Assembly (NCBI GenBank): GCA_003116975.1
Contig: BGKB01000027.1
Span: forward strand, 248,001-312,000
Reading direction: 5' to 3'
DNA: 64,000 bases
Origin: Aurantiochytrium sp. KH105
Taxonomy: Eukaryota > Sar > Bigyra > Thraustochytrida > Thraustochytriidae
Shown here: piece after piece, positions 1-64,000 of the stretch
Position numbering within the stretch: the stretch's first letter is position 1
Layout of the letters: each line of letters opens with the position of its first letter
Position numbers and translations under genes: made by a program
Notes under the pieces: generated by a model
What the model was told of the DNA's origin: nothing
Database searches by the model: none
Seen by the model: the letters and a program-made list of their open reading frames with translations, nothing else

Positions 1-132
1 AGCCGTAAACCTCGGAAAGAAAAAAGCAAGCGAAAGACCAAAAAAAGACAGGTCTCCAAAAGAACGGAAGAAAGCAAAGGAGAATCGTCAGCCAAGAAAA
101 ATAAGAGAAACCCAAAGAGGACAGATGCGTGA
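1..132 (+). CDS. C-terminal basic tail of a truncated gene (hypothetical)
   Basis: Frame 1 is open from the first base of the window to a TGA at 130-132 and encodes 43 residues. The tail is extremely rich in Lys, Arg and Ser (for example RKEKSKRKTKKR and AKKNKRNPKRTDA), like a nuclear or nucleolar localisation tail or the end of a ribosome-biogenesis or RNA-binding protein. The rest of the gene lies outside the window, so no family can be named. The composition could also arise by chance in an A-rich untranslated region, which is why confidence is moderate. Confidence 0.4.
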   Translation, partial: SRKPRKEKSKRKTKKRQVSKRTEESKGESSAKKNKRNPKRTDA

Positions 133-303
133 GTGAGCATTCTCAAGTCTTTCTTTCTCCCTATTTGTGAGCAAAAGCCGAACGCGCGTTGACAGTTATT
201 ATTGTAATACGATGTATCATATCATAGCAGGATCATTTGGTGAACGCTTTTGCCGCTCACAGGGAAAAGAGACGTTGGGTTACACTGCAGACAAGGGAGG
301 GTA

Positions 304-1257
304 TCATGACTGAAACTCGCCAAAGTCGAATTCGTCAAAGGGATCGCTTGCGGATGCTGTCGCAGCAGTTTCCGCTTGTGATCCCGACGAAACTTCAAAG
401 CTTGACGTCGTTGGAGGCACAGAGGATGTAACAGATTCTGTGGCACTTTGGGCGAGCGAGAGACCCGCAAATGAGTCGCCCAGGTCAGGCGCAGACGACG
501 CCGGCGCTGGAGCAGGAGCAGGAGCAGGAGCTGCAGCAGGAGCTGCAGCAGGTGTGGCTGCTGTAGCTCCTGGCGGCGCACGTACGCGAGAAGAAGACTT
601 GGGGGGCTTGAGCTTGAGACTACCACCCGTCTTAGCTCCGGGCTTTTTTCGTGCAGTGCCAGAACCGCCGATATTGAGCTTCACCTTGATGGTCTCGCCT
701 TCCTTGAGAGAACGATCAACGGCCGGTGGGGCATCCACCGGCGGCAAATCGTTACTTTCATCGTCTTCAGCGGCGAGAAGGTGTTCCCCGCGCGAGATGC
801 GGCGAACCTCATCGTCGAGCGCCGCGCGAAGATCAAATGCGCTCTGCCGTTCCTGGAAACCAATTCCAATGTAGGCGTGACGCTTCGAGACCTCGTCCTG
901 GACACGAATGACAAAGTATCGCGAGCTGTCGACGACGCATTGCACAAAGTAATCAAGCTTGGACGCCGGCTTGCTAGCGTCGGTATCGAGCTTGATGGGG
1001 CAGCTCGCGAATAGCTGCGGCAGTCCGGCCGAGCTTTCCGGCAATTGCAAAATCTGTAGGTACACCTTGTCGCCTTTGCTAATGACGCGCAGCTGGCCCG
1101 TCAGCGCTGGCTTGTCCAGGTTCCAGTCCGCGGCGTGGTGTCCCCGGGATCCTTGCAGCGGCGGGATCTTGTACACGAAGACCTCCTTGATGGTCAGCAA
1201 GTGCAGCACGGCCGCCGTATCTTCATCTTGAGGCCCCGTCGGCTGCGCGCCGCTCAT
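304..1257 (-). CDS. NECAP: NECAP-like adaptin-ear-binding coat-associated protein
   Basis: The product is 317 aa. Residues about 1-155 match the NECAP PHear domain: TIKEVFVYKIPP, then ADWNLDKPALTGQLRVISKG, then RYFVIRVQDE, then AYIGIGFQERQSAFDL. Next come the GETIKVKLNIGG block and a Lys/Ser linker, a low-complexity Ala/Pro region, and an acidic aromatic C-terminus ending FDEFDFGEFQS, comparable to the adaptor-binding motifs at NECAP C-termini. NECAP proteins act at clathrin-coated pits with AP-2/AP-1. I chose the ATG at 1257 (MSGAQPTG). The frame is open further upstream but codes only a Ser run and Arg-rich sequence unlike the family. Confidence 0.85.
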   Translation of the reverse strand: MSGAQPTGPQDEDTAAVLHLLTIKEVFVYKIPPLQGSRGHHAADWNLDKPALTGQLRVISKGDKVYLQILQLPESSAGLPQLFASCPIKLDTDASKPASKLDYFVQCVVDSSRYFVIRVQDEVSKRHAYIGIGFQERQSAFDLRAALDDEVRRISRGEHLLAAEDDESNDLPPVDAPPAVDRSLKEGETIKVKLNIGGSGTARKKPGAKTGGSLKLKPPKSSSRVRAPPGATAATPAAAPAAAPAPAPAPAPASSAPDLGDSFAGLSLAQSATESVTSSVPPTTSSFEVSSGSQAETAATASASDPFDEFDFGEFQS

Positions 1258-2700
1258 GCTGCCGCTGCTGCTGCTCTCGCTGCTGCTGCTACTGCTGCTC
1301 TTGCTGCTCCCGCTGCTCCCGCTACTCTTGCTGCTCCCGCTGCTGCGTTCGCTGCCGCAGACTGCAGTGCGCCGTCGCTGCCTTTGCCTCGACGCGGCGC
1401 TGCTCTTCGCGGCTCTGCTTCGCGATACAATGCGAGCGAAAATGGATTTCGACACAAGAACGCACAAGCAAAAAAGTCCTTCGACGGGACGCGAATCATG
1501 GAGATGATTTTGTTTGAGTGGGCGAAGAGCAAAGCCCAAGCAGCAAGCAAAAGCCAAGGCCGGCGGTATGCGGGCGGCGAAAATGCACGTGCGCGACCGC
1601 CGATTAACGCGTCTCTGCCGTGAGTTTCGGACCCAATGTGGCGGTCCTTTGCCGCGCTCTTCTGACATCCGCTCCGCACGCGAGAGCGGCGCCGCGCGCG
1701 GAGATGGCAATATTCACTCGACCGTCGAGATTCTATGCCTCTAGCAACATTTGCAAAGCGCAGGGACGCAGAGTTATTGCGCTTCGCCTCGCGAGTGTTT
1801 CGCTTGTGGATAGTTTTGCAAAGCAGCAGATCGAAGCTTAACCAGATCTCCACTACTATCTGAAAACGACACCCTCGACTATCACGATTCAGGCCAAGGC
1901 AGCTTGCTGACGTGGATATTGACCCGAGGAAACAAGGCAGAATGGCATTACACGCGAAAGCGCGTCGCGAATGAGGCAGTTCCGGGGAAGCCTCATGCGT
2001 CCAGTTTTTTTTTGTCCACCAGTAGTTGTCAAGCCTCAGGTTTCTCATGCCAACCCTGGGTCATGCACCTGAGCTGACACGCTAAAAGCATCAGCGACAT
2101 CACAGGAGAACTGCATTCTGCGGCCGAGGCGTCGGAGTTTCTCTGGGACGAAATTGATTCCGGGACACTTTGTACACAGTTTGGTGCTTTTCCAGGTTTC
2201 TGGAAAGGCATACCACTTCGCACTAGCCGACCTTTCAAGGTCGCACAGACTCAGAATCTACAATTCCAACAGGCTGCCAACAGGTGGGCCTCCTCTAGGT
2301 CTCGGCCCCGACGCCCAGCCCGCCACAGGTTTTCCCAAGGGCACTTGACATCTCCACTGATGAATCCATTTTCAGAGAGAGTGGATTTCCGTAGGGGAGG
2401 CGGCGGGGTTGGACGGATGGAAGGAGGTTGGCTTGCCATAAAGGGCCGCGAACCATCCCTAAGCCTTCAGGAGCTATACATGCGATCCTTGCCTTGCCCT
2501 GAGGCCCGGGATGCCAAGCCCTGGCACTGGATGCAAACTCTTAAGAGACCAAGGGACGCCCGTGGCGACCCCTGAACACGCATGTGCATGGACGGCAAAA
2601 CAGCAAACCAATCAACGCCAAAGACTTCGCAGGGTCGAGTCGCGCTGCGTGGCAAGAATACAGCCAAGTTCACCTGTAGACAAGAAAGCAGAGCGCTAAG
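1258..2700. other. intergenic, NECAP leader and kinase 1 upstream region
   Basis: No supported gene. Just upstream of the NECAP start (1258-1345) is an imperfect AGC/CAG triplet run on the minus strand. An exact 11-mer GAAAATGGATT lies at 1438-1448 and its complement AATCCATTTTC at 2363-2373. The many short open frames here have skewed composition and no recognisable domain. Confidence 0.6.
2363..2373 (+). promoter_or_regulatory. AATCCATTTTC element upstream of kinase 1
   Basis: AATCCATTTTC lies 338 bases before the kinase 1 ATG. The exact 11-mer, in one orientation or the other, also occurs at 1438, 4126 and 8056. Related words sit upstream of the other three kinases. A regulatory role is inferred from recurrence and position only. 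Confidence 0.25.
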
Positions 2701-3666
2701 ATGGGGTCTGCGGCAGTCAAGCTGAGAGCATCTCATGAGGAGCAAAAGGCGTCAGCGACGCCGATCGTAGCAAGCAGCTCGAAAGAAAGCCGTTCCTCGT
2801 CGAGAAGCTTCCGCTCAAAGGCAAGCTTGCGTGTCAAGGTCTTCAGAGAGATTTCAAGAGGAGCCTGCAGCAAACTTTTCGTTGGCGAAATCATTCAGAC
2901 AGGCGAGACTGTTGCCCTCAAGACGTACATCCATTCCCCACGAGCCAGACGCGAGCGCAATAACGAGATCTTGGTACTTCAATTGATCGAGTCGGCCTCC
3001 GACGTTTGTGAATTTGTCGTAACACCCAAGCTCAAGGTTGAAAAACCTTTCATTGGCCTGGAATTTTGCGTGGCTGGTGATCTGATGCGTCTTTTGCGAA
3101 GAGGACGCCCAGGTCTTGGGGAACTCCAGAGACTTGCGCACGAAATTGCGACGGGCTTGGCTTATCTCCACCAAAACAACATTGTGCACGAAGATCTCAA
3201 ACCAGAAAATATTGGGCTCACCGCCGATTTCCATATTCGTATCCTCGACTTTGGCCTCTCCGTCATTGTCGAGACACCATTAACACATTCGAATCTTTCG
3301 GATCACTCAGAGGCGACGCAGTCGCGCATTCTTTGTAGGCATGGCACTGCGCCGTATGCGAGTCCTGAGAAACTGATGGGCGAGTTGCACAGTTTTGAGG
3401 TTGATTGGTGGAGTTTTGGTGTCACTTGCTTCGAAATGGCGTACGGGATGCTGCCGTGGTGGTCCCAAGATGAGCTCGAGCTTTGCGAAAAAATATGCAT
3501 GGAGCCTCTTCTTATTCCGCATTCACCTCTTCCGCACGAAGAAACGCCTGAAGTGGACCGTTTCGTGCACGATCTCATTGGTAGCAAGCTCCCGAAGGAG
3601 CGTCTCGGTTTCTTTGGAGGCGCGAAGGAGGTTTTGACTCATCCATTTTTTGCAAAGGGAATTTGA
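2701..3666 (+). CDS. AGC-like protein kinase 1 of a tandem array (HED variant)
   Basis: The product is 321 aa and consists almost entirely of a kinase domain. Visible elements are a degenerate glycine loop (ISRGACSKLF), the ATP-anchoring Lys74 in VALK, the catalytic loop HEDLKPEN at 163-170, DFG at 183-185, a T-loop GTAPYASPEKL, the F-helix EVDWWSFGV, and a C-terminal RLGFFGGAKEVLTHPFF like the end of AGC kinase domains. Asp165, Lys167 and Asn170 are kept, so catalysis is plausible, but the usual HRD arginine is Glu. There is no AGC hydrophobic-motif tail. The protein begins MGSA, as do paralogues 2 and 3. The array suggests tandem duplication; the substrate is unknown. Confidence 0.88.
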   Translation: MGSAAVKLRASHEEQKASATPIVASSSKESRSSSRSFRSKASLRVKVFREISRGACSKLFVGEIIQTGETVALKTYIHSPRARRERNNEILVLQLIESASDVCEFVVTPKLKVEKPFIGLEFCVAGDLMRLLRRGRPGLGELQRLAHEIATGLAYLHQNNIVHEDLKPENIGLTADFHIRILDFGLSVIVETPLTHSNLSDHSEATQSRILCRHGTAPYASPEKLMGELHSFEVDWWSFGVTCFEMAYGMLPWWSQDELELCEKICMEPLLIPHSPLPHEETPEVDRFVHDLIGSKLPKERLGFFGGAKEVLTHPFFAKGI

Positions 3667-5357
3667 ACCCTTTGATAAAAGAATAAGAAGAAATAAAGGA
3701 AGACTGTCACCTTTCCGGGAATGATCTCCGAGTCCTGCAAAGTGTGCTTCTTGCTTCAAAGAGAAAAGGCTCTGCTCACATGTTGACTTTGCAATGGTCG
3801 CCTCTTGCGTCATGATGGTTGCAGAGACTGCGCATTTTCTACGATGCACCTTTGCTTCAGAGAGTTGCACAGTCGGGGGCACCCGTGGTGGGCAACAGCT
3901 TTTGCTCTTTGACCAAGTCATTTTCCATGCAACGCATGAAAGGGAAAGAAGATTTCTGAACAGCCTTTTATCACAACCTGGTCTTTGTGTGTAGTTGAAG
4001 GTACTAGCTGTGTTCGTAGGGCACCTTGGGAAGCTGACACAACGCCGTGGGGTTGATATGGGGGCCGGCAAGAAGCGCGCCTTCCCGTCGTCACCTGTCA
4101 CACAGGCTTGCCACCCAATAGGCCTAATCCATTTTCGAGAAATGAAAATAATGGAAATGCTAGGCCTTGCCTCCAACATGGCGTCTGCGTAAGCGCGACC
4201 TGGCTGGGCGAGGCCTGCAGGCGCTGCTGCCGAGAAGCATAAGGAAAATTTCACAGCACAAGCTGGTGATCCTTACAGCTGCAGCTGCCAAAGAAGGCTG
4301 GCTTTTCACAGGCACCGCTTCCCAGGAAATCCTTGTGGGGAAAGCTCGACCAGGCACGCTTCGGCCAGGCTTCAGGGCGACTTGCTCAGGGCGACACAGG
4401 TCTCCCCACCCCCTGCAAGCTATAAACTACGCGGGCCATACAAAGTTTAGCTCGAGCGCGAATTCTCTGCACGTAGTTGTAGCGATGCGAACGCGCGTCT
4501 TGGCAGCACGGCACGTTGCCACGCAGGCGCGACTAAGCGAAAGTATCAGCCTTGTTTTCCTCCCCACCACCTCTTGCCCCCTTCCCCTTCCCCTTCCCCT
4601 TCTCTCAAACCAACCGCGCTTTTGCAAGTCGTAGGCGCGCGCGTCCCCCGTATTCGTGGTCAAGCGAGTCGGCTAGGGACTCTCGCCTCGGAGCTGGGCC
4701 TGGAACTCCGCGCCGTAATGTGGCGTCAACCAGCCACCTTGGCTTCAGCCAAAACATGCAACGGCTTCCTCACAAGACTCGAAGGTGGGAAATGGATTAG
4801 TAGACACCCCACCGCCCACCACGCCCCCCCCCCCCGGCAAAAGCAAAGGACGCAGAGCATAGGAGACATAGTTCAGGCTTGCAAAAAGCCAGACTCAGCC
4901 GATAGATGCCTGGAGGATGGTGTCCATTGGCGGGAGGGACGCCGTCATGTTGCCTCGCCTTCAGAGCTTGAAAATTGCTATACCGCAGGCCCTGGAGAGT
5001 TTGCTGAGGACGACAGGGCTCTTGCTAATCTACCCAAGTTGACAGCGGTGAGTTTCTTGAGCGAGTCATTGTGAGGTGCCCGGAAACAAGAAATCCATTT
5101 GCGGAATGTTGCCAAAACGCCTCGCTCCTAAGAGGCACCTGGGGCTCGAATCGCGGATTCTTGCGATACCGCAGGTCCTGAATTAATTTGGGGGGGGGGG
5201 CGACAGAGCGCTTTGCCAATCGACATCCATATTTGCAGTAATTTTTTTTAATCGAAATTCGAGTGGAGCCCCCTCAGAAGAAAGCATACTTGAAACGGAG
5301 TCGGGTTGCACAGACGAGCGGCGTTGTGGCGTCGTGCTGTCGAGACGTTGAGACGCA
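3667..5357. other. intergenic between kinases 1 and 2
   Basis: No gene supported. Contents include AATCCATTTTC at 4126-4136, a pyrimidine-rich CCCCTT run near 4570-4600, a C homopolymer near 4827-4837 and a G homopolymer near 5190-5200. A diverged direct repeat of about 60 bases lies at roughly 4978-5035 and 5162-5220. AATCCATTT recurs at 5092, 266 bases before kinase 2. Confidence 0.6.
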
Positions 5358-6341
5358 ATGGGCTCTGCCGTGGTCGTCCCTGTGCACAGGTTTGGAGACC
5401 GAGGCGGCAACATCAAGGATCATTGCCCGTGTCGAAGTCTGAAATGCTTGCGCGAGCGTCGCAACTCAATCCGTGTTGGCAAAAAGCGCGTCGAGAAATT
5501 GCAAGAGATCTCGAATGGAAGCGGCTGCAAAGTCTACAAGGCGCGATTTTATGGCAGCGAAGAGGTCTTCGCCCTCAAGATATATGACATGCCTGCGCGA
5601 AGAAGACGAGAATGTAAGCGAGAGGTCAGTGTCCTTCAAAAGCTGACAGCCTACCGAACAGAAAGCGTCTTTGTTGTTCAACCTGTTTTCATCCACCAGC
5701 AAAAGCTCATCGCCATCGAGTACTGCGCAGGAGGAGATCTCGCAGACCTTCTCGCAGAACGAGTTCCAGAGCTTGAGGAATTGCGAAGATTTGCCCTCGA
5801 AATTGCGTGCGGCTTGAGTTTCCTTCACTCTCGCATGATCATTCACGAGGACCTTAAGCCGGCGAACATCGGCCTGACTGCAGACCACCACATCCGCATT
5901 TTCGATTTCGGTCTGTCCGAAATACTCGACGAGCAGTCCGTTATTCCGAGCGAGAATGCGGAGAAACCATGTTCGAAAGGCATGAACGAGGTAATATCCA
6001 GACATGGCACACCGCCATATGCGTGTCCGGAGAAGCTACGCATGCTCCCGCACGGCTTCGAGGCGGACTGGTGGAGCTACGGAGTAGTCATGTACGAACT
6101 GCTTACAGGCCGCGTACCGTGGCTCGGCAGAACTGCCGAAGAAACGTGCAAAATGATCTGCGAAGACCCACTCTCAACGCCGGAGTCAATACGAATCGAG
6201 CTCGATCCGGAAGCACTTTGCTTCGTGCATGATCTAATCGGGAGTAAAGAGCCCCAGCACCGCCTTGGTTTCGGAGGGGTTTTCCGAGAGTTCGAGGTTC
6301 ATCCATTTTTTCATGACGTTGACTTTCGGGTTTTACTTTGA
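5358..6341 (+). CDS. AGC-like protein kinase 2 of a tandem array (HED variant)
   Basis: The product is 327 aa, starting MGSAVVVPVHR. The kinase domain shows EISNGSGCKVYKARF (glycine loop reduced to one or two glycines), FALKIYD with the ATP-site lysine, IIHEDLKPANIGLT (catalytic Asp and Lys kept, HRD arginine replaced by Glu), FDFGLSEIL, GTPPYACPEKL, FEADWWSYGVVMYELLTGRVPW and a C-terminal HDLIGSKEPQHRLGFGGVF followed by HPFF. It is closest to kinases 3 and 4, sharing the N-terminal CPCRSLKCLRER block. It runs convergent with the Nnf1-like gene downstream. Confidence 0.9.
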   Translation: MGSAVVVPVHRFGDRGGNIKDHCPCRSLKCLRERRNSIRVGKKRVEKLQEISNGSGCKVYKARFYGSEEVFALKIYDMPARRRRECKREVSVLQKLTAYRTESVFVVQPVFIHQQKLIAIEYCAGGDLADLLAERVPELEELRRFALEIACGLSFLHSRMIIHEDLKPANIGLTADHHIRIFDFGLSEILDEQSVIPSENAEKPCSKGMNEVISRHGTPPYACPEKLRMLPHGFEADWWSYGVVMYELLTGRVPWLGRTAEETCKMICEDPLSTPESIRIELDPEALCFVHDLIGSKEPQHRLGFGGVFREFEVHPFFHDVDFRVLL

Positions 6342-6592
6342 GCGTCGACGCGCTCGAGCTCGGAGACTGAAACTTGCAAGACATTTGTGTTTGCTTGAGG
6401 GAGCGTTAGCGCTTTGCTGCGTGCGATGCGAGACGCGCTGCTCCAAGGCGCTCCAGCCATCTCAATATATTTATTTATACTACGAAGCCTGACTCATAAA
6501 ATATATCCTTTTTCTGTGTGCTAGAAACTTTGGTGTGGCCTTTGAAACAGCTCAAGTTCTTCCCTGTGGATGTCGGAAGCCAAATTTGTGAC

Positions 6593-7506
6593 TTAAACAA
6601 GAGGCTGATCGACTCGTGATTGGTGCCGCTGGCCAATTTCATATCCTTTCTGCTGTTGCTGCTGATGTTCTTCAAAAGGGGCGACGAGGTTTTCGAGACG
6701 TTCGCGCATCGAAGCTTCTTCTCCCTGAGAAGCCTCTAATATACAGACTAGATCTCGCAAGGCTTGCTCTTCTGACGCGAGGCGAGCGCGCAGCGTTTCG
6801 AGACGGGCTCTTTTCTTGGCACAAATGGCTTCGGTCACCATCCTTTCCGGGGTCATTGCGTCGTGTTGATGCGGATTCGCATTATCAGCAGATTCTGCTG
6901 AAGATGCAGGGCAAGCCAGCGCAGATCGTGTGCGCCTCCGCTCGGTAATTTGATCGAGGCGCTCAAGCGATGCGGCAACTTTAAATTCTTCGCAAACGTC
7001 TTGAAATTCAAGCTGTCGAAGCGGAAGGATCTGTTAGTTTCGAGTCAAGCTGTGTGCGTTGCGTTGCGAACACAGGGCTAAAATGCAGCCAAGGTCATCC
7101 CGCATCACTCACCTTGAGATTTCGCGGGACCTGTTCCATGAAAAGACGCTGGAAGACAAGCGTCAAGTGATGCTCTTTGAACCGTTTCGAGTTTGACAAA
7201 ACGTCTGCAAAACACGCCTTGGCGTCATCCTCCGTGACCCCTCTCAAGCAGATAGCGCCAATGACTTTGTTGTACACCTGTGAGCTCGCGTCGAAAAAGT
7301 CGTCGTACGTCAGCCCTGTCCTGTTTCGACCTCCTTTTCTGGCCCAGCAGCAAACGACTCGCGACGTCCGCCACGACCTCGGTTTAGCGCCGTGCTTGCT
7401 TCTGCTTCGCCATGGTCATGCAGCGCGCGAACGCGATGGCCCGCGCGCGCGTCCGTTCACGTACCTCTTTGAGGCGCTCGAAGCGCGCGGAATCTGCGCC
7501 TTCCAT
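6593..7506 (-). CDS. Nnf1/PMF1-like kinetochore protein, three exons
   Basis: Model: exon 1 7506-7465, intron 7464-7278 (GTACGT to CACAG), exon 2 7277-7113, intron 7112-7031 (GTGAGT to CTAACAG), exon 3 7030-6593. Both introns are phase 0, giving 214 aa. The joined protein starts MEGADSARFERLKE and continues VYNKVIGAICLRGVTEDDAK and ACF. It then has LEFQDVCEEFKVAASLERLD with QITERRR and ends in a coiled coil (RLETLRARLASEEQALRDL). The order R-x-x-RL-x-x-V, Cys-Phe, E-F-x-x-(V/I) and L-x-x-LD followed by a coiled coil fits Nnf1/PMF1 of the MIS12 complex, as does the length (about 200 aa). Family call and splice model are inference by eye. Confidence 0.5.
7031..7112 (-). other. intron 2 of the Nnf1-like gene
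   Basis: On the minus strand this 82-base stretch starts GTGAGT and ends ACTAACAG. Reading through it meets a stop. Removing it joins ...PRNLK to ILPLRQLEF in frame. An earlier possible acceptor (TTTTAG) leads to an in-frame stop, and another (CACACAG) gives the wrong phase. Confidence 0.6.
7278..7464 (-). other. intron 1 of the Nnf1-like gene
   Basis: On the minus strand it starts with a strong donor (GAG followed by GTACGTG) and ends CTCACAG. It is 187 bases and phase 0. Without removal the first exon runs into TAA within about 40 codons. A more upstream acceptor cannot be excluded, because part of the intron 3' end reads as plausible codons. Confidence 0.5.
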
Positions 7507-8436
7507 CGTCGCAGAGCACTCTCTCGGTCGCGGCGCAGAGCTCTTCTCCGATCGCATGCGCGGTGGAAAGTCTCTTGCAGGTCTGGTCCTGCCGGGCTCC
7601 GGCCGCTGTTTGTCTGTCTGGCGACGGTTGCAAGCCAGAACAGGAGGAAAGGCCACTGGAACTTATGGAACTTACGAAACCCCAGATGGCTTCGCTGTGT
7701 CGGCTGCGGATGGCGTGCAGCATGGACGACGACGGCCCTGAATAGTCAGCATCGATTCTCTCAGCGATGCTTGAACAGAGGCATGCAAAAGGCAGCAAGC
7801 CTTCGTTTACGCGATAATAAATCATGGGGCAGTCCGGTCGCCAGATGGTGGCGCCAGCGAGCTCCGAATGAGGATGACTAAGCCGCGTCGAAACGAAGCG
7901 GGAGACTCTCGGTCTTGCAAAAAGTGGAATGAAGAAGGGTCGCTCAGCGCTGAGCGACGCAACATGCAAGTTCCTGGCTGCTGCCGCTGCTGCTCCTGCT
8001 GCTCCTGCTGCTCTTGCTGCTGCTGCTCCTGCTGCTCTTGCTGGCAATGGCTGGTGAAAATGGATTTTCTCCGGAATCCATTTCCGCCAGGCCGGGCCAG
8101 GCCTGGCCGGCCGAGCGCAAACGAAAAAGAGAAATGTGGCGGGGAAACCGTGGGGCTTTACTGATCCTAAGACAGAAAATGGAAAGATTCCAAGTTGTGA
8201 GGCTTCTTTCACAAGATTGCCAGATAGCCAGAGCCTTTTTGACAAGAGAGTGGATCCACTTGTGGTGGCCTTAGCTGTCTCCGATACGCCATGGAACACA
8301 AGTTGAGGGGCTATATGAAGAAGAAGAGGCGTTCAAGAAGCCTTCATTGAAGGGGCTGAGGAGGAAGGAAGCAAAATGTCACCGGACCTTGAGTCCCCCA
8401 GACTCATGCAAACCTGCATCGCCCAACTCAACCCTG
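7507..8436. other. intergenic between the Nnf1-like gene and kinase 3
   Basis: No gene supported. A CTG/CTC triplet run occupies about 7979-8045. It is followed immediately by an inverted repeat at 8051-8066 and 8075-8090. Open frames on both strands are low-complexity. Confidence 0.6.
8051..8090. repeat. 16-bp inverted repeat containing the AATCCATTTTC word
   Basis: Arms CTGGTGAAAATGGATT (8051-8066) and AATCCATTTCCGCCAG (8075-8090) pair at 14 of 16 positions with an 8-base spacer. The stem contains the exact 11-mer found at three other places in the first 8.1 kb. It lies about 350 bases upstream of the kinase 3 start. Confidence 0.6.
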
Positions 8437-9438
8437 ATGGGGTCCGCCATCGTCACCCCCGCGAGAGATTCCATTGACAGGGACGACGCAAAGAAACAAG
8501 CTCCATGCAGGGGTTCCGAATGCCTTCGCGAGCAACTCTACAGCTCTCTGCGACTTGCTGATAAGTCGGTGGAGAGAATGCAGGTGATCTCCGAAGGTAA
8601 CTGCAGCAAAGTTTATAAAGCGCGATTCTGCAGAGATGACGAGGGGTTCTTTGCCCTCAAGGTGTACGATTCTTCGGTCTGCGGCGCTCAAGAGCGTAAG
8701 CGGGAACTGCGCGCTTTGCGCATTCTGGCTTCGAGCAAAGCAGAGTGCGATTTTGTTGTCAAACCTATTTTCAACAACAGCTTAAAGAACATTGCGGTCG
8801 AGTACTGCGCTGGAGGCGATCTCGCAACTCTGTTGCTGGAGCGGACCCCAGACCATCACGAGGTCCGAAGGTTTGCGTTCGAGATAGCCTGTGGTCTTCA
8901 GTTTCTCCACATGCGCATGATCATTCATGAGGATGTCAAGCCGGGCAACATTGGTCTGACAGCCGATCAACACATCCGAATACTCGACTTTGGACTTTCT
9001 GAGGTTCTACCAGAGAAACCCAGTTGCTCCTTTGGGCAAGATTACAAACCTGAAGATGGAAATATACGTTGCGCCAATCGTGGCGGCGTTTTTTCCAGGC
9101 ACGGCACGACGCCATATGCGTGTCCAGAAAAGCTGCGTGAGCTTCCTCACAGGTTTGAAGCCGACTGGTGGAGCTATGGCGTTGTTATTTTTGAGATGCT
9201 TACGGGCGGCTTACCGTGGCTCGGCTGCTCAGCAGAGGAGACTTGCAGGATGATCTGTGAGGACCCACTAGTTGTACCTGGAGCGCTCCAGAATGAAGTT
9301 GAACCTGAAGCTCTTCGCTTCGTGCATGATCTTATTGGCATCAAGGAGCCACTTCATCGTCTGGGATATCGGGGAGGTGTCAAAGACTTTGAAAGTCACC
9401 CATTTTTCAGCGCTTGTACTGAACATAAGCCCATCTAA
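8437..9438 (+). CDS. AGC-like protein kinase 3 of a tandem array (HED variant)
   Basis: The product is 333 aa. I chose the ATG at 8437 because it gives MGSAIVTPARDS, matching the MGSA start of kinases 1 and 2; an in-frame ATG-less extension upstream is not conserved. Motifs: VISEGNCSKVYKARF, FALKVYD, IIHEDVKPGNIGLT, LDFGLSEVL, GTTPYACPEKL, FEADWWSYGVVIFEMLTGGL and HDLIGIKEPLHRLGYRGG ending in HPFF. The HRD arginine is Glu. A 25-residue insert lies between DFG and the T-loop. The N-terminal APCRGSECLREQ block aligns with kinases 2 and 4. Confidence 0.9.
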   Translation: MGSAIVTPARDSIDRDDAKKQAPCRGSECLREQLYSSLRLADKSVERMQVISEGNCSKVYKARFCRDDEGFFALKVYDSSVCGAQERKRELRALRILASSKAECDFVVKPIFNNSLKNIAVEYCAGGDLATLLLERTPDHHEVRRFAFEIACGLQFLHMRMIIHEDVKPGNIGLTADQHIRILDFGLSEVLPEKPSCSFGQDYKPEDGNIRCANRGGVFSRHGTTPYACPEKLRELPHRFEADWWSYGVVIFEMLTGGLPWLGCSAEETCRMICEDPLVVPGALQNEVEPEALRFVHDLIGIKEPLHRLGYRGGVKDFESHPFFSACTEHKPI

Positions 9439-10511
9439 GAAGAGCTTTGTGCGCAAGAACGGGGCGTCATTCGAATCTCTCCTGTATTTTTAAATCCGAT
9501 GTACCATACCATGTGAACCGTTTTCTTACGTGTTTTTATTGAACGCAGCAACTTAGGCTTGTGCACCGAACCTGACTTTCGAATCGTCTCGCTTTCTCTT
9601 TTCCAGTTGTGTTTCGAAATTTTCAAGAAAGGGACCGTTTCATCATGATGTTCCCGAAGCGACCTCGGAACCTCGTATGGGCGCACTTCGGGTATACAGA
9701 CGAGAACGGACGGGCACTTGCATTACCATTCTCCATGTCTGCTCGACTATTCATGACGCCAACATTCAACGTACTTGCAACACCTTGTTCGTCTTCGCCT
9801 TGCCTGCTTGGTCACCCCACCAGCAGTCCTGCAGGCTCAAAAGTTAACCTATCACTTGCTTGCCAGTGGGAGCCAGCCCCCAATTGGACAAAACAAAAAA
9901 AATAAAAACACCACACACAACTGCGCGCGCGTACGTTGGGCTTTTCGACGGAGGGATGGACGGAGTCCGCACTGTACGGCTTGTGATCCAAAGCATGCCT
10001 TTGTTCCTTCGAAAAGACGGCGCAGGGGGTTCAACGGAACGCCGCAGGGAGCTGCAAAATGGACTCCAGGCCTTCATCACAGCGGCGGTCTGTCCGTCTA
10101 CTTTGCAATCACTCGGGGTACCTCGCCTCGTGTTGATTGAGTGGACACTCGATGGACGAGCGAGGGCCTGCGTCGGCCCACGTGTGTAGAGTGGCCGTGT
10201 TCGTTGGGTCGGGGTCCCGTCGCGGTGATTTGGCCTCAATAGACTCGTCGCAAGGATGAGAGTCAAACCGAAGGATAGAGGCGGGAGACGTGGGAAAGGG
10301 CGCTATTTGATACATACCGCAGCGCGCCGTGTCCATTTCAGAAAGGTGTTTCGCGTCAAGCCAAGCCTCGAGGTTTCGTATCGCAGGTCAATCGGCAGAC
10401 TATGGTTTTTCCAAGGGCTGAATTGCAAACCTGCAAAGAAGTTTGGGTTGGTCCACGCGGGAGCTTCGACATGGGGCTGCTGCCGCGACCCCGGAGGGCC
10501 GCCGCGGTCCG
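9439..10511. other. intergenic between kinases 3 and 4
   Basis: No gene supported. The region is more AT-rich than the genes. A TCCATTTCAG word at 10332 lies 180 bases before kinase 4 and resembles the element upstream of the other kinases. Confidence 0.6.
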
Positions 10512-11543
10512 ATGCGCGACGCTACGATGCGTGACGCCGAGATCGAGTATGCATGTCCCCGCAAGAGTGGCGAGTGTCAGCGCAATCACCGCTTCGGAGC
10601 CCGACAGGTGAGCGCCGTATGCATCGAAATGCTAGAGGAAATCGCTCAAGGAAGTCGCTGCAAAATCTACAAAGCGCGTTTTCATAACACCAAAAAGCGT
10701 TTCGCCGTCAAAGTATTCGATTGCTTGGCCATCGAAAGCCGAGAGTACGAGAGAGAAGTCGCAGTTCTTCGCGTCCTCGCTTCCAGTAAAGCGAAATGTG
10801 AGTTCTTGGTCGAGCCACTTTTCTCAATTAGGTCAACACACATTGCCGTCGAATTCTGCCCTGGAGGAGATCTAGCAACGCTTCTTTCTCGCCGAGTTTT
10901 AGAACCCGACGAGCTGCGAAAATTCGCCTTCGAAATCGCAGAAGGGCTTCATTTTCTTCACATGCGCATGATCATTCACGAGGATATCAAACCAGGGAAT
11001 ATCGGTTTAACCATTGATCACCATGTTCGAATACTCGACTTTGGTGTCTCAGAGATTCTCTCTGAACCTGCTCCCGAAGCTTCGATCGAGCCAATCAACT
11101 CTCATGACACAAACTCTATGGTTTCACATCACCGAGAACCGGTCTCGAGACGGTCCATGACAGCTTCCCCTCGATCCGATCTGGACTGCAACCGGCTTGT
11201 GACGCTCTCTAAGCAAGGAACCCTTCCTTATGCATCTCCTGAAAAGCTAAGTGACATCCCACACAGTTTGGAAGCTGACTGGTGGAGCTACGGTGTAGTC
11301 GTATACGAAATGCTCACCGGAAATATACCGTGGTTCGCCAAATCAGCAGCAGAAATAAGCAACAGGATATGCAAAGACCCACTTAGGGTGCCCGAAATTC
11401 TGCGTCCCAGCCTTGATCCGGAAGTGCTTTCTTTTGTACAAGACCTCATCGGGAGCAAAGACCCTCTTGACCGTCTTGGGTGGCGCAGGGGTCTGCGAGA
11501 CCTCGAAAAGCACCCATTCTTTCGCAGCATCGAGATTCAGTGA
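10512..11543 (+). CDS. AGC-like protein kinase 4 of a tandem array (HED variant)
   Basis: The product is 343 aa from the first in-frame ATG at 10512. Unlike its paralogues it lacks an MGSA start, so either the N-terminus has diverged or a short 5' exon is missed. The frame stays open to about 10443 but without ATG. Motifs: AQGSRCKIYKARF, FAVKVFD, IIHEDIKPGNIGLT, LDFGVSEIL, GTLPYASPEKL, LEADWWSYGVVVYEMLTGNI and QDLIGSKDPLDRLGWRRG ending in HPFF. The HRD arginine is again Glu. A Ser/Thr-rich insert of about 55 residues separates DFG from the T-loop, the longest in the array. Confidence 0.87.
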   Translation: MRDATMRDAEIEYACPRKSGECQRNHRFGARQVSAVCIEMLEEIAQGSRCKIYKARFHNTKKRFAVKVFDCLAIESREYEREVAVLRVLASSKAKCEFLVEPLFSIRSTHIAVEFCPGGDLATLLSRRVLEPDELRKFAFEIAEGLHFLHMRMIIHEDIKPGNIGLTIDHHVRILDFGVSEILSEPAPEASIEPINSHDTNSMVSHHREPVSRRSMTASPRSDLDCNRLVTLSKQGTLPYASPEKLSDIPHSLEADWWSYGVVVYEMLTGNIPWFAKSAAEISNRICKDPLRVPEILRPSLDPEVLSFVQDLIGSKDPLDRLGWRRGLRDLEKHPFFRSIEIQ

Positions 11544-12210
11544 ATCACTGACAATGCGGAGCTGATGGGGAAGAAAAAGATGGCCGCGTTCTTTACTTTC
11601 TCGTCAATTTTTATGCGCGACAAGCTAGGCGAGTTGGCTGGCTGGCGCACCAACATTTTTGACTGCATGTCTGTTTCTCTGTTGGGTGTTTCTCTTTTGT
11701 GCACTCACTTCGAATTTACATGATTTCTCCGTAGAGAATAAGTTCTAATATGTATGCACGTACACATACACACAGTAAATTATCATAACAACAAGTTCAA
11801 ATACTTACGTCATCTCTACTTGACCGATTTCCGGCGCCTTGACTGACACCTACGACTCCTTCCTGCGTGACAAGCTCGATTCACGTAAAAGGTTCATTGC
11901 TGACGAAATTTGAGGATTGTGAAAGCAAGGTCGCCTCGTCCACCAAACATCCTTGCCTGCCCCCTCTTTCCCTTGACCCCAGCCGGCAAGTTGATCAAAC
12001 ATCACGCTTAGTAAATCTCCGAGTATACAGCAATTTATTTTGGAGGCGATAAAAGAGGAGTGCAGGGTTGTTTTGTTTTTGACGCACTCGTTGGTATAAA
12101 GTGCAGTCGAGCCGGAACCAGCGCGAGCTGTGCTCCGCACAGATGTTGGCGAGCGCGCGCATGATCTTCTAATGCGTTCACTCGAACGAGTGTTGCTCCT
12201 GGAGCTTTGC
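11544..12210. other. intergenic between kinase 4 and H2A
   Basis: No gene supported. An AT-rich stretch near 11690-11800 holds a CACGTACACATACACACA run. A short perfect palindrome CACTCGAACGAGTG lies at 12179-12192, 19 to 32 bases past the H2A stop on the minus strand. Confidence 0.6.
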
Positions 12211-12615
12211 TTAGTAGTCCTGCGAGGCAGAGACCTTGCCACCAGCCTTCTTCTTGCTGGGCATGAGCACGGCGTGGATGTTGGGGAGAACACCACCCGA
12301 GGCAATGGTCACGTTGCCGAGAAGCTTGTTGAGCTCTTCGTCGTTGCGGACGGCGAGCTGGATGTGGCGGGGGATGATACGCGCCTTCTTGTTGTCGCGG
12401 GCGGCGTTGCCGGCGAGCTCGAGGATCTCGGCGGCGAGGTACTCAAGGACGGCGGCCATGTACACGGGGGCACCACCACCGACACGGTTGGAGTAGCCGC
12501 CCTTCTTGAGGTAACGCGCAATACGGCCGACGGGGAACTGAAGACCAGCCTTGGCCGATCGGGTCGTGGCCTTGCCACCCTTCTTGCCGCGTCCACCCTT
12601 GCCCTTGCCCGACAT
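12211..12615 (-). CDS. H2A: Histone H2A with H2A.X-type SQDY tail
   Basis: The product is 134 aa, a full-length H2A: N-terminal [15 protein letters not shown], the histone fold with [17 protein letters not shown], the acidic-patch region [20 protein letters not shown], and a C-terminal docking region [20 protein letters not shown]. The tail ends SASQDY, fitting the SQ(E/D)-hydrophobic motif phosphorylated at DNA breaks by ATM/ATR-type kinases. This gene therefore appears to serve as both core H2A and H2A.X, as in yeasts. It is divergently paired with H2B. The sense-strand leader holds a CAG run of about ten repeats just before the start. Confidence 0.98.
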
Positions 12616-12631
12616 TGTGCTTGAGGTTGTC

Positions 12632-12665
<34 letters not shown>

Positions 12666-13159
12666 GTTGACTTGAGATTCACGTTTCAGGTTTGCCGAGT
12701 CCTCCACGCTCTCGCGCACCCCATCAACCTTTCTCTGGCCTCTGGATTTTTCCCGCGCGCGCGGCGACCGCCTTGCGGTGCCCGGATTTTGTTTCACACG
12801 GATTTTTCCCTCACCGCGCCAGGTGGTTAGGTGGTCGTTAGGCGGTGGTTAAAAAGATTCTTGTAGCATCAATTATGTTACTATTACAATATATGTCTCA
12901 TACAAGACACAGCACAATGCTGAGGACGTTGTGTGGGAAAAAGTTCACGTGGTGCGTGGAAAAACCAAGAGCGCTCGGCGACGGCAAAATTCTGAGCTGC
13001 CAAGAGGTAGTAGGGCCTATCTAGAGCAAGAGTAGGTAGGGAAGGCGAGGGAGTTCGAGGGCATGGCGAGACCGAGGCAGAGCAGAACCTGATCACCAAA
13101 CACCAAAATACAGAGCAGCAGCAGCATACATACAAGAAGCCAAACACCAACCAGCAAAG
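12616..13159. promoter_or_regulatory. bidirectional H2A/H2B promoter region
   Basis: The 544 bases lie between two head-to-head histone genes, so both are expected to be driven from here. A CTG run at about 12630-12664 forms the H2A leader. A CAGCAGCAG stretch lies in the H2B leader near 13113. Near 12820-12850 there is a repeated GTGGTTAGG/GGTGGTTA motif. I could not place TATA boxes with confidence. Confidence 0.5.
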
Positions 13160-13519
13160 ATGGCCGGCGGATCCAAGGGCGTGAGCAAGAAGGCGGCCAA
13201 GGCCACCAAGGCCTCGGGCGACAAGTCGAAGAAGCGCTCGAAGCGCACGGAGACCTACTCCTCGTACATTTACAAGGTGCTTAAGCAGGTGCACCCCGAC
13301 ACCGGTATCTCCAAGAAGTCCATGAGCATCATGAACTCCTTCATCAACGATGTTTTCGAGCGCCTCGCCACCGAGGCCGGCAAGCTCGGCAAGTACAACG
13401 ACAAGGCTACCCTCTCCTCGCGCGAGGTCCAGACTGCCGTCCGCCTTGTGCTTCCCGGTGAGCTCGCCAAGCACGCCGTTTCGGAGGGCACCAAGGCCGT
13501 CACCAAGTTCACCAGCTAA
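13160..13519 (+). CDS. H2B: Histone H2B
   Basis: The product is 119 aa with a short Lys-rich tail ([16 protein letters not shown]). The complete histone fold follows: [58 protein letters not shown] and the C-terminal helix [16 protein letters not shown]. The Lys in AVTKFTS is the conserved H2B ubiquitination site region. It is head-to-head with H2A, as expected for co-regulated replication histones. Confidence 0.98.
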
Positions 13520-14139
13520 GCCCGTCTCGAAAGCGACGCTCAGCACAATTTACCCTACCACCATCTCCATTCCCTCATCCTTTTGCCGACATTGACAAGC
13601 CCATAACAATAAAACCCGTGTATCGTATTCGCCACTCTCTTTTGCTATGTTACGCTTTCCGTCTGCCGCAGACAGAGAGCATATGGAAGCAACTGTCTTG
13701 TCATGACAAGCGCACGATGTTCTTGGCAGGCAGGTCAAAAGCGCGATCTCGATCTCTTTGAGAGTTGTGCAGCTGGTCCGCAGCGGAGCGCCAAGCGATC
13801 GAATCGAAAATAACAAAAATCGTGTGTAAATTATTCGCGAATAAACGAGCAGATCTTGCCATACAAGGCCGAGTACGTGTGGTGATCGATCAACTTGCTC
13901 CTTTCTATCGCGGCTTTGTTTGCAAAGACATATGTTGAGTATGTGCGCGGTGCACAAACATGCTTTTTTTGGCGGCCCTGAGTTTGTTCGATTGAATCAC
14001 TGCTGCCGTGCAGCTGTAATGCAGCCAGAGCACTCGCAGCTTGACTGCCTGACGGATCAAGACTGACCTAAACTTAGACTGGCTGTACTGGGCTGACCTA
14101 GAAGGCCTCCACAGACTGGAGCAGCGAGTTGAGTATCAC
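13520..14139. other. convergent spacer between H2B and BCKDH E1 beta
   Basis: No gene supported. Right after the H2B stop, CGTCTCGAAAGCGACG can fold into a six-pair stem with one mismatch and a GAAA loop. It may be a 3'-end signal. The remainder shows nothing recognisable. Confidence 0.55.
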
Positions 14140-15267
14140 TCAAAAGTCTACGGTGTGCTTGATTGCCTCAAAGTTCTTGAGATGGTCCGGCACGTAGCAT
14201 TTTTCAAAGACAAGAGGAAATGGCGTGTCGTAGCCGCAGACGCGCTGGATGGGCGCCTCGAGGTACAGAAAGCACTTGTCTGAGATCGTGGCGGCAATCT
14301 CAGCGGCAAAACCAGACGTCTTGGGGGCTTCATGGCTGACAACCAGACGACCCGTCTTCTTGACCGAGTCAACAATTGTGGCAATGTCCCATGGCACGAT
14401 TGTGCGCAAGTCGATTAGCTCGCACGAGATGCCCATCTCTGACTGAGCCATGTCACAGGCCTTGGCCAGAACATGCATCTGGGCGCCCCAACCCACCACT
14501 GTTACATCGGTGCCCGGCTGCACGATCTCAGCCTTGCCAAGTGGGATGGTGTAGTCGCCCACGGGCACATCGCCAACAGAGCCGCGGTAGAGTGCCTTGG
14601 GCTCGAAGAAAATGCAAGGATTTGGATCGCGGATGCAAGAGAGCAAGAGACCTTTGGCCTGAATGGGGTCCCGCGGGATGACCACCTTGAGCCCCGGCGT
14701 GTGTGTAAAGTAAGCCTCTGGACTCTGGCTATGGTAGTGACCACCGTGGCCAATGGCGCCATACGGCGCACGCACCGTAAGCCCGCCGCAATTGAACTGG
14801 TTGCCTGACCTGTACCGCATTTTGGCCGCCTCGTTCACGAGCTGGTCAAAGGCCGGGAAAATGTAGTCTGCGAACTGCACCTCCGCAATAGCGGTGCGCC
14901 CCGTCGACGCGTAGCCGATGCCGAAGCCTGCAATGCCCTGCTCGCAGAGAGGCGTGTTAAAGACACGGTTCTTGCCAAACTCGTCGCGAAGCCCCATGCT
15001 GCATCGAAAGACGCCCCCGAACGCCACGTCCTCGCCAAAGAGCACCGCCGAATCATCCGACTTGAGCGCGGTGCGCATCGCGTCGTTGATGGCCATGAAC
15101 ATGTTCATGCGCTCCTCCGGCTGCGTGGCCGCCTCGTCGCCATGGTCCGCCGCCGCCGCCGCCGCCACGCTCGCCGCGCGCTGCTGCGGGACCTTCGCCG
15201 CCGTGCCGCCGTGGCGGACCTTCGCGGCCGCGGCCCCGCTCTTCGCGAGCGTCTTGGCCGCGCGCAT
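14140..15267 (-). CDS. BCKDHB: Branched-chain 2-oxoacid dehydrogenase E1 beta subunit (mitochondrial)
   Basis: The product is 375 aa. It shows [101 protein letters not shown] and [14 protein letters not shown] in the order of the E1 beta family. GGVFRC and [11 protein letters not shown] favour BCKDH over pyruvate dehydrogenase. It works with E1 alpha, using thiamine diphosphate, to decarboxylate Leu/Ile/Val-derived oxoacids in the mitochondrial matrix. I chose the ATG at 15267 because it begins [11 protein letters not shown], an Arg/Ala presequence without acids. The frame extends upstream through an Arg-rich low-complexity stretch that is unlikely to be translated. Confidence 0.95.
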
Positions 15268-15609
15268 CCTCCCCCCCGCGCGCGCGAGCGAGCGAGCTTC
15301 GCGCCGCGCGTCCCGTCGCGTCCCGCCTCGTCCCAGCGATCTCCGCCGCGGAAATTTCGACTCGACCCGGGTCTCGCTCGCTCGGCGCCGGCGTCGCGCG
15401 CGTCCGTGCGTGCGTGCGCGCGGTCCGTGCGCGCGCGCGAGCGGCGTGCGTGCGTGCGTGCGGGCGAGCGAGCGTGCGCGCGTCCGGGGCTCGGCGCGTT
15501 CGGGGTCTGCGAGGCGCCTGGCGCGGCTCGAGCGAGGGCGGATTTGGGTCTGCCTGAGCCGCCTTCTCACGAAGAGGGACCGGATTGCTTTTAAAAGCAA
15601 GGCGAGAGG

Positions 15610-15891
15610 ATGGAGAGCGGCACCGACTCGGACGCGGCCAAGGCCTTCGCGACGGACGCCCTATGGAGCGCGGAAACTTGGACGAAAGCTGCGCGCGGAG
15701 GCGGCGCGGCTGCTGGCTGCCTGCGACCGCGAAGATGGTCCTCGCGAGAGCTGGCGGAATGGCGGGCCGTGCAGATTGCGTGCGGCGTGGGGGTCATTGC
15801 GGCGGTGGATTTTGGGGCGGCGCTTGGACGCGACGTCGAAGCCAGGGAGATTCGCCTGGAGCAGCTGGAGCAGCGCGTGCGCAAAAGCTGA
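15610..15891 (+). CDS. small hypothetical protein with one possible membrane segment
   Basis: A 93-aa frame lies divergent from BCKDHB. It has an acidic N-terminus ([16 protein letters not shown]), a hydrophobic stretch [17 protein letters not shown] around residues 58-74 and a charged C-terminus ([14 protein letters not shown]) that could be helical. The second half has protein-like composition. Around residues 28-45 another frame reads more naturally ([17 protein letters not shown]), so a frameshift or small intron is possible. No family recognised. Confidence 0.3.
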
Positions 15892-16765
15892 GCGGCGCTC
15901 GTCGATAAAGTAAAGGCATTCCGTACATAGGTATAGCATATCGACTGGTCCTACCTAGCTCGACGTCGAGAATTTCCGCTGCCAAAACATCACCGGCACC
16001 GGCCTCGCCAAGAGAGCGGACACGGCTCCCGCGGAAACTGCTGCCAATAAAAGGTCACTCCCAGCCTCGACCGAAGAAGGAGAAGAGGACCGTGTGCAGC
16101 AAGCAGCAGCAGGTTGTCGAGAATCGGCGCCTCCGCCTGAAAAGTGCCTGGCACAAAGCCCTTCTCCACGGGAATTCCACGCCTGGGACCCAAACACCTG
16201 CCAGCTGCAGTCTCTCGCCTCGAACACCGCATCCCTCGCCTATCTATGAAGTTAAAGCGCCAGAGTCTCCGCTCCACGCACCTTTGGCCAGCCAGCCGGC
16301 GTCCGAGGGCGAAGGAAGACCTTGGAGAAGAAGAAGAAGAAGAAGATGTCCGCCGCGCCGAGGCCGAAGTGGCGGGAAGAATGAATGCCACGATAGGACG
16401 GGGGGCACCAGAACCAGCGCGAGGCACTACATTTTGGGGAACCCCAAAAAATCGCCGGAAGACACTACATTTACGGACTCTAAAAAGCAGCGACTCATAA
16501 CGGCTGCGCAGAGGGCGATCGGTTCATGCTCGCGAGGCGAGGCGAGGGCGCGAGGGACGCCGAGACTTTGGGCGGCGCCGCCCGCCGTCGTCGCTGAGAC
16601 GATCGACGCGACGGAACAATTGATTGCCTTGCTGAAAAAGCCTCTGTTCAACTATTCTGCGGCGGGCCGGCCGGCCAGGTGGCTGATCGATCGCGTCAAC
16701 AACGTCGACGACGACCAACGACGACCCAAGAGACACTAGCCAGCTGCTGGCAAGAAAACGGAAAG
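15892..16765. other. intergenic upstream of TBCCD1
   Basis: No gene supported. It contains an 18-base perfect palindrome at 16432-16449 and a repeated CACTACATTT word at about 16425 and 16462, flanking the palindrome. A GAAGAA purine run lies near 16324-16345. Confidence 0.6.
16432..16449. repeat. perfect 18-bp palindrome
   Basis: TTTTGGGGAACCCCAAAA reads the same on both strands. It is flanked by two direct copies of CACTACATTT about 37 bases apart. It could be a protein-binding site or the remnant of a small mobile element; nothing here decides which. Confidence 0.6.
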
Positions 16766-18874
16766 ATGCCGAACGCAATGTGGCTGCGAGGCGAGGTCTT
16801 CGACCATGGGCTCCTTCATCTTGCGCTGCTTGAGCGTGACCCAGAACCCTCGAACGCATCGACCGGACGCGCCTTTGACAGAATTGGGCGCTGCCTTATC
16901 GGACTGCGCTCCAGAAGTCTTGGTAGCCTGCTTATGCGCGACAACCTCCCCGCGAGCGCGCGAATCCTAGAGGCAGTCTGGAACGAGGCTGCGGAACCTG
17001 GCGACAGAGTTCTCACCGAAAACCAGTGTATTTGCCTCTTGCAAATCTTTGCCGCTCTCAAACCCCGCGCGTGGCGCTCGGATCGCCAAGCAGAGGCAGA
17101 ATTTGTACTTTTCCTTGCAGTGCAGCTCTTTTTTCACGCGCGCATTCACGTGCAGCGCGACGACCAAGTCTGTTGGCCATCTTCCGATGCCATTGCAATC
17201 GACCCCCCGCAAGCGCTTTCCGCTGCCGAGCAACATCAACGCATCGCAAACGCTGCCGAAAGCGGCCTGCATCCCTGCACGCCCAAGACGCTTCGCGCAC
17301 ACTCGCCACGCTCGCTGGCGCTGCGAGCCATTGGCCACGAGAGCGACGAAAGGCTAGACTTCATCAAGACCCACGTCCGCGATATCTTTTGGCTTGTCAG
17401 TCTTTGCGATGAGCTTTCGGCACGCAGTTCGTTTCTGGAGCGCTGGAATCTCAAGGAACTCAGCGCAGATGTAGTACGTGCCTTGGGCTTTCTCCTCTCT
17501 GATGGCAAGGAATTGCGCCCCCTCTGCAGCCGCCAAGAGGCCAAAGTATCGTGCCTCGAGCTCGAGATGCTTCTTGGCCGCTCACTTGTGCTCAATGACG
17601 AAGCGAATCCACGCCCTGGCCCGGCCTTGGACCCAGATACTCCAGTCCCGGACGACGGAGTCTCGGACACCACCGAAGTGGCCACTGATGACGACGACGA
17701 GGATGACGACGAGGACAACCACAATGCCTCGACTGGCGGCGGAGCTCCGATGACGCACGATCCGCGTCAGCAGTCCGTTGATACTCCTCTCTCTCCGCAT
17801 TTCAACATCGTCATCTATAATGCGCGAAGGCGCACCATCCATGAGGCCTGCGACGAAGAACACCCAACAGAGCGTAGCGACACGAGCCCCAATCCAAGTC
17901 AAGCTACGGATGGTGCAGCTACTGCTAATAGCAGCAGCAGCAGCAACAACAACAACAACAACAATCAAGAAGAGAACCATACACAAGAGGGACAGACGTC
18001 GCCAGCACGACGTCGCGGGAATCGGGTGGTCGACAAGGTGGCTATCTTCGCATGCAAGAGCTCATACATTTATGTGCTCGTGCCAAGCAAACATGTTCGA
18101 ATCGTAGGCTGCAGCGACACAACGATTGTGCTTGGCCCGTGTGCGCGCATCGTTACGATCGAGCATTGCAGTAATGTCGAAATTATGGGCATCACGCGAA
18201 ACCTTGCCGTGGGCAACTCCTACGATTGCAAGATTAATATGCACACGCTCGACGCGCGACCCGTTCTCTTCGGAGACTGCCGTGGGCTCGAACTTGGGCC
18301 CTTTAACACGTTTTATCCCCGCCTCGGACGGCATCTTCTTCAAGCGGGCATCGATGCGCGCGTCACATTCCCAACGACCGACTTTCCCTGTCTCAAGCCG
18401 ATTGATATTACCGACCAAACCGCAGCGGGCGCTGCATGGACGCTTTTGCAGCCTGCCGAATTCGCGCCGTTTGCGGTCCCATTTCCCGATCCGGGTCTTC
18501 ACGATGCCTGTCGGGACAACCCCGTTGGTCTTCCACCCGCGTACGCGCAGTCACTTTTCCAGAAAGTTGATCGCGTCGAGTCACTTCTTCGCCGTCTATC
18601 TACGGCGTATCTCACCACCGACGACAACGATCTTGATCCGGGCTTTGAGGATGCAAAAGAAAGCGATTCGCCCACAAACGAATCCAAAAGCGCCACGAGC
18701 TCGTCATCCGCGTCAAGTGCGGATACGACATCTCGGAAGCAGCAACTAGAGCGTGCCTTCCAGGACGCCTTTCGGGATTGGCTCGCGACTTCTGGCAATG
18801 CGCGGCAAATCATTGATCTCATCAAGCTGCAACCTAATGACGAAGCTGCAAAGCTGTCTTCTCTTGTGCAATAG
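16766..18874 (+). CDS. TBCCD1: TBCC domain-containing protein 1 (TBCCD1)
   Basis: The product is 702 aa. A C-CAP/TBCC beta-helix lies at about residues 415-530: SSYIYVLVPSKHVRIVGCSD, TIVLGPCARIVTIEHCSNVE, NLAVGNSYDCKINMHTLDAR, then LFGDCRGLELGPFNTFYPRL. The last block is characteristic of TBCCD1 rather than cofactor C. TBCCD1 proteins sit at centrosomes or basal bodies and affect organelle positioning; TBCCD1 lacks the catalytic arginine of TBCC/RP2. The start at 16766 gives MPNAMWLRGEVFDHGLLHLA; the frame is open upstream but Arg-rich. A long acidic and Ser/Asn-rich insert (about residues 300-410) precedes the domain. It is convergent with the next gene, with only 67 bases between. Confidence 0.88.
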   Translation: MPNAMWLRGEVFDHGLLHLALLERDPEPSNASTGRAFDRIGRCLIGLRSRSLGSLLMRDNLPASARILEAVWNEAAEPGDRVLTENQCICLLQIFAALKPRAWRSDRQAEAEFVLFLAVQLFFHARIHVQRDDQVCWPSSDAIAIDPPQALSAAEQHQRIANAAESGLHPCTPKTLRAHSPRSLALRAIGHESDERLDFIKTHVRDIFWLVSLCDELSARSSFLERWNLKELSADVVRALGFLLSDGKELRPLCSRQEAKVSCLELEMLLGRSLVLNDEANPRPGPALDPDTPVPDDGVSDTTEVATDDDDEDDDEDNHNASTGGGAPMTHDPRQQSVDTPLSPHFNIVIYNARRRTIHEACDEEHPTERSDTSPNPSQATDGAATANSSSSSNNNNNNNQEENHTQEGQTSPARRRGNRVVDKVAIFACKSSYIYVLVPSKHVRIVGCSDTTIVLGPCARIVTIEHCSNVEIMGITRNLAVGNSYDCKINMHTLDARPVLFGDCRGLELGPFNTFYPRLGRHLLQAGIDARVTFPTTDFPCLKPIDITDQTAAGAAWTLLQPAEFAPFAVPFPDPGLHDACRDNPVGLPPAYAQSLFQKVDRVESLLRRLSTAYLTTDDNDLDPGFEDAKESDSPTNESKSATSSSSASSADTTSRKQQLERAFQDAFRDWLATSGNARQIIDLIKLQPNDEAAKLSSLVQ

Positions 18875-18941
18875 AAAACAAAATCAAAATATATGTCGGG
18901 ACAATTCCCCCACTTAGCACTCGCCCTCTTCCTTCTGCCGG

Positions 18942-21900
18942 CTACTCTATGTCTATGTCCTGCGAAACGTGCCAGTCGAGAGGGAGCGCGCCATGCTCTC
19001 GCTCCCAATGAACCCGTCTAGCGTCTCTTTCAGCGCGCAGCTCGCGCATAGCATCGCTCAATCGGTTGATGGCTCGCAACGCCTCCTTTTCTGCAGTCTC
19101 GTTCGCCTGGTTGCGCTCAAGGACCTCCGCGCTCGTCTCCACGGCGCGCCCTAAACGCCCAAGCTCTTGCTCTGCAAGCAAGATCGGCACGGCTTCCTGC
19201 AGTTTGCGCACCATGTTCTGGTACATATGAACAAGTTCCGGAGATGCTACGATACACGCCTCGAGCTTGCGCAAGAGGATGAGTTTATGCTTGGCCTGCT
19301 CTTCAGAAAGTCCAAGACTTCTCATCTTGCTCCAGCCCAAGGAGAGCTCGCGCTCAAATCTATCCATTTTCTTGCGTTGACTCGTTGCATGTTGATCGCG
19401 AAGCTTGTCGATGTGCGCATCGGCTTCTGCGCGCGTCGAGACAGGCGGAAGTAAATGTTGCTGAAGATCGCGGGCGAGTACAGCGGCCTCTCTTTCCGCG
19501 AGTGTGCGCTCGTGCTTACGTTCCGCGATTTGTGTTTCGACCGCAGCTCGCTTTTCCTTCAGCACATCAACCTGGCGAGACAATACACGACGAAACTCAG
19601 CCGTTGTTTTTCGCTGCATCGCCGCATCCACCCCCTTGGACTTTTCCTCAAGGGCAGCTAGATCTTGCGCGTACTCGCTAGCCAATCGTTGCTTGCTATC
19701 TCGCAAATTCCGACGCACAGCTCCGAGTGCCTTTGCAGACTTGCGCTCAGCGGCGTCGAGAATGCGGGCCTTCTCCTCTCGACCGAGTGCCTCGATGCGC
19801 TTCGCTACCTCTTCGCACCTTTTTTCAAGCGTGTGGAACTCTGCATCTTGCAGAGATCGCTGCAACCGATGAACTGCTGCAAGCTCGGCGAGCTTGCTCC
19901 GCAAGGCATCCTCAGGGATTCGAGCATTTTCCAGAATATTTTCGGACTCATCGATGCGTTGCTGCAGTGCATGAATCCGCTCGCGGGACTCCGAGCATTC
20001 TCGAAGCACTGCATTCACGGTTTCCTGAGCAACGTCCGCCTTCAGGGCTACGTGTGAAACTTTGTTGAGCAGCTCCACCGGGTCATGCTCGTGAACAGAT
20101 GGTTTTCGACGGCGTACGAAGCCCGTTGAAAACGAGCGAGGGCGTTCGTCAGCAGAACCAAAAAGTCCTGCGCGACCTTCAGCCAGGGGTTTCGATCTCA
20201 CTTGTTCCAGACAGGATTCCATGATGACTTGTCGCTTTGTGGCCAACTTTGACAACGCATTGAAGCTTTCCAGATCTGCGTCTTTCACATCTTCGAATGC
20301 CTTGTCGAGCTCCTGTGCGTGGCCCTTGGCCATGAAACCAATTTGCTCCAGCTCACGTGTTCGTCGGAAGACTAGAGCAGATCGAAATTCCTGCTCTCTT
20401 GCGCTTTGTCGCGCGCGCTCGGCCCTTTCCGCTTCCTCTTTTCGCTTGACTGCGCGCTCGGCTTCGAGTTGTGCGAGAAGCTCGGTTTCCTCTTCGACCG
20501 AAAACAGGACTTCGCGCTCTATCTCGGTTACAAATGATGCCTCTACAGCGCCATTTGACTCCAATGCTGTCTTTGGAGAGACCTCAAGGTCTTTGGGGGC
20601 ATCCGAAGAAACTGCCACATCTTCTTTTCCACTTGCTGCAGTACTTGTTTCTACATCCTCTTGTTGCTTGAAGAATCTTTGCTGGTGTTGTAGTTGTGTT
20701 GCTGCTGCTAATTCCGCGGTAGCGGCGACGGTAGTGGCGGCAGCAGCAACAGCTCTTTTCCTTTCTTCTTTTACTTCTTCTTTTTCGAGTGTTGCTGCTG
20801 CTGCTGCTGCTGTATTCTGGACTGACAAAGCAGCAACATCACTCGTTTCCATTTCTTTTTCCGCATTCTCTTTCTTCCCTGCTGCTTCTTCTGGTGGCGG
20901 CGGTGGCGGTGGTGGTATTGTCGTAGCGGCCGTAGCAGCGTCTGTGACCATTTCATCAGCCGATGCTTTCACCTCATCCATCTCGAGCACCTGCGCAAGT
21001 CTGTGCTCGAATGAGTTTTCGCGCGCTTTCATATCAACACCTTCGCTTGCAATGCGATCTACGTCCGCCTTAACCGGGGCACTGTCATCTTCGTGAAGGG
21101 CTGCCTCGCTCGATGCTTCATCGGACATACTGTCCTCCTGCTCGTGAGATTTGATGTCAGCTTCGTGAATGAGACTTCGATTGCTCTTTCGCTGCTGACT
21201 GAGTCTTCGGAGCGAAGCTAGACGACGTAATGAGCCTGTCGTACTTCCGGATCTTGCACTGATAGAGCTCTGAACGGACCCAGCCTCTGAGACGCGGTCG
21301 TCATCAACGCTTACGTCGTCCGCCTCACAGCTCGGCTGGCCCGAGTCAGTTTCAAAAAAATCAATAGGGACTTGCTTGCCGTCTCGGGCCAAAGCATGTC
21401 GCACTGCGCCCTCTGGCAAGCCTGCCTTGAGCATCATTCTGTACTTTTCGAGACCATCTGGCATACTTGATCTTTTCATGTCTGTCGCCGTTTGCTTTAA
21501 ATGATGTTCATTGGACTCGGTCGTTGTATTTGACTTCGTTTCAGCAGTTGTGCTTGCCTCTGTGGTGGGCACATTTGGTTTCGTCGCATCTGACTTTGTC
21601 GGTCTAAGATCACTATGTTTTCGCTGCTGAATCTTAGCAACACCATGGACAACAGCTTCATTCGTTGTGGAAGGGACACGATTACGTTGGAGCTGAGCAA
21701 AGATGGCGCTCATGCCCTCTTGCGAAGGCTCAGTTGGCATGGAAGACGGGGGTACTAATCGCTGATTCGCCAGTCCTGTCTCGAAACGAGACACTTTCGG
21801 TTCCGTTGAAGCTGTGCCTAAAGGCGTTTGGTCAAGGAGCTCGTCATGCCCTCGCTGCTGCATCCCAGCAACGCCATGAACAACAGCTTCATTTGTTGTG

Positions 21901-23057
21901 GAAGGAACACGATTGCGTTGCAGCTGAGCAAAGATGGCGCTCATGCCCTCCTGCGGAGGCTCAGCAGGCATTGGAGACGTGTTCAGTACGCGCCGACCCG
22001 CCAGGTCTGTCTCAATAGTAGTTGACATTTCCGAATCCGTCGCGACATAAGACTGCTGCTTGAGCGACTCGTCCTGTTCTTGTTCCTGCGTATTAATTAC
22101 GTCGTGAATAACACCTTCGTTTGTCGTAGATGGAACTCGGTTGCGCCGGAGCTGTGCAAATATGGCGCTCATATCCTCTTGAGGACCCTCTGCGCCAACT
22201 TCTGACATCTCCCCAGGCATCGTTGGCGGTGGAAGATGTGGAGGCTTTGGCTTGTGACCAGAAATATCCTCTGAAGCCTGATTAGGCAACTCACTTGACA
22301 ATGACAATTCAGGTGCTCGAGAATCCTCATAATCTTGCAAGGGCGGCAATGGCGGCGGCACATTATCGACGTTGGTAGTTGGACTTGGCATATCTGGCAG
22401 GGCTGCCGGTGGCGAAGGAAGTTCAAAGGGGGTGACCGCTTCTTCGTCCTCAAGTGGTGTGGGTAGTGGAGGCAACGGAGGAGGGTCGTCATCATGCAGA
22501 ACTTCGTCCTTTTGTTCGTGTCCGCCCATCGAGTCTTCGCCAGTCCATGAACGACTCCGAGGACTTGAAAGCTGCGAAGCGTCATCCTTGGACTCGTACT
22601 CAAAGTCTGAGAGTCCTGCGTTATGAATATGCAAGGCAGACGGCATCTGGGGCGGTACAGGTGGTGCTGCTGCGGGTGGCAAAGGTGGTGCTTGGGGAGG
22701 AGGCGGCACAGAGGCAAAACCTGCTCTGTGCTTTTGTTCAAGAGCGGAATCTTTTGCCGAAGATGCTTTGCTATCCACGGCATTGCTTTTTCTTGGCACG
22801 GCGCCAGAAGCATAGTTTGCAGAAAGAGCTTCCTCGATGGCGGCCTTGGTGACCTTTTTCGTGAGACCCTTACGATTCTCTTTTCGTCCTTTTGGCTTTG
22901 TCCGCGCGTTCCCGTCTTTCGATCTGGCCGAGCCCGAGCCCGAGCTCGAGCCCAAGCTTGCGCGCACGCCGCGTCGCTTCGCAAACCTTTCCAAGTCCTC
23001 AAGGTCTGCCTCCGTTGGCGGCGGCGGCAAAGGCGGCGGCAGCGGTGGCGTGGACAT
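18942..23057 (-). CDS. proline-rich coiled-coil protein with three SAIFAQL repeats
   Basis: The product is 1371 aa, starting MSTPPLPPPLPPPP at 23057. Residues about 70-290 hold several poly-Pro runs (profilin or SH3/EVH1 ligand type). Residues about 289-465 hold three copies of a unit with SAIFAQLQRNRVPSTTNE, two nearly identical. The unit resembles the SALFAQLNxG segment of cyclase-associated protein and similar actin-regulator modules. Then comes YRMMLKAGLPEGAVRHALAR, like the short MLKxGxPxxAV motif seen in WASH/formin-type proteins. The last 500 residues are a continuous charged coiled coil. No FH2 domain is present. An actin-associated scaffold is inferred; catalytic function is unlikely. 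Confidence 0.7.
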   Translation of the reverse strand: MSTPPLPPPLPPPPTEADLEDLERFAKRRGVRASLGSSSGSGSARSKDGNARTKPKGRKENRKGLTKKVTKAAIEEALSANYASGAVPRKSNAVDSKASSAKDSALEQKHRAGFASVPPPPQAPPLPPAAAPPVPPQMPSALHIHNAGLSDFEYESKDDASQLSSPRSRSWTGEDSMGGHEQKDEVLHDDDPPPLPPLPTPLEDEEAVTPFELPSPPAALPDMPSPTTNVDNVPPPLPPLQDYEDSRAPELSLSSELPNQASEDISGHKPKPPHLPPPTMPGEMSEVGAEGPQEDMSAIFAQLRRNRVPSTTNEGVIHDVINTQEQEQDESLKQQSYVATDSEMSTTIETDLAGRRVLNTSPMPAEPPQEGMSAIFAQLQRNRVPSTTNEAVVHGVAGMQQRGHDELLDQTPLGTASTEPKVSRFETGLANQRLVPPSSMPTEPSQEGMSAIFAQLQRNRVPSTTNEAVVHGVAKIQQRKHSDLRPTKSDATKPNVPTTEASTTAETKSNTTTESNEHHLKQTATDMKRSSMPDGLEKYRMMLKAGLPEGAVRHALARDGKQVPIDFFETDSGQPSCEADDVSVDDDRVSEAGSVQSSISARSGSTTGSLRRLASLRRLSQQRKSNRSLIHEADIKSHEQEDSMSDEASSEAALHEDDSAPVKADVDRIASEGVDMKARENSFEHRLAQVLEMDEVKASADEMVTDAATAATTIPPPPPPPPEEAAGKKENAEKEMETSDVAALSVQNTAAAAAATLEKEEVKEERKRAVAAAATTVAATAELAAATQLQHQQRFFKQQEDVETSTAASGKEDVAVSSDAPKDLEVSPKTALESNGAVEASFVTEIEREVLFSVEEETELLAQLEAERAVKRKEEAERAERARQSAREQEFRSALVFRRTRELEQIGFMAKGHAQELDKAFEDVKDADLESFNALSKLATKRQVIMESCLEQVRSKPLAEGRAGLFGSADERPRSFSTGFVRRRKPSVHEHDPVELLNKVSHVALKADVAQETVNAVLRECSESRERIHALQQRIDESENILENARIPEDALRSKLAELAAVHRLQRSLQDAEFHTLEKRCEEVAKRIEALGREEKARILDAAERKSAKALGAVRRNLRDSKQRLASEYAQDLAALEEKSKGVDAAMQRKTTAEFRRVLSRQVDVLKEKRAAVETQIAERKHERTLAEREAAVLARDLQQHLLPPVSTRAEADAHIDKLRDQHATSQRKKMDRFERELSLGWSKMRSLGLSEEQAKHKLILLRKLEACIVASPELVHMYQNMVRKLQEAVPILLAEQELGRLGRAVETSAEVLERNQANETAEKEALRAINRLSDAMRELRAERDARRVHWEREHGALPLDWHVSQDIDIE
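21661..22190 (-). repeat. three intragenic tandem-like repeats (about 225 bp spacing)
   Basis: Three copies of the stretch encoding SAIFAQLxRNRVPSTTNE lie near 21661-21720, 21890-21950 and 22120-22190. The 21.7 and 21.9 kb copies are almost identical at DNA level across AGCTGAGCAAAGATGGCGCT, while the 22.1 kb copy has drifted. This indicates a recent duplication within the gene. Confidence 0.75.
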
Positions 23058-23725
23058 GGTCGTGCCCCCAGGCCCGCCCACCTTGTCCGCCGTCTCCCCG
23101 AAAGCTCCAAACGCCGCCGCCGTCGGCCACGCTATGCAGGAGCTAGCTGCTGCCCGCCCTCGCGCGGTCTGGCGCCCTCGCACCCGGGCGCGCGGGCAAG
23201 GTTTGCTTGCCGTCGTCGGCCTCGGCCTGCGACCCCTTCTGCGACAACTGATCGACCCACGCAGAGCGCAGCTCGGCTCAGCGCCGCTCAGCTTGCGAGA
23301 GCCAACGTTCGGCCGACTGCCCGCCTTGCTCGACTTCGCCCAGGAAAGCAGAGCAGACCAGACAGCCCAGCGCCGCAAGGCCGTCCCGACAATGTCAGTT
23401 TCTGCCGCCGCGGCGCCGCCGAGAACAGCGCAGCCCAGGCCGGCCAGGAGGGGCCGCTAGCAGTCGCTACGGGTCCGCTAGGGTCAGAGTCCAACGGATA
23501 CATTGGTTTAGCGCGCAGAGGACGCTGGGCGAGTGTCCCGGCGGCCTGAGAGCGCTAGGGTGCGTACGGAGAAGGGAGCAGGCGAGGAAAGGAAGCGGAA
23601 GGGCAGCGAGAGGGCGAGACGAGGCAAGACGAGGCAAGGCAGGGCGAGGCAAGGCGAGGCAGGCATCGATTGCTGCTGGCTGTCATCGACATCCTGATCT
23701 CGCGCGTGGCGAGAGACGAAGCGCG
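23058..23725. promoter_or_regulatory. divergent promoter region
   Basis: 668 bases lie between two head-to-head large genes. The 3' part (about 23565-23665) is a purine-rich GGCAAGACGAGGCAAG-type imperfect repeat just before the 23726 start. No specific element was identified. Confidence 0.4.
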
Positions 23726-26700
23726 ATGGGCAAGCCCGGCAAGGGTGCGGCAGCCGCCGTGAACCCAGCCTTCGAGACGGGACTTTTGGATGTCGAGCCG
23801 TGGCCGCTAGATTCAGAGTACCAAGTTGACGCCGAGACCGACGAGAACGAGAACGCTGCCGAGGAAAATGCGTCTGCGAGCGAAGTTTGCGAAAACGATG
23901 CTCAAGATGGTGAAATTCAGAATGACACCAGAGATGGTCTTCTCCCCGCCATCAATTTACCTTTGTGGCAAGATCCAGAGGCTCAGCATGCTTCGTTTGT
24001 AAGCAAACTTCAGTCGCTAGGCGCTGATGTAGAATGGCTTCCCATCGACGAGGTTGTCGCCGAATCCGTGCTTCATGACGAAGAATTCGCGCCAGCATCA
24101 TGGTCAGTTCTTCGTCTTCACGGCGGATCCGAGGTGTTTCGTTCTACTCTTGGCATCCTCTGCAATGAGACGCTGGACATTGGTGAAGATCGATGCCCGT
24201 GGAAACGCGTGGAATCTCGCGAAGTTCCAGCACCATCTGACGATGATCCACAACCTCGGCCACGCTTTGCTGTTCAACTATACCTAGACGGCGACCTGCG
24301 GGAAGTCATTGTTGATGATCTTGTTCCTGTGAGAAATGGAGTCATTCAGCTTGCTCATGAACTCATTGAGCTTCCCGCGCAAGAAGTCGAGGTATCACCT
24401 ACAGAGCCGCAAGCTAGCGAAGAGGATAACGGTGCAGAAAGCGAGCCACCTGCACCGGCGCCAGCACGATTCAAGGCTATCCTCTGGCCCTTGCTTCTAG
24501 AAAAGGCAACCATGTGGGCTCAGGAGCAAAGCACATCCGCAAACTTGGGCCGTGCCCACCCGCTTTCGCTGCTCGGTCCGTGTTTCGCGCTTACCATGCC
24601 CGAGGGACGTGTCGCAAATATCGTCCAAGCGACTCCCCAAGAGGCTGATTGGACACATTTGCGCAGACCCTCCAGTGAAGACTTTGTCTTTGAGTCCTGG
24701 GATGCGTGGATGCGCGCAAAGGCGGATGCAAAGAGCGCTGGCGATGAAGATGCTCTGGCAACGCTCGAGGCCGCTGGCGAGGCTGCAAAGGAAAAGAAGC
24801 GTCAGCTTCTTGCAAGTAAGCTCGCCACTTCAAACGAGCCCGCCGACGCAGAGTCTACCCAGGAATCAGGTGCCGTGCTCGAGACGCCGAAAAAGGAGAA
24901 AAAGCAGAAGCGCCGCAAGAAGACGAAAAGGCGTCGGAGCTCTGATGATGATATCATTCCGGTCGACACGATCGCTTTCGATGCGGCGATGAAGGCTCAC
25001 GAAGACGCTCTTACGGCCGCCGTAGCGAGCTTGCACGAGCGGCGACGAACATTTGAGGTGCTTCGTGCTACTGGAGGCGTGTTACGGGCCAAACTTTGCG
25101 TATGCAGAGGTCGTGTTACATCCGATGACAGCGGTGCTGCTGCTCAAGGCGATGCAGCTCCGCCCGACACTAGTGAGGCTGATGCCGCAACAAAGCAACC
25201 ACTCACTGAGTCCGAGATGCTCATGGAGGAAAATCTTCTCGGGCTCGCTGCAGGTGTCTGGAAAGAGGTGGAACTTGAAGTGCGTGCAGATCAAATGTTC
25301 ATCGTCATTGAAGCAGGTGCAAGCCGCATTCGTGTCGCTGGCTATCCGCAGATCCTCTCGCCAATGCCTAAAAATAGTGATAGTAGAGCTGCGCACACGT
25401 TTTGGGTCAGTCGCACTGATCTTGACGCCGTATCTGCAACCTTTGAGACATGGAGATTCGTGGACCCCCTTCAGGATGCTTGTCGCATTGATTACAACGC
25501 AGGCGAGGATGGAGCCTGGAGCGCACAAGATCTTGGACGCGCATTCATTTCACCTCCTACCTCAGCGGAGGCGGAGGATAGTGCAGCAGAAGAAATGACT
25601 CTCGAGTTCACCCTCATGCTCGCATGTAAATCCGGCCCACTCGATGAAGTCGCAGAGCTTGAAGTAGCTACCTATTCAAGTGGAGTTGTGGCAATCGATC
25701 AAGACTTGCTTGCAGCCTTTGAAACGCCTCGTCGACCAGATGTGGAGGCTACAACGGAGATATATCGCGTCGAGATCGCTCAGGGTTTGGCCTGTTTCTC
25801 TCTGCCTCTTTCGCCGAACGCTATTCACGTGTTTAGGCTACATTCACCAACCGGCGCGCTTGTGCGGATCGTTGGAAACCTTTCTTCCATGGCGCCGCCT
25901 CTTGTACTTGGCGCGCTTGATGCCTGGAAGGAAATGCGGACAAGGTGCGAGGGTCCTAGTGCAACTGAACTTGTTACCTCTGAGACCCTCGAAATAAGCT
26001 GCACAAGGCCAGAAGACTGGCAATGCATTGCAAGATATCGCGTGGATCTTGGTGGGCAAGATGAGGTCCAAGCAGGGAACAAGGATGACAAAGAGGAGGA
26101 GGAGGAGGAGAAGGAGACTGGAGCGGCAACAACACCACAGTTACCGAGCTTTTGCGCGAGCGTTGATTTCTCGAATCGAGTTCATCGAGACTATTTGCAA
26201 ATTTGGGAAGTCGACACCGAATCTGGAAAACATGTTCGCAGGGACAAACTTGGAATGTGGGTGCCCCCATGCAAGCGCTCGAGCTCTACGTTCGACCTCA
26301 TTTTCCTCATGGTGAGCCCGAAGCTCGACAACGTGCCGTCGGCCTCATGCCAAATTTCACTCGCATGCGCAACAGGAATAAAGAGCGCACAGCGTCTTAC
26401 TACAGCGATTGCATCGCTCCGGCGAGGTACATATGTGCCAAACAACAGAGGAATTCTCTTCCGCGAGTACTTTGACGCCATTCCGCAGGTACTGACTTTT
26501 CGCGTCGATGTGGGCCAAAGTGATCTGCCATTCAAGGTGCAATTGATTTCCCAAGACGTTGCAGCGCAGCTTGAATCACGAACATTGGGCTCAGATACGG
26601 ACGAGATCATTGCCGAAACTTACTCAACCACGGCAGAGAACGCTAGCGTCCCTGGCGTCGTCGAGCTGCATGCATTCAGACCCGACACATTTGATCAAGT

Positions 26701-27361
26701 ACGCGCATCTTCAGAGCGCCGTCTTGTTCTTCAGGCAGCTCTGTTGGACGGCGAGCTCTTTGGACGGGCGCCATACTGGCATGAGGCGCAGTATCCCGAC
26801 GGATATACTCCTGTACCCGACAACACAAACCAAACTTCTGACGCAGAGCACGAGGTGGCTTTCCGTATTCGAACAATTTCGGATGTACCCTTTGAACTGA
26901 TGCGCGAATCTACGTGGGAATCTGCCTTGTTAAAAGAGCAGGCACAATGGGAAGTCGAAGAGCCGGGTCGAGCGGAGCGCGCCAAATTGCTCCGAGAGAG
27001 CTTTTTGGCTGGATTCTTCCCCCTCGAGGACACAACAAATGGTGACACCATTGTCGAGGATGAGGAAAAGGCCATTGACGCGGCCGAAGGCGAAATGAGC
27101 GAGGAATCGACTCGAGAGAAAGCGAGACTCGCCGCGCGGCACAAACTCGCGCACAAGAGAGACGAAAAAGGCCAGGTGTTCTGGCGCAGATGTCCGATCC
27201 CTGCCAACGACGAAGATGAGTTCTTGCTGGACGAGTACAAAGCGCGAGAAGATGTCGAGGTCATCGAAGAGAACACACTTGAAAACTGCCGTGCAAAACA
27301 AGCTGACTGGTACAAGAACCTAACACAGGCCATGAGCCAAACAGACGACCAAGCACCCTAG
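23726..27361 (+). CDS. calpain-like/androglobin-like large protein
   Basis: The product is 1211 aa. A region at about residues 100-300 reads like a degenerate calpain fold: EVFRSTLGILCNETLDIGED, then RFAVQLYLDGDLREVIVDDL, then FKAILWPLLLEKATMWAQEQ. The last two match the calpain IIb (R-Y-x-V-x-L-W-x-x-G-x-W-x-x-V-x-V-D-D...LW-P-L-L-E-K-A) pattern also kept in androglobin. I see no clear catalytic Cys-Trp pair, so it is probably not a protease. Residues about 375-400 are a Lys-rich NLS-like stretch. Several beta-rich segments follow, then an acidic helical C-terminus. No globin domain is obvious. Androglobins are associated with cilia and spermatogenesis; a flagellar role is inference. Confidence 0.45.
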   Translation: MGKPGKGAAAAVNPAFETGLLDVEPWPLDSEYQVDAETDENENAAEENASASEVCENDAQDGEIQNDTRDGLLPAINLPLWQDPEAQHASFVSKLQSLGADVEWLPIDEVVAESVLHDEEFAPASWSVLRLHGGSEVFRSTLGILCNETLDIGEDRCPWKRVESREVPAPSDDDPQPRPRFAVQLYLDGDLREVIVDDLVPVRNGVIQLAHELIELPAQEVEVSPTEPQASEEDNGAESEPPAPAPARFKAILWPLLLEKATMWAQEQSTSANLGRAHPLSLLGPCFALTMPEGRVANIVQATPQEADWTHLRRPSSEDFVFESWDAWMRAKADAKSAGDEDALATLEAAGEAAKEKKRQLLASKLATSNEPADAESTQESGAVLETPKKEKKQKRRKKTKRRRSSDDDIIPVDTIAFDAAMKAHEDALTAAVASLHERRRTFEVLRATGGVLRAKLCVCRGRVTSDDSGAAAQGDAAPPDTSEADAATKQPLTESEMLMEENLLGLAAGVWKEVELEVRADQMFIVIEAGASRIRVAGYPQILSPMPKNSDSRAAHTFWVSRTDLDAVSATFETWRFVDPLQDACRIDYNAGEDGAWSAQDLGRAFISPPTSAEAEDSAAEEMTLEFTLMLACKSGPLDEVAELEVATYSSGVVAIDQDLLAAFETPRRPDVEATTEIYRVEIAQGLACFSLPLSPNAIHVFRLHSPTGALVRIVGNLSSMAPPLVLGALDAWKEMRTRCEGPSATELVTSETLEISCTRPEDWQCIARYRVDLGGQDEVQAGNKDDKEEEEEEKETGAATTPQLPSFCASVDFSNRVHRDYLQIWEVDTESGKHVRRDKLGMWVPPCKRSSSTFDLIFLMVSPKLDNVPSASCQISLACATGIKSAQRLTTAIASLRRGTYVPNNRGILFREYFDAIPQVLTFRVDVGQSDLPFKVQLISQDVAAQLESRTLGSDTDEIIAETYSTTAENASVPGVVELHAFRPDTFDQVRASSERRLVLQAALLDGELFGRAPYWHEAQYPDGYTPVPDNTNQTSDAEHEVAFRIRTISDVPFELMRESTWESALLKEQAQWEVEEPGRAERAKLLRESFLAGFFPLEDTTNGDTIVEDEEKAIDAAEGEMSEESTREKARLAARHKLAHKRDEKGQVFWRRCPIPANDEDEFLLDEYKAREDVEVIEENTLENCRAKQADWYKNLTQAMSQTDDQAP

Positions 27362-27445
27362 GCAAATTCGTGCCACAAAGGCAGCTGCTCTCGTTATTCT
27401 TTTTCACACACGCTTTTTAAAAAATTACAACATCTTTAGAATGCT

Positions 27446-30400
27446 CTAGCTGTCAGCCGCTATAGTAGCGTTCTTCGGGGAATGTACCGAGTGCTGCGCG
27501 TTCGTTTCATTTGGGATCGTGCTTGGCGTTTCATCTGGGATCGTGCTTGGGGAATTTTTGCTTGCCTTTGTTTTGCCCTTCTTCTTGCTCTTACCCTGCC
27601 GGCTCTCTTCATTAACCCATGCTTTCCGGTAAATGCCAAGCTCGGGCTCGTGACGGAAGACCTCTTCCTTCGTGCGTTGAATGCAGGCTCCTGATGGAAT
27701 CACAACACTCGATCCAAGAGTGTTGTTATCCACCGTGCTCCATTGAACCTCAAGCCAAAACTTGCCTTCTTTCTCCGCAACGATGCGACCCGCAATGGTC
27801 CGCCAGCATGGAAGCCCTTGTCTTTCCGAGAAAAGGACCAAGTCTCCTGGAATGAGGTCTTGGTTGACGCAGGGTATGGAAAAGTCTGTCTTCGCGCTTG
27901 AGGGCCGAGTGAGCTGCAATTGCGATTGCGCAGCTGTCAGCGTCGACGCGACGATCACGTCACTTGGCTCAGAGGATATCTGATTCTCGGCATCTGTCGC
28001 AATGACGCGCACCTCCACCATGCTCGACGGCTTGAGTCCATAAACTCGTGTCAGGGTACTGCGACCACGATATGCAGGAATCCATGGTTCCTTCGGCTTC
28101 GAACTCGTCCAGGTATCCGTGCTTGCTTCAGCAGGAAGCATCCTGTACTGCACGACGTACTGGTGTGCGCCGCCTTTGGGCGCGTACCAGCGCAGTAGTA
28201 AGCTGTCTGCAAAAGCCTCGACGAGAACGGGACGCGATGGCACATTCGGAGCCGTCTGGAAAGACGCGTTTGTGGACCAAGGACTTTGAAAGGAAATTGG
28301 CTGATCGAGCATCAGCTGGCAACGAACGCGAAGTCGAACGGTGTACGTCGCATTTGGTCGAAGTTTAGGGAGTGTCCAAGCGTGCCCTTTCGTTTCAAAG
28401 GACTCGCTTCGGCCCTTGGCGGAGCGAATCTGCACGACAAAGCTTGTGCGCGTTGCGACCGACTTCAAGCCAAGAGTTTCGCCGCCAGCAATCGAAGCGG
28501 CTGTAGCCTCCCACCGACGAAACGTCTCGGCGACATTCCCGACAGCCCCGTTGCGCTCGACGGCAACAGCATCCGGCTTGCAGTTGTAAGGTTTCCACGT
28601 CACGGCCGGAACGGATACGATGGGAGGACGCGGAGGTGAAAGAGGAAGTACAATGCACGGGTGAGACATTTTACTTGCGTCCTCGTGTCTGTTGAGAGCA
28701 CGAACGACAAACTCATATGGACTTCCTGGCTCGAGCCCCACAACTTGACAACTCGTCTGCTTGCCGCGATAGATCACCACGCCCACGTTATGTGCCTGAA
28801 GTCCTGCCAATCTCATATCGCGAACCAACAATTCGTAGTAAGAGCCTGTAATTGTAGCTGGTAGGAAATCGCCCTCATCTTTGTCTGTTGGACCGCTGCG
28901 TTTGTCGAGGTTGCTCGAGATAGCGGCCACGGGAAGACCCGCTGCCGAGGGAAGGTCAAGTCCCGATGACCACGTCATCACGCACCTTGCAAGGCGCCCT
29001 TCGTAGGTGCAATTTGAGGCCCTAGGCTTGTGAGGCGTGAGGGGAGCTGTCCAAAAGCTCTTTCTGGATGGGCGTGATGCTCCATGCTCATTGAATGCCG
29101 TGACCCGGAAGAAGTACTCGGTATTCGGCTCGAGATCACCGACAACAAATCGACCTTCTGGCAGGGAAGGCGGTTGCGTCAGACTCGGAGGATCTTGCCA
29201 TAAGACGGTAAAGGAACCCTTGAGGACACGTTCTACGCAGTAAAAGCTGACGTTGGGGTTGCCTCTGCCCGAAATCTTGTACCCAAGCGTAATGCTCGTT
29301 GCCGAAGAAAGCTCTGGGACTCGAAAGAGAGCCGGAGTTCCCGGCGGGACCGCATGTTTTTGCTCGTGAACATGTTGGGCCTTTGCAAGGCGATTTTGGC
29401 GCGAGACAACCGATAGAAACACGAGCGCTCGCTGCAGCTCCGCTCGCTGCTCGCGCCAGTGCATGGCAATGTCTGAGGGTGCTCCCGCAACCACGAGAGC
29501 CTGCTGAACTCGTTCCTCAAGCGAAAGCTCGTACTCGCGTCCGTGCGAAAGAATGCCGGCTTTGGGACGAGTCCACGAGGCCTGGGAGGCCTGTGGGGAA
29601 GCATTGCCAGGCCCGGCTTGTCTCGATGCGATCTGCAGCACAAAGTTCATATTCACCGTGTCTGGTATGACCTCCCCGTCCGCGTCTCTTCCACAGAAGC
29701 AGCTCGTAAGTCGCTTTTCCTCATGAAGACGCAGCTGGATACCTGCGGAGGCCAGTATTTCGCGAAACCGATCTGTTGGGCACGCACAGAGCGTTTTCTG
29801 ATAAAATGCAGAAGAAGCAGATCGATCTCCAGCTGGCCCAAAGACGCGCTGAAAGGCAGTCACGAGATCGACGTCGGGGTTTGACAAGAGCTTGACAAGC
29901 ACGCTCCGTAGGTGAACCCATTCCCAGTCTTTCGACGACGTTGTCGCAAATGTTTTGGGCGGGAATTGACTCCAAGCAGCGGCACATTTTGCTCGACCCG
30001 CAAAACCGGAAGACCATTGGATAAAGTTGGAAAGCAGGCCCTTGGCGTCAACGGCCTTTAAAGCTTTGCCCACGTCTCGCCAGAGCGACTCACGGTCCCC
30101 GATAGTCCCGACAGCGATCGCAGGTTGGTCGATTGCTTCGAGCAATCTTTCTGCTTGCGCGCGCGCACGCTTGCGCTCGAGCCAGAGGGTAAATTGGTGA
30201 TCAGCACCCTGACGTCGCGCAGATGTAGTGGCCATTTGCGTTTTTCGTTTGGAATCCTGCAGGCCCTCGAGCACTCGGTCATCAACATAGCCGTCTGGGT
30301 CCACAAAGTTCTCTGCAAATACATAGCCTGCCTGCAACAGTAGTTTTCTGCACTTTTCGAGGTCCATAAAGCTTGTTGCATGCACGTATCGGTGATGTGA

Positions 30401-33400
30401 GCGCTCGAGAAGCCCCTTGAGAACCGGATCAAGGCTCTGTTGCGTCTTCATCAAAGAAGAGCTCCCTTGCGTTGCGTTTTGTGGTAAGCGCAGACGCAGC
30501 TGGTGCTTGCGTCTCACAAAGTGCGCGTGCGTCGCTTCGCGCTCTTTTGCGGTCTCCTTTTCAGTTTGAACCCTTTTGCGCTCGGCGGTGGCCTCGATTT
30601 CTTTCGTCCATGCTTGTAAATCATCAGGCCCAATACGTTGGAGGAATCGCCTCACGCTGAATTTATTATTGCCTGAAGCAGTACGAGAACTTTGCCCCTC
30701 GTTCGAATGCACCTTTTCAGGAAGGTCGTCTTCGCTGTCCTCCGCTTGCGTCGCCTGTATTTCCTGGAGCTTGAGGTGCTCAAATCTTGCAACAACGAGC
30801 TCCTTGCGCACTTCGCGTTCGCAAGCAGTCCATCTCTCGCGACAAAGCCTTATGAACTTTTGGTTGGCCTCATCTCCAGACTTGGCCTCGGCGGTGAACA
30901 CGAGACCATCTTCAAAAGCGCGTCCACGCTTGGACCAAGCAAGGAACGACTGCTCGAGCGATTCCCCCACCGGACCTCCACATCGCACGCTAATAAGGAG
31001 ATCTGTAGCCGCTAAGGCGCGCCCTGCACGAAGCCAGTGATCGTCTTCAGACGCCAAGTCTCCAGACACGGATTCCATGATCCTGGTCGCATTTTGCAAA
31101 AGGTCCTTGAGAATTTTCCATTGCGCAAAGGAGAGCTGACTGTCGGTCTTGGTCTTAGCTTTCCGATCATGTTTCGCAAACCGTCCTTTCATCTCGTTGA
31201 CTTTGCGCTGCTTGCCAGAACCAGACTCAGCGCTTGGGCGGCCCCAAATGTACTTCCATACGCTATTCGAGCGCTTCGATAATCGAATCAAGTCTTCGAG
31301 CTGCAGCTGCCGAGAATTTTTGCTGTTCGCATCACCCTCTTGGTCCGCGGTGTAGCTCCCGGGAAGTGCTGTCGAGAAATATCGGAGCATCGCCCGGTAA
31401 TCCACGCAGATCTGTCGACGTGCATCGCATGTCTCAAACCTCTGACAAATGCGTGAGCTTTCTACGTCGTCAATATGCAAATGCTCAAAAAAGTCTGTGG
31501 TGCAGCGTTGAAAGATCTGCACGGGGAGATACCCCAAAAACTGACGGTCCTCCTTTTCGAATCGCTCCAGGAGACTTCGAAACTCTTCGCTGCCACCATC
31601 ATCTAAGATTTGGCGCAACTTTCGCTCCTTAGACACAGGTATATCTAAATGCAGGACCCTTGTCAATGCCCCGAGGTCCACCATATTCGTTTGAGGTTGC
31701 GTAAATTTGCGAAGAATGCGCAGAACTGATCGTGCGTTCGCCTCAGTTTGCATGATGCGCTCCTCGTCGCGTTCCTGATTACCACCAATCTCTTTGGCTG
31801 CCTCGTCCAGCTGTTGAAGATTATGAACCCCGTCGAGCGCAGTCATGAGAACACGAGAGACCGCGGCGCGCGAAACAGAGTCGTTGAGCTCGAGCTGGGC
31901 CAGTTTCTGCATCAGAGGTTTCCCCTGAAACGAAGCACAGCGGAGTTGCTCCAGAGCGTTTTCGTCGTGAGACGTAAACATAACAATGAATTCCTCGGGC
32001 GCGATTTCGCTCACCAGCTCTCGGTAGACCACCAAAGCACGATCTCCCAAATCCTCCGCTGCTTGAGCTTGAGGGCCGCAACTTGCCGATTCTTTCGATG
32101 AATTCTTTTCAAGGATTCCAAGTCTTCGCGAGAGCCGACGGATCTCTGTCGAGGTTGCTTTCAACTGCAAAGACTCTGCGAGTACGGCACGGAATTCCTC
32201 AATCTCGACGCGGTCGGAAAATGTCGAATCCCGAGCCTCGAGCGCATCAAGGAGGCCGCAAGGGCCGTGAAGGTCCTCATGTGAACGTACAACGTCCCGA
32301 AGAACACCGACAATTTCCTCGCGCGAATAATGGGTTTCTTCCTTGACGGCAAAAAGACGTGTCCAAGCCTCCGAATGCACGGCCAGCGAAACCGTCTGTG
32401 CACTGACTTGATCCCGCCGGTGAGAGTACATGGGGTCCACCAGCAAACAGAAGGCGTCAAAGGTTAATTCGCGCAAACGGGCCGGCTGGTTTGCATCCTG
32501 GACGAGCTCCTCAGGAGAACGAGGGCCAGTGAGCTGAGGTTTCCCACCGGGCTTGAGCGCTCGTCGATAAAATAGAAATGGAAAATCGGCAACACGAGCT
32601 GCTTCCGTTCGACTCAGCGGCAGGCCAAGCAACTCGGAAGCCTCAATCAGATCATGCAGCTGAATGGCGCCATCCTGTGCGACGTCAAGGTCATCGAAGC
32701 AGGAGCGTAGAGTGTGCAGAAATTGCACCGGGTTTGGCCGCTCACCTGCAGAGTCGGCAATATACTGACGAAGCAGCTTGACAAATTCGAAGCGATCTCG
32801 TAGATGCTCCGAACGACGCCGGGTATTGAGCTCGGGATCGAGGACAGGGTCGTGGGGGGCGGCCGCACTGGAAGGACTCGCGGGGCTTCGATTCGCTTCA
32901 TCCATGCCATCGTCCCAAAATGCGACACCTGGGTCGAAGTCCTCTTCTGCGAGCCTCTCGTAGACCAAGTCAGCGACCTTCTTATAGTATACACCAACCT
33001 CGGATGTTTGCTGTCCAGCCGAAGGACCACTAGCTTCAAAGGCGGAGAGTGCTCTCGGAAGCGCAACAATGGCGACATGGATGCCGAGCTGAAGCAATGC
33101 ACTGTGAAAGTCCCGGTGTGTGAGCTTCTCCGAGCCCGTTGTGTCAAAAGCCGCAAAACAGTCTGTGAGTGTCACGTTACTCAGACGCAAAATGCGCGCT
33201 TTGTCTTTAAGAGCCGCAATTAGCTTTTCAAGCTCACGTTCGTGTGGAGGCACACGTTTAGTTGCTTTCATTGCCGGTGAGTGCCGAAAATCTTCGAGCA
33301 GGACAAATAGCTTTCGGTAGTCGACGTCATCTTGATTACTGCCTTGCAGATGATTGGCAAGACGCCGCACTAGACTTCGCTCATGAACTGTGCCACCTGC

Positions 33401-34753
33401 GCCGTGATCGTTCGTTGAATTGCTTTCGCATTCGCCATCGGCATTCATGGCGCCGCGAATAAAGCCGAGCCATTCCATGCACTGCATAAAGTCTGAGAAG
33501 CGAATTCGGCCCGTGAGATACTTGTCAAATTGCTCAAAAACATCTCGCACATCGATATGCACAAATGGCCCCGTCCCTGTCAGTCCATGCAGTTTAAGCA
33601 GGAATGACTTCAACTCTGATTGCGTGAGATACTCTAGTGCATGCAAACCAGCTCTCCTTCGACTGGAGTCGAGTACAGGAGATTCTGACTGCGTCTCGTC
33701 CTGTGGGCTTGATCTTTGCTGCTGGTGCTGGTGTTGTCGTTGTTGTTGTCTTGGGGTGACCTCGGCTTGACGTGTGGGGGCAAGGATTTCCATGAGCAAA
33801 TCCCTGTATCGAATGCACTCTTGCATATCGTCTTGAAGGGCAAAACGCGCCTGGAGTCTTCGCAAATCAATGGGGGCAAGGGAGTAACCGACCTTTGCAA
33901 AACCTTGTGCTAGCTGATCTGGCGTAATCCAACCCCGAAGACGCTCGTCGTTGGACTCCATTTGAAACCAAAGCTCCTTGTATCCGTCAGGATTGAGTGA
34001 TATATAATCTCGTGCAAATTCGCGCAGTCGCACAAGGACGTCGATTGAAGTTGCGGAAAATTGTTTGATGTGCTCCGTGTGTTTTTGGCTTGGAGCGGTC
34101 TTTGCCTTTGTTGCGTCACCATTTTCAAGCATGTCTTGCAGGAAGAGAGCATAGGCCACCTTTGCAGCGTCTTGACCATCGACATAGGAAGAAGCAAGGA
34201 AGGAGATTTCTTCGGGCTGCGCATTGAGCCCGAGACTTTGCAGTGCGAGGCCAAAGTCCTCTCTGGAGATACTCCCGCAGGCTTCTGGGTCAAATCTGCG
34301 AAAATAGAGTCTTACTTCAACGTGTTGATCTGCGGCGTGCTCCAAAAGCTCGCGGACCCGTTGTGCAAAGCGCTCTCCAGCTTGTGTTTGGTGAAAAGCA
34401 CGAAGACCTGCTACAAAGTCATGGTGTCGAAGGTACCCGTGGCCTGATCCGAAGAGCTCTTGTACAGTGTTGATATCGTCGTCGGTGAGCTCGAAGCGGG
34501 TACCGCATACTTTCCCGAGTCGCTCGAATAGACTCTGGCTCCGCACGACAGTGTCAAGCTCGTCGTCATCAATATTGTCATCACGCATCTTCGTGGACCG
34601 GGCGCCTGCACCCGTGCCTCCATGTCTGCGCAGAGCGTCATCATCAAATTGCAAAAGCTGGGCCTCGAGCACCTCGAGTGTCTGGCGATGGCTCCCGAGC
34701 CCATTGGCGTCCGCCGCAGCTTGAAGAATACGCTCAAAGAGATTCACGAGCAT
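27446..34753 (-). CDS. giant EF-hand and fibronectin type III protein
   Basis: The product is 2435 aa. The N-terminal 900 residues hold repeated EF-hand-like loops, several degenerate: GSGHGYLRHHDF near 103, DPEACGSISRED near 155, NDERLRGWITPDQ near 270, DKYLTGRIRFSD near 410, DTTGSEKLTHRD near 545 and DVAQDGAIQLHD near 700. The middle is helical and charged. Residues about 1780-2290 hold four fibronectin type III-like repeats (GDLEPNTEYFFRVTAFNEHG, GLEPGSPYEFVVRALNRHED, PNATYTVRLRV, YGLKPSSMVEVRVIATDAEN). The tail is Lys-rich. The multi-EF-hand part recalls EFCAB6-type flagellar proteins, but the FN3 combination is unlike it. It is convergent with 23726-27361, 84 bases apart. Confidence 0.75.
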   Translation of the reverse strand: MLVNLFERILQAAADANGLGSHRQTLEVLEAQLLQFDDDALRRHGGTGAGARSTKMRDDNIDDDELDTVVRSQSLFERLGKVCGTRFELTDDDINTVQELFGSGHGYLRHHDFVAGLRAFHQTQAGERFAQRVRELLEHAADQHVEVRLYFRRFDPEACGSISREDFGLALQSLGLNAQPEEISFLASSYVDGQDAAKVAYALFLQDMLENGDATKAKTAPSQKHTEHIKQFSATSIDVLVRLREFARDYISLNPDGYKELWFQMESNDERLRGWITPDQLAQGFAKVGYSLAPIDLRRLQARFALQDDMQECIRYRDLLMEILAPTRQAEVTPRQQQRQHQHQQQRSSPQDETQSESPVLDSSRRRAGLHALEYLTQSELKSFLLKLHGLTGTGPFVHIDVRDVFEQFDKYLTGRIRFSDFMQCMEWLGFIRGAMNADGECESNSTNDHGAGGTVHERSLVRRLANHLQGSNQDDVDYRKLFVLLEDFRHSPAMKATKRVPPHERELEKLIAALKDKARILRLSNVTLTDCFAAFDTTGSEKLTHRDFHSALLQLGIHVAIVALPRALSAFEASGPSAGQQTSEVGVYYKKVADLVYERLAEEDFDPGVAFWDDGMDEANRSPASPSSAAAPHDPVLDPELNTRRRSEHLRDRFEFVKLLRQYIADSAGERPNPVQFLHTLRSCFDDLDVAQDGAIQLHDLIEASELLGLPLSRTEAARVADFPFLFYRRALKPGGKPQLTGPRSPEELVQDANQPARLRELTFDAFCLLVDPMYSHRRDQVSAQTVSLAVHSEAWTRLFAVKEETHYSREEIVGVLRDVVRSHEDLHGPCGLLDALEARDSTFSDRVEIEEFRAVLAESLQLKATSTEIRRLSRRLGILEKNSSKESASCGPQAQAAEDLGDRALVVYRELVSEIAPEEFIVMFTSHDENALEQLRCASFQGKPLMQKLAQLELNDSVSRAAVSRVLMTALDGVHNLQQLDEAAKEIGGNQERDEERIMQTEANARSVLRILRKFTQPQTNMVDLGALTRVLHLDIPVSKERKLRQILDDGGSEEFRSLLERFEKEDRQFLGYLPVQIFQRCTTDFFEHLHIDDVESSRICQRFETCDARRQICVDYRAMLRYFSTALPGSYTADQEGDANSKNSRQLQLEDLIRLSKRSNSVWKYIWGRPSAESGSGKQRKVNEMKGRFAKHDRKAKTKTDSQLSFAQWKILKDLLQNATRIMESVSGDLASEDDHWLRAGRALAATDLLISVRCGGPVGESLEQSFLAWSKRGRAFEDGLVFTAEAKSGDEANQKFIRLCRERWTACEREVRKELVVARFEHLKLQEIQATQAEDSEDDLPEKVHSNEGQSSRTASGNNKFSVRRFLQRIGPDDLQAWTKEIEATAERKRVQTEKETAKEREATHAHFVRRKHQLRLRLPQNATQGSSSLMKTQQSLDPVLKGLLERSHHRYVHATSFMDLEKCRKLLLQAGYVFAENFVDPDGYVDDRVLEGLQDSKRKTQMATTSARRQGADHQFTLWLERKRARAQAERLLEAIDQPAIAVGTIGDRESLWRDVGKALKAVDAKGLLSNFIQWSSGFAGRAKCAAAWSQFPPKTFATTSSKDWEWVHLRSVLVKLLSNPDVDLVTAFQRVFGPAGDRSASSAFYQKTLCACPTDRFREILASAGIQLRLHEEKRLTSCFCGRDADGEVIPDTVNMNFVLQIASRQAGPGNASPQASQASWTRPKAGILSHGREYELSLEERVQQALVVAGAPSDIAMHWREQRAELQRALVFLSVVSRQNRLAKAQHVHEQKHAVPPGTPALFRVPELSSATSITLGYKISGRGNPNVSFYCVERVLKGSFTVLWQDPPSLTQPPSLPEGRFVVGDLEPNTEYFFRVTAFNEHGASRPSRKSFWTAPLTPHKPRASNCTYEGRLARCVMTWSSGLDLPSAAGLPVAAISSNLDKRSGPTDKDEGDFLPATITGSYYELLVRDMRLAGLQAHNVGVVIYRGKQTSCQVVGLEPGSPYEFVVRALNRHEDASKMSHPCIVLPLSPPRPPIVSVPAVTWKPYNCKPDAVAVERNGAVGNVAETFRRWEATAASIAGGETLGLKSVATRTSFVVQIRSAKGRSESFETKGHAWTLPKLRPNATYTVRLRVRCQLMLDQPISFQSPWSTNASFQTAPNVPSRPVLVEAFADSLLLRWYAPKGGAHQYVVQYRMLPAEASTDTWTSSKPKEPWIPAYRGRSTLTRVYGLKPSSMVEVRVIATDAENQISSEPSDVIVASTLTAAQSQLQLTRPSSAKTDFSIPCVNQDLIPGDLVLFSERQGLPCWRTIAGRIVAEKEGKFWLEVQWSTVDNNTLGSSVVIPSGACIQRTKEEVFRHEPELGIYRKAWVNEESRQGKSKKKGKTKASKNSPSTIPDETPSTIPNETNAQHSVHSPKNATIAADS

Positions 34754-35621
34754 CCTTTTGCGCGCACGCGCGTTCTGCAGCCCAGCGCAGTCGGCTTGCT
34801 GAGCGTCCGCGAGTCACGGCGCCGCAAAAGGCCGGCTTTCTTGAGCGCGCGGGCTCTATGATTGCTTTTTATTTCAAAGTTGGCAAACCAAGTCTCGGCA
34901 TCGAGCTCTCTGGCCAACTTCGTCCCGAAAACTAGGCATGTTGCTCTAATCTACACTTCAAGTTGCGCGGCCCCTTGGAGGAAAAAGAACCGTTGAGGAG
35001 TGGCCCACAGCAGGCGCGGCGAATCTCGAACATGTAGGATCTACTTGATAATAAAACGGACTTATATGTTTTGACAGTGTGTACGCAACAGAAGCGGGGT
35101 AGAATTGCCCTTCTATCGCGACACGAAGATCTGCGCCAAAGACCTATCTGACCACTCGCCGCGAGGGAAAGCTACGTCGGGTGCGCAGGCCGCCGCGCAG
35201 CGTTTGCACCTCCTTCTGCAGTTCGTGTGTTCGTACGGCAGTTGCGCTGGTACGAGAATATCCATTGTGTGTGACTGGTTGGCGAGCGCGAGCACAAAAA
35301 GTAGTCTTCGTTGAGGTCGTGGTGAAGCTACGCTCCGTCCCGAAAACCCAGCGTTAGCACTTGCGTGGTATAGAGTGGCGCAGCGAGCCTGGCGTAGCGA
35401 GCATCCGACGAAGTGCACTGCGTCCAATCGACTTCCTTCCTTCTCGCGCCCTTTCGTGACGTCACAGCGTCCGAGACCGGAGAGGAAAAGATCACATTCC
35501 CGCCAACGAAAAGAGAAAGTGAGCGGGTATCGCGTCGCACTTCTTTTTGTTCTCTCGTTGTACTCGTCTTGGCGTCATCGTTGGCTCAACTTTTCGCTGA
35601 AGGAGAAGAGGGAAAGAAGGG
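34754..35621. promoter_or_regulatory. divergent promoter region of the EF-hand/FN3 gene and NPRL2
   Basis: 868 bases between head-to-head genes. No additional gene is supported: the open frames are short and shift composition. No specific element was identified. Confidence 0.4.
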
Positions 35622-37010
35622 ATGGAGTCAAAAATGGAATCTGTGTTCTTTGCCAAATTCGACGACATTGTAGGACCAAAAGTTGTCTGCGAGGTCGCGC
35701 GGCCGCAGAGCAATCTATCGATTGGCCAGTTTGGCGACGCGGACTACGAGGAAGAAAGTCTCTTGAGCGCGAACGACGGTGCTTTTTTCGACCGTGTAAA
35801 AGACTTTATTATTACAAAAAAGCAGCTCTGTGGATCTCTTCTTACGGTCTCTGACGACATGACCGGATGCAAGGTCATGAGTTATCCACTTTACGTTGAA
35901 GACGAAAAGGTCTACGCTCGAAACGTGTTCTTCTTTGCTTTTGGTTTTATCTTCAAGGAAGATGTGCAAGTTGGCGCGTACGAGGCAGTTCTTCGAAAAT
36001 TGTCGGATGTGATGCGGTCTGTCGAGGTGGAATCTCAATTTCTGAGCGCTGACGACCCAAGTGGCGTCAGGAATGTGCTCAAGCAGGTGGTGAGCGATCT
36101 TTCCGCTTTTCGCGAAAGTATTGTGTCCGTGGACGAAAGGAATGTCCTGGCGCTGAAGTTAAAGCCCAGGTTGGTGGATCCGACGGACGTGATGGACCAT
36201 CAAGTACCAGTGCAAACGCGAAGAATGGACCAATTCGTAACCAAGGAATACGACTTGACTATTCAGCAAGTGATACGCTACATTGACGGAGAACGTCATG
36301 TGCGCCTCATCGCTGAAGAAAGCGGGGTGGCCGTGGCGCTTGTGCGCCGATGTGTTCGGCAGCTGCTTTACTTTCGTTGTGTGCGTCTCGTCGACATTTT
36401 CCAATACTCAAATTCGTACACCTGCACGCCGCGACTCGTGGAGTTGGTGGAGGATGAGAGACTACAGAAAGACTGCTTACATTTTGTGTGCGCGGGCCGA
36501 GGAGAGAAGCCAGAGTTGTGGCGCGTCTTTGGAATGTACGCTTTTCTGCATCCGTGTCTGACACTTCGGGACTTTTGCACTATTCAAGACCCAGGCGCGT
36601 ACAATGTGAATTTGCGTCGCCTCATTACCTTTGGCGTTTTGCATAGCTTGATTCGACGTGTACAAACCTTTCCTGTACTTGCGCCATCTGTGGACAAGAC
36701 TGAATTAAAAGGCCGCGACACGCTCGCAAAGTATCGAAGGTTAGTCGCGGAAAAAACCTCTGCATCGCTAGAGCATATCCGCGATGCTAGTGCTGAGAAC
36801 GACTTGTCCTTTTCGAACATTTTTGGCGATGATGTCATGCAGGGTACCGACCAAGAAACGGACCAGGAGGATGAATCTCGAGCGCTCGATTTTCTCGTTG
36901 ATGGCCAGCATAATTTGGATTCAGTATGTGCGGAGCTATGGTGCTCTTCTGTTGACCTGCGAAAGACACTTTCGACGGATGAGGATGTCGTTTTCATCAA
37001 CACCAACTGA
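35622..37010 (+). CDS. NPRL2: NPRL2, GATOR1 complex subunit
   Basis: The product is 462 aa. The N-terminal longin-type domain reads SVFFAKFDDIVGPKVVCEVA, then FIITKKQLCGSLLTVSDD and ARNVFFFAFGFIFKE. The middle has YDLTIQQVIRYIDGERHVRL, then IAEESGVAVALVRRCVRQLLYFRCVRLVDIF with QYSNSYTCTP. The C-terminus has RRLITFGVLHSLIRRVQTFP and a final winged-helix-like stretch. These blocks run in NPRL2 order. Within GATOR1, NPRL2 helps stimulate GTP hydrolysis by RagA/B (Gtr1) and so restrains TORC1 when amino acids are scarce. Two nearby ATGs (35622 and 35634) are possible starts; the second begins MESVFF directly at the conserved block. Confidence 0.93.
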   Translation: MESKMESVFFAKFDDIVGPKVVCEVARPQSNLSIGQFGDADYEEESLLSANDGAFFDRVKDFIITKKQLCGSLLTVSDDMTGCKVMSYPLYVEDEKVYARNVFFFAFGFIFKEDVQVGAYEAVLRKLSDVMRSVEVESQFLSADDPSGVRNVLKQVVSDLSAFRESIVSVDERNVLALKLKPRLVDPTDVMDHQVPVQTRRMDQFVTKEYDLTIQQVIRYIDGERHVRLIAEESGVAVALVRRCVRQLLYFRCVRLVDIFQYSNSYTCTPRLVELVEDERLQKDCLHFVCAGRGEKPELWRVFGMYAFLHPCLTLRDFCTIQDPGAYNVNLRRLITFGVLHSLIRRVQTFPVLAPSVDKTELKGRDTLAKYRRLVAEKTSASLEHIRDASAENDLSFSNIFGDDVMQGTDQETDQEDESRALDFLVDGQHNLDSVCAELWCSSVDLRKTLSTDEDVVFINTN

Positions 37011-37184
37011 GGAAGACTTTGAAAAGAGTTCTTTTTTTTCTCATTTTTTTACTTGCTGAGGAGCTGGCAAAGATAACAAAGGTATACGACGTAGAAAACA
37101 TGACTCTGCTACATCCTTTATAAGCTAAAAGAACAAAGTTTGTGTATATGTGTATGACTCGTTCGATTTCCCTTCGCAGAGCCC

Positions 37185-39182
37185 TCACCGTTTCTTGGAC
37201 CAAGATTGAGCTGTGCCTTTGCGACGGTCGTTCTCACCATCAAGCTCATCATCATCGTCACCGTCTTCTTCATCATCGTCATCGTCCGTCTCGAGGCCAC
37301 CCTGTCGACGCGAGCGGGAAGGCGGGCCTATATCCATCCACATACCACCCCAAGAGGCCTTGCGAGCAGCTCGATAGACACGATCGCGAACCTTGGATTT
37401 TGAAAGTGTCACGCGAGAAACTTCGCCGTCTGCTTGACACAAGTCGAGCGTGACGTGTCCCTTGCGAATCAGAGGGTGCCGCAGGACCCTAGCGGCTTGT
37501 ACATCGCTAAGTTCTTCTTCAAGCGTGCCAGTTTCAGCTTCGACCTCGGTATCTACTCTTTTGCTGTCGAATTGTTTCGTAGACGTGGTCGGCGTTTCAC
37601 TCTCTCTCACACTCTGGAGATATTCTTCGTATGGAGACATTTCCGATTGATAACTTTGGTCCTCGCTCTCCGTTTCTGCCTTTCCTCCAACCACGTTTTC
37701 TCCCGATGCTTCTTCTTCTTCTTCATCTGCTTCTTGATCATCGTCGTCGTAGTAATCTTCTTGGACAGGGATTTTTTGAGCGGCAAAGTAGGCATAGTTG
37801 AAAAAGGACGTTTTGCGACCTACACCCTGACCCTTTCGGCTTGGCTTTGTGATGGTTCGCATAATATTCTGCGTAAAGAAGCAGCCGCGATCGTAGCGAC
37901 CGGATGGAGTTGAGCCATTGGCCATTGGACAAGTCATACTGTGAGGGCAGGGTGCAATGATGCGAGGTCGCGAACCTCGAAAGGGATCCATGGCCAACAC
38001 CCGCGTCGCGGCGCGAGAAAGTGTCGTCTGCTCAATGAGCAGTTCCCGGGCATCGAGAACGATGTTGCGCGAACCAATGTCAGAGTGTTCGGCAATAATG
38101 AGGACGCCTCCAGGCTTGACGAGCTTCCACAGATAAGCAAGCGCCACGGCGCGTGCTTGGTCAGAGGGTAGCTCTGAAAAAGAGAACATGGCCGTGACAA
38201 GATCGTATTGCGGGTAGTCTTCGGAGTTGAGGCCTTGAACCATTTCGGGAAGGCTTGGAGACCAGAGCAAAGACAAGTTGGGGCGTCGCTTGGGTGCTTC
38301 GCCATTGTTGTCAGCGCCTTCTCCCTCGCTTCCGTTTCCATCGGTGGGGTCAATAATTTTGGCATTCCTATAGTCTGAGAGGATGTCCTCGATGGGTCTG
38401 CGAAGATCAGGTGGCGGTTCGATGAGAGTTTGCGCAATTTCCCACATGGAGCGCGAGGGGTCAATGAGTGTCGCTTCGTCGAGAGTTGTGCGGAGGGCGT
38501 CCGTGTCACGAGCCGCAAGAACAGAAGATCCGGCGCCAGACCCAAAGTCGAGCATGCTCCGCATCACAGGCTCTCCGCTGTCATTGTTTTCGTCGTCGTC
38601 GTCGTCATCGTTTCTCGTCGAAACAAGCGACCAGTCAGCCCGCGCGAGAGAGTCCTCAATGATTCGCTGAGAGAGTCCGTAGGAGTGCGTCAGGTCAAAG
38701 GAAAGATACGCCAAACTCTCTTTCCATGAATACAGAATTGGTTTGGCGGGCTCGCCATTCTTAAAGTGATGCAGGCGCGCCACCCTGCGCGCGTGCAATC
38801 TTTCATAATACGTGGCGAGTTGAGGCAAGGTGCGACCCTTGAGAATCTCGGGAAGCTGATCGGTCACACGCTTAGGTAGCACGCGAGCCTGTTTTATTCT
38901 AATTTTCGATCGTTTCTCAAGGCGTTTAAGCTGCGTGCGGTCAAGTTGTGCGCCGTAGGCCTCGGTAGCGACCTTGTCGCTAAGGCTAAATCCAAGTGCC
39001 TCCGAGGTCGACTTGAAGAAATCTGTCGCCCTCTCAAAAAGGCTACCACTGCTTGCACCCTGGTTCTGGCCCTGACGCGTGTCACTTAGCATCCTCTTTG
39101 CTCCAATTCCTCGCGGTATCAACTGGCCTGCGGCCACGAGGCCCGAGGAAGTTTTCCTCGTGAGAGGCCCCATGTTCTTCAT
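37185..39182 (-). CDS. METTL17: Rsm22/METTL17-type mitochondrial ribosome assembly factor
   Basis: The product is 665 aa. The N-terminus MKNMGPLTRKTSSGLVAAGQ is presequence-like. A SAM-methyltransferase-like core follows with LDFGSGAGSSVLAA (motif I), YDLVTAMFSFSELPS and VKPGGVLIIAEHSDIGS. The family cysteines then appear as APCPHSMTCPM near residue 408 and RGCFFTQ near 430, the set that in METTL17 holds an iron-sulfur cluster, followed by SFFNYAYFAAQK. The family binds the mitochondrial small subunit rRNA during assembly. Two acidic Asp/Glu inserts and an acidic C-terminal extension (DDDDDEEDGDDDDELDGEN) are longer than in animal homologues. It is convergent with NPRL2. Confidence 0.88.
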   Translation of the reverse strand: MKNMGPLTRKTSSGLVAAGQLIPRGIGAKRMLSDTRQGQNQGASSGSLFERATDFFKSTSEALGFSLSDKVATEAYGAQLDRTQLKRLEKRSKIRIKQARVLPKRVTDQLPEILKGRTLPQLATYYERLHARRVARLHHFKNGEPAKPILYSWKESLAYLSFDLTHSYGLSQRIIEDSLARADWSLVSTRNDDDDDDENNDSGEPVMRSMLDFGSGAGSSVLAARDTDALRTTLDEATLIDPSRSMWEIAQTLIEPPPDLRRPIEDILSDYRNAKIIDPTDGNGSEGEGADNNGEAPKRRPNLSLLWSPSLPEMVQGLNSEDYPQYDLVTAMFSFSELPSDQARAVALAYLWKLVKPGGVLIIAEHSDIGSRNIVLDARELLIEQTTLSRAATRVLAMDPFRGSRPRIIAPCPHSMTCPMANGSTPSGRYDRGCFFTQNIMRTITKPSRKGQGVGRKTSFFNYAYFAAQKIPVQEDYYDDDDQEADEEEEEASGENVVGGKAETESEDQSYQSEMSPYEEYLQSVRESETPTTSTKQFDSKRVDTEVEAETGTLEEELSDVQAARVLRHPLIRKGHVTLDLCQADGEVSRVTLSKSKVRDRVYRAARKASWGGMWMDIGPPSRSRRQGGLETDDDDDEEDGDDDDELDGENDRRKGTAQSWSKKR

Positions 39183-39965
39183 CGTGGTCCCACGCTTCTG
39201 CTTTGCCTACACGACGGGGACTCGTTCTCGCGTTCGCGTTCCCGTCGACGACAAAGCAGCGCGGCAAGGCGCCTGCGACGAGGGGAAAGCCGTGGGAGGC
39301 GGGAGGGAGGCAAGAGCCCTAGCGTGGCCCGGCGTCGCGTTGAAGCTTTTCCGGCCAGGTCTGCTGCCTGCGTAGCGTCCAAGTCCCTCTTGAGCCCGCT
39401 CGTGGCCACGGGAAATTGGGGTCTTTGGAGGTCCATTAAAAATTGCGGTATCCGAGGACCCCGAAACGAAATAGAGGCGGTTGCGGCCGGATACTAGGCT
39501 CTACAGGGGATCATGGATGATGATGATCCCGAGCAGCAGAGCAGAGTAGCAGACTCGAACTCGCGCGAACCGGGCGCGCGTGGACACGGGCGAGCCCCCT
39601 TGCGGCGCGCGCGCGCGCGTGGATCCCGCGAGCAAGGTCTGCTTTTGCTCTGCTCGAGCGGCAGGCACACGGTCCTTGTCGGCTGACTTTGCCGCGAGGC
39701 GGCGCAAGCACGTGGCGGCGTCCGGCTGGACCCGTCTATCCCCCGCGGGAGCAGCTCGTTCTCGTCGTCGTTGTCGTTGTCGTCGCGCTCGAAGAAGAGA
39801 ACAAACGAACAATAGGATAGACTCGGAAAGGTTGGGATAGGATAGATCTTCTTCCTTGTTTCGTTTACACGAGGACGCGCGCCTGTCCACGTGCGAGAAC
39901 ACGTTCGTTCGTACGCGTGTTCGCACGTACGCGGCTGGTAAACGGCACCGGGCTTAAGATAGCCC
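39183..39965. promoter_or_regulatory. divergent promoter region of METTL17 and the glycosyltransferase
   Basis: 783 bases lie between head-to-head genes. There is a CG-alternating GCGCGCGCGCGCG run near 39606-39618 and palindromic GTTCGTTCGTACGCG-type words near 39900. Long open frames on the minus strand here are antisense extensions of the glycosyltransferase region and lack domains. Confidence 0.4.
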
Positions 39966-41543
39966 ATGGCTGATACCGTCATTTCGAGCACGAGCACGAG
40001 CACGAGCAGCGGCACAATCATTGGGGACTTGGGACAGCGTCCAGGACGACGAAGGCGCGGACAATCCCGCGAACTGACAAGGGAATCCTCGCTCGAGGTT
40101 GACGAAAACGCAACGATTCTTGGCGAAAGTATGGGCAGCGAGACCCCAATCTCGCGCTCAAGGCGCACGCAGCCGCCGCGGCGCGTCAACCATCGCGGCG
40201 TCTTGTTGCTGGCCTTGCTGACGGTGGGATTCATTACGCTCTTGCAGTTCGTCGAAGAGGGTCCTTCGCAAGACCGATCATCTTCTAGTAGCGTCTTCAA
40301 GTTTCTAGAGGGCGCAAAGAAGGCCGCTGCGGCGGCTGGCGTGGGCTCCGCGGGGAAAAGCAGACCTTTGCTGGAGCGCGCCGAAGAGGCGCGCAACATT
40401 AGCAGTTTTGTGAGCGTGATTGCCGAAGGCGAACCGGTGGCGGTTCTCACGTATGTCTCATACTCGTACAAGGCAACATTGCTAAATTGGATGGTCGCGA
40501 TGGAGCGCGCCAAGGTGCCCGGGGTGGGCGTGGTGTGTCTGGACCAGGATTTGCGCGCGTACCTGCGGGAGCGCGGCATTCCGTGCTACATGCCAGCGCA
40601 AGCGCCTTCTGGAGGCGGTTCGAAAAAGGGCCAGCTCAATGTCAAGGCCATTAGCAAGCTTTGGATCATGCGGCTCGTGCATTTGCTTGATGTATTGCGC
40701 TCCGGAAAAAGTGTGGTTCTATCTGACAGCGACGCGATATGGGCAGAGAATGCGATCGCTTCGGGAATTTTACACGAGCGCTCAGGCGACATTGTTGCAT
40801 CCAGAGGACAGTATCCTTGGGACGTGGCCGAGAATTGGGGCGCGACGCTGTGCATGGGCGTAGTGTATTTTCGTGCCGTGCCATCGGTGGTGTCGATGCT
40901 TGAGAACGCCCTTGAAGAGGCTGTGCAGGCGAACGACGACCAGATTGGCCTCAACAACGCATTGTACCATTCATTTGGTCATGACCCCGTGCGGGTTTTC
41001 GGCCGGCGGCTCGAGATTACCGACCGCTACCCGGCCATTGCGCCTTCGACGGGAACGTTGCCGCGACTTGTGATATTACCGCACAAAGTGGTGCCGCGGT
41101 TTTGCGCCGAGCTGTCCCCGGCTGACTGGGCATCGCACGTCGCGATAGCTCATTGCCATGCGCTCGACGGTCAAAAGGCCAAGAATTTCAAGAATTGGGG
41201 CAACGCCAAGAATCGTAACAACATCATGATCAAGTATAACCTCTGGTGCGACGCCGTGGGTTCTGACAAAGACAAGGACAAGGACAAGGACCTGGTACCT
41301 TCCACGCCCAAGGAATTCAATTCCTGGCTCCAGGACACTGCACGCGACTGCGGTTTTCTCAGTTTCCGCGATCCCGGTCCACCCTCGGGTGCTGCGGACC
41401 GGGACCGCGACAAAAACGAGGCCGCGGACGACGAGGAGGAAACGGCGGAAGGAGCGGGCGAAGGAAGCGATGCTGCCGCCCTCGGAAATCTTCGAACCGA
41501 GAATGGCAAGCCGCGAAACGCGCAAGCAGTCCCTGACCCTTGA
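39966..41543 (+). CDS. type II membrane glycosyltransferase (nucleotide-diphospho-sugar transferase family)
   Basis: The product is 525 aa. It has a cytosolic Ser/Arg-rich tail, one signal-anchor helix at about residues 73-95 (GVLLLALLTVGFITLLQF), then a lumenal catalytic domain. Matches to the Nucleotid_trans type are AVLTYVSYSYKATLLNWMVA, then VGVVCLDQDLRAYLRERGIP, then the metal-binding VVLSDSDAIW near residue 253, CMGVVYFRAVPSVVSMLENA, then QANDDQIGLNNALYH. A late His (AIAHCHALDG) and a FKNWGN block follow. Topology and DxD-type motif suggest Golgi glycan synthesis; donor and acceptor sugars cannot be read from sequence. A KDKDKDKDKD run sits near the C-terminus. Confidence 0.85.
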   Translation: MADTVISSTSTSTSSGTIIGDLGQRPGRRRRGQSRELTRESSLEVDENATILGESMGSETPISRSRRTQPPRRVNHRGVLLLALLTVGFITLLQFVEEGPSQDRSSSSSVFKFLEGAKKAAAAAGVGSAGKSRPLLERAEEARNISSFVSVIAEGEPVAVLTYVSYSYKATLLNWMVAMERAKVPGVGVVCLDQDLRAYLRERGIPCYMPAQAPSGGGSKKGQLNVKAISKLWIMRLVHLLDVLRSGKSVVLSDSDAIWAENAIASGILHERSGDIVASRGQYPWDVAENWGATLCMGVVYFRAVPSVVSMLENALEEAVQANDDQIGLNNALYHSFGHDPVRVFGRRLEITDRYPAIAPSTGTLPRLVILPHKVVPRFCAELSPADWASHVAIAHCHALDGQKAKNFKNWGNAKNRNNIMIKYNLWCDAVGSDKDKDKDKDLVPSTPKEFNSWLQDTARDCGFLSFRDPGPPSGAADRDRDKNEAADDEEETAEGAGEGSDAAALGNLRTENGKPRNAQAVPDP

Positions 41544-42668
41544 CACTGACAGTGAGTGAGTCGTCGTGTTCATATCCGTCGTGCGCCGCCGCCAAGGGGC
41601 GGCCGCGTAACGCGAGCGAAAGGGAAAAGAAAAAAAGGTTATTTTTTCCTGCTTGCCAACGTTGGGCCTGACGGTTCAAGCTGTTGGCCTGCCAAGGCTA
41701 TTCTCTACTTCCGCCATTGCTTTTATCGGCTCGGGAACCACACTGACAGTGAGCGATGACAGTGAGTGAGCCGGAGCCCCCCAGCTAGATGCAATGAATT
41801 CGTCTCGATCTGGAAGGCGCGTTGCGACTGTGGCTGACAGCGTCAGTGATGCATCTTACTGTCACCTTCAATCGCGGCCTGGCGATCGCAGGCGCAGGCG
41901 ATAGTAGTCGCAAGCCGCTGCAGCTGCAGCGATCGTTTAAAGCGAAGACAGGAAGGCGATCAAGGATGGAAGGATGGAAGAAACCTTGCGCTGAACGTAA
42001 CAAATAAGACATCGAACCCCCTGTGTGATTGAGCGTGCCCAAAGCCTCCCTCCTCCCACTGTCAGCGAGATAGTGCTGCTTGATAGTGTGCTATTTGCGG
42101 CGCATGCGCTTTGCGTAATACATACGTGCGCCCTGTCGTCGCGACTTCGTCCCCTGCTGCTTGCTCGTGCCAGTCTCTTGCTTGTCAGAGCCGTCCTGAT
42201 TTCCGGCCCATTTGGGTGGCTGTTCGCGGGCGATTCCGTGCTGAAAAACGTAAGACCGTGACCTTACATAATTTCCATTGTCTGCGACACCTGCGACGGC
42301 GACAGTGCGACCGCTGCGACAGAGCGACACTTGCGATAGCGACAGAGCGACACCTGTTGGCGGCAGAGAGACGCGACTGCGACCTGCATTTCTGTCATCG
42401 TGGTTGCTAGAGCCAGAGCATGAGATGGGTTTGCGTGCTCGAGTCAATGAGGGCTGAGTCTTTTTAGTGGAGTCGACCAGTGCGTTGAGATGATGGCCAT
42501 GTCGTCGCTGTCATCTGTCTTGAGAACATTTGAATGAAGGCTTATCATATGCAGGCAGCAGCGAGCTGCAAGAAAGAGGCTGGAGCGAGCTAGAGCTCAC
42601 CTCAGCCAGAGCTTAGCCTACACACAAAAAAAAACACAAAAATGGCTCTTGCCTTTTGCTTATGTATG
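41544..42668. other. intergenic, microrepeat-rich
   Basis: No gene supported. TGACAGTGAG occurs three times (about 41549, 41744 and 41757). A CGACA/GCGACAGAGCGACA irregular repeat occupies about 42296-42356. A poly-A tract lies near 42628. Confidence 0.6.
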
Positions 42669-43189
42669 CTATTTCTGTGTAGATTTGGATTCGAATAGTG
42701 CTAAGGCGTAGAAAGTGATCGCGGCCAAGGCTGCGCCCTGCATCCGGGAAAAGAGCCAACATCCTACAGTCTCTCCTTTGTACTCGCTGTTGTGTTTCAA
42801 CACAAGGGTTTCTAATCCCCTCGGTAGCAGTTTAGTGGCGGCGTAGAGATTAATTGCAAGTTCCACAACGTTCAGGATGGCAATAACAAAAGATGCTTGC
42901 CAGCGGACATTCCGAGCAAAGCTAATGTCCACTCCCACACTAGGAATTCACTGTTCTTGTCGTACAGCAACTGGTGAATAAGGATGAGTGAAGTGCCAGT
43001 GAGTGCGAAGACGCACACGCAATCAAACACTACGCTTGCATTTTCGGTCAATGCATAATTCGAACCGGAGCCTTCGTCCTCACGAAAGACGAAACTGGCA
43101 ATAATGGTTCTAAAAAGAAGAAAAGAGAAGGGCGTGCCTGCCGGGACATCTCCACCGATGCTGGTCGATAAGGATCCAAGCGCGGGCAT
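42669..43189 (-). CDS. hypothetical four-helix membrane protein, apparently frameshifted
   Basis: Two overlapping minus-strand frames read as one membrane protein. The first starts with ATG at 43189 (MPALGSLSTSIGGDVPAG) and includes hydrophobic PFSFLLFRTIIASFVF and SVVFDCVCVFALTGTSLILI, reaching LLYDKNSEF. The second continues VGVDISFARNVRWQASFVIA with ILNVVELAINLYAATKLLP and ends MQGAALAAITFYALALFESK at 42669. Moving between frames needs a single-base shift around 42938-42946. No intron with GT-AG ends repairs it. Either the gene is broken, the assembly has a one-base error, or a shift occurs. No family recognised; total about 175 aa. Confidence 0.35.
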
Positions 43190-43560
43190 GGTAGCATGAT
43201 AGGCAACGAGATACTATGCAATGGGTTCACTCCGGGTGCTACCATCAGTCATTACGAACATGGTACAATATGCCAAGAGAATGACCAGGCTTCGCAGCGA
43301 GAAATACCATCTTCTAGCCTCCTCAAATAGCACTAGCTTCAGAACTAAGCTCTAGTACAATACCTCTTTGCCAAATGTTGTCTTTGTTGTCGCCTATGGA
43401 CGGAAAATAGACCGATACATTCAATTTGAAAGAAAGTTGAAACATGGTGCGTGACGCGCTCGGGGAGAATCGAGAGCGAGAGGCGAAGGAAAAGAAAAAG
43501 ATGGAGATCTTTACTGTTTAGTAAGGCGTTCGTTCCTGCGCGAACGCGATTTTCTACTTA
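43190..43560. other. intergenic, nothing recognised
   Basis: AT-richer spacer between the frameshifted membrane gene and coding-like fragments. No repeat or gene seen. Confidence 0.5.
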
Positions 43561-44106
43561 TTACTTATCGATAACTCCGTGCAAGTCAGAGAGAGTAAGC
43601 AGCTGTATCTTGGGAGGGGAAGTAGGCACTTCGGCATAGCCATCAAAAAGCTTGTGTATGTACTCTGAAAAAGAAGCCAAGCAACGCGCGTCAGCCTTGT
43701 TGCTTTTGTGTTAATCGACGTGCTTGCGGATCTACTCGGAGCGCACCCACGTAGAGATCCTGTTGAGAAAAGCTGTCAAAACGATGCGTTCCTCTTGAAT
43801 CTCAAACTGGAGAGACATGAACAATGGCATGAGCACGATTTCCGATGGCTTCAGAACGTTCCAATCGAACGCGAATGTTTTTGTTGTTCATTTTGAGCTG
43901 CTCAAAAAGGATAATAGCGTGTATACACCAGCAGTTACAAGTAAGTTCGGATCCTGATCCAGCCTACAGCCAGCTGCAGCTGCAGTGCAGCTGCAGTTGC
44001 GGCTGCTCCTTGGCTGATGCAGTAGAAGATCGTCAAGAGATCGCAAAGGCGCATACGTAGCGGATTCAAAATGTGGATGATGACGGCAACAACGGCAAAG
44101 TCCCAT
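43561..44106 (-). pseudogene. coding-like fragments, possibly a degraded or multi-exon gene
   Basis: On the minus strand one frame near 43985-43888 gives LLVTAGVYTLLSFLSSSK then TGA. The same frame then continues TFAFDWNVLKPSEIVLMPLF with MSLQFEIQEERIVLTAFLNR to about 43735. A pyrimidine-rich CTTCTTTTTCAG acceptor lies near 43665 and leads into YIHKLFDGYAEVPTSPPKIQ ending at TAA 43561. A donor GTGCGC at 43746 would join these in phase 0. The peptide reads like real protein, but the in-frame TGA and lack of an upstream start leave it unresolved. I do not recognise the family. Confidence 0.25.
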
Positions 44107-44407
44107 CTATAGATAGGCCTTGGATCATTTTTCGAGCCCGCAGAGCCCGGCGGCAGCGGCACGGGCCCCGCGATGCGAGCGCTCGCAGCTGCAGCTCTAT
44201 GCCGCGTCGCCTTGCTCACGAGAGCCCCAAGGTTTGCGTCGGCACTGCGCCGACCGAACAGACGGGGTGGATTGCGGCATCGATTGCGACTGACGGCCGC
44301 AGTTGCATTGTCCAGCTCTGCTCTGCTCTGCATTGCTCTACTCTCATCACAGGTTCAAGAACACGGCATACGACGGATTCCGGCGCGCGGCATGACGTTC
44401 GCGCTCA

Positions 44408-44556
44408 CCGGAACGCGTGAGGTCATGTCCTGCCTTGGCAAGAACGGCCCACGCCGGTTCGGGAGCCGCGGCCACTCGCGATGACGGACGTCCTCTTCTC
44501 CTCGCAGGGGCCCGAGCCCGAACTTCCGCGCCAGGACATGACCTCGCGCGTTCCGG
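44408..44556. repeat. 25-bp near-perfect inverted repeat with 99-base loop
   Basis: The arms 44408-44432 and 44532-44556 are reverse complements at 24 of 25 positions, beginning CCGGAACGCG on the left arm. Similarity stops sharply outside the arms. A transcript in either direction would form a long hairpin. Confidence 0.8.
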
Positions 44557-45085
44557 CCACGCCGCCGCCTCCTCGCGCAACGCATCGCAACACATCGCAA
44601 CGCAGCGCAACACGGCGCGTCTCCGGCTCCGCGTGCGTCTCGCGCGCCGTCCTGGCTTGGCATGGCCTCGGCATGGCCATGGTCATGATCATGGCATGGC
44701 CATGATCGTGAGCATGGCCTCAATCATCGTCGTCCGCGCGGCATCGACGCCGGAACGACGCCGTGGCTCCTCGAATGCAATGTGCTCGCGGCGATTGCGC
44801 GCGTGCACTGCCATCGACCCGCGGGATGTCTCGAGCGGCACCTCGAATCCCCGGCCAGTCGCCTTGTGTCTGTCATCATCGCGCTCGTCCCAGTCAGACA
44901 GAGCCTGGTCCCGGAGGCCGCGCACGGGACCTCGCCGCGCGAGGTGAAAGGTCGATCGCGTGGCGCGGCGAGGTTTGGCTGGACGCGAGGTTTGGGCTGG
45001 GCTGGGTAACAGTAAGTCCCAGGCAAGAAGAGCATACGCACGCGCACGCACTGCGAGCGTCGATCGAGTGATCGCACGATTTGGG

Positions 45086-45172
45086 TGGACCTGGACCTGG
45101 ACCTGGACCTGGCTCCGAGTCCGAGTCCGAGTCCGAGTCCGTCGGGCCGCAGCTGCAGCTGCAGCTGCAGGT
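45086..45172. repeat. three adjacent hexanucleotide arrays
   Basis: About four units of GGACCT, four to five of GAGTCC and four of CAGCTG follow one another with almost no spacer. Shared period and adjacency suggest serial slippage. Confidence 0.75.
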
Positions 45173-45878
45173 GGCGGGCGTGCGTGCGTTGGCAGAGCGG
45201 CGATCGCGACGCCGTTCTGCGTGGGTCGTTTTGATCGCGATCACGAGCCGAGGCGCTGTGCTCAGGAGCTGGGATAGGATAAGAGAGCGAGAAAGAGCTG
45301 CAGCTGCCTGCTGTGTCTACTAACAAAGAGGTAGGCGGGTCACACCTGGAAGAAGAGTGACATGGCTGGTAGATTGATCGAGCTCATCGCCTCAGTGTCT
45401 CCGGCGGGAGGAAGGTGAAAGTGACGAGCACGAGGCTGGCTGGCCAGCCATCATCGAGCAGCGAGCGAGCGAGCGATGGATCGATCGAGCAGTGGGTCCT
45501 GGAATCGACGACGCGACATCGCAGTTCTGGCCCGGTCGTAGCCGCAGCCGCAGGTGCCGTTTGGGCTGGAGGATGATGATGATGATGCCAACATCGGACC
45601 CGATCAGACAGCGCAGATCAGATGGCGAGTCGCCAACATCGCTGCAACTGCTCGCGTTGTCCGCGTCGCGTCTCGCTGCGTAGGTAGGTCTGGGCGCGGA
45701 GCGATCGATCGATCGGTTGTAAAAGGGACGGTGTGGCGGGGTGGTGGGTGGCGCTGCACATTAGTGCACTGCAGAACCACACGCATTTCATTGCACCGCA
45801 TTACATGGCGATCGACCAGCCCTGTGCTCTTTGCTTTGCCTTGCTTCGCTTTGCACTGCATTGCACTGCACGGCATCG

Positions 45879-45985
45879 CATTGCATTGCATTGCATTGCA
45901 TTGCATTGCATTGCATTGTTTACAGCATCGCGTCGCATCGCATCGCATCGCGTCGCGTCGCGTTGCCTCGCAGCGCAGCGTAGGC
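45879..45985. repeat. pentanucleotide array (ATTGC decaying into CATCG/CGTCG)
   Basis: About eight clean ATTGC units are followed, after TTTACAG, by a degenerate run with the same five-base period. Not a CRISPR array: units are far too short and there are no unique spacers. Confidence 0.75.
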
Positions 45986-46409
45986 AGGCAGGCAGACCCT
46001 TAACTGCTTCGCCTCGCGGTCGGCAGCCAGCGCCGAGCGGGAGGAAGCGTCTGCCTGCTGCCGCCGCTGCTGCTGCTGCTTCTGCAGAGGCTGTCGAGCA
46101 AGCGCCTCCCTCTGCTGCCGAGCCGCGCTGACGCCGCCCAGGCCGCGAGAACTCCTGCGCTGACCGCGCCAGCTGCAGCTTCCCCGGCCCGCGGCGGCTC
46201 GCGAGGCTCTTGCGCGCGCTCGGCGAGGCAGCCCCCGACCCGGGCCGGCGCGGCGCGACTTGGCGCAGCGGAGTACGCCAGCGAGCGGACCCTGCCGGCG
46301 AGGAAGCGTCACAGGCGCCTTTTGTGGAGCTCCAGAACCCGAACGAGGACCAGGACCAGGACCAGGACCAAACCAGGAGGACCAGGCAAGGGCGGGCGGA
46401 GATAAGAAC

Positions 46410-47921
46410 ATGGCGGGGATCCTGGCCGGCGCGAAGGCGCTGGCGCGCGGGGCGCTGCGGGTGGCGCGCGGCGACGAGGAAGCGCGCCGCGCGAGCATGG
46501 CGCGCCGAGGCCTGAGCGCCATGGTGAACCAGGCCGACAACAAGCTGCTCAAACCCGTGCGTCTGGTCAGCTCGCGGTCGCTGGCGAAGGCCAGACCCCG
46601 CATCGTCATTGTCGGCAGCGGATGGGGCGGGTACTCCTTTCTCTCGTACATTGACAAGAAAAAGTACGACGTGCAGGTGATCAGTCCGTCGAACCACTTT
46701 CTCTTTACGCCGCTGCTGCCGAGCTCCGTCGTGGGCACACTCGAATTCCGCGCCATCCAGGAACCTGTGCGCACCGTGCGCAACCTTGGCGCGTACTACC
46801 AGGCCAAGGCTCTCTCCGTCGACGAGAACACGCGCCAGATTACCTGCAAGGGCATCTTTAGCGGCGACGAGTTCCGGGTCGAGTACGACTTTCTGGTCTG
46901 TGCTGCAGGAGCAAAGACGAACACCTTCAACACGCCCGGCATTGCAGATCGCGAAGGCAAGGAAGTCTTCTTTTTGAAACACTTGCACCACGCGCGTCAA
47001 ATCCGGAACCGTATCCTCGAGTGCTTTGAGCGTGCCGCCATTCACCTCACCGACGACGCGGAGCGTGACCGTCTCCTAACCTTTGTTGTCGTGGGAGGCG
47101 GACCCACCTCGTGCGAGCTTGTTGGCGAGCTCCGCGACTTTATTCGCAATGACGTCGCCAAGTGGTACCCCGATCTCCAGGATTACATTTCTATTCATCT
47201 CGTCGAGGCGCAGAGTCGGTTGCTCGGCTCCTTCGACGAGTCGGTGGCAAAGATTGTCGAGAGACGCTTTCGCCGTCGCAACATTCAATTGCATCTCGGC
47301 GCCTCGGTAACTGGTTTCGACCCTGAAACCGGGATTACCAAGCTTTCCGACGGGTCAGGCATCCCGACGGGTATGCTCGTGTGGAGTGCCGGCCTTGAGC
47401 AGACGCGCTTTGTTCAGGATGGCCTCGACGGTGTCGAGAAAGGTCCTGGCAAGCGCATCATCATCGATGATCATCTCCGTGTTTCTGACCCCGACAACAA
47501 ATTCGACAACCGATTCTTTGCGCTTGGTGACTGCGCCATCAACATGGAGACTCCTCTCGCTCCGCTCGCCCAGGTTGCAGGTCAGCAAGCGAAGTGGCTC
47601 GCCAAAGCCTTCAACGATGCGCCTACTGGCGTTGGTCTCGTCGCTCCGGCCGCCCAGGTCTTCAAACCTGACTCGGATCCTTTTGCCTTCTTCTCGCTGG
47701 GCAGCATGCTTACCTTTGGTGGGTTTCAGGGCGCTGTTGATTTCACCCAGGTTGGCAAACAGAACGAGGAGTCCAACCTTGGTGCCCTCTCTGGATTTCT
47801 CTCCTTTGCCATGTGGCGCTCAGCTTATCTCCTGCGCCAAAACTCTTGGACCAACCGCATCCTCATTCCCATGTACTGGTTCAAGTCTTTTCTGCTCGGA
47901 CGCGACATCTCCCGCTTCTAA
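46410..47921 (+). CDS. NDH2: Type II (rotenone-insensitive) NADH:ubiquinone oxidoreductase
   Basis: The product is 503 aa. The start at 46410 gives MAGILAGAKALARGALRVAR, a mitochondrial presequence; the frame upstream is only an ACCAGG repeat. FAD-binding IVIVGSGWGGYSFLSYIDKK at residues 65-84 and PSNHFLFTPLLPSSVVGTLE follow. A second Rossmann motif VVVGGGPTSCELVGELRDF binds NADH. The C-terminus has RFFALGDCAINMETPLAPLAQ and QQAKWLAKAFN, typical of NDH-2. It is a single-polypeptide, non-proton-pumping respiratory enzyme of the inner membrane. No EF-hand insertion is present, so direct calcium control as in some plant and fungal forms is unlikely. A C-terminal amphipathic stretch (WTNRILIPMYWFKSFLLGRD) probably anchors it to the membrane. 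Confidence 0.95.
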   Translation: MAGILAGAKALARGALRVARGDEEARRASMARRGLSAMVNQADNKLLKPVRLVSSRSLAKARPRIVIVGSGWGGYSFLSYIDKKKYDVQVISPSNHFLFTPLLPSSVVGTLEFRAIQEPVRTVRNLGAYYQAKALSVDENTRQITCKGIFSGDEFRVEYDFLVCAAGAKTNTFNTPGIADREGKEVFFLKHLHHARQIRNRILECFERAAIHLTDDAERDRLLTFVVVGGGPTSCELVGELRDFIRNDVAKWYPDLQDYISIHLVEAQSRLLGSFDESVAKIVERRFRRRNIQLHLGASVTGFDPETGITKLSDGSGIPTGMLVWSAGLEQTRFVQDGLDGVEKGPGKRIIIDDHLRVSDPDNKFDNRFFALGDCAINMETPLAPLAQVAGQQAKWLAKAFNDAPTGVGLVAPAAQVFKPDSDPFAFFSLGSMLTFGGFQGAVDFTQVGKQNEESNLGALSGFLSFAMWRSAYLLRQNSWTNRILIPMYWFKSFLLGRDISRF

Positions 47922-48362
47922 GCTAATGACTTGTTTTACAATAATGAAAAGACCTGGTCTGTCTCCTGTCATCTCTTGCGTTCGTTTTCGTTGAGCACAC
48001 CTACGAGGCAGGTGCGGCAAGGAATTCTGGTTTGACAACTCGACAAGTTCTTCTTCTTCTTCTTCTTTTTGCTCCTCCTCCTCCTCCTCCTTCTTTTTAG
48101 TATTCGGAAAAAAGGTCAAGCAACCATACTGCGTATACACTACAATAGGTATAATACAACCTAATCTAGAAAAGAAACCAGCAACCATGGCAAACGCTCT
48201 TCTTCGATTTTGGCCACTGTTCATCCCATCTGCCTTTGTGTTTATTCAGACTTCCGCGGTGAACTTCCGCCTAATTTGCCCGAGTCGGCTTGAAGTAGTA
48301 AAAGCAGATCTCCTTCGTGGAACACAGAAAGACAGACAGACAGACGCTTGAAGACCGCAAGC
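47922..48362. other. intergenic between NDH2 and the oxygenase-Ctr gene
   Basis: No gene supported. A pyrimidine tract of CTT then CTC triplets lies at about 48049-48098. A GACA microrepeat lies at about 48329-48345, just before the next start. Confidence 0.6.
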
Positions 48363-50198
48363 ATGAAGCTCGCGCAAGCGGCAGCTGCGGCTGCTGCAGC
48401 GCTCGCAGCGCTCGCTGACTCGCCGCTCGCAGCCGGCACAAGCGCAAGCGCATACGCAAACGTAGACGGTGTCGCAGGAGTGAAGATTGAGGCTTTTCAT
48501 GCCGCGTGGAACGTCCCCGAGGTGGACTACTTTGCACTGCTCGAAGAGGATCAAGGTGGCGCCGAGGAAGAACAAATCCGCGGTATGCGGCGTGCCTTAG
48601 CAGAACATGGTATTGTGGCGATCTCTGGCGTTCCCGGCATTGATGAGCTCCGCCAAGAAGCATTCTCTCTAGCTAGAGACTGTCTCCCGAACCTCCAAGA
48701 TAGCGCGCACGTCGAGCTTGATGACGGTACGCAACGTCTCAGCATTGGTGCACGAACCGTTGCGCACGCAATGAAAGACTGGGAAAGTCCAGCGCTTCTT
48801 GCGTCCACGCATCCGTCCTGCGTCGCCCTTCGCGGCATTGGCCGGAAACTCCGCCGCGCCGTGCAATTGGCGCAACAAATGTTTCTCGCGCGCGTCGATC
48901 AGGTCTGCCAGACATCGGAAAAAAGTATTGATTTCTTCGTTGCTCGAGCCACCAGCTCAGGAGACGATGGCTTCACCTCTGTTCGTGACCTCATTGATGC
49001 GGGCTCGCAGCTCGAGCATATGCACGTATACAGCCGCTCGCAACAAAAAAGTACCGACGAACACGGCGGAACGAGCGCCGCACTTGATCTTCACGAAGAT
49101 GCTGGCCTGTTCATTCTTTTCGTCCCTGCGGTCAATGTTGGCAAATCCGCGAGCGCTGCTGATGGCTTTACACTGGAACTTGCGAGCGGCGAACGCGTGA
49201 CTCCGGTCTTTCCCCGAGATGGGAACACAATCGTTCTCATGATTGGGGCAGCCTTTGAGCGCCTTGTTAATCCGCGTTCACGCGTCCCACTCCGCGCCAT
49301 GCCGCACGAGCTCCACGTCTCGCACGGCAGCACGCGCGCCTGGTTTGGCAAAATGTTCCTTCCCCCGGCCGATGCGCTCTACACGGCAGAGAATCAGACA
49401 TTTGCAAGCGTACACGCTGCGCAAATTGACGCTGTACGGGCACAACCTGCAAAGACGGCCTCGATGGGCTGCACCGATGTCTTTGCGTATGCCACGGACC
49501 AGTCCAGTGGATGCAAGAATGACGAGCTTTACTGCTGGATGAAGTGCATGCCCAAACCGACGTGCGATACTCACAAGCAGGCCCGATGTGTGCATCCGAA
49601 TGGGGATCCCTGGGACGTGACCACACATTGCACCGAATGCAAGCCGCGCTGCGTTGCCGAGCACCACAATCACACCGTCCAGGGAAACGATTTTTGCAAT
49701 GGTCAAGGAACAGTCATGTTTATGGAGCGCATCGTTGGCTGGGCTGACCAAGACGAGGCATGTGTTGTTTTATTGTTTCAAGTCTTTACTCTAGATACGC
49801 GCCTCAAGTTCGTCGTCGGCATGATCGCAGTCTTCGCCTTTGGTATTGCCACAGAATTTCTCGGCCTTGCGCGTCGTAACGTCGAGAAACGTGAACGCTC
49901 CAAGCCGTTTTCCATCACGGGAACACTCTTGCGGGGATGCATGCATTTCACACAGCTTGCCTTTGCCTATGTCGCCATGCTCTTTGCTATGACTTACTCG
50001 CTGCCCATCATGACATCCATCGTTGCGGGACTCACGACAGGGCATGTGCTCTTTAACATGCGTCAGCCCGTGAGTGAGCATATCGAGCCTTGCTGTGCCA
50101 TTACGTGCGACGAAACGGCCTCGACGAGCTCTTCCGAGGCAAGAAACTCGACGACATTGTCGGATCCTCTGCTCACGGAGAACCGTCACCAATGCTGA
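48363..50198 (+). CDS. 2OG-Fe(II) oxygenase-like domain fused to a Ctr-type copper transporter
   Basis: The product is 611 aa. The ATG at 48363 gives [20 protein letters not shown], signal-peptide-like. Residues about 40-335 resemble isopenicillin-N-synthase-type oxygenases. AEHGIVAISGVPG comes first, then the iron motif LHEDAG with His244 and Asp246. MPHELHVSHGSTRAWFGKMF follows, with His315 and Arg325 in the distal H-x10-R position, then LPP. Residues about 365-435 are Cys-rich (ELYCWMKCMP, THCTECKPRC) and lead into HHNH. The last 150 residues are a Ctr domain with three helices, an MLFAM (MxxxM) in helix 2 and GLTTG (GxxxG) in helix 3, the Cu(I) pore hallmarks. One uninterrupted frame covers both. 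Coupling an extracellular or lumenal oxygenase to copper uptake is inference. Confidence 0.78.
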   Translation: MKLAQAAAAAAAALAALADSPLAAGTSASAYANVDGVAGVKIEAFHAAWNVPEVDYFALLEEDQGGAEEEQIRGMRRALAEHGIVAISGVPGIDELRQEAFSLARDCLPNLQDSAHVELDDGTQRLSIGARTVAHAMKDWESPALLASTHPSCVALRGIGRKLRRAVQLAQQMFLARVDQVCQTSEKSIDFFVARATSSGDDGFTSVRDLIDAGSQLEHMHVYSRSQQKSTDEHGGTSAALDLHEDAGLFILFVPAVNVGKSASAADGFTLELASGERVTPVFPRDGNTIVLMIGAAFERLVNPRSRVPLRAMPHELHVSHGSTRAWFGKMFLPPADALYTAENQTFASVHAAQIDAVRAQPAKTASMGCTDVFAYATDQSSGCKNDELYCWMKCMPKPTCDTHKQARCVHPNGDPWDVTTHCTECKPRCVAEHHNHTVQGNDFCNGQGTVMFMERIVGWADQDEACVVLLFQVFTLDTRLKFVVGMIAVFAFGIATEFLGLARRNVEKRERSKPFSITGTLLRGCMHFTQLAFAYVAMLFAMTYSLPIMTSIVAGLTTGHVLFNMRQPVSEHIEPCCAITCDETASTSSSEARNSTTLSDPLLTENRHQC

Positions 50199-50444
50199 TC
50201 GCCACAACAAAGGCGGCACACACTGTAGGTTGCACATATTTGTTTTTGCTTTCCTCTCCGGTCTCGATCGATATTGCCAGCCAGCTGCGGCACGGGCAGA
50301 AGTTTCTTTCTTTGCAATGCATCTCAACTAAGCGCATTTTTCAATTCTCTATTCTCTTCTCTTTTCTTTCCTTCTCTTTCCTTTCCTTTCCTTTCTTTCT
50401 TTTCTCGGTGCGGCCGTGGCAATCTGAGAGTGGGTGCAACAATT
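50199..50444. other. convergent spacer with a 60-base pyrimidine tract
   Basis: Between convergent genes. A CTTTC/CCTTT pyrimidine tract occupies about 50342-50404. Probably shared 3' untranslated sequence; nothing else seen. Confidence 0.6.
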
Positions 50445-51230
50445 TCATCGTTTTGGACCCGACTTTTCCATCTCCTCGTATGCCTCGATTACCTTTCGAT
50501 ATTCGATACCACGCAAGATAATGTCCGCCCCGCCTTGCATCGCCTCCGTTGTCATTTTCATGCCGCCATGGCCGCCGGCTGCAGCCTTGCGAAGCGGCGA
50601 GGCGAGACGAAGAGGTTCCAGGGAAATTAGTTCCTGAGGAGTGTGACTCATTGATGGCGCACTTCGACCTTGACCTCCTCCTCCTCCTGCTGCTGCTACT
50701 GCTGCTGCTGATGCTGCTGCTGATGATGATGGTGATGATAGTAATGAACTACTCGAGGTATATGGTGCCGAGAACGTGGTGCTCGCTGATGCTGCAGTTG
50801 CAGCTTCCGCTGCTCCCTGAGCACGTTCGCGAAGTGCTGCCGATCCAGGATGGCTCGTCTTAGTAATTTGGGGCATTTCGCCCTGCTGTTCGCCTTCACT
50901 TTGCTGGCCTTGCTGCGCGGCCCTCTTGGCGGCCATCTCGGACATGACGGTCTGCTGTACGGAGTGGACCGGGTTCATGCTCGCGGCCCTGATCTCATTT
51001 TGCAGCTCCATAAAGTTTTGGAATCCCTCGCGCAGCTCAGGACGCACATTGGAAAGACCTTCCGAGTTGATCGCCTCCATGGCCTGCGCTCGCACGGTGT
51101 TGATGCGCACTACGGACCGTCCCAGCAGCCTGCCCGCGATACGAGCCCCCGCCATCATCTCCTGGCGCCCAAGAAACATGTACGCTGCGGTGCCAATCAT
51201 GGCCAACTGGCCAAGCGAAAGGTCGAACAT
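50445..51230 (-). CDS. mitochondrial TatB-like protein
   Basis: The product is 261 aa. The N-terminus MFDLSLGQLAMIGTAAYMFL is a TatA/B-type short helix, followed by the hinge and amphipathic helix GRQEMMAGARIAGRLLGRSV. Continuing RINTVRAQAMEAINSEG, FQNFMELQNEIRAASMNP resembles the TatB-like proteins described for plant mitochondria, including a helix-to-IR-x-x-S-x-MNP stretch. A long Ala/Ser/Gly low-complexity linker and a conserved-looking end (GGADIILRGIEYRKVIEAYE) follow. TatB partners TatC, which many stramenopile mitochondrial genomes encode, to export folded proteins such as the Rieske subunit across the inner membrane. It is convergent with the Ctr fusion. Family call rests on the N-terminal 90 residues. 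Confidence 0.6.
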   Translation of the reverse strand: MFDLSLGQLAMIGTAAYMFLGRQEMMAGARIAGRLLGRSVVRINTVRAQAMEAINSEGLSNVRPELREGFQNFMELQNEIRAASMNPVHSVQQTVMSEMAAKRAAQQGQQSEGEQQGEMPQITKTSHPGSAALRERAQGAAEAATAASASTTFSAPYTSSSSLLSSPSSSAAASAAAVAAAGGGGGQGRSAPSMSHTPQELISLEPLRLASPLRKAAAGGHGGMKMTTEAMQGGADIILRGIEYRKVIEAYEEMEKSGPKR

Positions 51231-51556
51231 CTCCGCGGCGGCGAACGCCTTCTGCGCAGCCGCGCCCTCTGCGGGCCTGCGGCTCTAGAGCGCACGCGCG
51301 CGCAACTCCTCGCGCTCGCTCGCGCTCCTTTTGCTTTTGCTGCAAGTCGTGGTCGCCAGCAACCGATCGAAAGCAAGCAGACCATCGACTGACATGAAGA
51401 AGTTGAACAGAACAACAACCTACGCGACGCACTGCGCTGCAGCCTGACCGCAGAGCACGCACACGCGCCGTGCGAGGTTCTCCTCTTCTTCTTCTCCTTC
51501 TTCTTGGCCTACTTCAACCAGAACTCTTTCCTCCCTGTCGTGATTCACGAGCGACA
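51231..51556. promoter_or_regulatory. divergent promoter region, TatB-like and dual-kinase genes
   Basis: 326 bases between head-to-head starts. A TTCTCCTCTTCTTCTTCTCC pyrimidine run lies near 51479-51507 in the leader of the plus-strand gene. No defined element. Confidence 0.4.
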
Positions 51557-53497
51557 ATGGCGTCCTCGCAAGGCGAGAGCGGCGGCGGCCAAAACCGGGC
51601 ATGGACATGGCTCTGCGCTGAGGCCCAAGGAGACCCCACGGCCAAGGCCGTGCGCGTGGATATCCGTCTCTGCGGGCTCGAGGAGAGCGTGAGCGTGGAG
51701 AAGGAATTCGCAGAACGCGTGCTGGACCCAGCGCTGGACCTTGTCGACGCAGTGCGCCGCGAAAAGACCGACGATGCCAGAAAGATTGTAGCCTTGGCGG
51801 GCCCCCCGGGCGTCGGCAAGACGCTTCTCACCGCTCTCATTGCGCGCTACTTTGAATCTCAATTGGAAAGCCGAAATGAAGTGGTGGCACTGAGCATGGA
51901 TGCCTACCACCTCACCAATGCAGAACTCGACGAGAAAGGTCTACGCCAGCGGAAAGGTCAGCCCGAAACTGTGGATGGTATTGCGCTGGCAAAGGACATG
52001 ACTCGCCTTCGAGAAACCCCGCGAACAAAGCTAAGCCTTCCTGTATACGATCGCGTCCAGCACGATCCGGTGCAAGACGCGCTTGAAGTCCCGGCGTCTG
52101 CCTCTGTAGTCCTCGTAGAAGGAATCCATCTCATGCTCGATCAAGAGCCCTGGACGTCCCTTTCCTTTGATGCCTGGATCCTCCTTTTTGCTGACGAGGG
52201 TCAAGTCATTTGCCGTAACCGGGTCATCGCCCGCAAAGCAGCCAACAAGGTACCGCGCCAGGAAGCTGAGCAGCACTATGAGCACGTCGACGCCCCGAAC
52301 CATCGCCAGTTCGTCAGTGATGCTCGAAAGGCGCTCGCTCGCGCGAATCGTCCAGCACTTACGCTCTCTGTAGCTCTTTCCACGCGTGCGCCACCCCTTG
52401 CCGAATGGCACGAGTCCCCGACTTGTACTTTTGAAGAGGACAAGGCTTGCCTTACTCCTCTCGATCCCGATTCTGCCCCCAAGCTCGTCATTCTCGGCCC
52501 GAACCCAGCCCTGCAAAAGACGATGGTGTTCACGGAAGGCATTCAGATTGACCAGGTCAATCGAGCTGCGGAGCTCCGGAAATCAGTCGGGGGAAAGGGC
52601 CAACAAGCCGCGCGCGCCGCGACCAATTTTAACGCAGCGCATCAAGGAGGTAGTGCGGCTCGTATAGAGCTTGTTCAAGTCCTTGGCGGCGCAAACGGTC
52701 AAGCTGTTGAGAACATGCTTCACGACAAGGGCGTTCCTATGCGCACCATCGGCGTCGATGCAGAGACAAGGACGTGCCTCACACTTGTAGACAAAACGAC
52801 AAATGAGGCAACCGAGCTTATCGAGCCCTCTGGAGAACTTTCAAGCAAGGAATATCAAGAATTTGTCGAAGCCATTCGCTCGACGTGTCGGGACGCCGCT
52901 GCAGTTGCCATCTGCGGAACGGCGCCTCCCGGCGCGGAGTCCATCTACAAGGATGTTGTTGACCAAGCTCCTGCACAGGTTTTTGTTGATGCTTACAAGG
53001 GTGTCGAGGATGCACTGCACGGGGTCACACTTCTCAAGATCAATGCCACTGAGCTCCGCAAGCTTGCGGCCTCCGGTCCGCGCTCGGACCAAGTGGACTC
53101 GCACAGTCTTTTCGCTTGTGCGCGACGTCTCTTTGCCCGTTTTGCAGGCATTAAATTTATCTGTGTCACAGACGGACCGCACTTGGCCAGCGCCTTTGCG
53201 CGCGCGCGACCTGATCGATACACCGAGTTTCTCATTCCCAAGCTTGATTCGTCCGAGCTTGTCAACCCCATTGGCGCGGGTGACACCGTCCTTGCCGTTA
53301 CGGCCATTTCGCTCATCCGAGGTGACGATATCGACACTAGCTTTGCCCGGGGTCTTGCCGCGGGGACTGCCAGCTGCTTGGAACTTGGCGGGGCAGACTT
53401 TGCGCCTGATCGTCTGCGCGACTTCTTTGCGCGGGTTGCCACAGCCCAGGTTCGTGCAGCGGACGCTTCGGACACTGCACCGAGCGCAAGCACCTAA
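51557..53497 (+). CDS. fusion of a uridine-kinase-like P-loop kinase and a PfkB sugar kinase
   Basis: The product is 646 aa from the ATG at 51557 (MASSQGES). The N-terminal half has Walker A GPPGVGKT at 82-89, then VALSMDAYHLTNAELDEKGL, RKGQPETVD, LSLPVYDRVQHDPV and VVLVEGIHLML, the pattern of the YggC/uridine-kinase/phosphoribulokinase group. The C-terminal half from about 308 is PfkB: VILGPNPALQKTM, GGKGQQAARAATNF at 345-358, DKTTNEATELIEPSGELS, then VNPIGAGDTVLAVTAISLIR with the catalytic GAGD at 573-576. NPALQKTM and GGKGQ resemble 1-phosphofructokinase/tagatose-6-phosphate kinases. Both catalytic cores look intact, suggesting two sequential phosphorylations on one sugar, but substrates are inferred. 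Confidence 0.85.
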   Translation: MASSQGESGGGQNRAWTWLCAEAQGDPTAKAVRVDIRLCGLEESVSVEKEFAERVLDPALDLVDAVRREKTDDARKIVALAGPPGVGKTLLTALIARYFESQLESRNEVVALSMDAYHLTNAELDEKGLRQRKGQPETVDGIALAKDMTRLRETPRTKLSLPVYDRVQHDPVQDALEVPASASVVLVEGIHLMLDQEPWTSLSFDAWILLFADEGQVICRNRVIARKAANKVPRQEAEQHYEHVDAPNHRQFVSDARKALARANRPALTLSVALSTRAPPLAEWHESPTCTFEEDKACLTPLDPDSAPKLVILGPNPALQKTMVFTEGIQIDQVNRAAELRKSVGGKGQQAARAATNFNAAHQGGSAARIELVQVLGGANGQAVENMLHDKGVPMRTIGVDAETRTCLTLVDKTTNEATELIEPSGELSSKEYQEFVEAIRSTCRDAAAVAICGTAPPGAESIYKDVVDQAPAQVFVDAYKGVEDALHGVTLLKINATELRKLAASGPRSDQVDSHSLFACARRLFARFAGIKFICVTDGPHLASAFARARPDRYTEFLIPKLDSSELVNPIGAGDTVLAVTAISLIRGDDIDTSFARGLAAGTASCLELGGADFAPDRLRDFFARVATAQVRAADASDTAPSAST

Positions 53498-54117
53498 CAA
53501 GTCTCCATTTTCGAGTCCTATTGATTCTACGCGCTCTTCAAAAGAAAAAAAGAAAAGAGGTCGATTGACTACGTTGCAAATTTTTATCATCATGACCCCA
53601 CCTTCGCCGTGGTGTCAGCCATCGACTCCCTGCCTTCCGCGCCAATGCTTTCTTTCCCCTTCCCGAAAGGCTGGTCGATAACGAATTTCCAGAGCACGTC
53701 GTAGGCAAGGGACCAATCGCCCAGTCATCTTTGCAGGAGGGACCCCACAAACTTACTACTGTGGGTGAAATGTGGGGTGTTTCGTCCCCAGGAGTCACTT
53801 CCTGACTCCAGATGATCTCCGCGGCGCTTCATCTGGCCTGGCCTGACCTGGCCTAGACTGAGCATGAGCATACCTTGCAGCGCGAAGTATGCCAGTCTTT
53901 GAGGCTATCCTTTGCGTGAAACGAGAGTTCTGATTTTTCTCGAATCGCAGAACTGCAACGCAAGCGGAAAGCGTTGGCCTATTCGTTTCTCGCTGTTGCT
54001 GCTGCTGCTACTGCTACTGCTGCTACTGCTGGTTGTGGTGGTGTCGATTCTGTCTTATCCGAACCAGGAATTGGACATCCTCGCAGCTGGCGAAAGAGAG
54101 ACTTTTTCCCGTGACAG
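53498..54117. other. intergenic upstream of the polyketide synthase
   Basis: No gene supported. A GGCCTGGCCTGACCTGGCC microrepeat lies near 53834. A CTG/CTA triplet run lies at about 53993-54031, ending less than 100 bases before the PKS start. Confidence 0.6.
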
Positions 54118-57100
54118 ATGGCATTCGAAAGCTATTCCACGCGGTGCGCTCAAGAACGCGATCTGAGTGCTCTTGAACGGCTCGAGAGTTTTGTAAAGCC
54201 GAGCTTTCGCGTAAGTGTCAAGGAGCTCAAGCATCGCGTCGCATCGTCCAACGGTACCTCTGGTGCGCTCATCCTGGAAATTCCCAATCATCATTCCGCC
54301 GCCCGAGCCTCCTCTGCGTCACTCTCGTCCGACGACTCGACATCGGCATCGTCGGCGCCAGAGTCGAGATCTTCGCAATCTGAAGACAACGACCAGCTGT
54401 CTGCAGGCAGACCTTACGCCAGTGCTGACAATACGCTTATTGTAGGCGTTTTGTACTTTGTTCGTGCGAACAAGCGCAAGACCCAGCAATTGCGGTACAA
54501 GTCTGTGTTTGACCAAGCTGACCCGGAAGGCGACACTGTCTTTTGGGTACATCTCGTGCTCGACCCGCAAGCACGAGACCTACTCGACTACTTTCATGCG
54601 GCTGCACGCACGTACTGCTTTGACACTCTTGGGGTTAACAATGTTCGTGCTCTTACTCATTGCAGCGATGTGAGTGAAGGGGCAATTTCCAGTTTGTGGG
54701 ATCTCGAAGACTACGTTACGACAGCCAAGCGCACGGATCGTAACCTGTTCTTGCACTCGAGCCACGGCGCAACCTTCGTTGGCCTTATTTCGGGCTACAA
54801 TATGCGCGACACAGTGAATGCAGGGTATGCCGTGATTATGCAGTACGATCGGGAGCCCGACACCAAGAATGCCGCGTTTGACGTCATGCGCAAGGACGCT
54901 ACGATCGCTCGCGTGTCAGTTTCTGTGCTTCGCGACCTCGTATGCGGTGCGATCGGTCTCTCCGACGAGGCCGGTCACAGGTCCTTTGATGCAGATCGCC
55001 CATGGTTTGAGCTAGGACTCGATTCTGTCTCGCTCATGGATTTGCACGGAAATCTCGAAACTGCGTTGAACAAGGAGCTCGATGTATCCTTTCTGTTTGC
55101 GATTAACACCTTTTCTAAGCTTGTGCGTGCCGTAGGCGACACAGACGAGGGCAAGGGCGATGAGGCAAGCCAGCATGCAGCGACCCGTACTCCAATGCCA
55201 GAGGCTAGAGGTGCAGTATCCACTGGTCTCTCCGTGCTTGGTCTCGGACTTCGCTTTCCTAACCATCGCGGTGCTGACACGGATCTAGAAACTCTCGAAG
55301 CCTTTCACGCAGCTCTTCACGAGGACGACGGGGACAACGCTTCCTACAAACGCCTCGTGCAGCGTGCGCGTTTTGCGGACCAATTTCTGGAAAAGGGCAT
55401 CAGTGCAGAACAAGCGCGCTGCATTCCCTTTGCGCAACGACTTGCCTTAGAGACTGCCTTCTCTGCGCTAGCAGATGGACCGCCTGGGCTTCTCGAGGCC
55501 GCCAATCGCCGCGTCGGAGTCTTTGTAGGCGCATGGGACGGAGGCTGTCGTGAGGAAATGCAAAAGACAAGTGAAGATGAAGCGGCTTCTGCACACGCTG
55601 CTGCGGGATTCTCAACATCAATCATTGCCAATCGCATCTCGTACATGCTTGACCTGTCTGGTCCAAGCGTTGTAGTGGATACAGCCTGCTCTAGTTCGCT
55701 AGTCGCGCTAGATTATGCATGCAAGTCCATTGCAGCGGGAACTTGTGAGTTTGCTCTCGTGATCGGCGTCAATGTTGTTGACGAGACAAATTCGGACTCT
55801 CGCACCGCCCTGCTCCGCCAAGGCGGGTTTCTCTCATCTTCATCGGCATGCTTTGCCTTTGATGACCGCGCCGACGGATATGCGAGAAGTGAAGGCGCTG
55901 GGGCACTTCTCCTTGCACGCGCGGGTCTTCTCCCTGGCGCGCAAGATTATGCACGTGCCAAGGTCGCTGCGGTCAGTGTGAACCAGGATGGACGTACCGT
56001 CAATCTCCATGCACCAAACCCTGAAGCACAAACAACGCTCATTCAAGAAGCGTGCCGCATGGCTGGCGTTGAGCCTCATCAAGTGTCTTTTGTACAGACG
56101 CATGGCACGGGAACGCGCCTGGGTGATCCCATCGAGGCAGCTGGTCTTCACGCAGCGCTGCGATCTTCCTCTTTCCCGAATGATTCACACAACGTCCAAT
56201 CACCATCGCTGGCGGCGCCGGAACCTTTGTTTCTGACGTCCATTAAGTCCCAATTTGGACACCTCGAAGGAGCAGCCGGGATGATCGGTCTCATTGCCAC
56301 TATACTCGCGCTGCAGACCCGGGAACTCCCTGCCAATCGTCGTCTGCAAGAACTCAATCCAGCCGTTGACTTTGATGCCTGGAATCTGGCTCCTGTGGGC
56401 TCAGTGGGTCCTGTGAAGCTACCTGCGGAAGCGCAAAGCCTTGTGGCCGGCGTTTCTTCGTTCGGATTCGGTGGGACAAATGCTCACGCTCTTTTACAGT
56501 CGGTCGGACCTCTTCGCGCACGTGAGGAATTTGCATCTCGGGGACCCATTCCTTGGTCTGAGAATTTTCACACAATTCCTTTTGCGCCATTGCTTTCGGA
56601 GCCGATCGATCTTGGGGATAAGAGCGATTTGGAAAGTCTTGTGGATCATCGTCTAGGGTCTCTTGAAGTAGTTCCGGGTGCTTTTTGGGCGATCATCGCG
56701 TCTGAAATGAATCCTGGCGCCCAACTTCTTGCCCTTGGCTTTGTTTCGCTCACGCAACTTCCGGTGGACGACGATTGGTCCATTTCACTGCGCCGTGGTT
56801 CCAAAAAGATGGCGATTGTCAACAACGCTGGTTATAGCGTCTGCGAGGCCACTGCACAGTACAATCTTTCCCCCTTGCAGGCGCTTGGCAGCTTGGCGGA
56901 TACCATGGCAGCCTGCTCGTGTGCCCTGGACCTCTCTTCATTCTACACCCGATTGGGAAATCGGTATGGTCCACGGTTCCAAGCGCTTCGTGAGGCACGC
57001 GTAAGTGACGATGGAGTCATTCTCGCCGATCTCTGTGTTGACAGACACTACTCATGTTCCGCGAGGGTCTCGCGTTCCATTCTACTCGATGCTGCGGCAC

Positions 57101-60100
57101 ATGCGTGCTTTCTTGCCTTTCAGAATCAAAGCGAAATCGAAGAACCTCATTACGCTAACGGATTCGAGGCACTTTGGTGCGATCAGCAATGGCTGCAGAG
57201 CAGTCCGGAATCCACAACATGGCGGTGCGTTGTCTATCGTCGAGATTCTTTGCGCTTCGATTGGGACATCTTCTCTCCAACGGGAAAGCTTGTCGTTTCC
57301 GCGAGAGGATTTACTTTAGGGAAGACGCGTGTAACCCGCTCCTCATCAGTCCCTCTGCAACGCCAGCACGTGGTTGTGTGCCGTTCTGTCTGGCAATTCC
57401 TAAGCAGCAATGAACTCGCTTCGCAGCGTCGCGTAGAGCCGGATGTTGTCATTAGCGAACCGTGCTGCGAATCGCTTCATAAGCGCATTCAAGGACTTCT
57501 CGAATCGACAAATCGACCACGCGTGTGTGTTCGTATCCAAGACTCTGCACAAGAGGGCTACATTCGCTCGCTGCGGCGTGAAGAGCCAGCATGGCCACTT
57601 CATATGTATTGCGGCCCCGATCACGAGTACGTTGTCGTTCTCGAGGATGAGCCAGAGGTTCTCGTATCTGGGCCAGATCAACTTGCTGTGCGTCGGCTGA
57701 TTCCTCTAGAAGATACCCGTGAGAGCACGATCACGAGTCCTTCGCCTGTCGTCTGCCCTGTTGAAAATGGAACCTATCTGATTTCCGGCGGAGCAGGTGC
57801 CATTGGGTTGAGGATGGCTCGTGAATTACTTGCACGTGGTGCTGGCAAAGTTCTTTTGTTGGGTCGCTCGAAGATGCCGAGCGGTCAATCAGCTGCATCT
57901 CTTCAGGGCTCTGTGTACCTGCAGTGTGACATTAGCGATGAGGCAAGTGTCCGCAGGGTTGTTGGGCCCTATGCGAACGAAATCCGGGGCGTCATCCACT
58001 GTGCAGGCGTTCTTCGCGATGGGATGATTGGAAAACTTTCCCATTTTAGCGAGGTTTTCGCCGGCAAAGTTGTTGGCGCAGAGTCGCTCATGAAAGTCAT
58101 TGACCCGCTTCGTGATACGCTTGACTTTTTCATACTTTGTTCTTCGGTCACTTCGTGCCTAGGAAGCGCGGGTCAAGCCAATTATGCTGCTGCAAATTCC
58201 GTCCTTGACGCACTTGCAGAGGCTGCAGCGTCAGAAAAGGTCGTTAGTATTCAGTGGGGGCCATGGCACGGCCCACAAAGCATGGCAGCTGCATCTGCGA
58301 CGAGGTGGGAACGTCTAGGACTGCCTCCCATGGATCCAGATGTCGCCACTGATGCGTTATTCTCTCTTAAGCGTGGTTGCGGTCCTGTAGTCTGTATTGC
58401 AGGCATGGATCCTCATGCCCCAGGAGCAGCAAGTTCGTGGGCTCGCGAACCCATGGTGCGGGAGCTCTTTCACCATGCGAACACAATGCCATCTTCAAAA
58501 TCCAGGACAACGTCTGATGACGCGCGGGTGCTGGTTCGCCGCATTTCCTCTACTTTCATTGACGATTATGACGTTGGCGAGAACGAGATGACACCATGGC
58601 GTGATGCTGGTATGGACTCACTCGCAATGGTAGAATTTCGCAATATGCTGCGCATGGCAATTCCAGAGCACATTACGTTGCGAGACACCGTGCTCTTTGA
58701 CTATCCAACCCCTCGTGCGCTTATTGACTATTTGTCAGAGGCTATGGATGGTTCTCGTGTGCCTAGTCAGGGCCAAAATCTCGAAATGGTAGTCTCTGCT
58801 GCTTCGAGTGGTGCCTTGGCTGTCGCCGGAGTTGCTTGCCGACTTCCGGGGGGAGTCGACTCCCCTGCAGCATTTTGGGATCTTTTGCAGAGTGGACGTG
58901 ACACCATGACCGATATTCCTCTGGGCCGGTTCGACTGGGAAAAGTCTTCAGATCGTCTCTATGCTCGAAAAGCTGCCTTTGTGGACAACGTGGACCGCTT
59001 TGACGCCAACAAATTTAAGATCGCGCCCGTTGAAGCACAGCAAATGGACCCGCAACAGAGACTTGCACTTGAAGTTGCCTCCGAGGCACTCGAAGACGCT
59101 CAGTTGGATGCGGACGCTCGAGTTGGGGTCTTTGCTGGCGTCATGACCAACGATTGGGCTCGGCTCATGGACCCAGCCAAGCCTACGGCATATTCTGCGT
59201 CAGGTCAGATTCCTTGCGTTCTCGCCAACCGAATCTCCTATGTTCTCGGCCTTCAAGGTCCGTCCATGGCAATCGACACTGCATGCAGTTCTTCCCTTGT
59301 GGCGCTGGACGTCGCAGCTGCATCGTTGAGTCGCGGAGACTGTGACGCAGCAATCGTGCTTGGTGTGAACCTTATTCTCGACGACGGTGTTCACGCTGAG
59401 GAATGCGCGGCCCGAATGCTTTCAGCCTCGGGGCGCTGTGCAACTTTTTCTGAAGATGCAGACGGCTACGCTCGCGGTGAGGGCTGTGTAGCATTCGTTC
59501 TCGAGCCAGAAGACACTGCAGAGAGAGCTGGCAAGGCAACATGGGGCAGTGTTCTCTCCACCGCAGTCAATCAGGATGGACGAAGCGCCAACTTGACATC
59601 TCCGAATGGTCGAGCACAAGTTGACGTGATCCGCCGAGCACTTGCTCGAGCAAAGCTTGTCGCAAACGATATCAGCTACGTTGAAACGCATGGCACTGGC
59701 ACTCCGCTAGGGGACCCCATCGAAATTGGAGCCTTGAGCGACGCTCTCGACAGTCATACAGGACAGGTTTGTCTGGGTGCTCTCAAAACCGTCATTGGTC
59801 ACGGAGAGGCTGTTGCTGGCGCCTCGGGTGTGCTCAAGGCGTTGCTTTGCATTGAGCACAGCGAGGTTCCAGCCAATTTGCATCAGTCAAAGATGAATTC
59901 CAAGGTCGCAGAGGTCGCTGCGCCTTGGATGCGATTTCCTCAAAAGCGACCATTTGAGTTGCCCGAACAAGCCATTGCAGGCATCTCGGCATTCGGATTT
60001 GGCGGGACAAACGCCCATGCCATCGTGACAGGGCCAAAGGGTCGCGCGCGCACGTCCTCTGAAAGTACGCGAAGAATGAAGAATCAGACCGCCCCGCGTA

Positions 60101-63100
60101 TGCCATGGAAAGAAGATGAGCTCGTCTACAGAATCTCATGGAGTGCTAGCTCTTCTTTTCCTTCCTCTGACAACACCGCCGAATTGACACCAATCCATCA
60201 GGTGCAAACTTTTGAGGATGTCCTCGACGTGGTTCTAAACAAGCCAGCGCATGAAAGACTCAAGGTGACCTTTGTGACCCACGACTCTGCAACGTGTGCC
60301 TTTATTCGCTCGCTGCGGCTCGCTCGTCCTTCATGGCAGCTTCGTCTTGTTGAATCGCCTCGTGCATCGCTGGATGGAGTCATCCTCGACAGGGACGCTC
60401 TCGAGCAACGCGTAGATGATCGTGGTCACGTGAGCATTCCGGTTCTTCAGCGAGCTCCACACTTTGTGCCATACAGTCTCGGTGGCCTTCAGCATCTTGG
60501 TCCTGTACTTATTACAGGAGCATCAGGAGGCATCGGTCGCGCGCTCATTGACTCGCTCCTCGACGCGGGGCTTTCCCAGATTTACGCTCTCTCGCGAAGC
60601 GGCAAGGCCTCGAATGATCCGCGTGTGGAAGCGATTCAGTGCGATGTTTGTGATGCCGCATCAGTGGAGCGCGCCGCAGAATACATTGGGCCAAGCCAGG
60701 TCTCTTTCATCTTGCACGCAGCGGGCATTCTCGAAGAAAAGAGCGTTCTCGAGCTAAATTCCGACACTGTGAAAGCTCACAATTCGGCAAAAGTTCATGG
60801 GACGCGTAATCTTGCTTCGAGCTTTCCGAGTGCTTCACTGATTGCGTTTTCGTCAACATCTTCGGTCTTTGGTATGCGTGACGCTCCTGCATACGCGATG
60901 GCAAACGCTTCTATGGAAGAAGAAATTACTCGTCTGCGCGCAGATGGTGTGCGCGCAGCAAGTTTACTTTGGGATCTATGGGCAGAGACTGGCATGGCGC
61001 ACGCGCGCTCGATGGGTAGTACTAAACGTGGCTTGAGTACCCGCCGGGCTTGCCAGATTCTTGTCGGTGTACTTCAGAATTGGAATGAAACAAACGACCC
61101 TAATGGGCTCATCATTCTCGCAGCGGATCTTGCTCGTTTGCGCCAAAGCTTGGCCAATCCAGCGCTCTTGGACGCACTCGCACCATCTGCAAACCTAGCG
61201 GCTTCGGCGCCTGAGCGAAGTGAGTCTGGCGATCGTTTCGCACCTCATCTGGGTCCTTCTCGACCGCCTCTTTCGCAGAGTCTGCGTCAAGCCTCCACTG
61301 CTGAACGCAAAGCTATCCTGGAAGACTGGCTAATCGTCAATGCTCGGCAGCGCTATACGGACACGAGTGCTACTCTTACGCCCCAAACCTCCTGGCAGCA
61401 GGTCGGTTTCGACTCTCTGTCCATGACCGAATTTACTGCCGCTTTGAATGATGCCATTGGGTTCCGCAACTCGCCGGATGAGCTCTCGGACACTGTCATG
61501 TTCGATTATCCTAACGCGCATGAACTTGCGAGCCACGTAGCCCAGGTGTGGGAATTGGAGTCGCGAAGCTTCGTCAGCGAAGGCAATCCCGCTTCGATAG
61601 TTGCAGACCAAGTGCCTGAAGCAGCTGTTGTGAGCATGGCTCTTCGTTTCCCTGGATCGCGCCTGAACGCAAGTCCTGAGGGATTTTGGGACTTTTTGTG
61701 CAGCGGAGGCGACGCGATGCAGGACATTCCTCCAGAACGCATCCCAACTTTGGCTCGCGACGATGTTGACAAGGAGGACGGGAAACGATTCTCTGGCGTA
61801 TACGTCCGCAGGGGCGCCTTCTTGCACCCAGATCTCTTTGATGCCGACATCCGTGGAGCCTTTCCTTTTTCAGATGCAGAAAGCCTAGCCATGGACCCTC
61901 ATCAACGTCTTGGCCTTCAAGTCGCAGGCGAGGCGCTCGAGTCTGCCAAAGTTGCTGGCGCCAACATGACTTGCGTTGGAGTCTTTGTTGGAGCGCAAAA
62001 TACAGAGTACACGCTGTCCCAGGCTGATCGAGTGGGAACCTTTACTGCGACAAGCACAGCTCTTTCCATCATCGCCAATCGCATTTCCTACGCCTTTGAC
62101 CTGTCTGGCCCCTCTATGACAATCGACACGGCATGTTCTTCATCGCTCGTCGCTCTGGACGCCGCGCTAAAGGCTCTTCACGCAGGTGATTGCACGAGCG
62201 CGCTCGTTTTGGCCGTCGATCTGATGCTTTCGCCCCACCGCTTTGAGACTACCTGCGTGGCACGCATGCTTTCGCCAAACGGTCGTTGCGCGACCTTTTC
62301 GGATGCGGCCGACGGATATGCTCGCGGTGAAGGCTGCGCTGCTTTGGTTGTGACACTTGACCATTCAAGTGAACTTCCAGCTTGGGGCATTGTTCACGGC
62401 ATCGCGCTCAATCAGGACGGCAAGAGTGCAAATTTGACATCTCCGCGTGGGCCCGCCCAAATCGCCTGCATCGAGTCTGCCTTGCAGCGTGCAGGTGTTG
62501 TGGATCGCGATCAAGTCGTCTTTATCGAAGCACATGGCACGGGGACCAAATTAGGCGATCCTCAAGAGCTCGAGGCTCTGTCGACCGTCTTTAAAGAGCG
62601 ACGCAAGCCCTTGCATGTTGGTGCCGTCAAGTCATCGATTGGGCATCTCGAGGCCGCCGCTGGTCTTGCGGGTGTAATCAAGGCACTATTAAGCCTCAAA
62701 CACGGCGTGCTGCCTCCGAATTTGCACTGTGATCAGCTCAATCCCCGTATTGCAAAGCTTCAGACGCGCTGTCCTCTGCGCTTTCCTCAAGGCCAGATGA
62801 TCAAATTGGAACCTGCAGCGCACCGCCTTGCTGGTGTCTCTTCGTTTGGATTTGGTGGCACGAATGCTCACGTGATTCTTGGATCCGTACCGGATGCACG
62901 TGCCGACCGCGCAGCTCGTTGCTTTCGGCCAAACCTCTTTATCGCACCTGCGATCGAACTTCGTCCGGTAACCGGTGTTCCAGGCAAGTGGAAGGAATTA
63001 TTGCTGCCTAGGACCGCAAATCTCATCCGAAACCACCGCGTCGGCTCACTTCCAGTGCTCCCTGCGACATCGTACATGGAGCTCGTGCACCCACTCTTTG

Positions 63101-64000
63101 AAGGGGCCGCCCTGGAGTTTTCGGATCTTGATTTGCGTAGTATGTACTTTCTCGAGATGGCGAGGCGCAGGGAAGCAAAAGCAGACGCCTCTTTGGAGTT
63201 TGATCTCGAGCTAGATGAAGTCACCAGCACTGTGTCGATTTCCTCGGCCCGCGACGGACGCCTTCGAGCGACGATGAAAGTAAGAAAGTTGGAGAACGCG
63301 CCTCCACGAGTTGATCTCGCCATGCTTCGTGAAAAGTGCAGGCGCGAACTCCCAAGTGGCGACGCATTGTACGAAACAATTGGAAACCAATACCAAGGGC
63401 CATTCCGCGCCGTGTCTGCCGCATGGTCTAGCAAGGATGGTGACTTGCTGCTTGGTCGAGTGTCAATGGACCAGTTCGTTTCAGCGGAAACCCTTGCTTC
63501 TGCCTGGCTAGACGCGGCATCGCACGTGGCGCTAGCCGCAATGGACTTGGAGCATCGCAAAAAACCAGTCTATGCAGAGAGTGTAAAGGGCTACATGCTT
63601 GCGGCAGCGAACATGAAGCGCCAAGCCGCTGCCGATCCCTTTGTTTGGTCGTGTCTTACAAAAACGTCAGACAATACTTTCGACATGGAGATCTGCAGAG
63701 ACTCCGGCGAGGTTCTCGCTCAAGTTCGTCAGTTCAGCTTCGGGTTCTTCTCTGCGACGTCATCCGAGATCTCGAAACCGTTGCAAGATTCGACTCGATT
63801 GTGGAGAGATGAGTGGGTCGAGCTTAACCTTGGAAGGGACGACTCGCAACTCGCTGTTGAGGTCATCGATCTTCCTACCGTAGAAAGCTTACTCCCAGAG
63901 TTGGCCCATCGCTTGCGCATGGGTCCATCCAATTCTTATGTAGTGCTGGCGCACACAGCCATGCACTGTGGGCTCATCGCATGCACGCGGCGCGAGTACA
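54118..64000 (+). CDS. multimodular type I polyketide synthase lacking AT domains (3' end beyond window)
   Basis: The frame is open for 9.9 kb (3294 codons) and runs off the window. The ATG at 54118 follows an in-frame TGA directly, so the start is firm. Domain order: unrecognised N-terminal region (1-270); carrier domain, LGLDS Ser303; KS1 about 368-790, Cys524; DH, DHRLGSLEVVP His844 and LLDAAAH Asp991; KR, SGGAGAIG near 1224 and Tyr1356; carrier, MDS Ser1501; KS2, Cys1723; KR, TGASGGIG near 2137; carrier, FDS Ser2433; KS3, Cys2673; DH, NHRVGSLPVLP His2973 and WLDAASH Asp3132; then the edge. Each KS keeps DTACSSS, HGTGT and a GH motif. No acyltransferase GHSxG is present in any module, so acyl units must come from a separate AT. 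It is not the thraustochytrid PUFA-synthase layout. Confidence 0.93.
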   Translation, partial: MAFESYSTRCAQERDLSALERLESFVKPSFRVSVKELKHRVASSNGTSGALILEIPNHHSAARASSASLSSDDSTSASSAPESRSSQSEDNDQLSAGRPYASADNTLIVGVLYFVRANKRKTQQLRYKSVFDQADPEGDTVFWVHLVLDPQARDLLDYFHAAARTYCFDTLGVNNVRALTHCSDVSEGAISSLWDLEDYVTTAKRTDRNLFLHSSHGATFVGLISGYNMRDTVNAGYAVIMQYDREPDTKNAAFDVMRKDATIARVSVSVLRDLVCGAIGLSDEAGHRSFDADRPWFELGLDSVSLMDLHGNLETALNKELDVSFLFAINTFSKLVRAVGDTDEGKGDEASQHAATRTPMPEARGAVSTGLSVLGLGLRFPNHRGADTDLETLEAFHAALHEDDGDNASYKRLVQRARFADQFLEKGISAEQARCIPFAQRLALETAFSALADGPPGLLEAANRRVGVFVGAWDGGCREEMQKTSEDEAASAHAAAGFSTSIIANRISYMLDLSGPSVVVDTACSSSLVALDYACKSIAAGTCEFALVIGVNVVDETNSDSRTALLRQGGFLSSSSACFAFDDRADGYARSEGAGALLLARAGLLPGAQDYARAKVAAVSVNQDGRTVNLHAPNPEAQTTLIQEACRMAGVEPHQVSFVQTHGTGTRLGDPIEAAGLHAALRSSSFPNDSHNVQSPSLAAPEPLFLTSIKSQFGHLEGAAGMIGLIATILALQTRELPANRRLQELNPAVDFDAWNLAPVGSVGPVKLPAEAQSLVAGVSSFGFGGTNAHALLQSVGPLRAREEFASRGPIPWSENFHTIPFAPLLSEPIDLGDKSDLESLVDHRLGSLEVVPGAFWAIIASEMNPGAQLLALGFVSLTQLPVDDDWSISLRRGSKKMAIVNNAGYSVCEATAQYNLSPLQALGSLADTMAACSCALDLSSFYTRLGNRYGPRFQALREARVSDDGVILADLCVDRHYSCSARVSRSILLDAAAHACFLAFQNQSEIEEPHYANGFEALWCDQQWLQSSPESTTWRCVVYRRDSLRFDWDIFSPTGKLVVSARGFTLGKTRVTRSSSVPLQRQHVVVCRSVWQFLSSNELASQRRVEPDVVISEPCCESLHKRIQGLLESTNRPRVCVRIQDSAQEGYIRSLRREEPAWPLHMYCGPDHEYVVVLEDEPEVLVSGPDQLAVRRLIPLEDTRESTITSPSPVVCPVENGTYLISGGAGAIGLRMARELLARGAGKVLLLGRSKMPSGQSAASLQGSVYLQCDISDEASVRRVVGPYANEIRGVIHCAGVLRDGMIGKLSHFSEVFAGKVVGAESLMKVIDPLRDTLDFFILCSSVTSCLGSAGQANYAAANSVLDALAEAAASEKVVSIQWGPWHGPQSMAAASATRWERLGLPPMDPDVATDALFSLKRGCGPVVCIAGMDPHAPGAASSWAREPMVRELFHHANTMPSSKSRTTSDDARVLVRRISSTFIDDYDVGENEMTPWRDAGMDSLAMVEFRNMLRMAIPEHITLRDTVLFDYPTPRALIDYLSEAMDGSRVPSQGQNLEMVVSAASSGALAVAGVACRLPGGVDSPAAFWDLLQSGRDTMTDIPLGRFDWEKSSDRLYARKAAFVDNVDRFDANKFKIAPVEAQQMDPQQRLALEVASEALEDAQLDADARVGVFAGVMTNDWARLMDPAKPTAYSASGQIPCVLANRISYVLGLQGPSMAIDTACSSSLVALDVAAASLSRGDCDAAIVLGVNLILDDGVHAEECAARMLSASGRCATFSEDADGYARGEGCVAFVLEPEDTAERAGKATWGSVLSTAVNQDGRSANLTSPNGRAQVDVIRRALARAKLVANDISYVETHGTGTPLGDPIEIGALSDALDSHTGQVCLGALKTVIGHGEAVAGASGVLKALLCIEHSEVPANLHQSKMNSKVAEVAAPWMRFPQKRPFELPEQAIAGISAFGFGGTNAHAIVTGPKGRARTSSESTRRMKNQTAPRMPWKEDELVYRISWSASSSFPSSDNTAELTPIHQVQTFEDVLDVVLNKPAHERLKVTFVTHDSATCAFIRSLRLARPSWQLRLVESPRASLDGVILDRDALEQRVDDRGHVSIPVLQRAPHFVPYSLGGLQHLGPVLITGASGGIGRALIDSLLDAGLSQIYALSRSGKASNDPRVEAIQCDVCDAASVERAAEYIGPSQVSFILHAAGILEEKSVLELNSDTVKAHNSAKVHGTRNLASSFPSASLIAFSSTSSVFGMRDAPAYAMANASMEEEITRLRADGVRAASLLWDLWAETGMAHARSMGSTKRGLSTRRACQILVGVLQNWNETNDPNGLIILAADLARLRQSLANPALLDALAPSANLAASAPERSESGDRFAPHLGPSRPPLSQSLRQASTAERKAILEDWLIVNARQRYTDTSATLTPQTSWQQVGFDSLSMTEFTAALNDAIGFRNSPDELSDTVMFDYPNAHELASHVAQVWELESRSFVSEGNPASIVADQVPEAAVVSMALRFPGSRLNASPEGFWDFLCSGGDAMQDIPPERIPTLARDDVDKEDGKRFSGVYVRRGAFLHPDLFDADIRGAFPFSDAESLAMDPHQRLGLQVAGEALESAKVAGANMTCVGVFVGAQNTEYTLSQADRVGTFTATSTALSIIANRISYAFDLSGPSMTIDTACSSSLVALDAALKALHAGDCTSALVLAVDLMLSPHRFETTCVARMLSPNGRCATFSDAADGYARGEGCAALVVTLDHSSELPAWGIVHGIALNQDGKSANLTSPRGPAQIACIESALQRAGVVDRDQVVFIEAHGTGTKLGDPQELEALSTVFKERRKPLHVGAVKSSIGHLEAAAGLAGVIKALLSLKHGVLPPNLHCDQLNPRIAKLQTRCPLRFPQGQMIKLEPAAHRLAGVSSFGFGGTNAHVILGSVPDARADRAARCFRPNLFIAPAIELRPVTGVPGKWKELLLPRTANLIRNHRVGSLPVLPATSYMELVHPLFEGAALEFSDLDLRSMYFLEMARRREAKADASLEFDLELDEVTSTVSISSARDGRLRATMKVRKLENAPPRVDLAMLREKCRRELPSGDALYETIGNQYQGPFRAVSAAWSSKDGDLLLGRVSMDQFVSAETLASAWLDAASHVALAAMDLEHRKKPVYAESVKGYMLAAANMKRQAAADPFVWSCLTKTSDNTFDMEICRDSGEVLAQVRQFSFGFFSATSSEISKPLQDSTRLWRDEWVELNLGRDDSQLAVEVIDLPTVESLLPELAHRLRMGPSNSYVVLAHTAMHCGLIACTRREY

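Follow-up and report, generated by a model that had tools for sequence, protein, structure and literature searches.

A modular polyketide synthase with no detectable acyltransferase in a protist nuclear genome, probably charged in trans

A long gene in a protist nucleus encodes the ordered domains of a modular polyketide synthase (PKS), and no acyltransferase (AT) is detected in any of its four modules. We consider it likely that the product is a complete AT-less type I modular PKS, which starts the chain on a GNAT-ACP unit, extends it four times, releases it through a thioesterase (TE) and is charged in trans by a free-standing AT. The gene begins in the window (the whole stretch of 64,000 nucleotides that was analyzed, C27:248001-312000) of a host genome of 76.0 Mb in 367 contigs (G000), and it runs past the window edge.

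An ORF scan gave an open frame at 54115..63999 (+) that is still open at the edge. In the continuation of the same contig it stays open without interruption for 5,708 codons, as far as C27:319241; from the first ATG at window position 54118 to the stop codon at C27:319239-319241, it encodes a protein of 5,707 amino acids. Pfam matches, counted at E<=0.01, and motif positions, with phmmer for the GNAT domain, give the domain string GNAT-ACP / KS-DH-KR-ACP / KS-KR-ACP / KS-DH-KR-ACP / KS-cMT-KR-ACP-TE. An earlier note on this DNA had read three modules in the order KS-DH-KR-ACP, KS-KR-ACP and KS-DH-, an order which both kinds of evidence confirm, and had suggested annotating the gene past 64000, which adds a fourth KS, a methyltransferase and a TE, and no AT. 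The N-terminal GNAT domain was not part of that description. The features, in window coordinates, are as follows.

54118..54900 (+): GNAT-like starter domain with a Ser-rich insert; frame residues 2-262; phmmer GphF E 1.5e-5, CurA 0.028
54916..55149 (+): loading ACP (LGLDSVS); PF00550 at 271-340, motif at residue 302
55231..56502 (+): KS1, the most divergent KS; profile match 373-796; DTACSSS, HGTGT, GHLE
56557..57354 (+): DH of module 1 (start approximate); PF14765 best stretch 926-1071
57367..58434 (+): KR of module 1 including its structural half (start approximate); PF08659 1219-1385; NYAAAN
58522..58749 (+): ACP1; MDSLA at residue 1500; PF00550 matches three stretches before the window edge
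58816..60030 (+): KS2; PF00109 1569-1802; triad motifs
60112..61224 (+): KR of module 2 (start approximate); second PF08659 stretch; SDR-type matches from residue 2131
61306..61554 (+): ACP2; FDSLS at residue 2432
61624..62889 (+): KS3; PF02801 2758-2872; triad motifs
62977..63789 (+): DH of module 3 (start approximate); second PF14765 stretch; PF21089 2962-3015, E 0.008, under its cut-off
63802..64000 (+): first part of the module 3 KR, which continues past the window edge
Past the window: ACP3, KS4 (residues 3754-4184), a stretch of ~400 aa, cMT (~4660), KR4 (NHAAAN), ACP4 and TE (GSCLG)

The lack of an AT, which the earlier note had claimed for the part in the window, holds for all four modules, including the part beyond 64000. 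Neither the genome search nor the Pfam scan (E<=0.01) matches PF00698, the AT family, to the PKS gene, and a profile built from 74 ATs has no match in either of the two copies of the gene described below, with all filters off and at E<=100. The same profile scores the host's PUFA-synthase AT at 284 bits, its free-standing ATs at 157-230, and divergent host ATs lower, at 38 bits (the synthase on C98) and 32 bits (an OrfB-like protein), although several of these ATs were in the training set and the scores are thus no independent control. KR2, with its nucleotide-binding motif, accounts for the sole G-x-S-x-G of the protein. An AT concealed in module 4, at residues ~4190-4600, was considered and rejected, the AT profile being without a match there; DH likeness in these residues did not rise above that of shuffled sequences, and PDB searches gave nothing below E 0.8. 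The whole stretch of about 400 residues from KS4 to the methyltransferase (L009 3182-4414) contains no recognizable domain.

Loading in trans is plausible because the genome holds free-standing AT-like genes. The search for a stand-alone AT that the earlier note had proposed yields three apparent allelic pairs of malonyltransferase-like genes, on C33/C47, C90/C49 and C98/C89. The C33/C47 enzyme is nearest to the human mitochondrial MCAT and has no in-frame ATG upstream of its domain (MPSKVHVLFPGQG); the C90/C49 enzyme is nearest to bacterial FabD-type enzymes and has a basic extension, rich in Arg, Lys, Ala and Ser, after the first Met of its frame; and the C98/C89 enzyme is divergent. Since no targeting extension is visible on C33/C47, this pair is our best guess for the cytosolic partner, with an upstream exon possible. 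Two observations count against such a partner: no free-standing AT adjoins the PKS, all 14 AT matches listed in the genome search being on contigs other than C27 and C56, and the one AT that shows no sign of a targeting extension has a mitochondrial enzyme as its nearest neighbour. Short frames on C29/C39 and C291/C318 carry matches to PF01648 (PPTase-type), and none of these matches is on C27. The divergent AT gene, at C98:190,097, is a few kb from a gene for an AT-KS-ACP protein at ~195,000-199,100 of the same contig (G000:C98, L022; the frame continues below 195,000; allele on C89), which is followed by some 300 residues with a resemblance, judged by eye, to a cobalamin-independent methionine synthase.

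Charging without any dedicated trans AT, by the AT domain of a type I FAS-like protein or of the PUFA synthase, is the alternative that survives best, and we regard it as unlikely. Such domains do exist in the host. The FAS-like frames on C30/C87 combine KS, AT and PPTase matches in one frame of ~4,160 codons (4,162), which we read as a type I FAS, and a PUFA synthase with an AT domain is encoded on C72/C155; on C72 a PfaA-like gene (993 bits against a cut-off of 1010, the contig ending inside the gene) stands head to head with a gene for a PfaD-family part (706 bits). This arrangement and the 4,162-codon frame suggest that the host is a thraustochytrid. These ATs, however, are embedded in other large synthases, and free-standing transacylase-like genes are present.

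The recognizable neighbours of the gene among the scanned frames are ordinary protist genes, in agreement with the nuclear location that the earlier note had given it. Thirteen flanking frames were scanned, which are part of all the frames, the larger ones being scanned in part. Eight of them have matches (fn3/EF-hand, PfkB, Ctr copper transporter, NDH2-type oxidoreductase, Rsm22, NPR2, MULE transposase, and a WD40/NPHP3 protein) and five have none. Bacterial contamination was rejected on the strength of these flanks. The MULE transposase domain is downstream of the PKS gene (L010 1128-2129). A biosynthetic cluster was also considered and rejected, as no AT, PPTase or recognized tailoring enzyme occurs in the 13 scanned frames.

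The ancestry of the KS domains was examined with a panel for which prokaryote genomes were scanned with the four query KSs; the best 80 loci among the matches listed were taken, and the KS domains were labelled by the presence or absence of a following AT. Because query motifs guided the choice of rows and the host is the sole eukaryote among them, the tree lacks the closest true relatives of the queries. In the 86-row tree from this panel the four query KSs form one clade (support 98/93), which lies inside a set of 31 rows made up of 24 cis-AT rows, the 4 queries, 2 unclassified rows and 1 row of the host's own (support 100/96). Of the 19 rows labelled AT-less, 15 fall in a separate 20-row group, with support of only 90/90 and one cis-AT row included. 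When the queries were constrained to join the 19 trans-AT-clade rows, lnL fell by 44.6 (p-AU 0.055, 86 rows), and the constraint was not rejected at 0.05; without long rows and without KS1 (75 rows) the drop in lnL was 48.0 and p-AU 0.012 (0.0116). The host's PUFA-synthase KSs are placed away from the queries, two of them on long branches, and its PfaA-type KS (L024) groups with Shewanella and cyanobacterial rows. The KS of the AT-KS-ACP gene on C98 may be sister to the four queries: a tree constrained in this way is 3.1 lnL better than the free tree (p-AU 0.58), so the free search had missed at least one better tree. The KS tree that the earlier note had proposed therefore puts the queries inside a mostly cis-AT set, close to the branching inside a cis-AT family after a recent AT loss which it had named as speaking against its reading, and carries no mark of a recent loss.

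Rankings against PDB structures are mixed and not decisive. KS1 has GfsA on top and an AT-less KS lower, and KS4 matches CurL and mycocerosic acid synthase. Close kinship to structure 7zma was rejected, its 519 bits being the sum over two KS domains (singly 207 and 251); the next matches of KS2 are CurL (327 bits) and an AT-less KS (294 bits).

The region after each KS was compared with that of bacterial KSs. PF22336 and PF22621, which represent the KS-AT linker domain, each match 16 of 18 bacterial AT-less KSs taken with a 200-residue tail (E<=0.001), and they match 14 and 17, respectively, of 21 cis-AT KSs. Neither matches any of the four query KSs, even at E<=0.1; PF16197 matches all four, and the positions displayed for it are confined to its first half. 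Every module thus lacks the KS-AT linker domain as well as the AT.

The kinship with bacterial trans-AT synthases that the earlier note had suggested finds no support in these data, and by the tests run the PKS is outside that family. That it is a horizontally acquired member is very improbable. The missing AT would fit such an origin, as would a GNAT-ACP loading unit on a bacterial protein whose linker is of the trans-AT type (L115 of Eleftheria terrae, see below) and an all-row AU test that fell short of rejection (p 0.055). Against these stand the grouping of the queries with cis-AT KSs, with p-AU 0.012 on 75 rows, the linker absent from four of four modules, the clustering of the query KSs by gene into one clade, and the ordinary protist genes in the scanned flanks.

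The simplest explanation for a shared KS ancestry and an identical double loss in all four modules is a single loss that preceded duplication, the alternatives being repeated loss or conversion between modules. We propose, with rather less than even confidence, an independent eukaryotic route in which a cis-AT-type module lost its AT and linker, was duplicated to four modules within a single gene, gained a bacterial-type GNAT-ACP starter and came to depend for charging on a transacylase whose ancestry lies in fatty-acid synthesis.

Cys, His and His motifs are found in four of four KSs in both copies of the gene, as the earlier note had said of the triads in the window, and D-S-[LV] is carried by five ACPs, with one ACP motif per module. 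KR1, KR2 and KR3 have Y-x-x-x-N. KR4 reads NHAAAN in both copies; with one motif pattern applied to the fetched loci, which include the host's other genes, the active-site residue was Tyr in 35 of 36 KRs and His in one. The TE aligns to RedJ- and RifR-type thioesterases and has GSCLG against their GHSMG or GHAMG, from which its nucleophile is predicted to be Cys.

The first 260 residues have no Pfam match, yet they match the GNAT loading domains of solved structures (phmmer: GphF E 1.5e-5; a polyketide synthase-related protein 0.0025; CurA 0.028), and this region of GphF/CurA homology stands directly before an ACP. Trp, Thr, His and Arg are the residues with catalytic roles in the CurA GNAT. 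Compared with four bacterial plasmid-borne GNATs, the PKS domain keeps the Thr and two His common to all four, while the common Trp and Arg are replaced, which makes decarboxylation unsure. A predicted structure of the domain was discarded (mean pLDDT 36.8). A search for GNAT domains in six bacterial genomes gave a single weak match, in one genome.

A second copy of the PKS gene, apparently the other allele, is on contig C56. It has 5,831 codons, with 124 additional upstream residues of which about half are a single leucine run, and the two proteins are 95.8% identical across 5,705 aligned residues, with unchanged KS, KR and TE motifs. Over 5,704 codons dN is 0.020, dS 0.090 and dN/dS 0.22, so that purifying selection has acted between the copies. 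By domain stretch, dN/dS is 0.00-0.28 in 18 of 19 (in ACP2 dS is 0 and the ratio is not computable), the top values being 0.28 in the KS4-to-methyltransferase stretch, which also has the highest dN, and 0.26 in KR4. A CTG-type repeat lies directly upstream of the start codon in the window (54000-54040); in the C56 copy such a repeat is in frame upstream of the ATG and encodes the run of ~65 leucines. That the gene is a decaying old assembly line, which lost its AT and is now losing active sites, is highly doubtful: the replaced GNAT Trp and Arg and the His for Tyr in KR4 would fit decay, whereas a 5,700-codon frame open in two copies that differ by 4.2% in protein, a dN/dS of 0.22, and retained KS, ACP and KR1-KR3 motifs argue against it.

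From the domain order we infer how a complete AT-less synthase of this kind would work, provided that the gene is expressed. A free-standing malonyl-CoA:ACP transacylase would charge the five ACPs in trans, and the GNAT-ACP unit would supply the starter, most simply acetyl from decarboxylation of malonyl-ACP, as has been proposed for LynB1, CurA and GphF (PMC10127204, in the part available). Each of the four modules would then extend the chain once and the TE would release it. If the modules act collinearly, the predicted product is the C11 compound 3,7-dihydroxy-2-methyldeca-4,8-dienoic acid; an inactive last ketoreductase would give the 3-oxo analogue instead.

The literature shows the premise of the earlier note, that trans-AT lines are mostly bacterial, to be out of date: algal trans-AT synthases have been published, and a thraustochytrid gene of identical domain string was tabulated in 2018. 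The available text of PMC4661987 describes AT-less multimodular PKSs from chlorophytes and Emiliania, which resemble the present one in being eukaryotic and multimodular, with the AT displaced in trans and the modules duplicated. They differ in that those of most sequenced chlorophytes are in the megadalton range and that most are said to lack an MT, whereas our PKS includes one, together with a GNAT loading unit and a TE. It has the features of the algal type in that it is multimodular, has no integrated AT and has free-standing ATs in its genome.

Pelagophytes are stramenopiles. AT-less modular PKSs are also described from the pelagophyte Chrysophaeum taylorii, where, in the text available, all start with an adenylation-like domain (PMC10366177), whereas ours starts with GNAT-ACP. 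The closest description is that of the thraustochytrid Mn4_04057, a "PKS-like" gene of low expression (FPKM 3.52) with the string PP-KS-DH-KR-PP:KS-KR-PP-KS-DH-KR-PP:KS-MT-KR-PP-TE (PMC6050695), which has the same domain order and no AT when compared by printed string, not by sequence; the available part of that description is without a GNAT domain, the linker loss, a KS phylogeny or the TE residue. Our literature search, conducted largely outside subscription journals, likewise found no report of a thraustochytrid GNAT domain, linker loss or Cys thioesterase, and no earlier report of a His-type last ketoreductase.

Among bacterial systems, the Eleftheria terrae protein L115 shares the GNAT-ACP start and the absence of an AT from its Pfam matches, and differs in keeping a RhiE-like linker after its KS and in having an N-terminal AprA-like methyltransferase; this plasmid gene (4432-11979), with the order MT-GNAT-ACP-KS-KR-MT-ACP, is annotated only as an SDR oxidoreductase. 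The loading modules of CurA and GphF (PDB 2ree, 6mfc) have a homologous GNAT; ours lacks the Trp and Arg of the four bacterial GNATs. With bacterial trans-AT synthases, whose KSs are placed by substrate and not by gene (PMC7930024, in the part available), the PKS has in common the missing AT, and it departs from them in its KS clade, its linker, the placement of its KSs and the lack of an AT in the same cluster. It departs from PUFA synthases in that its KSs are apart from the PfaA-type KS and it has no tandem ACPs.

The PKS is therefore a further case of a known eukaryotic AT-less type and its novelty is modest. If loss did precede duplication, it would be a compact test case for how eukaryotes arrive at AT-less lines without borrowing a bacterial trans-AT line, the order of AT displacement and module duplication being the step that the available text of PMC4661987 calls unclear. 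With four modules, against the megadalton range of its algal relatives, it is of a size that suits genetics and in vitro work, and for a thraustochytrid-like protist it comes with a defined product prediction.
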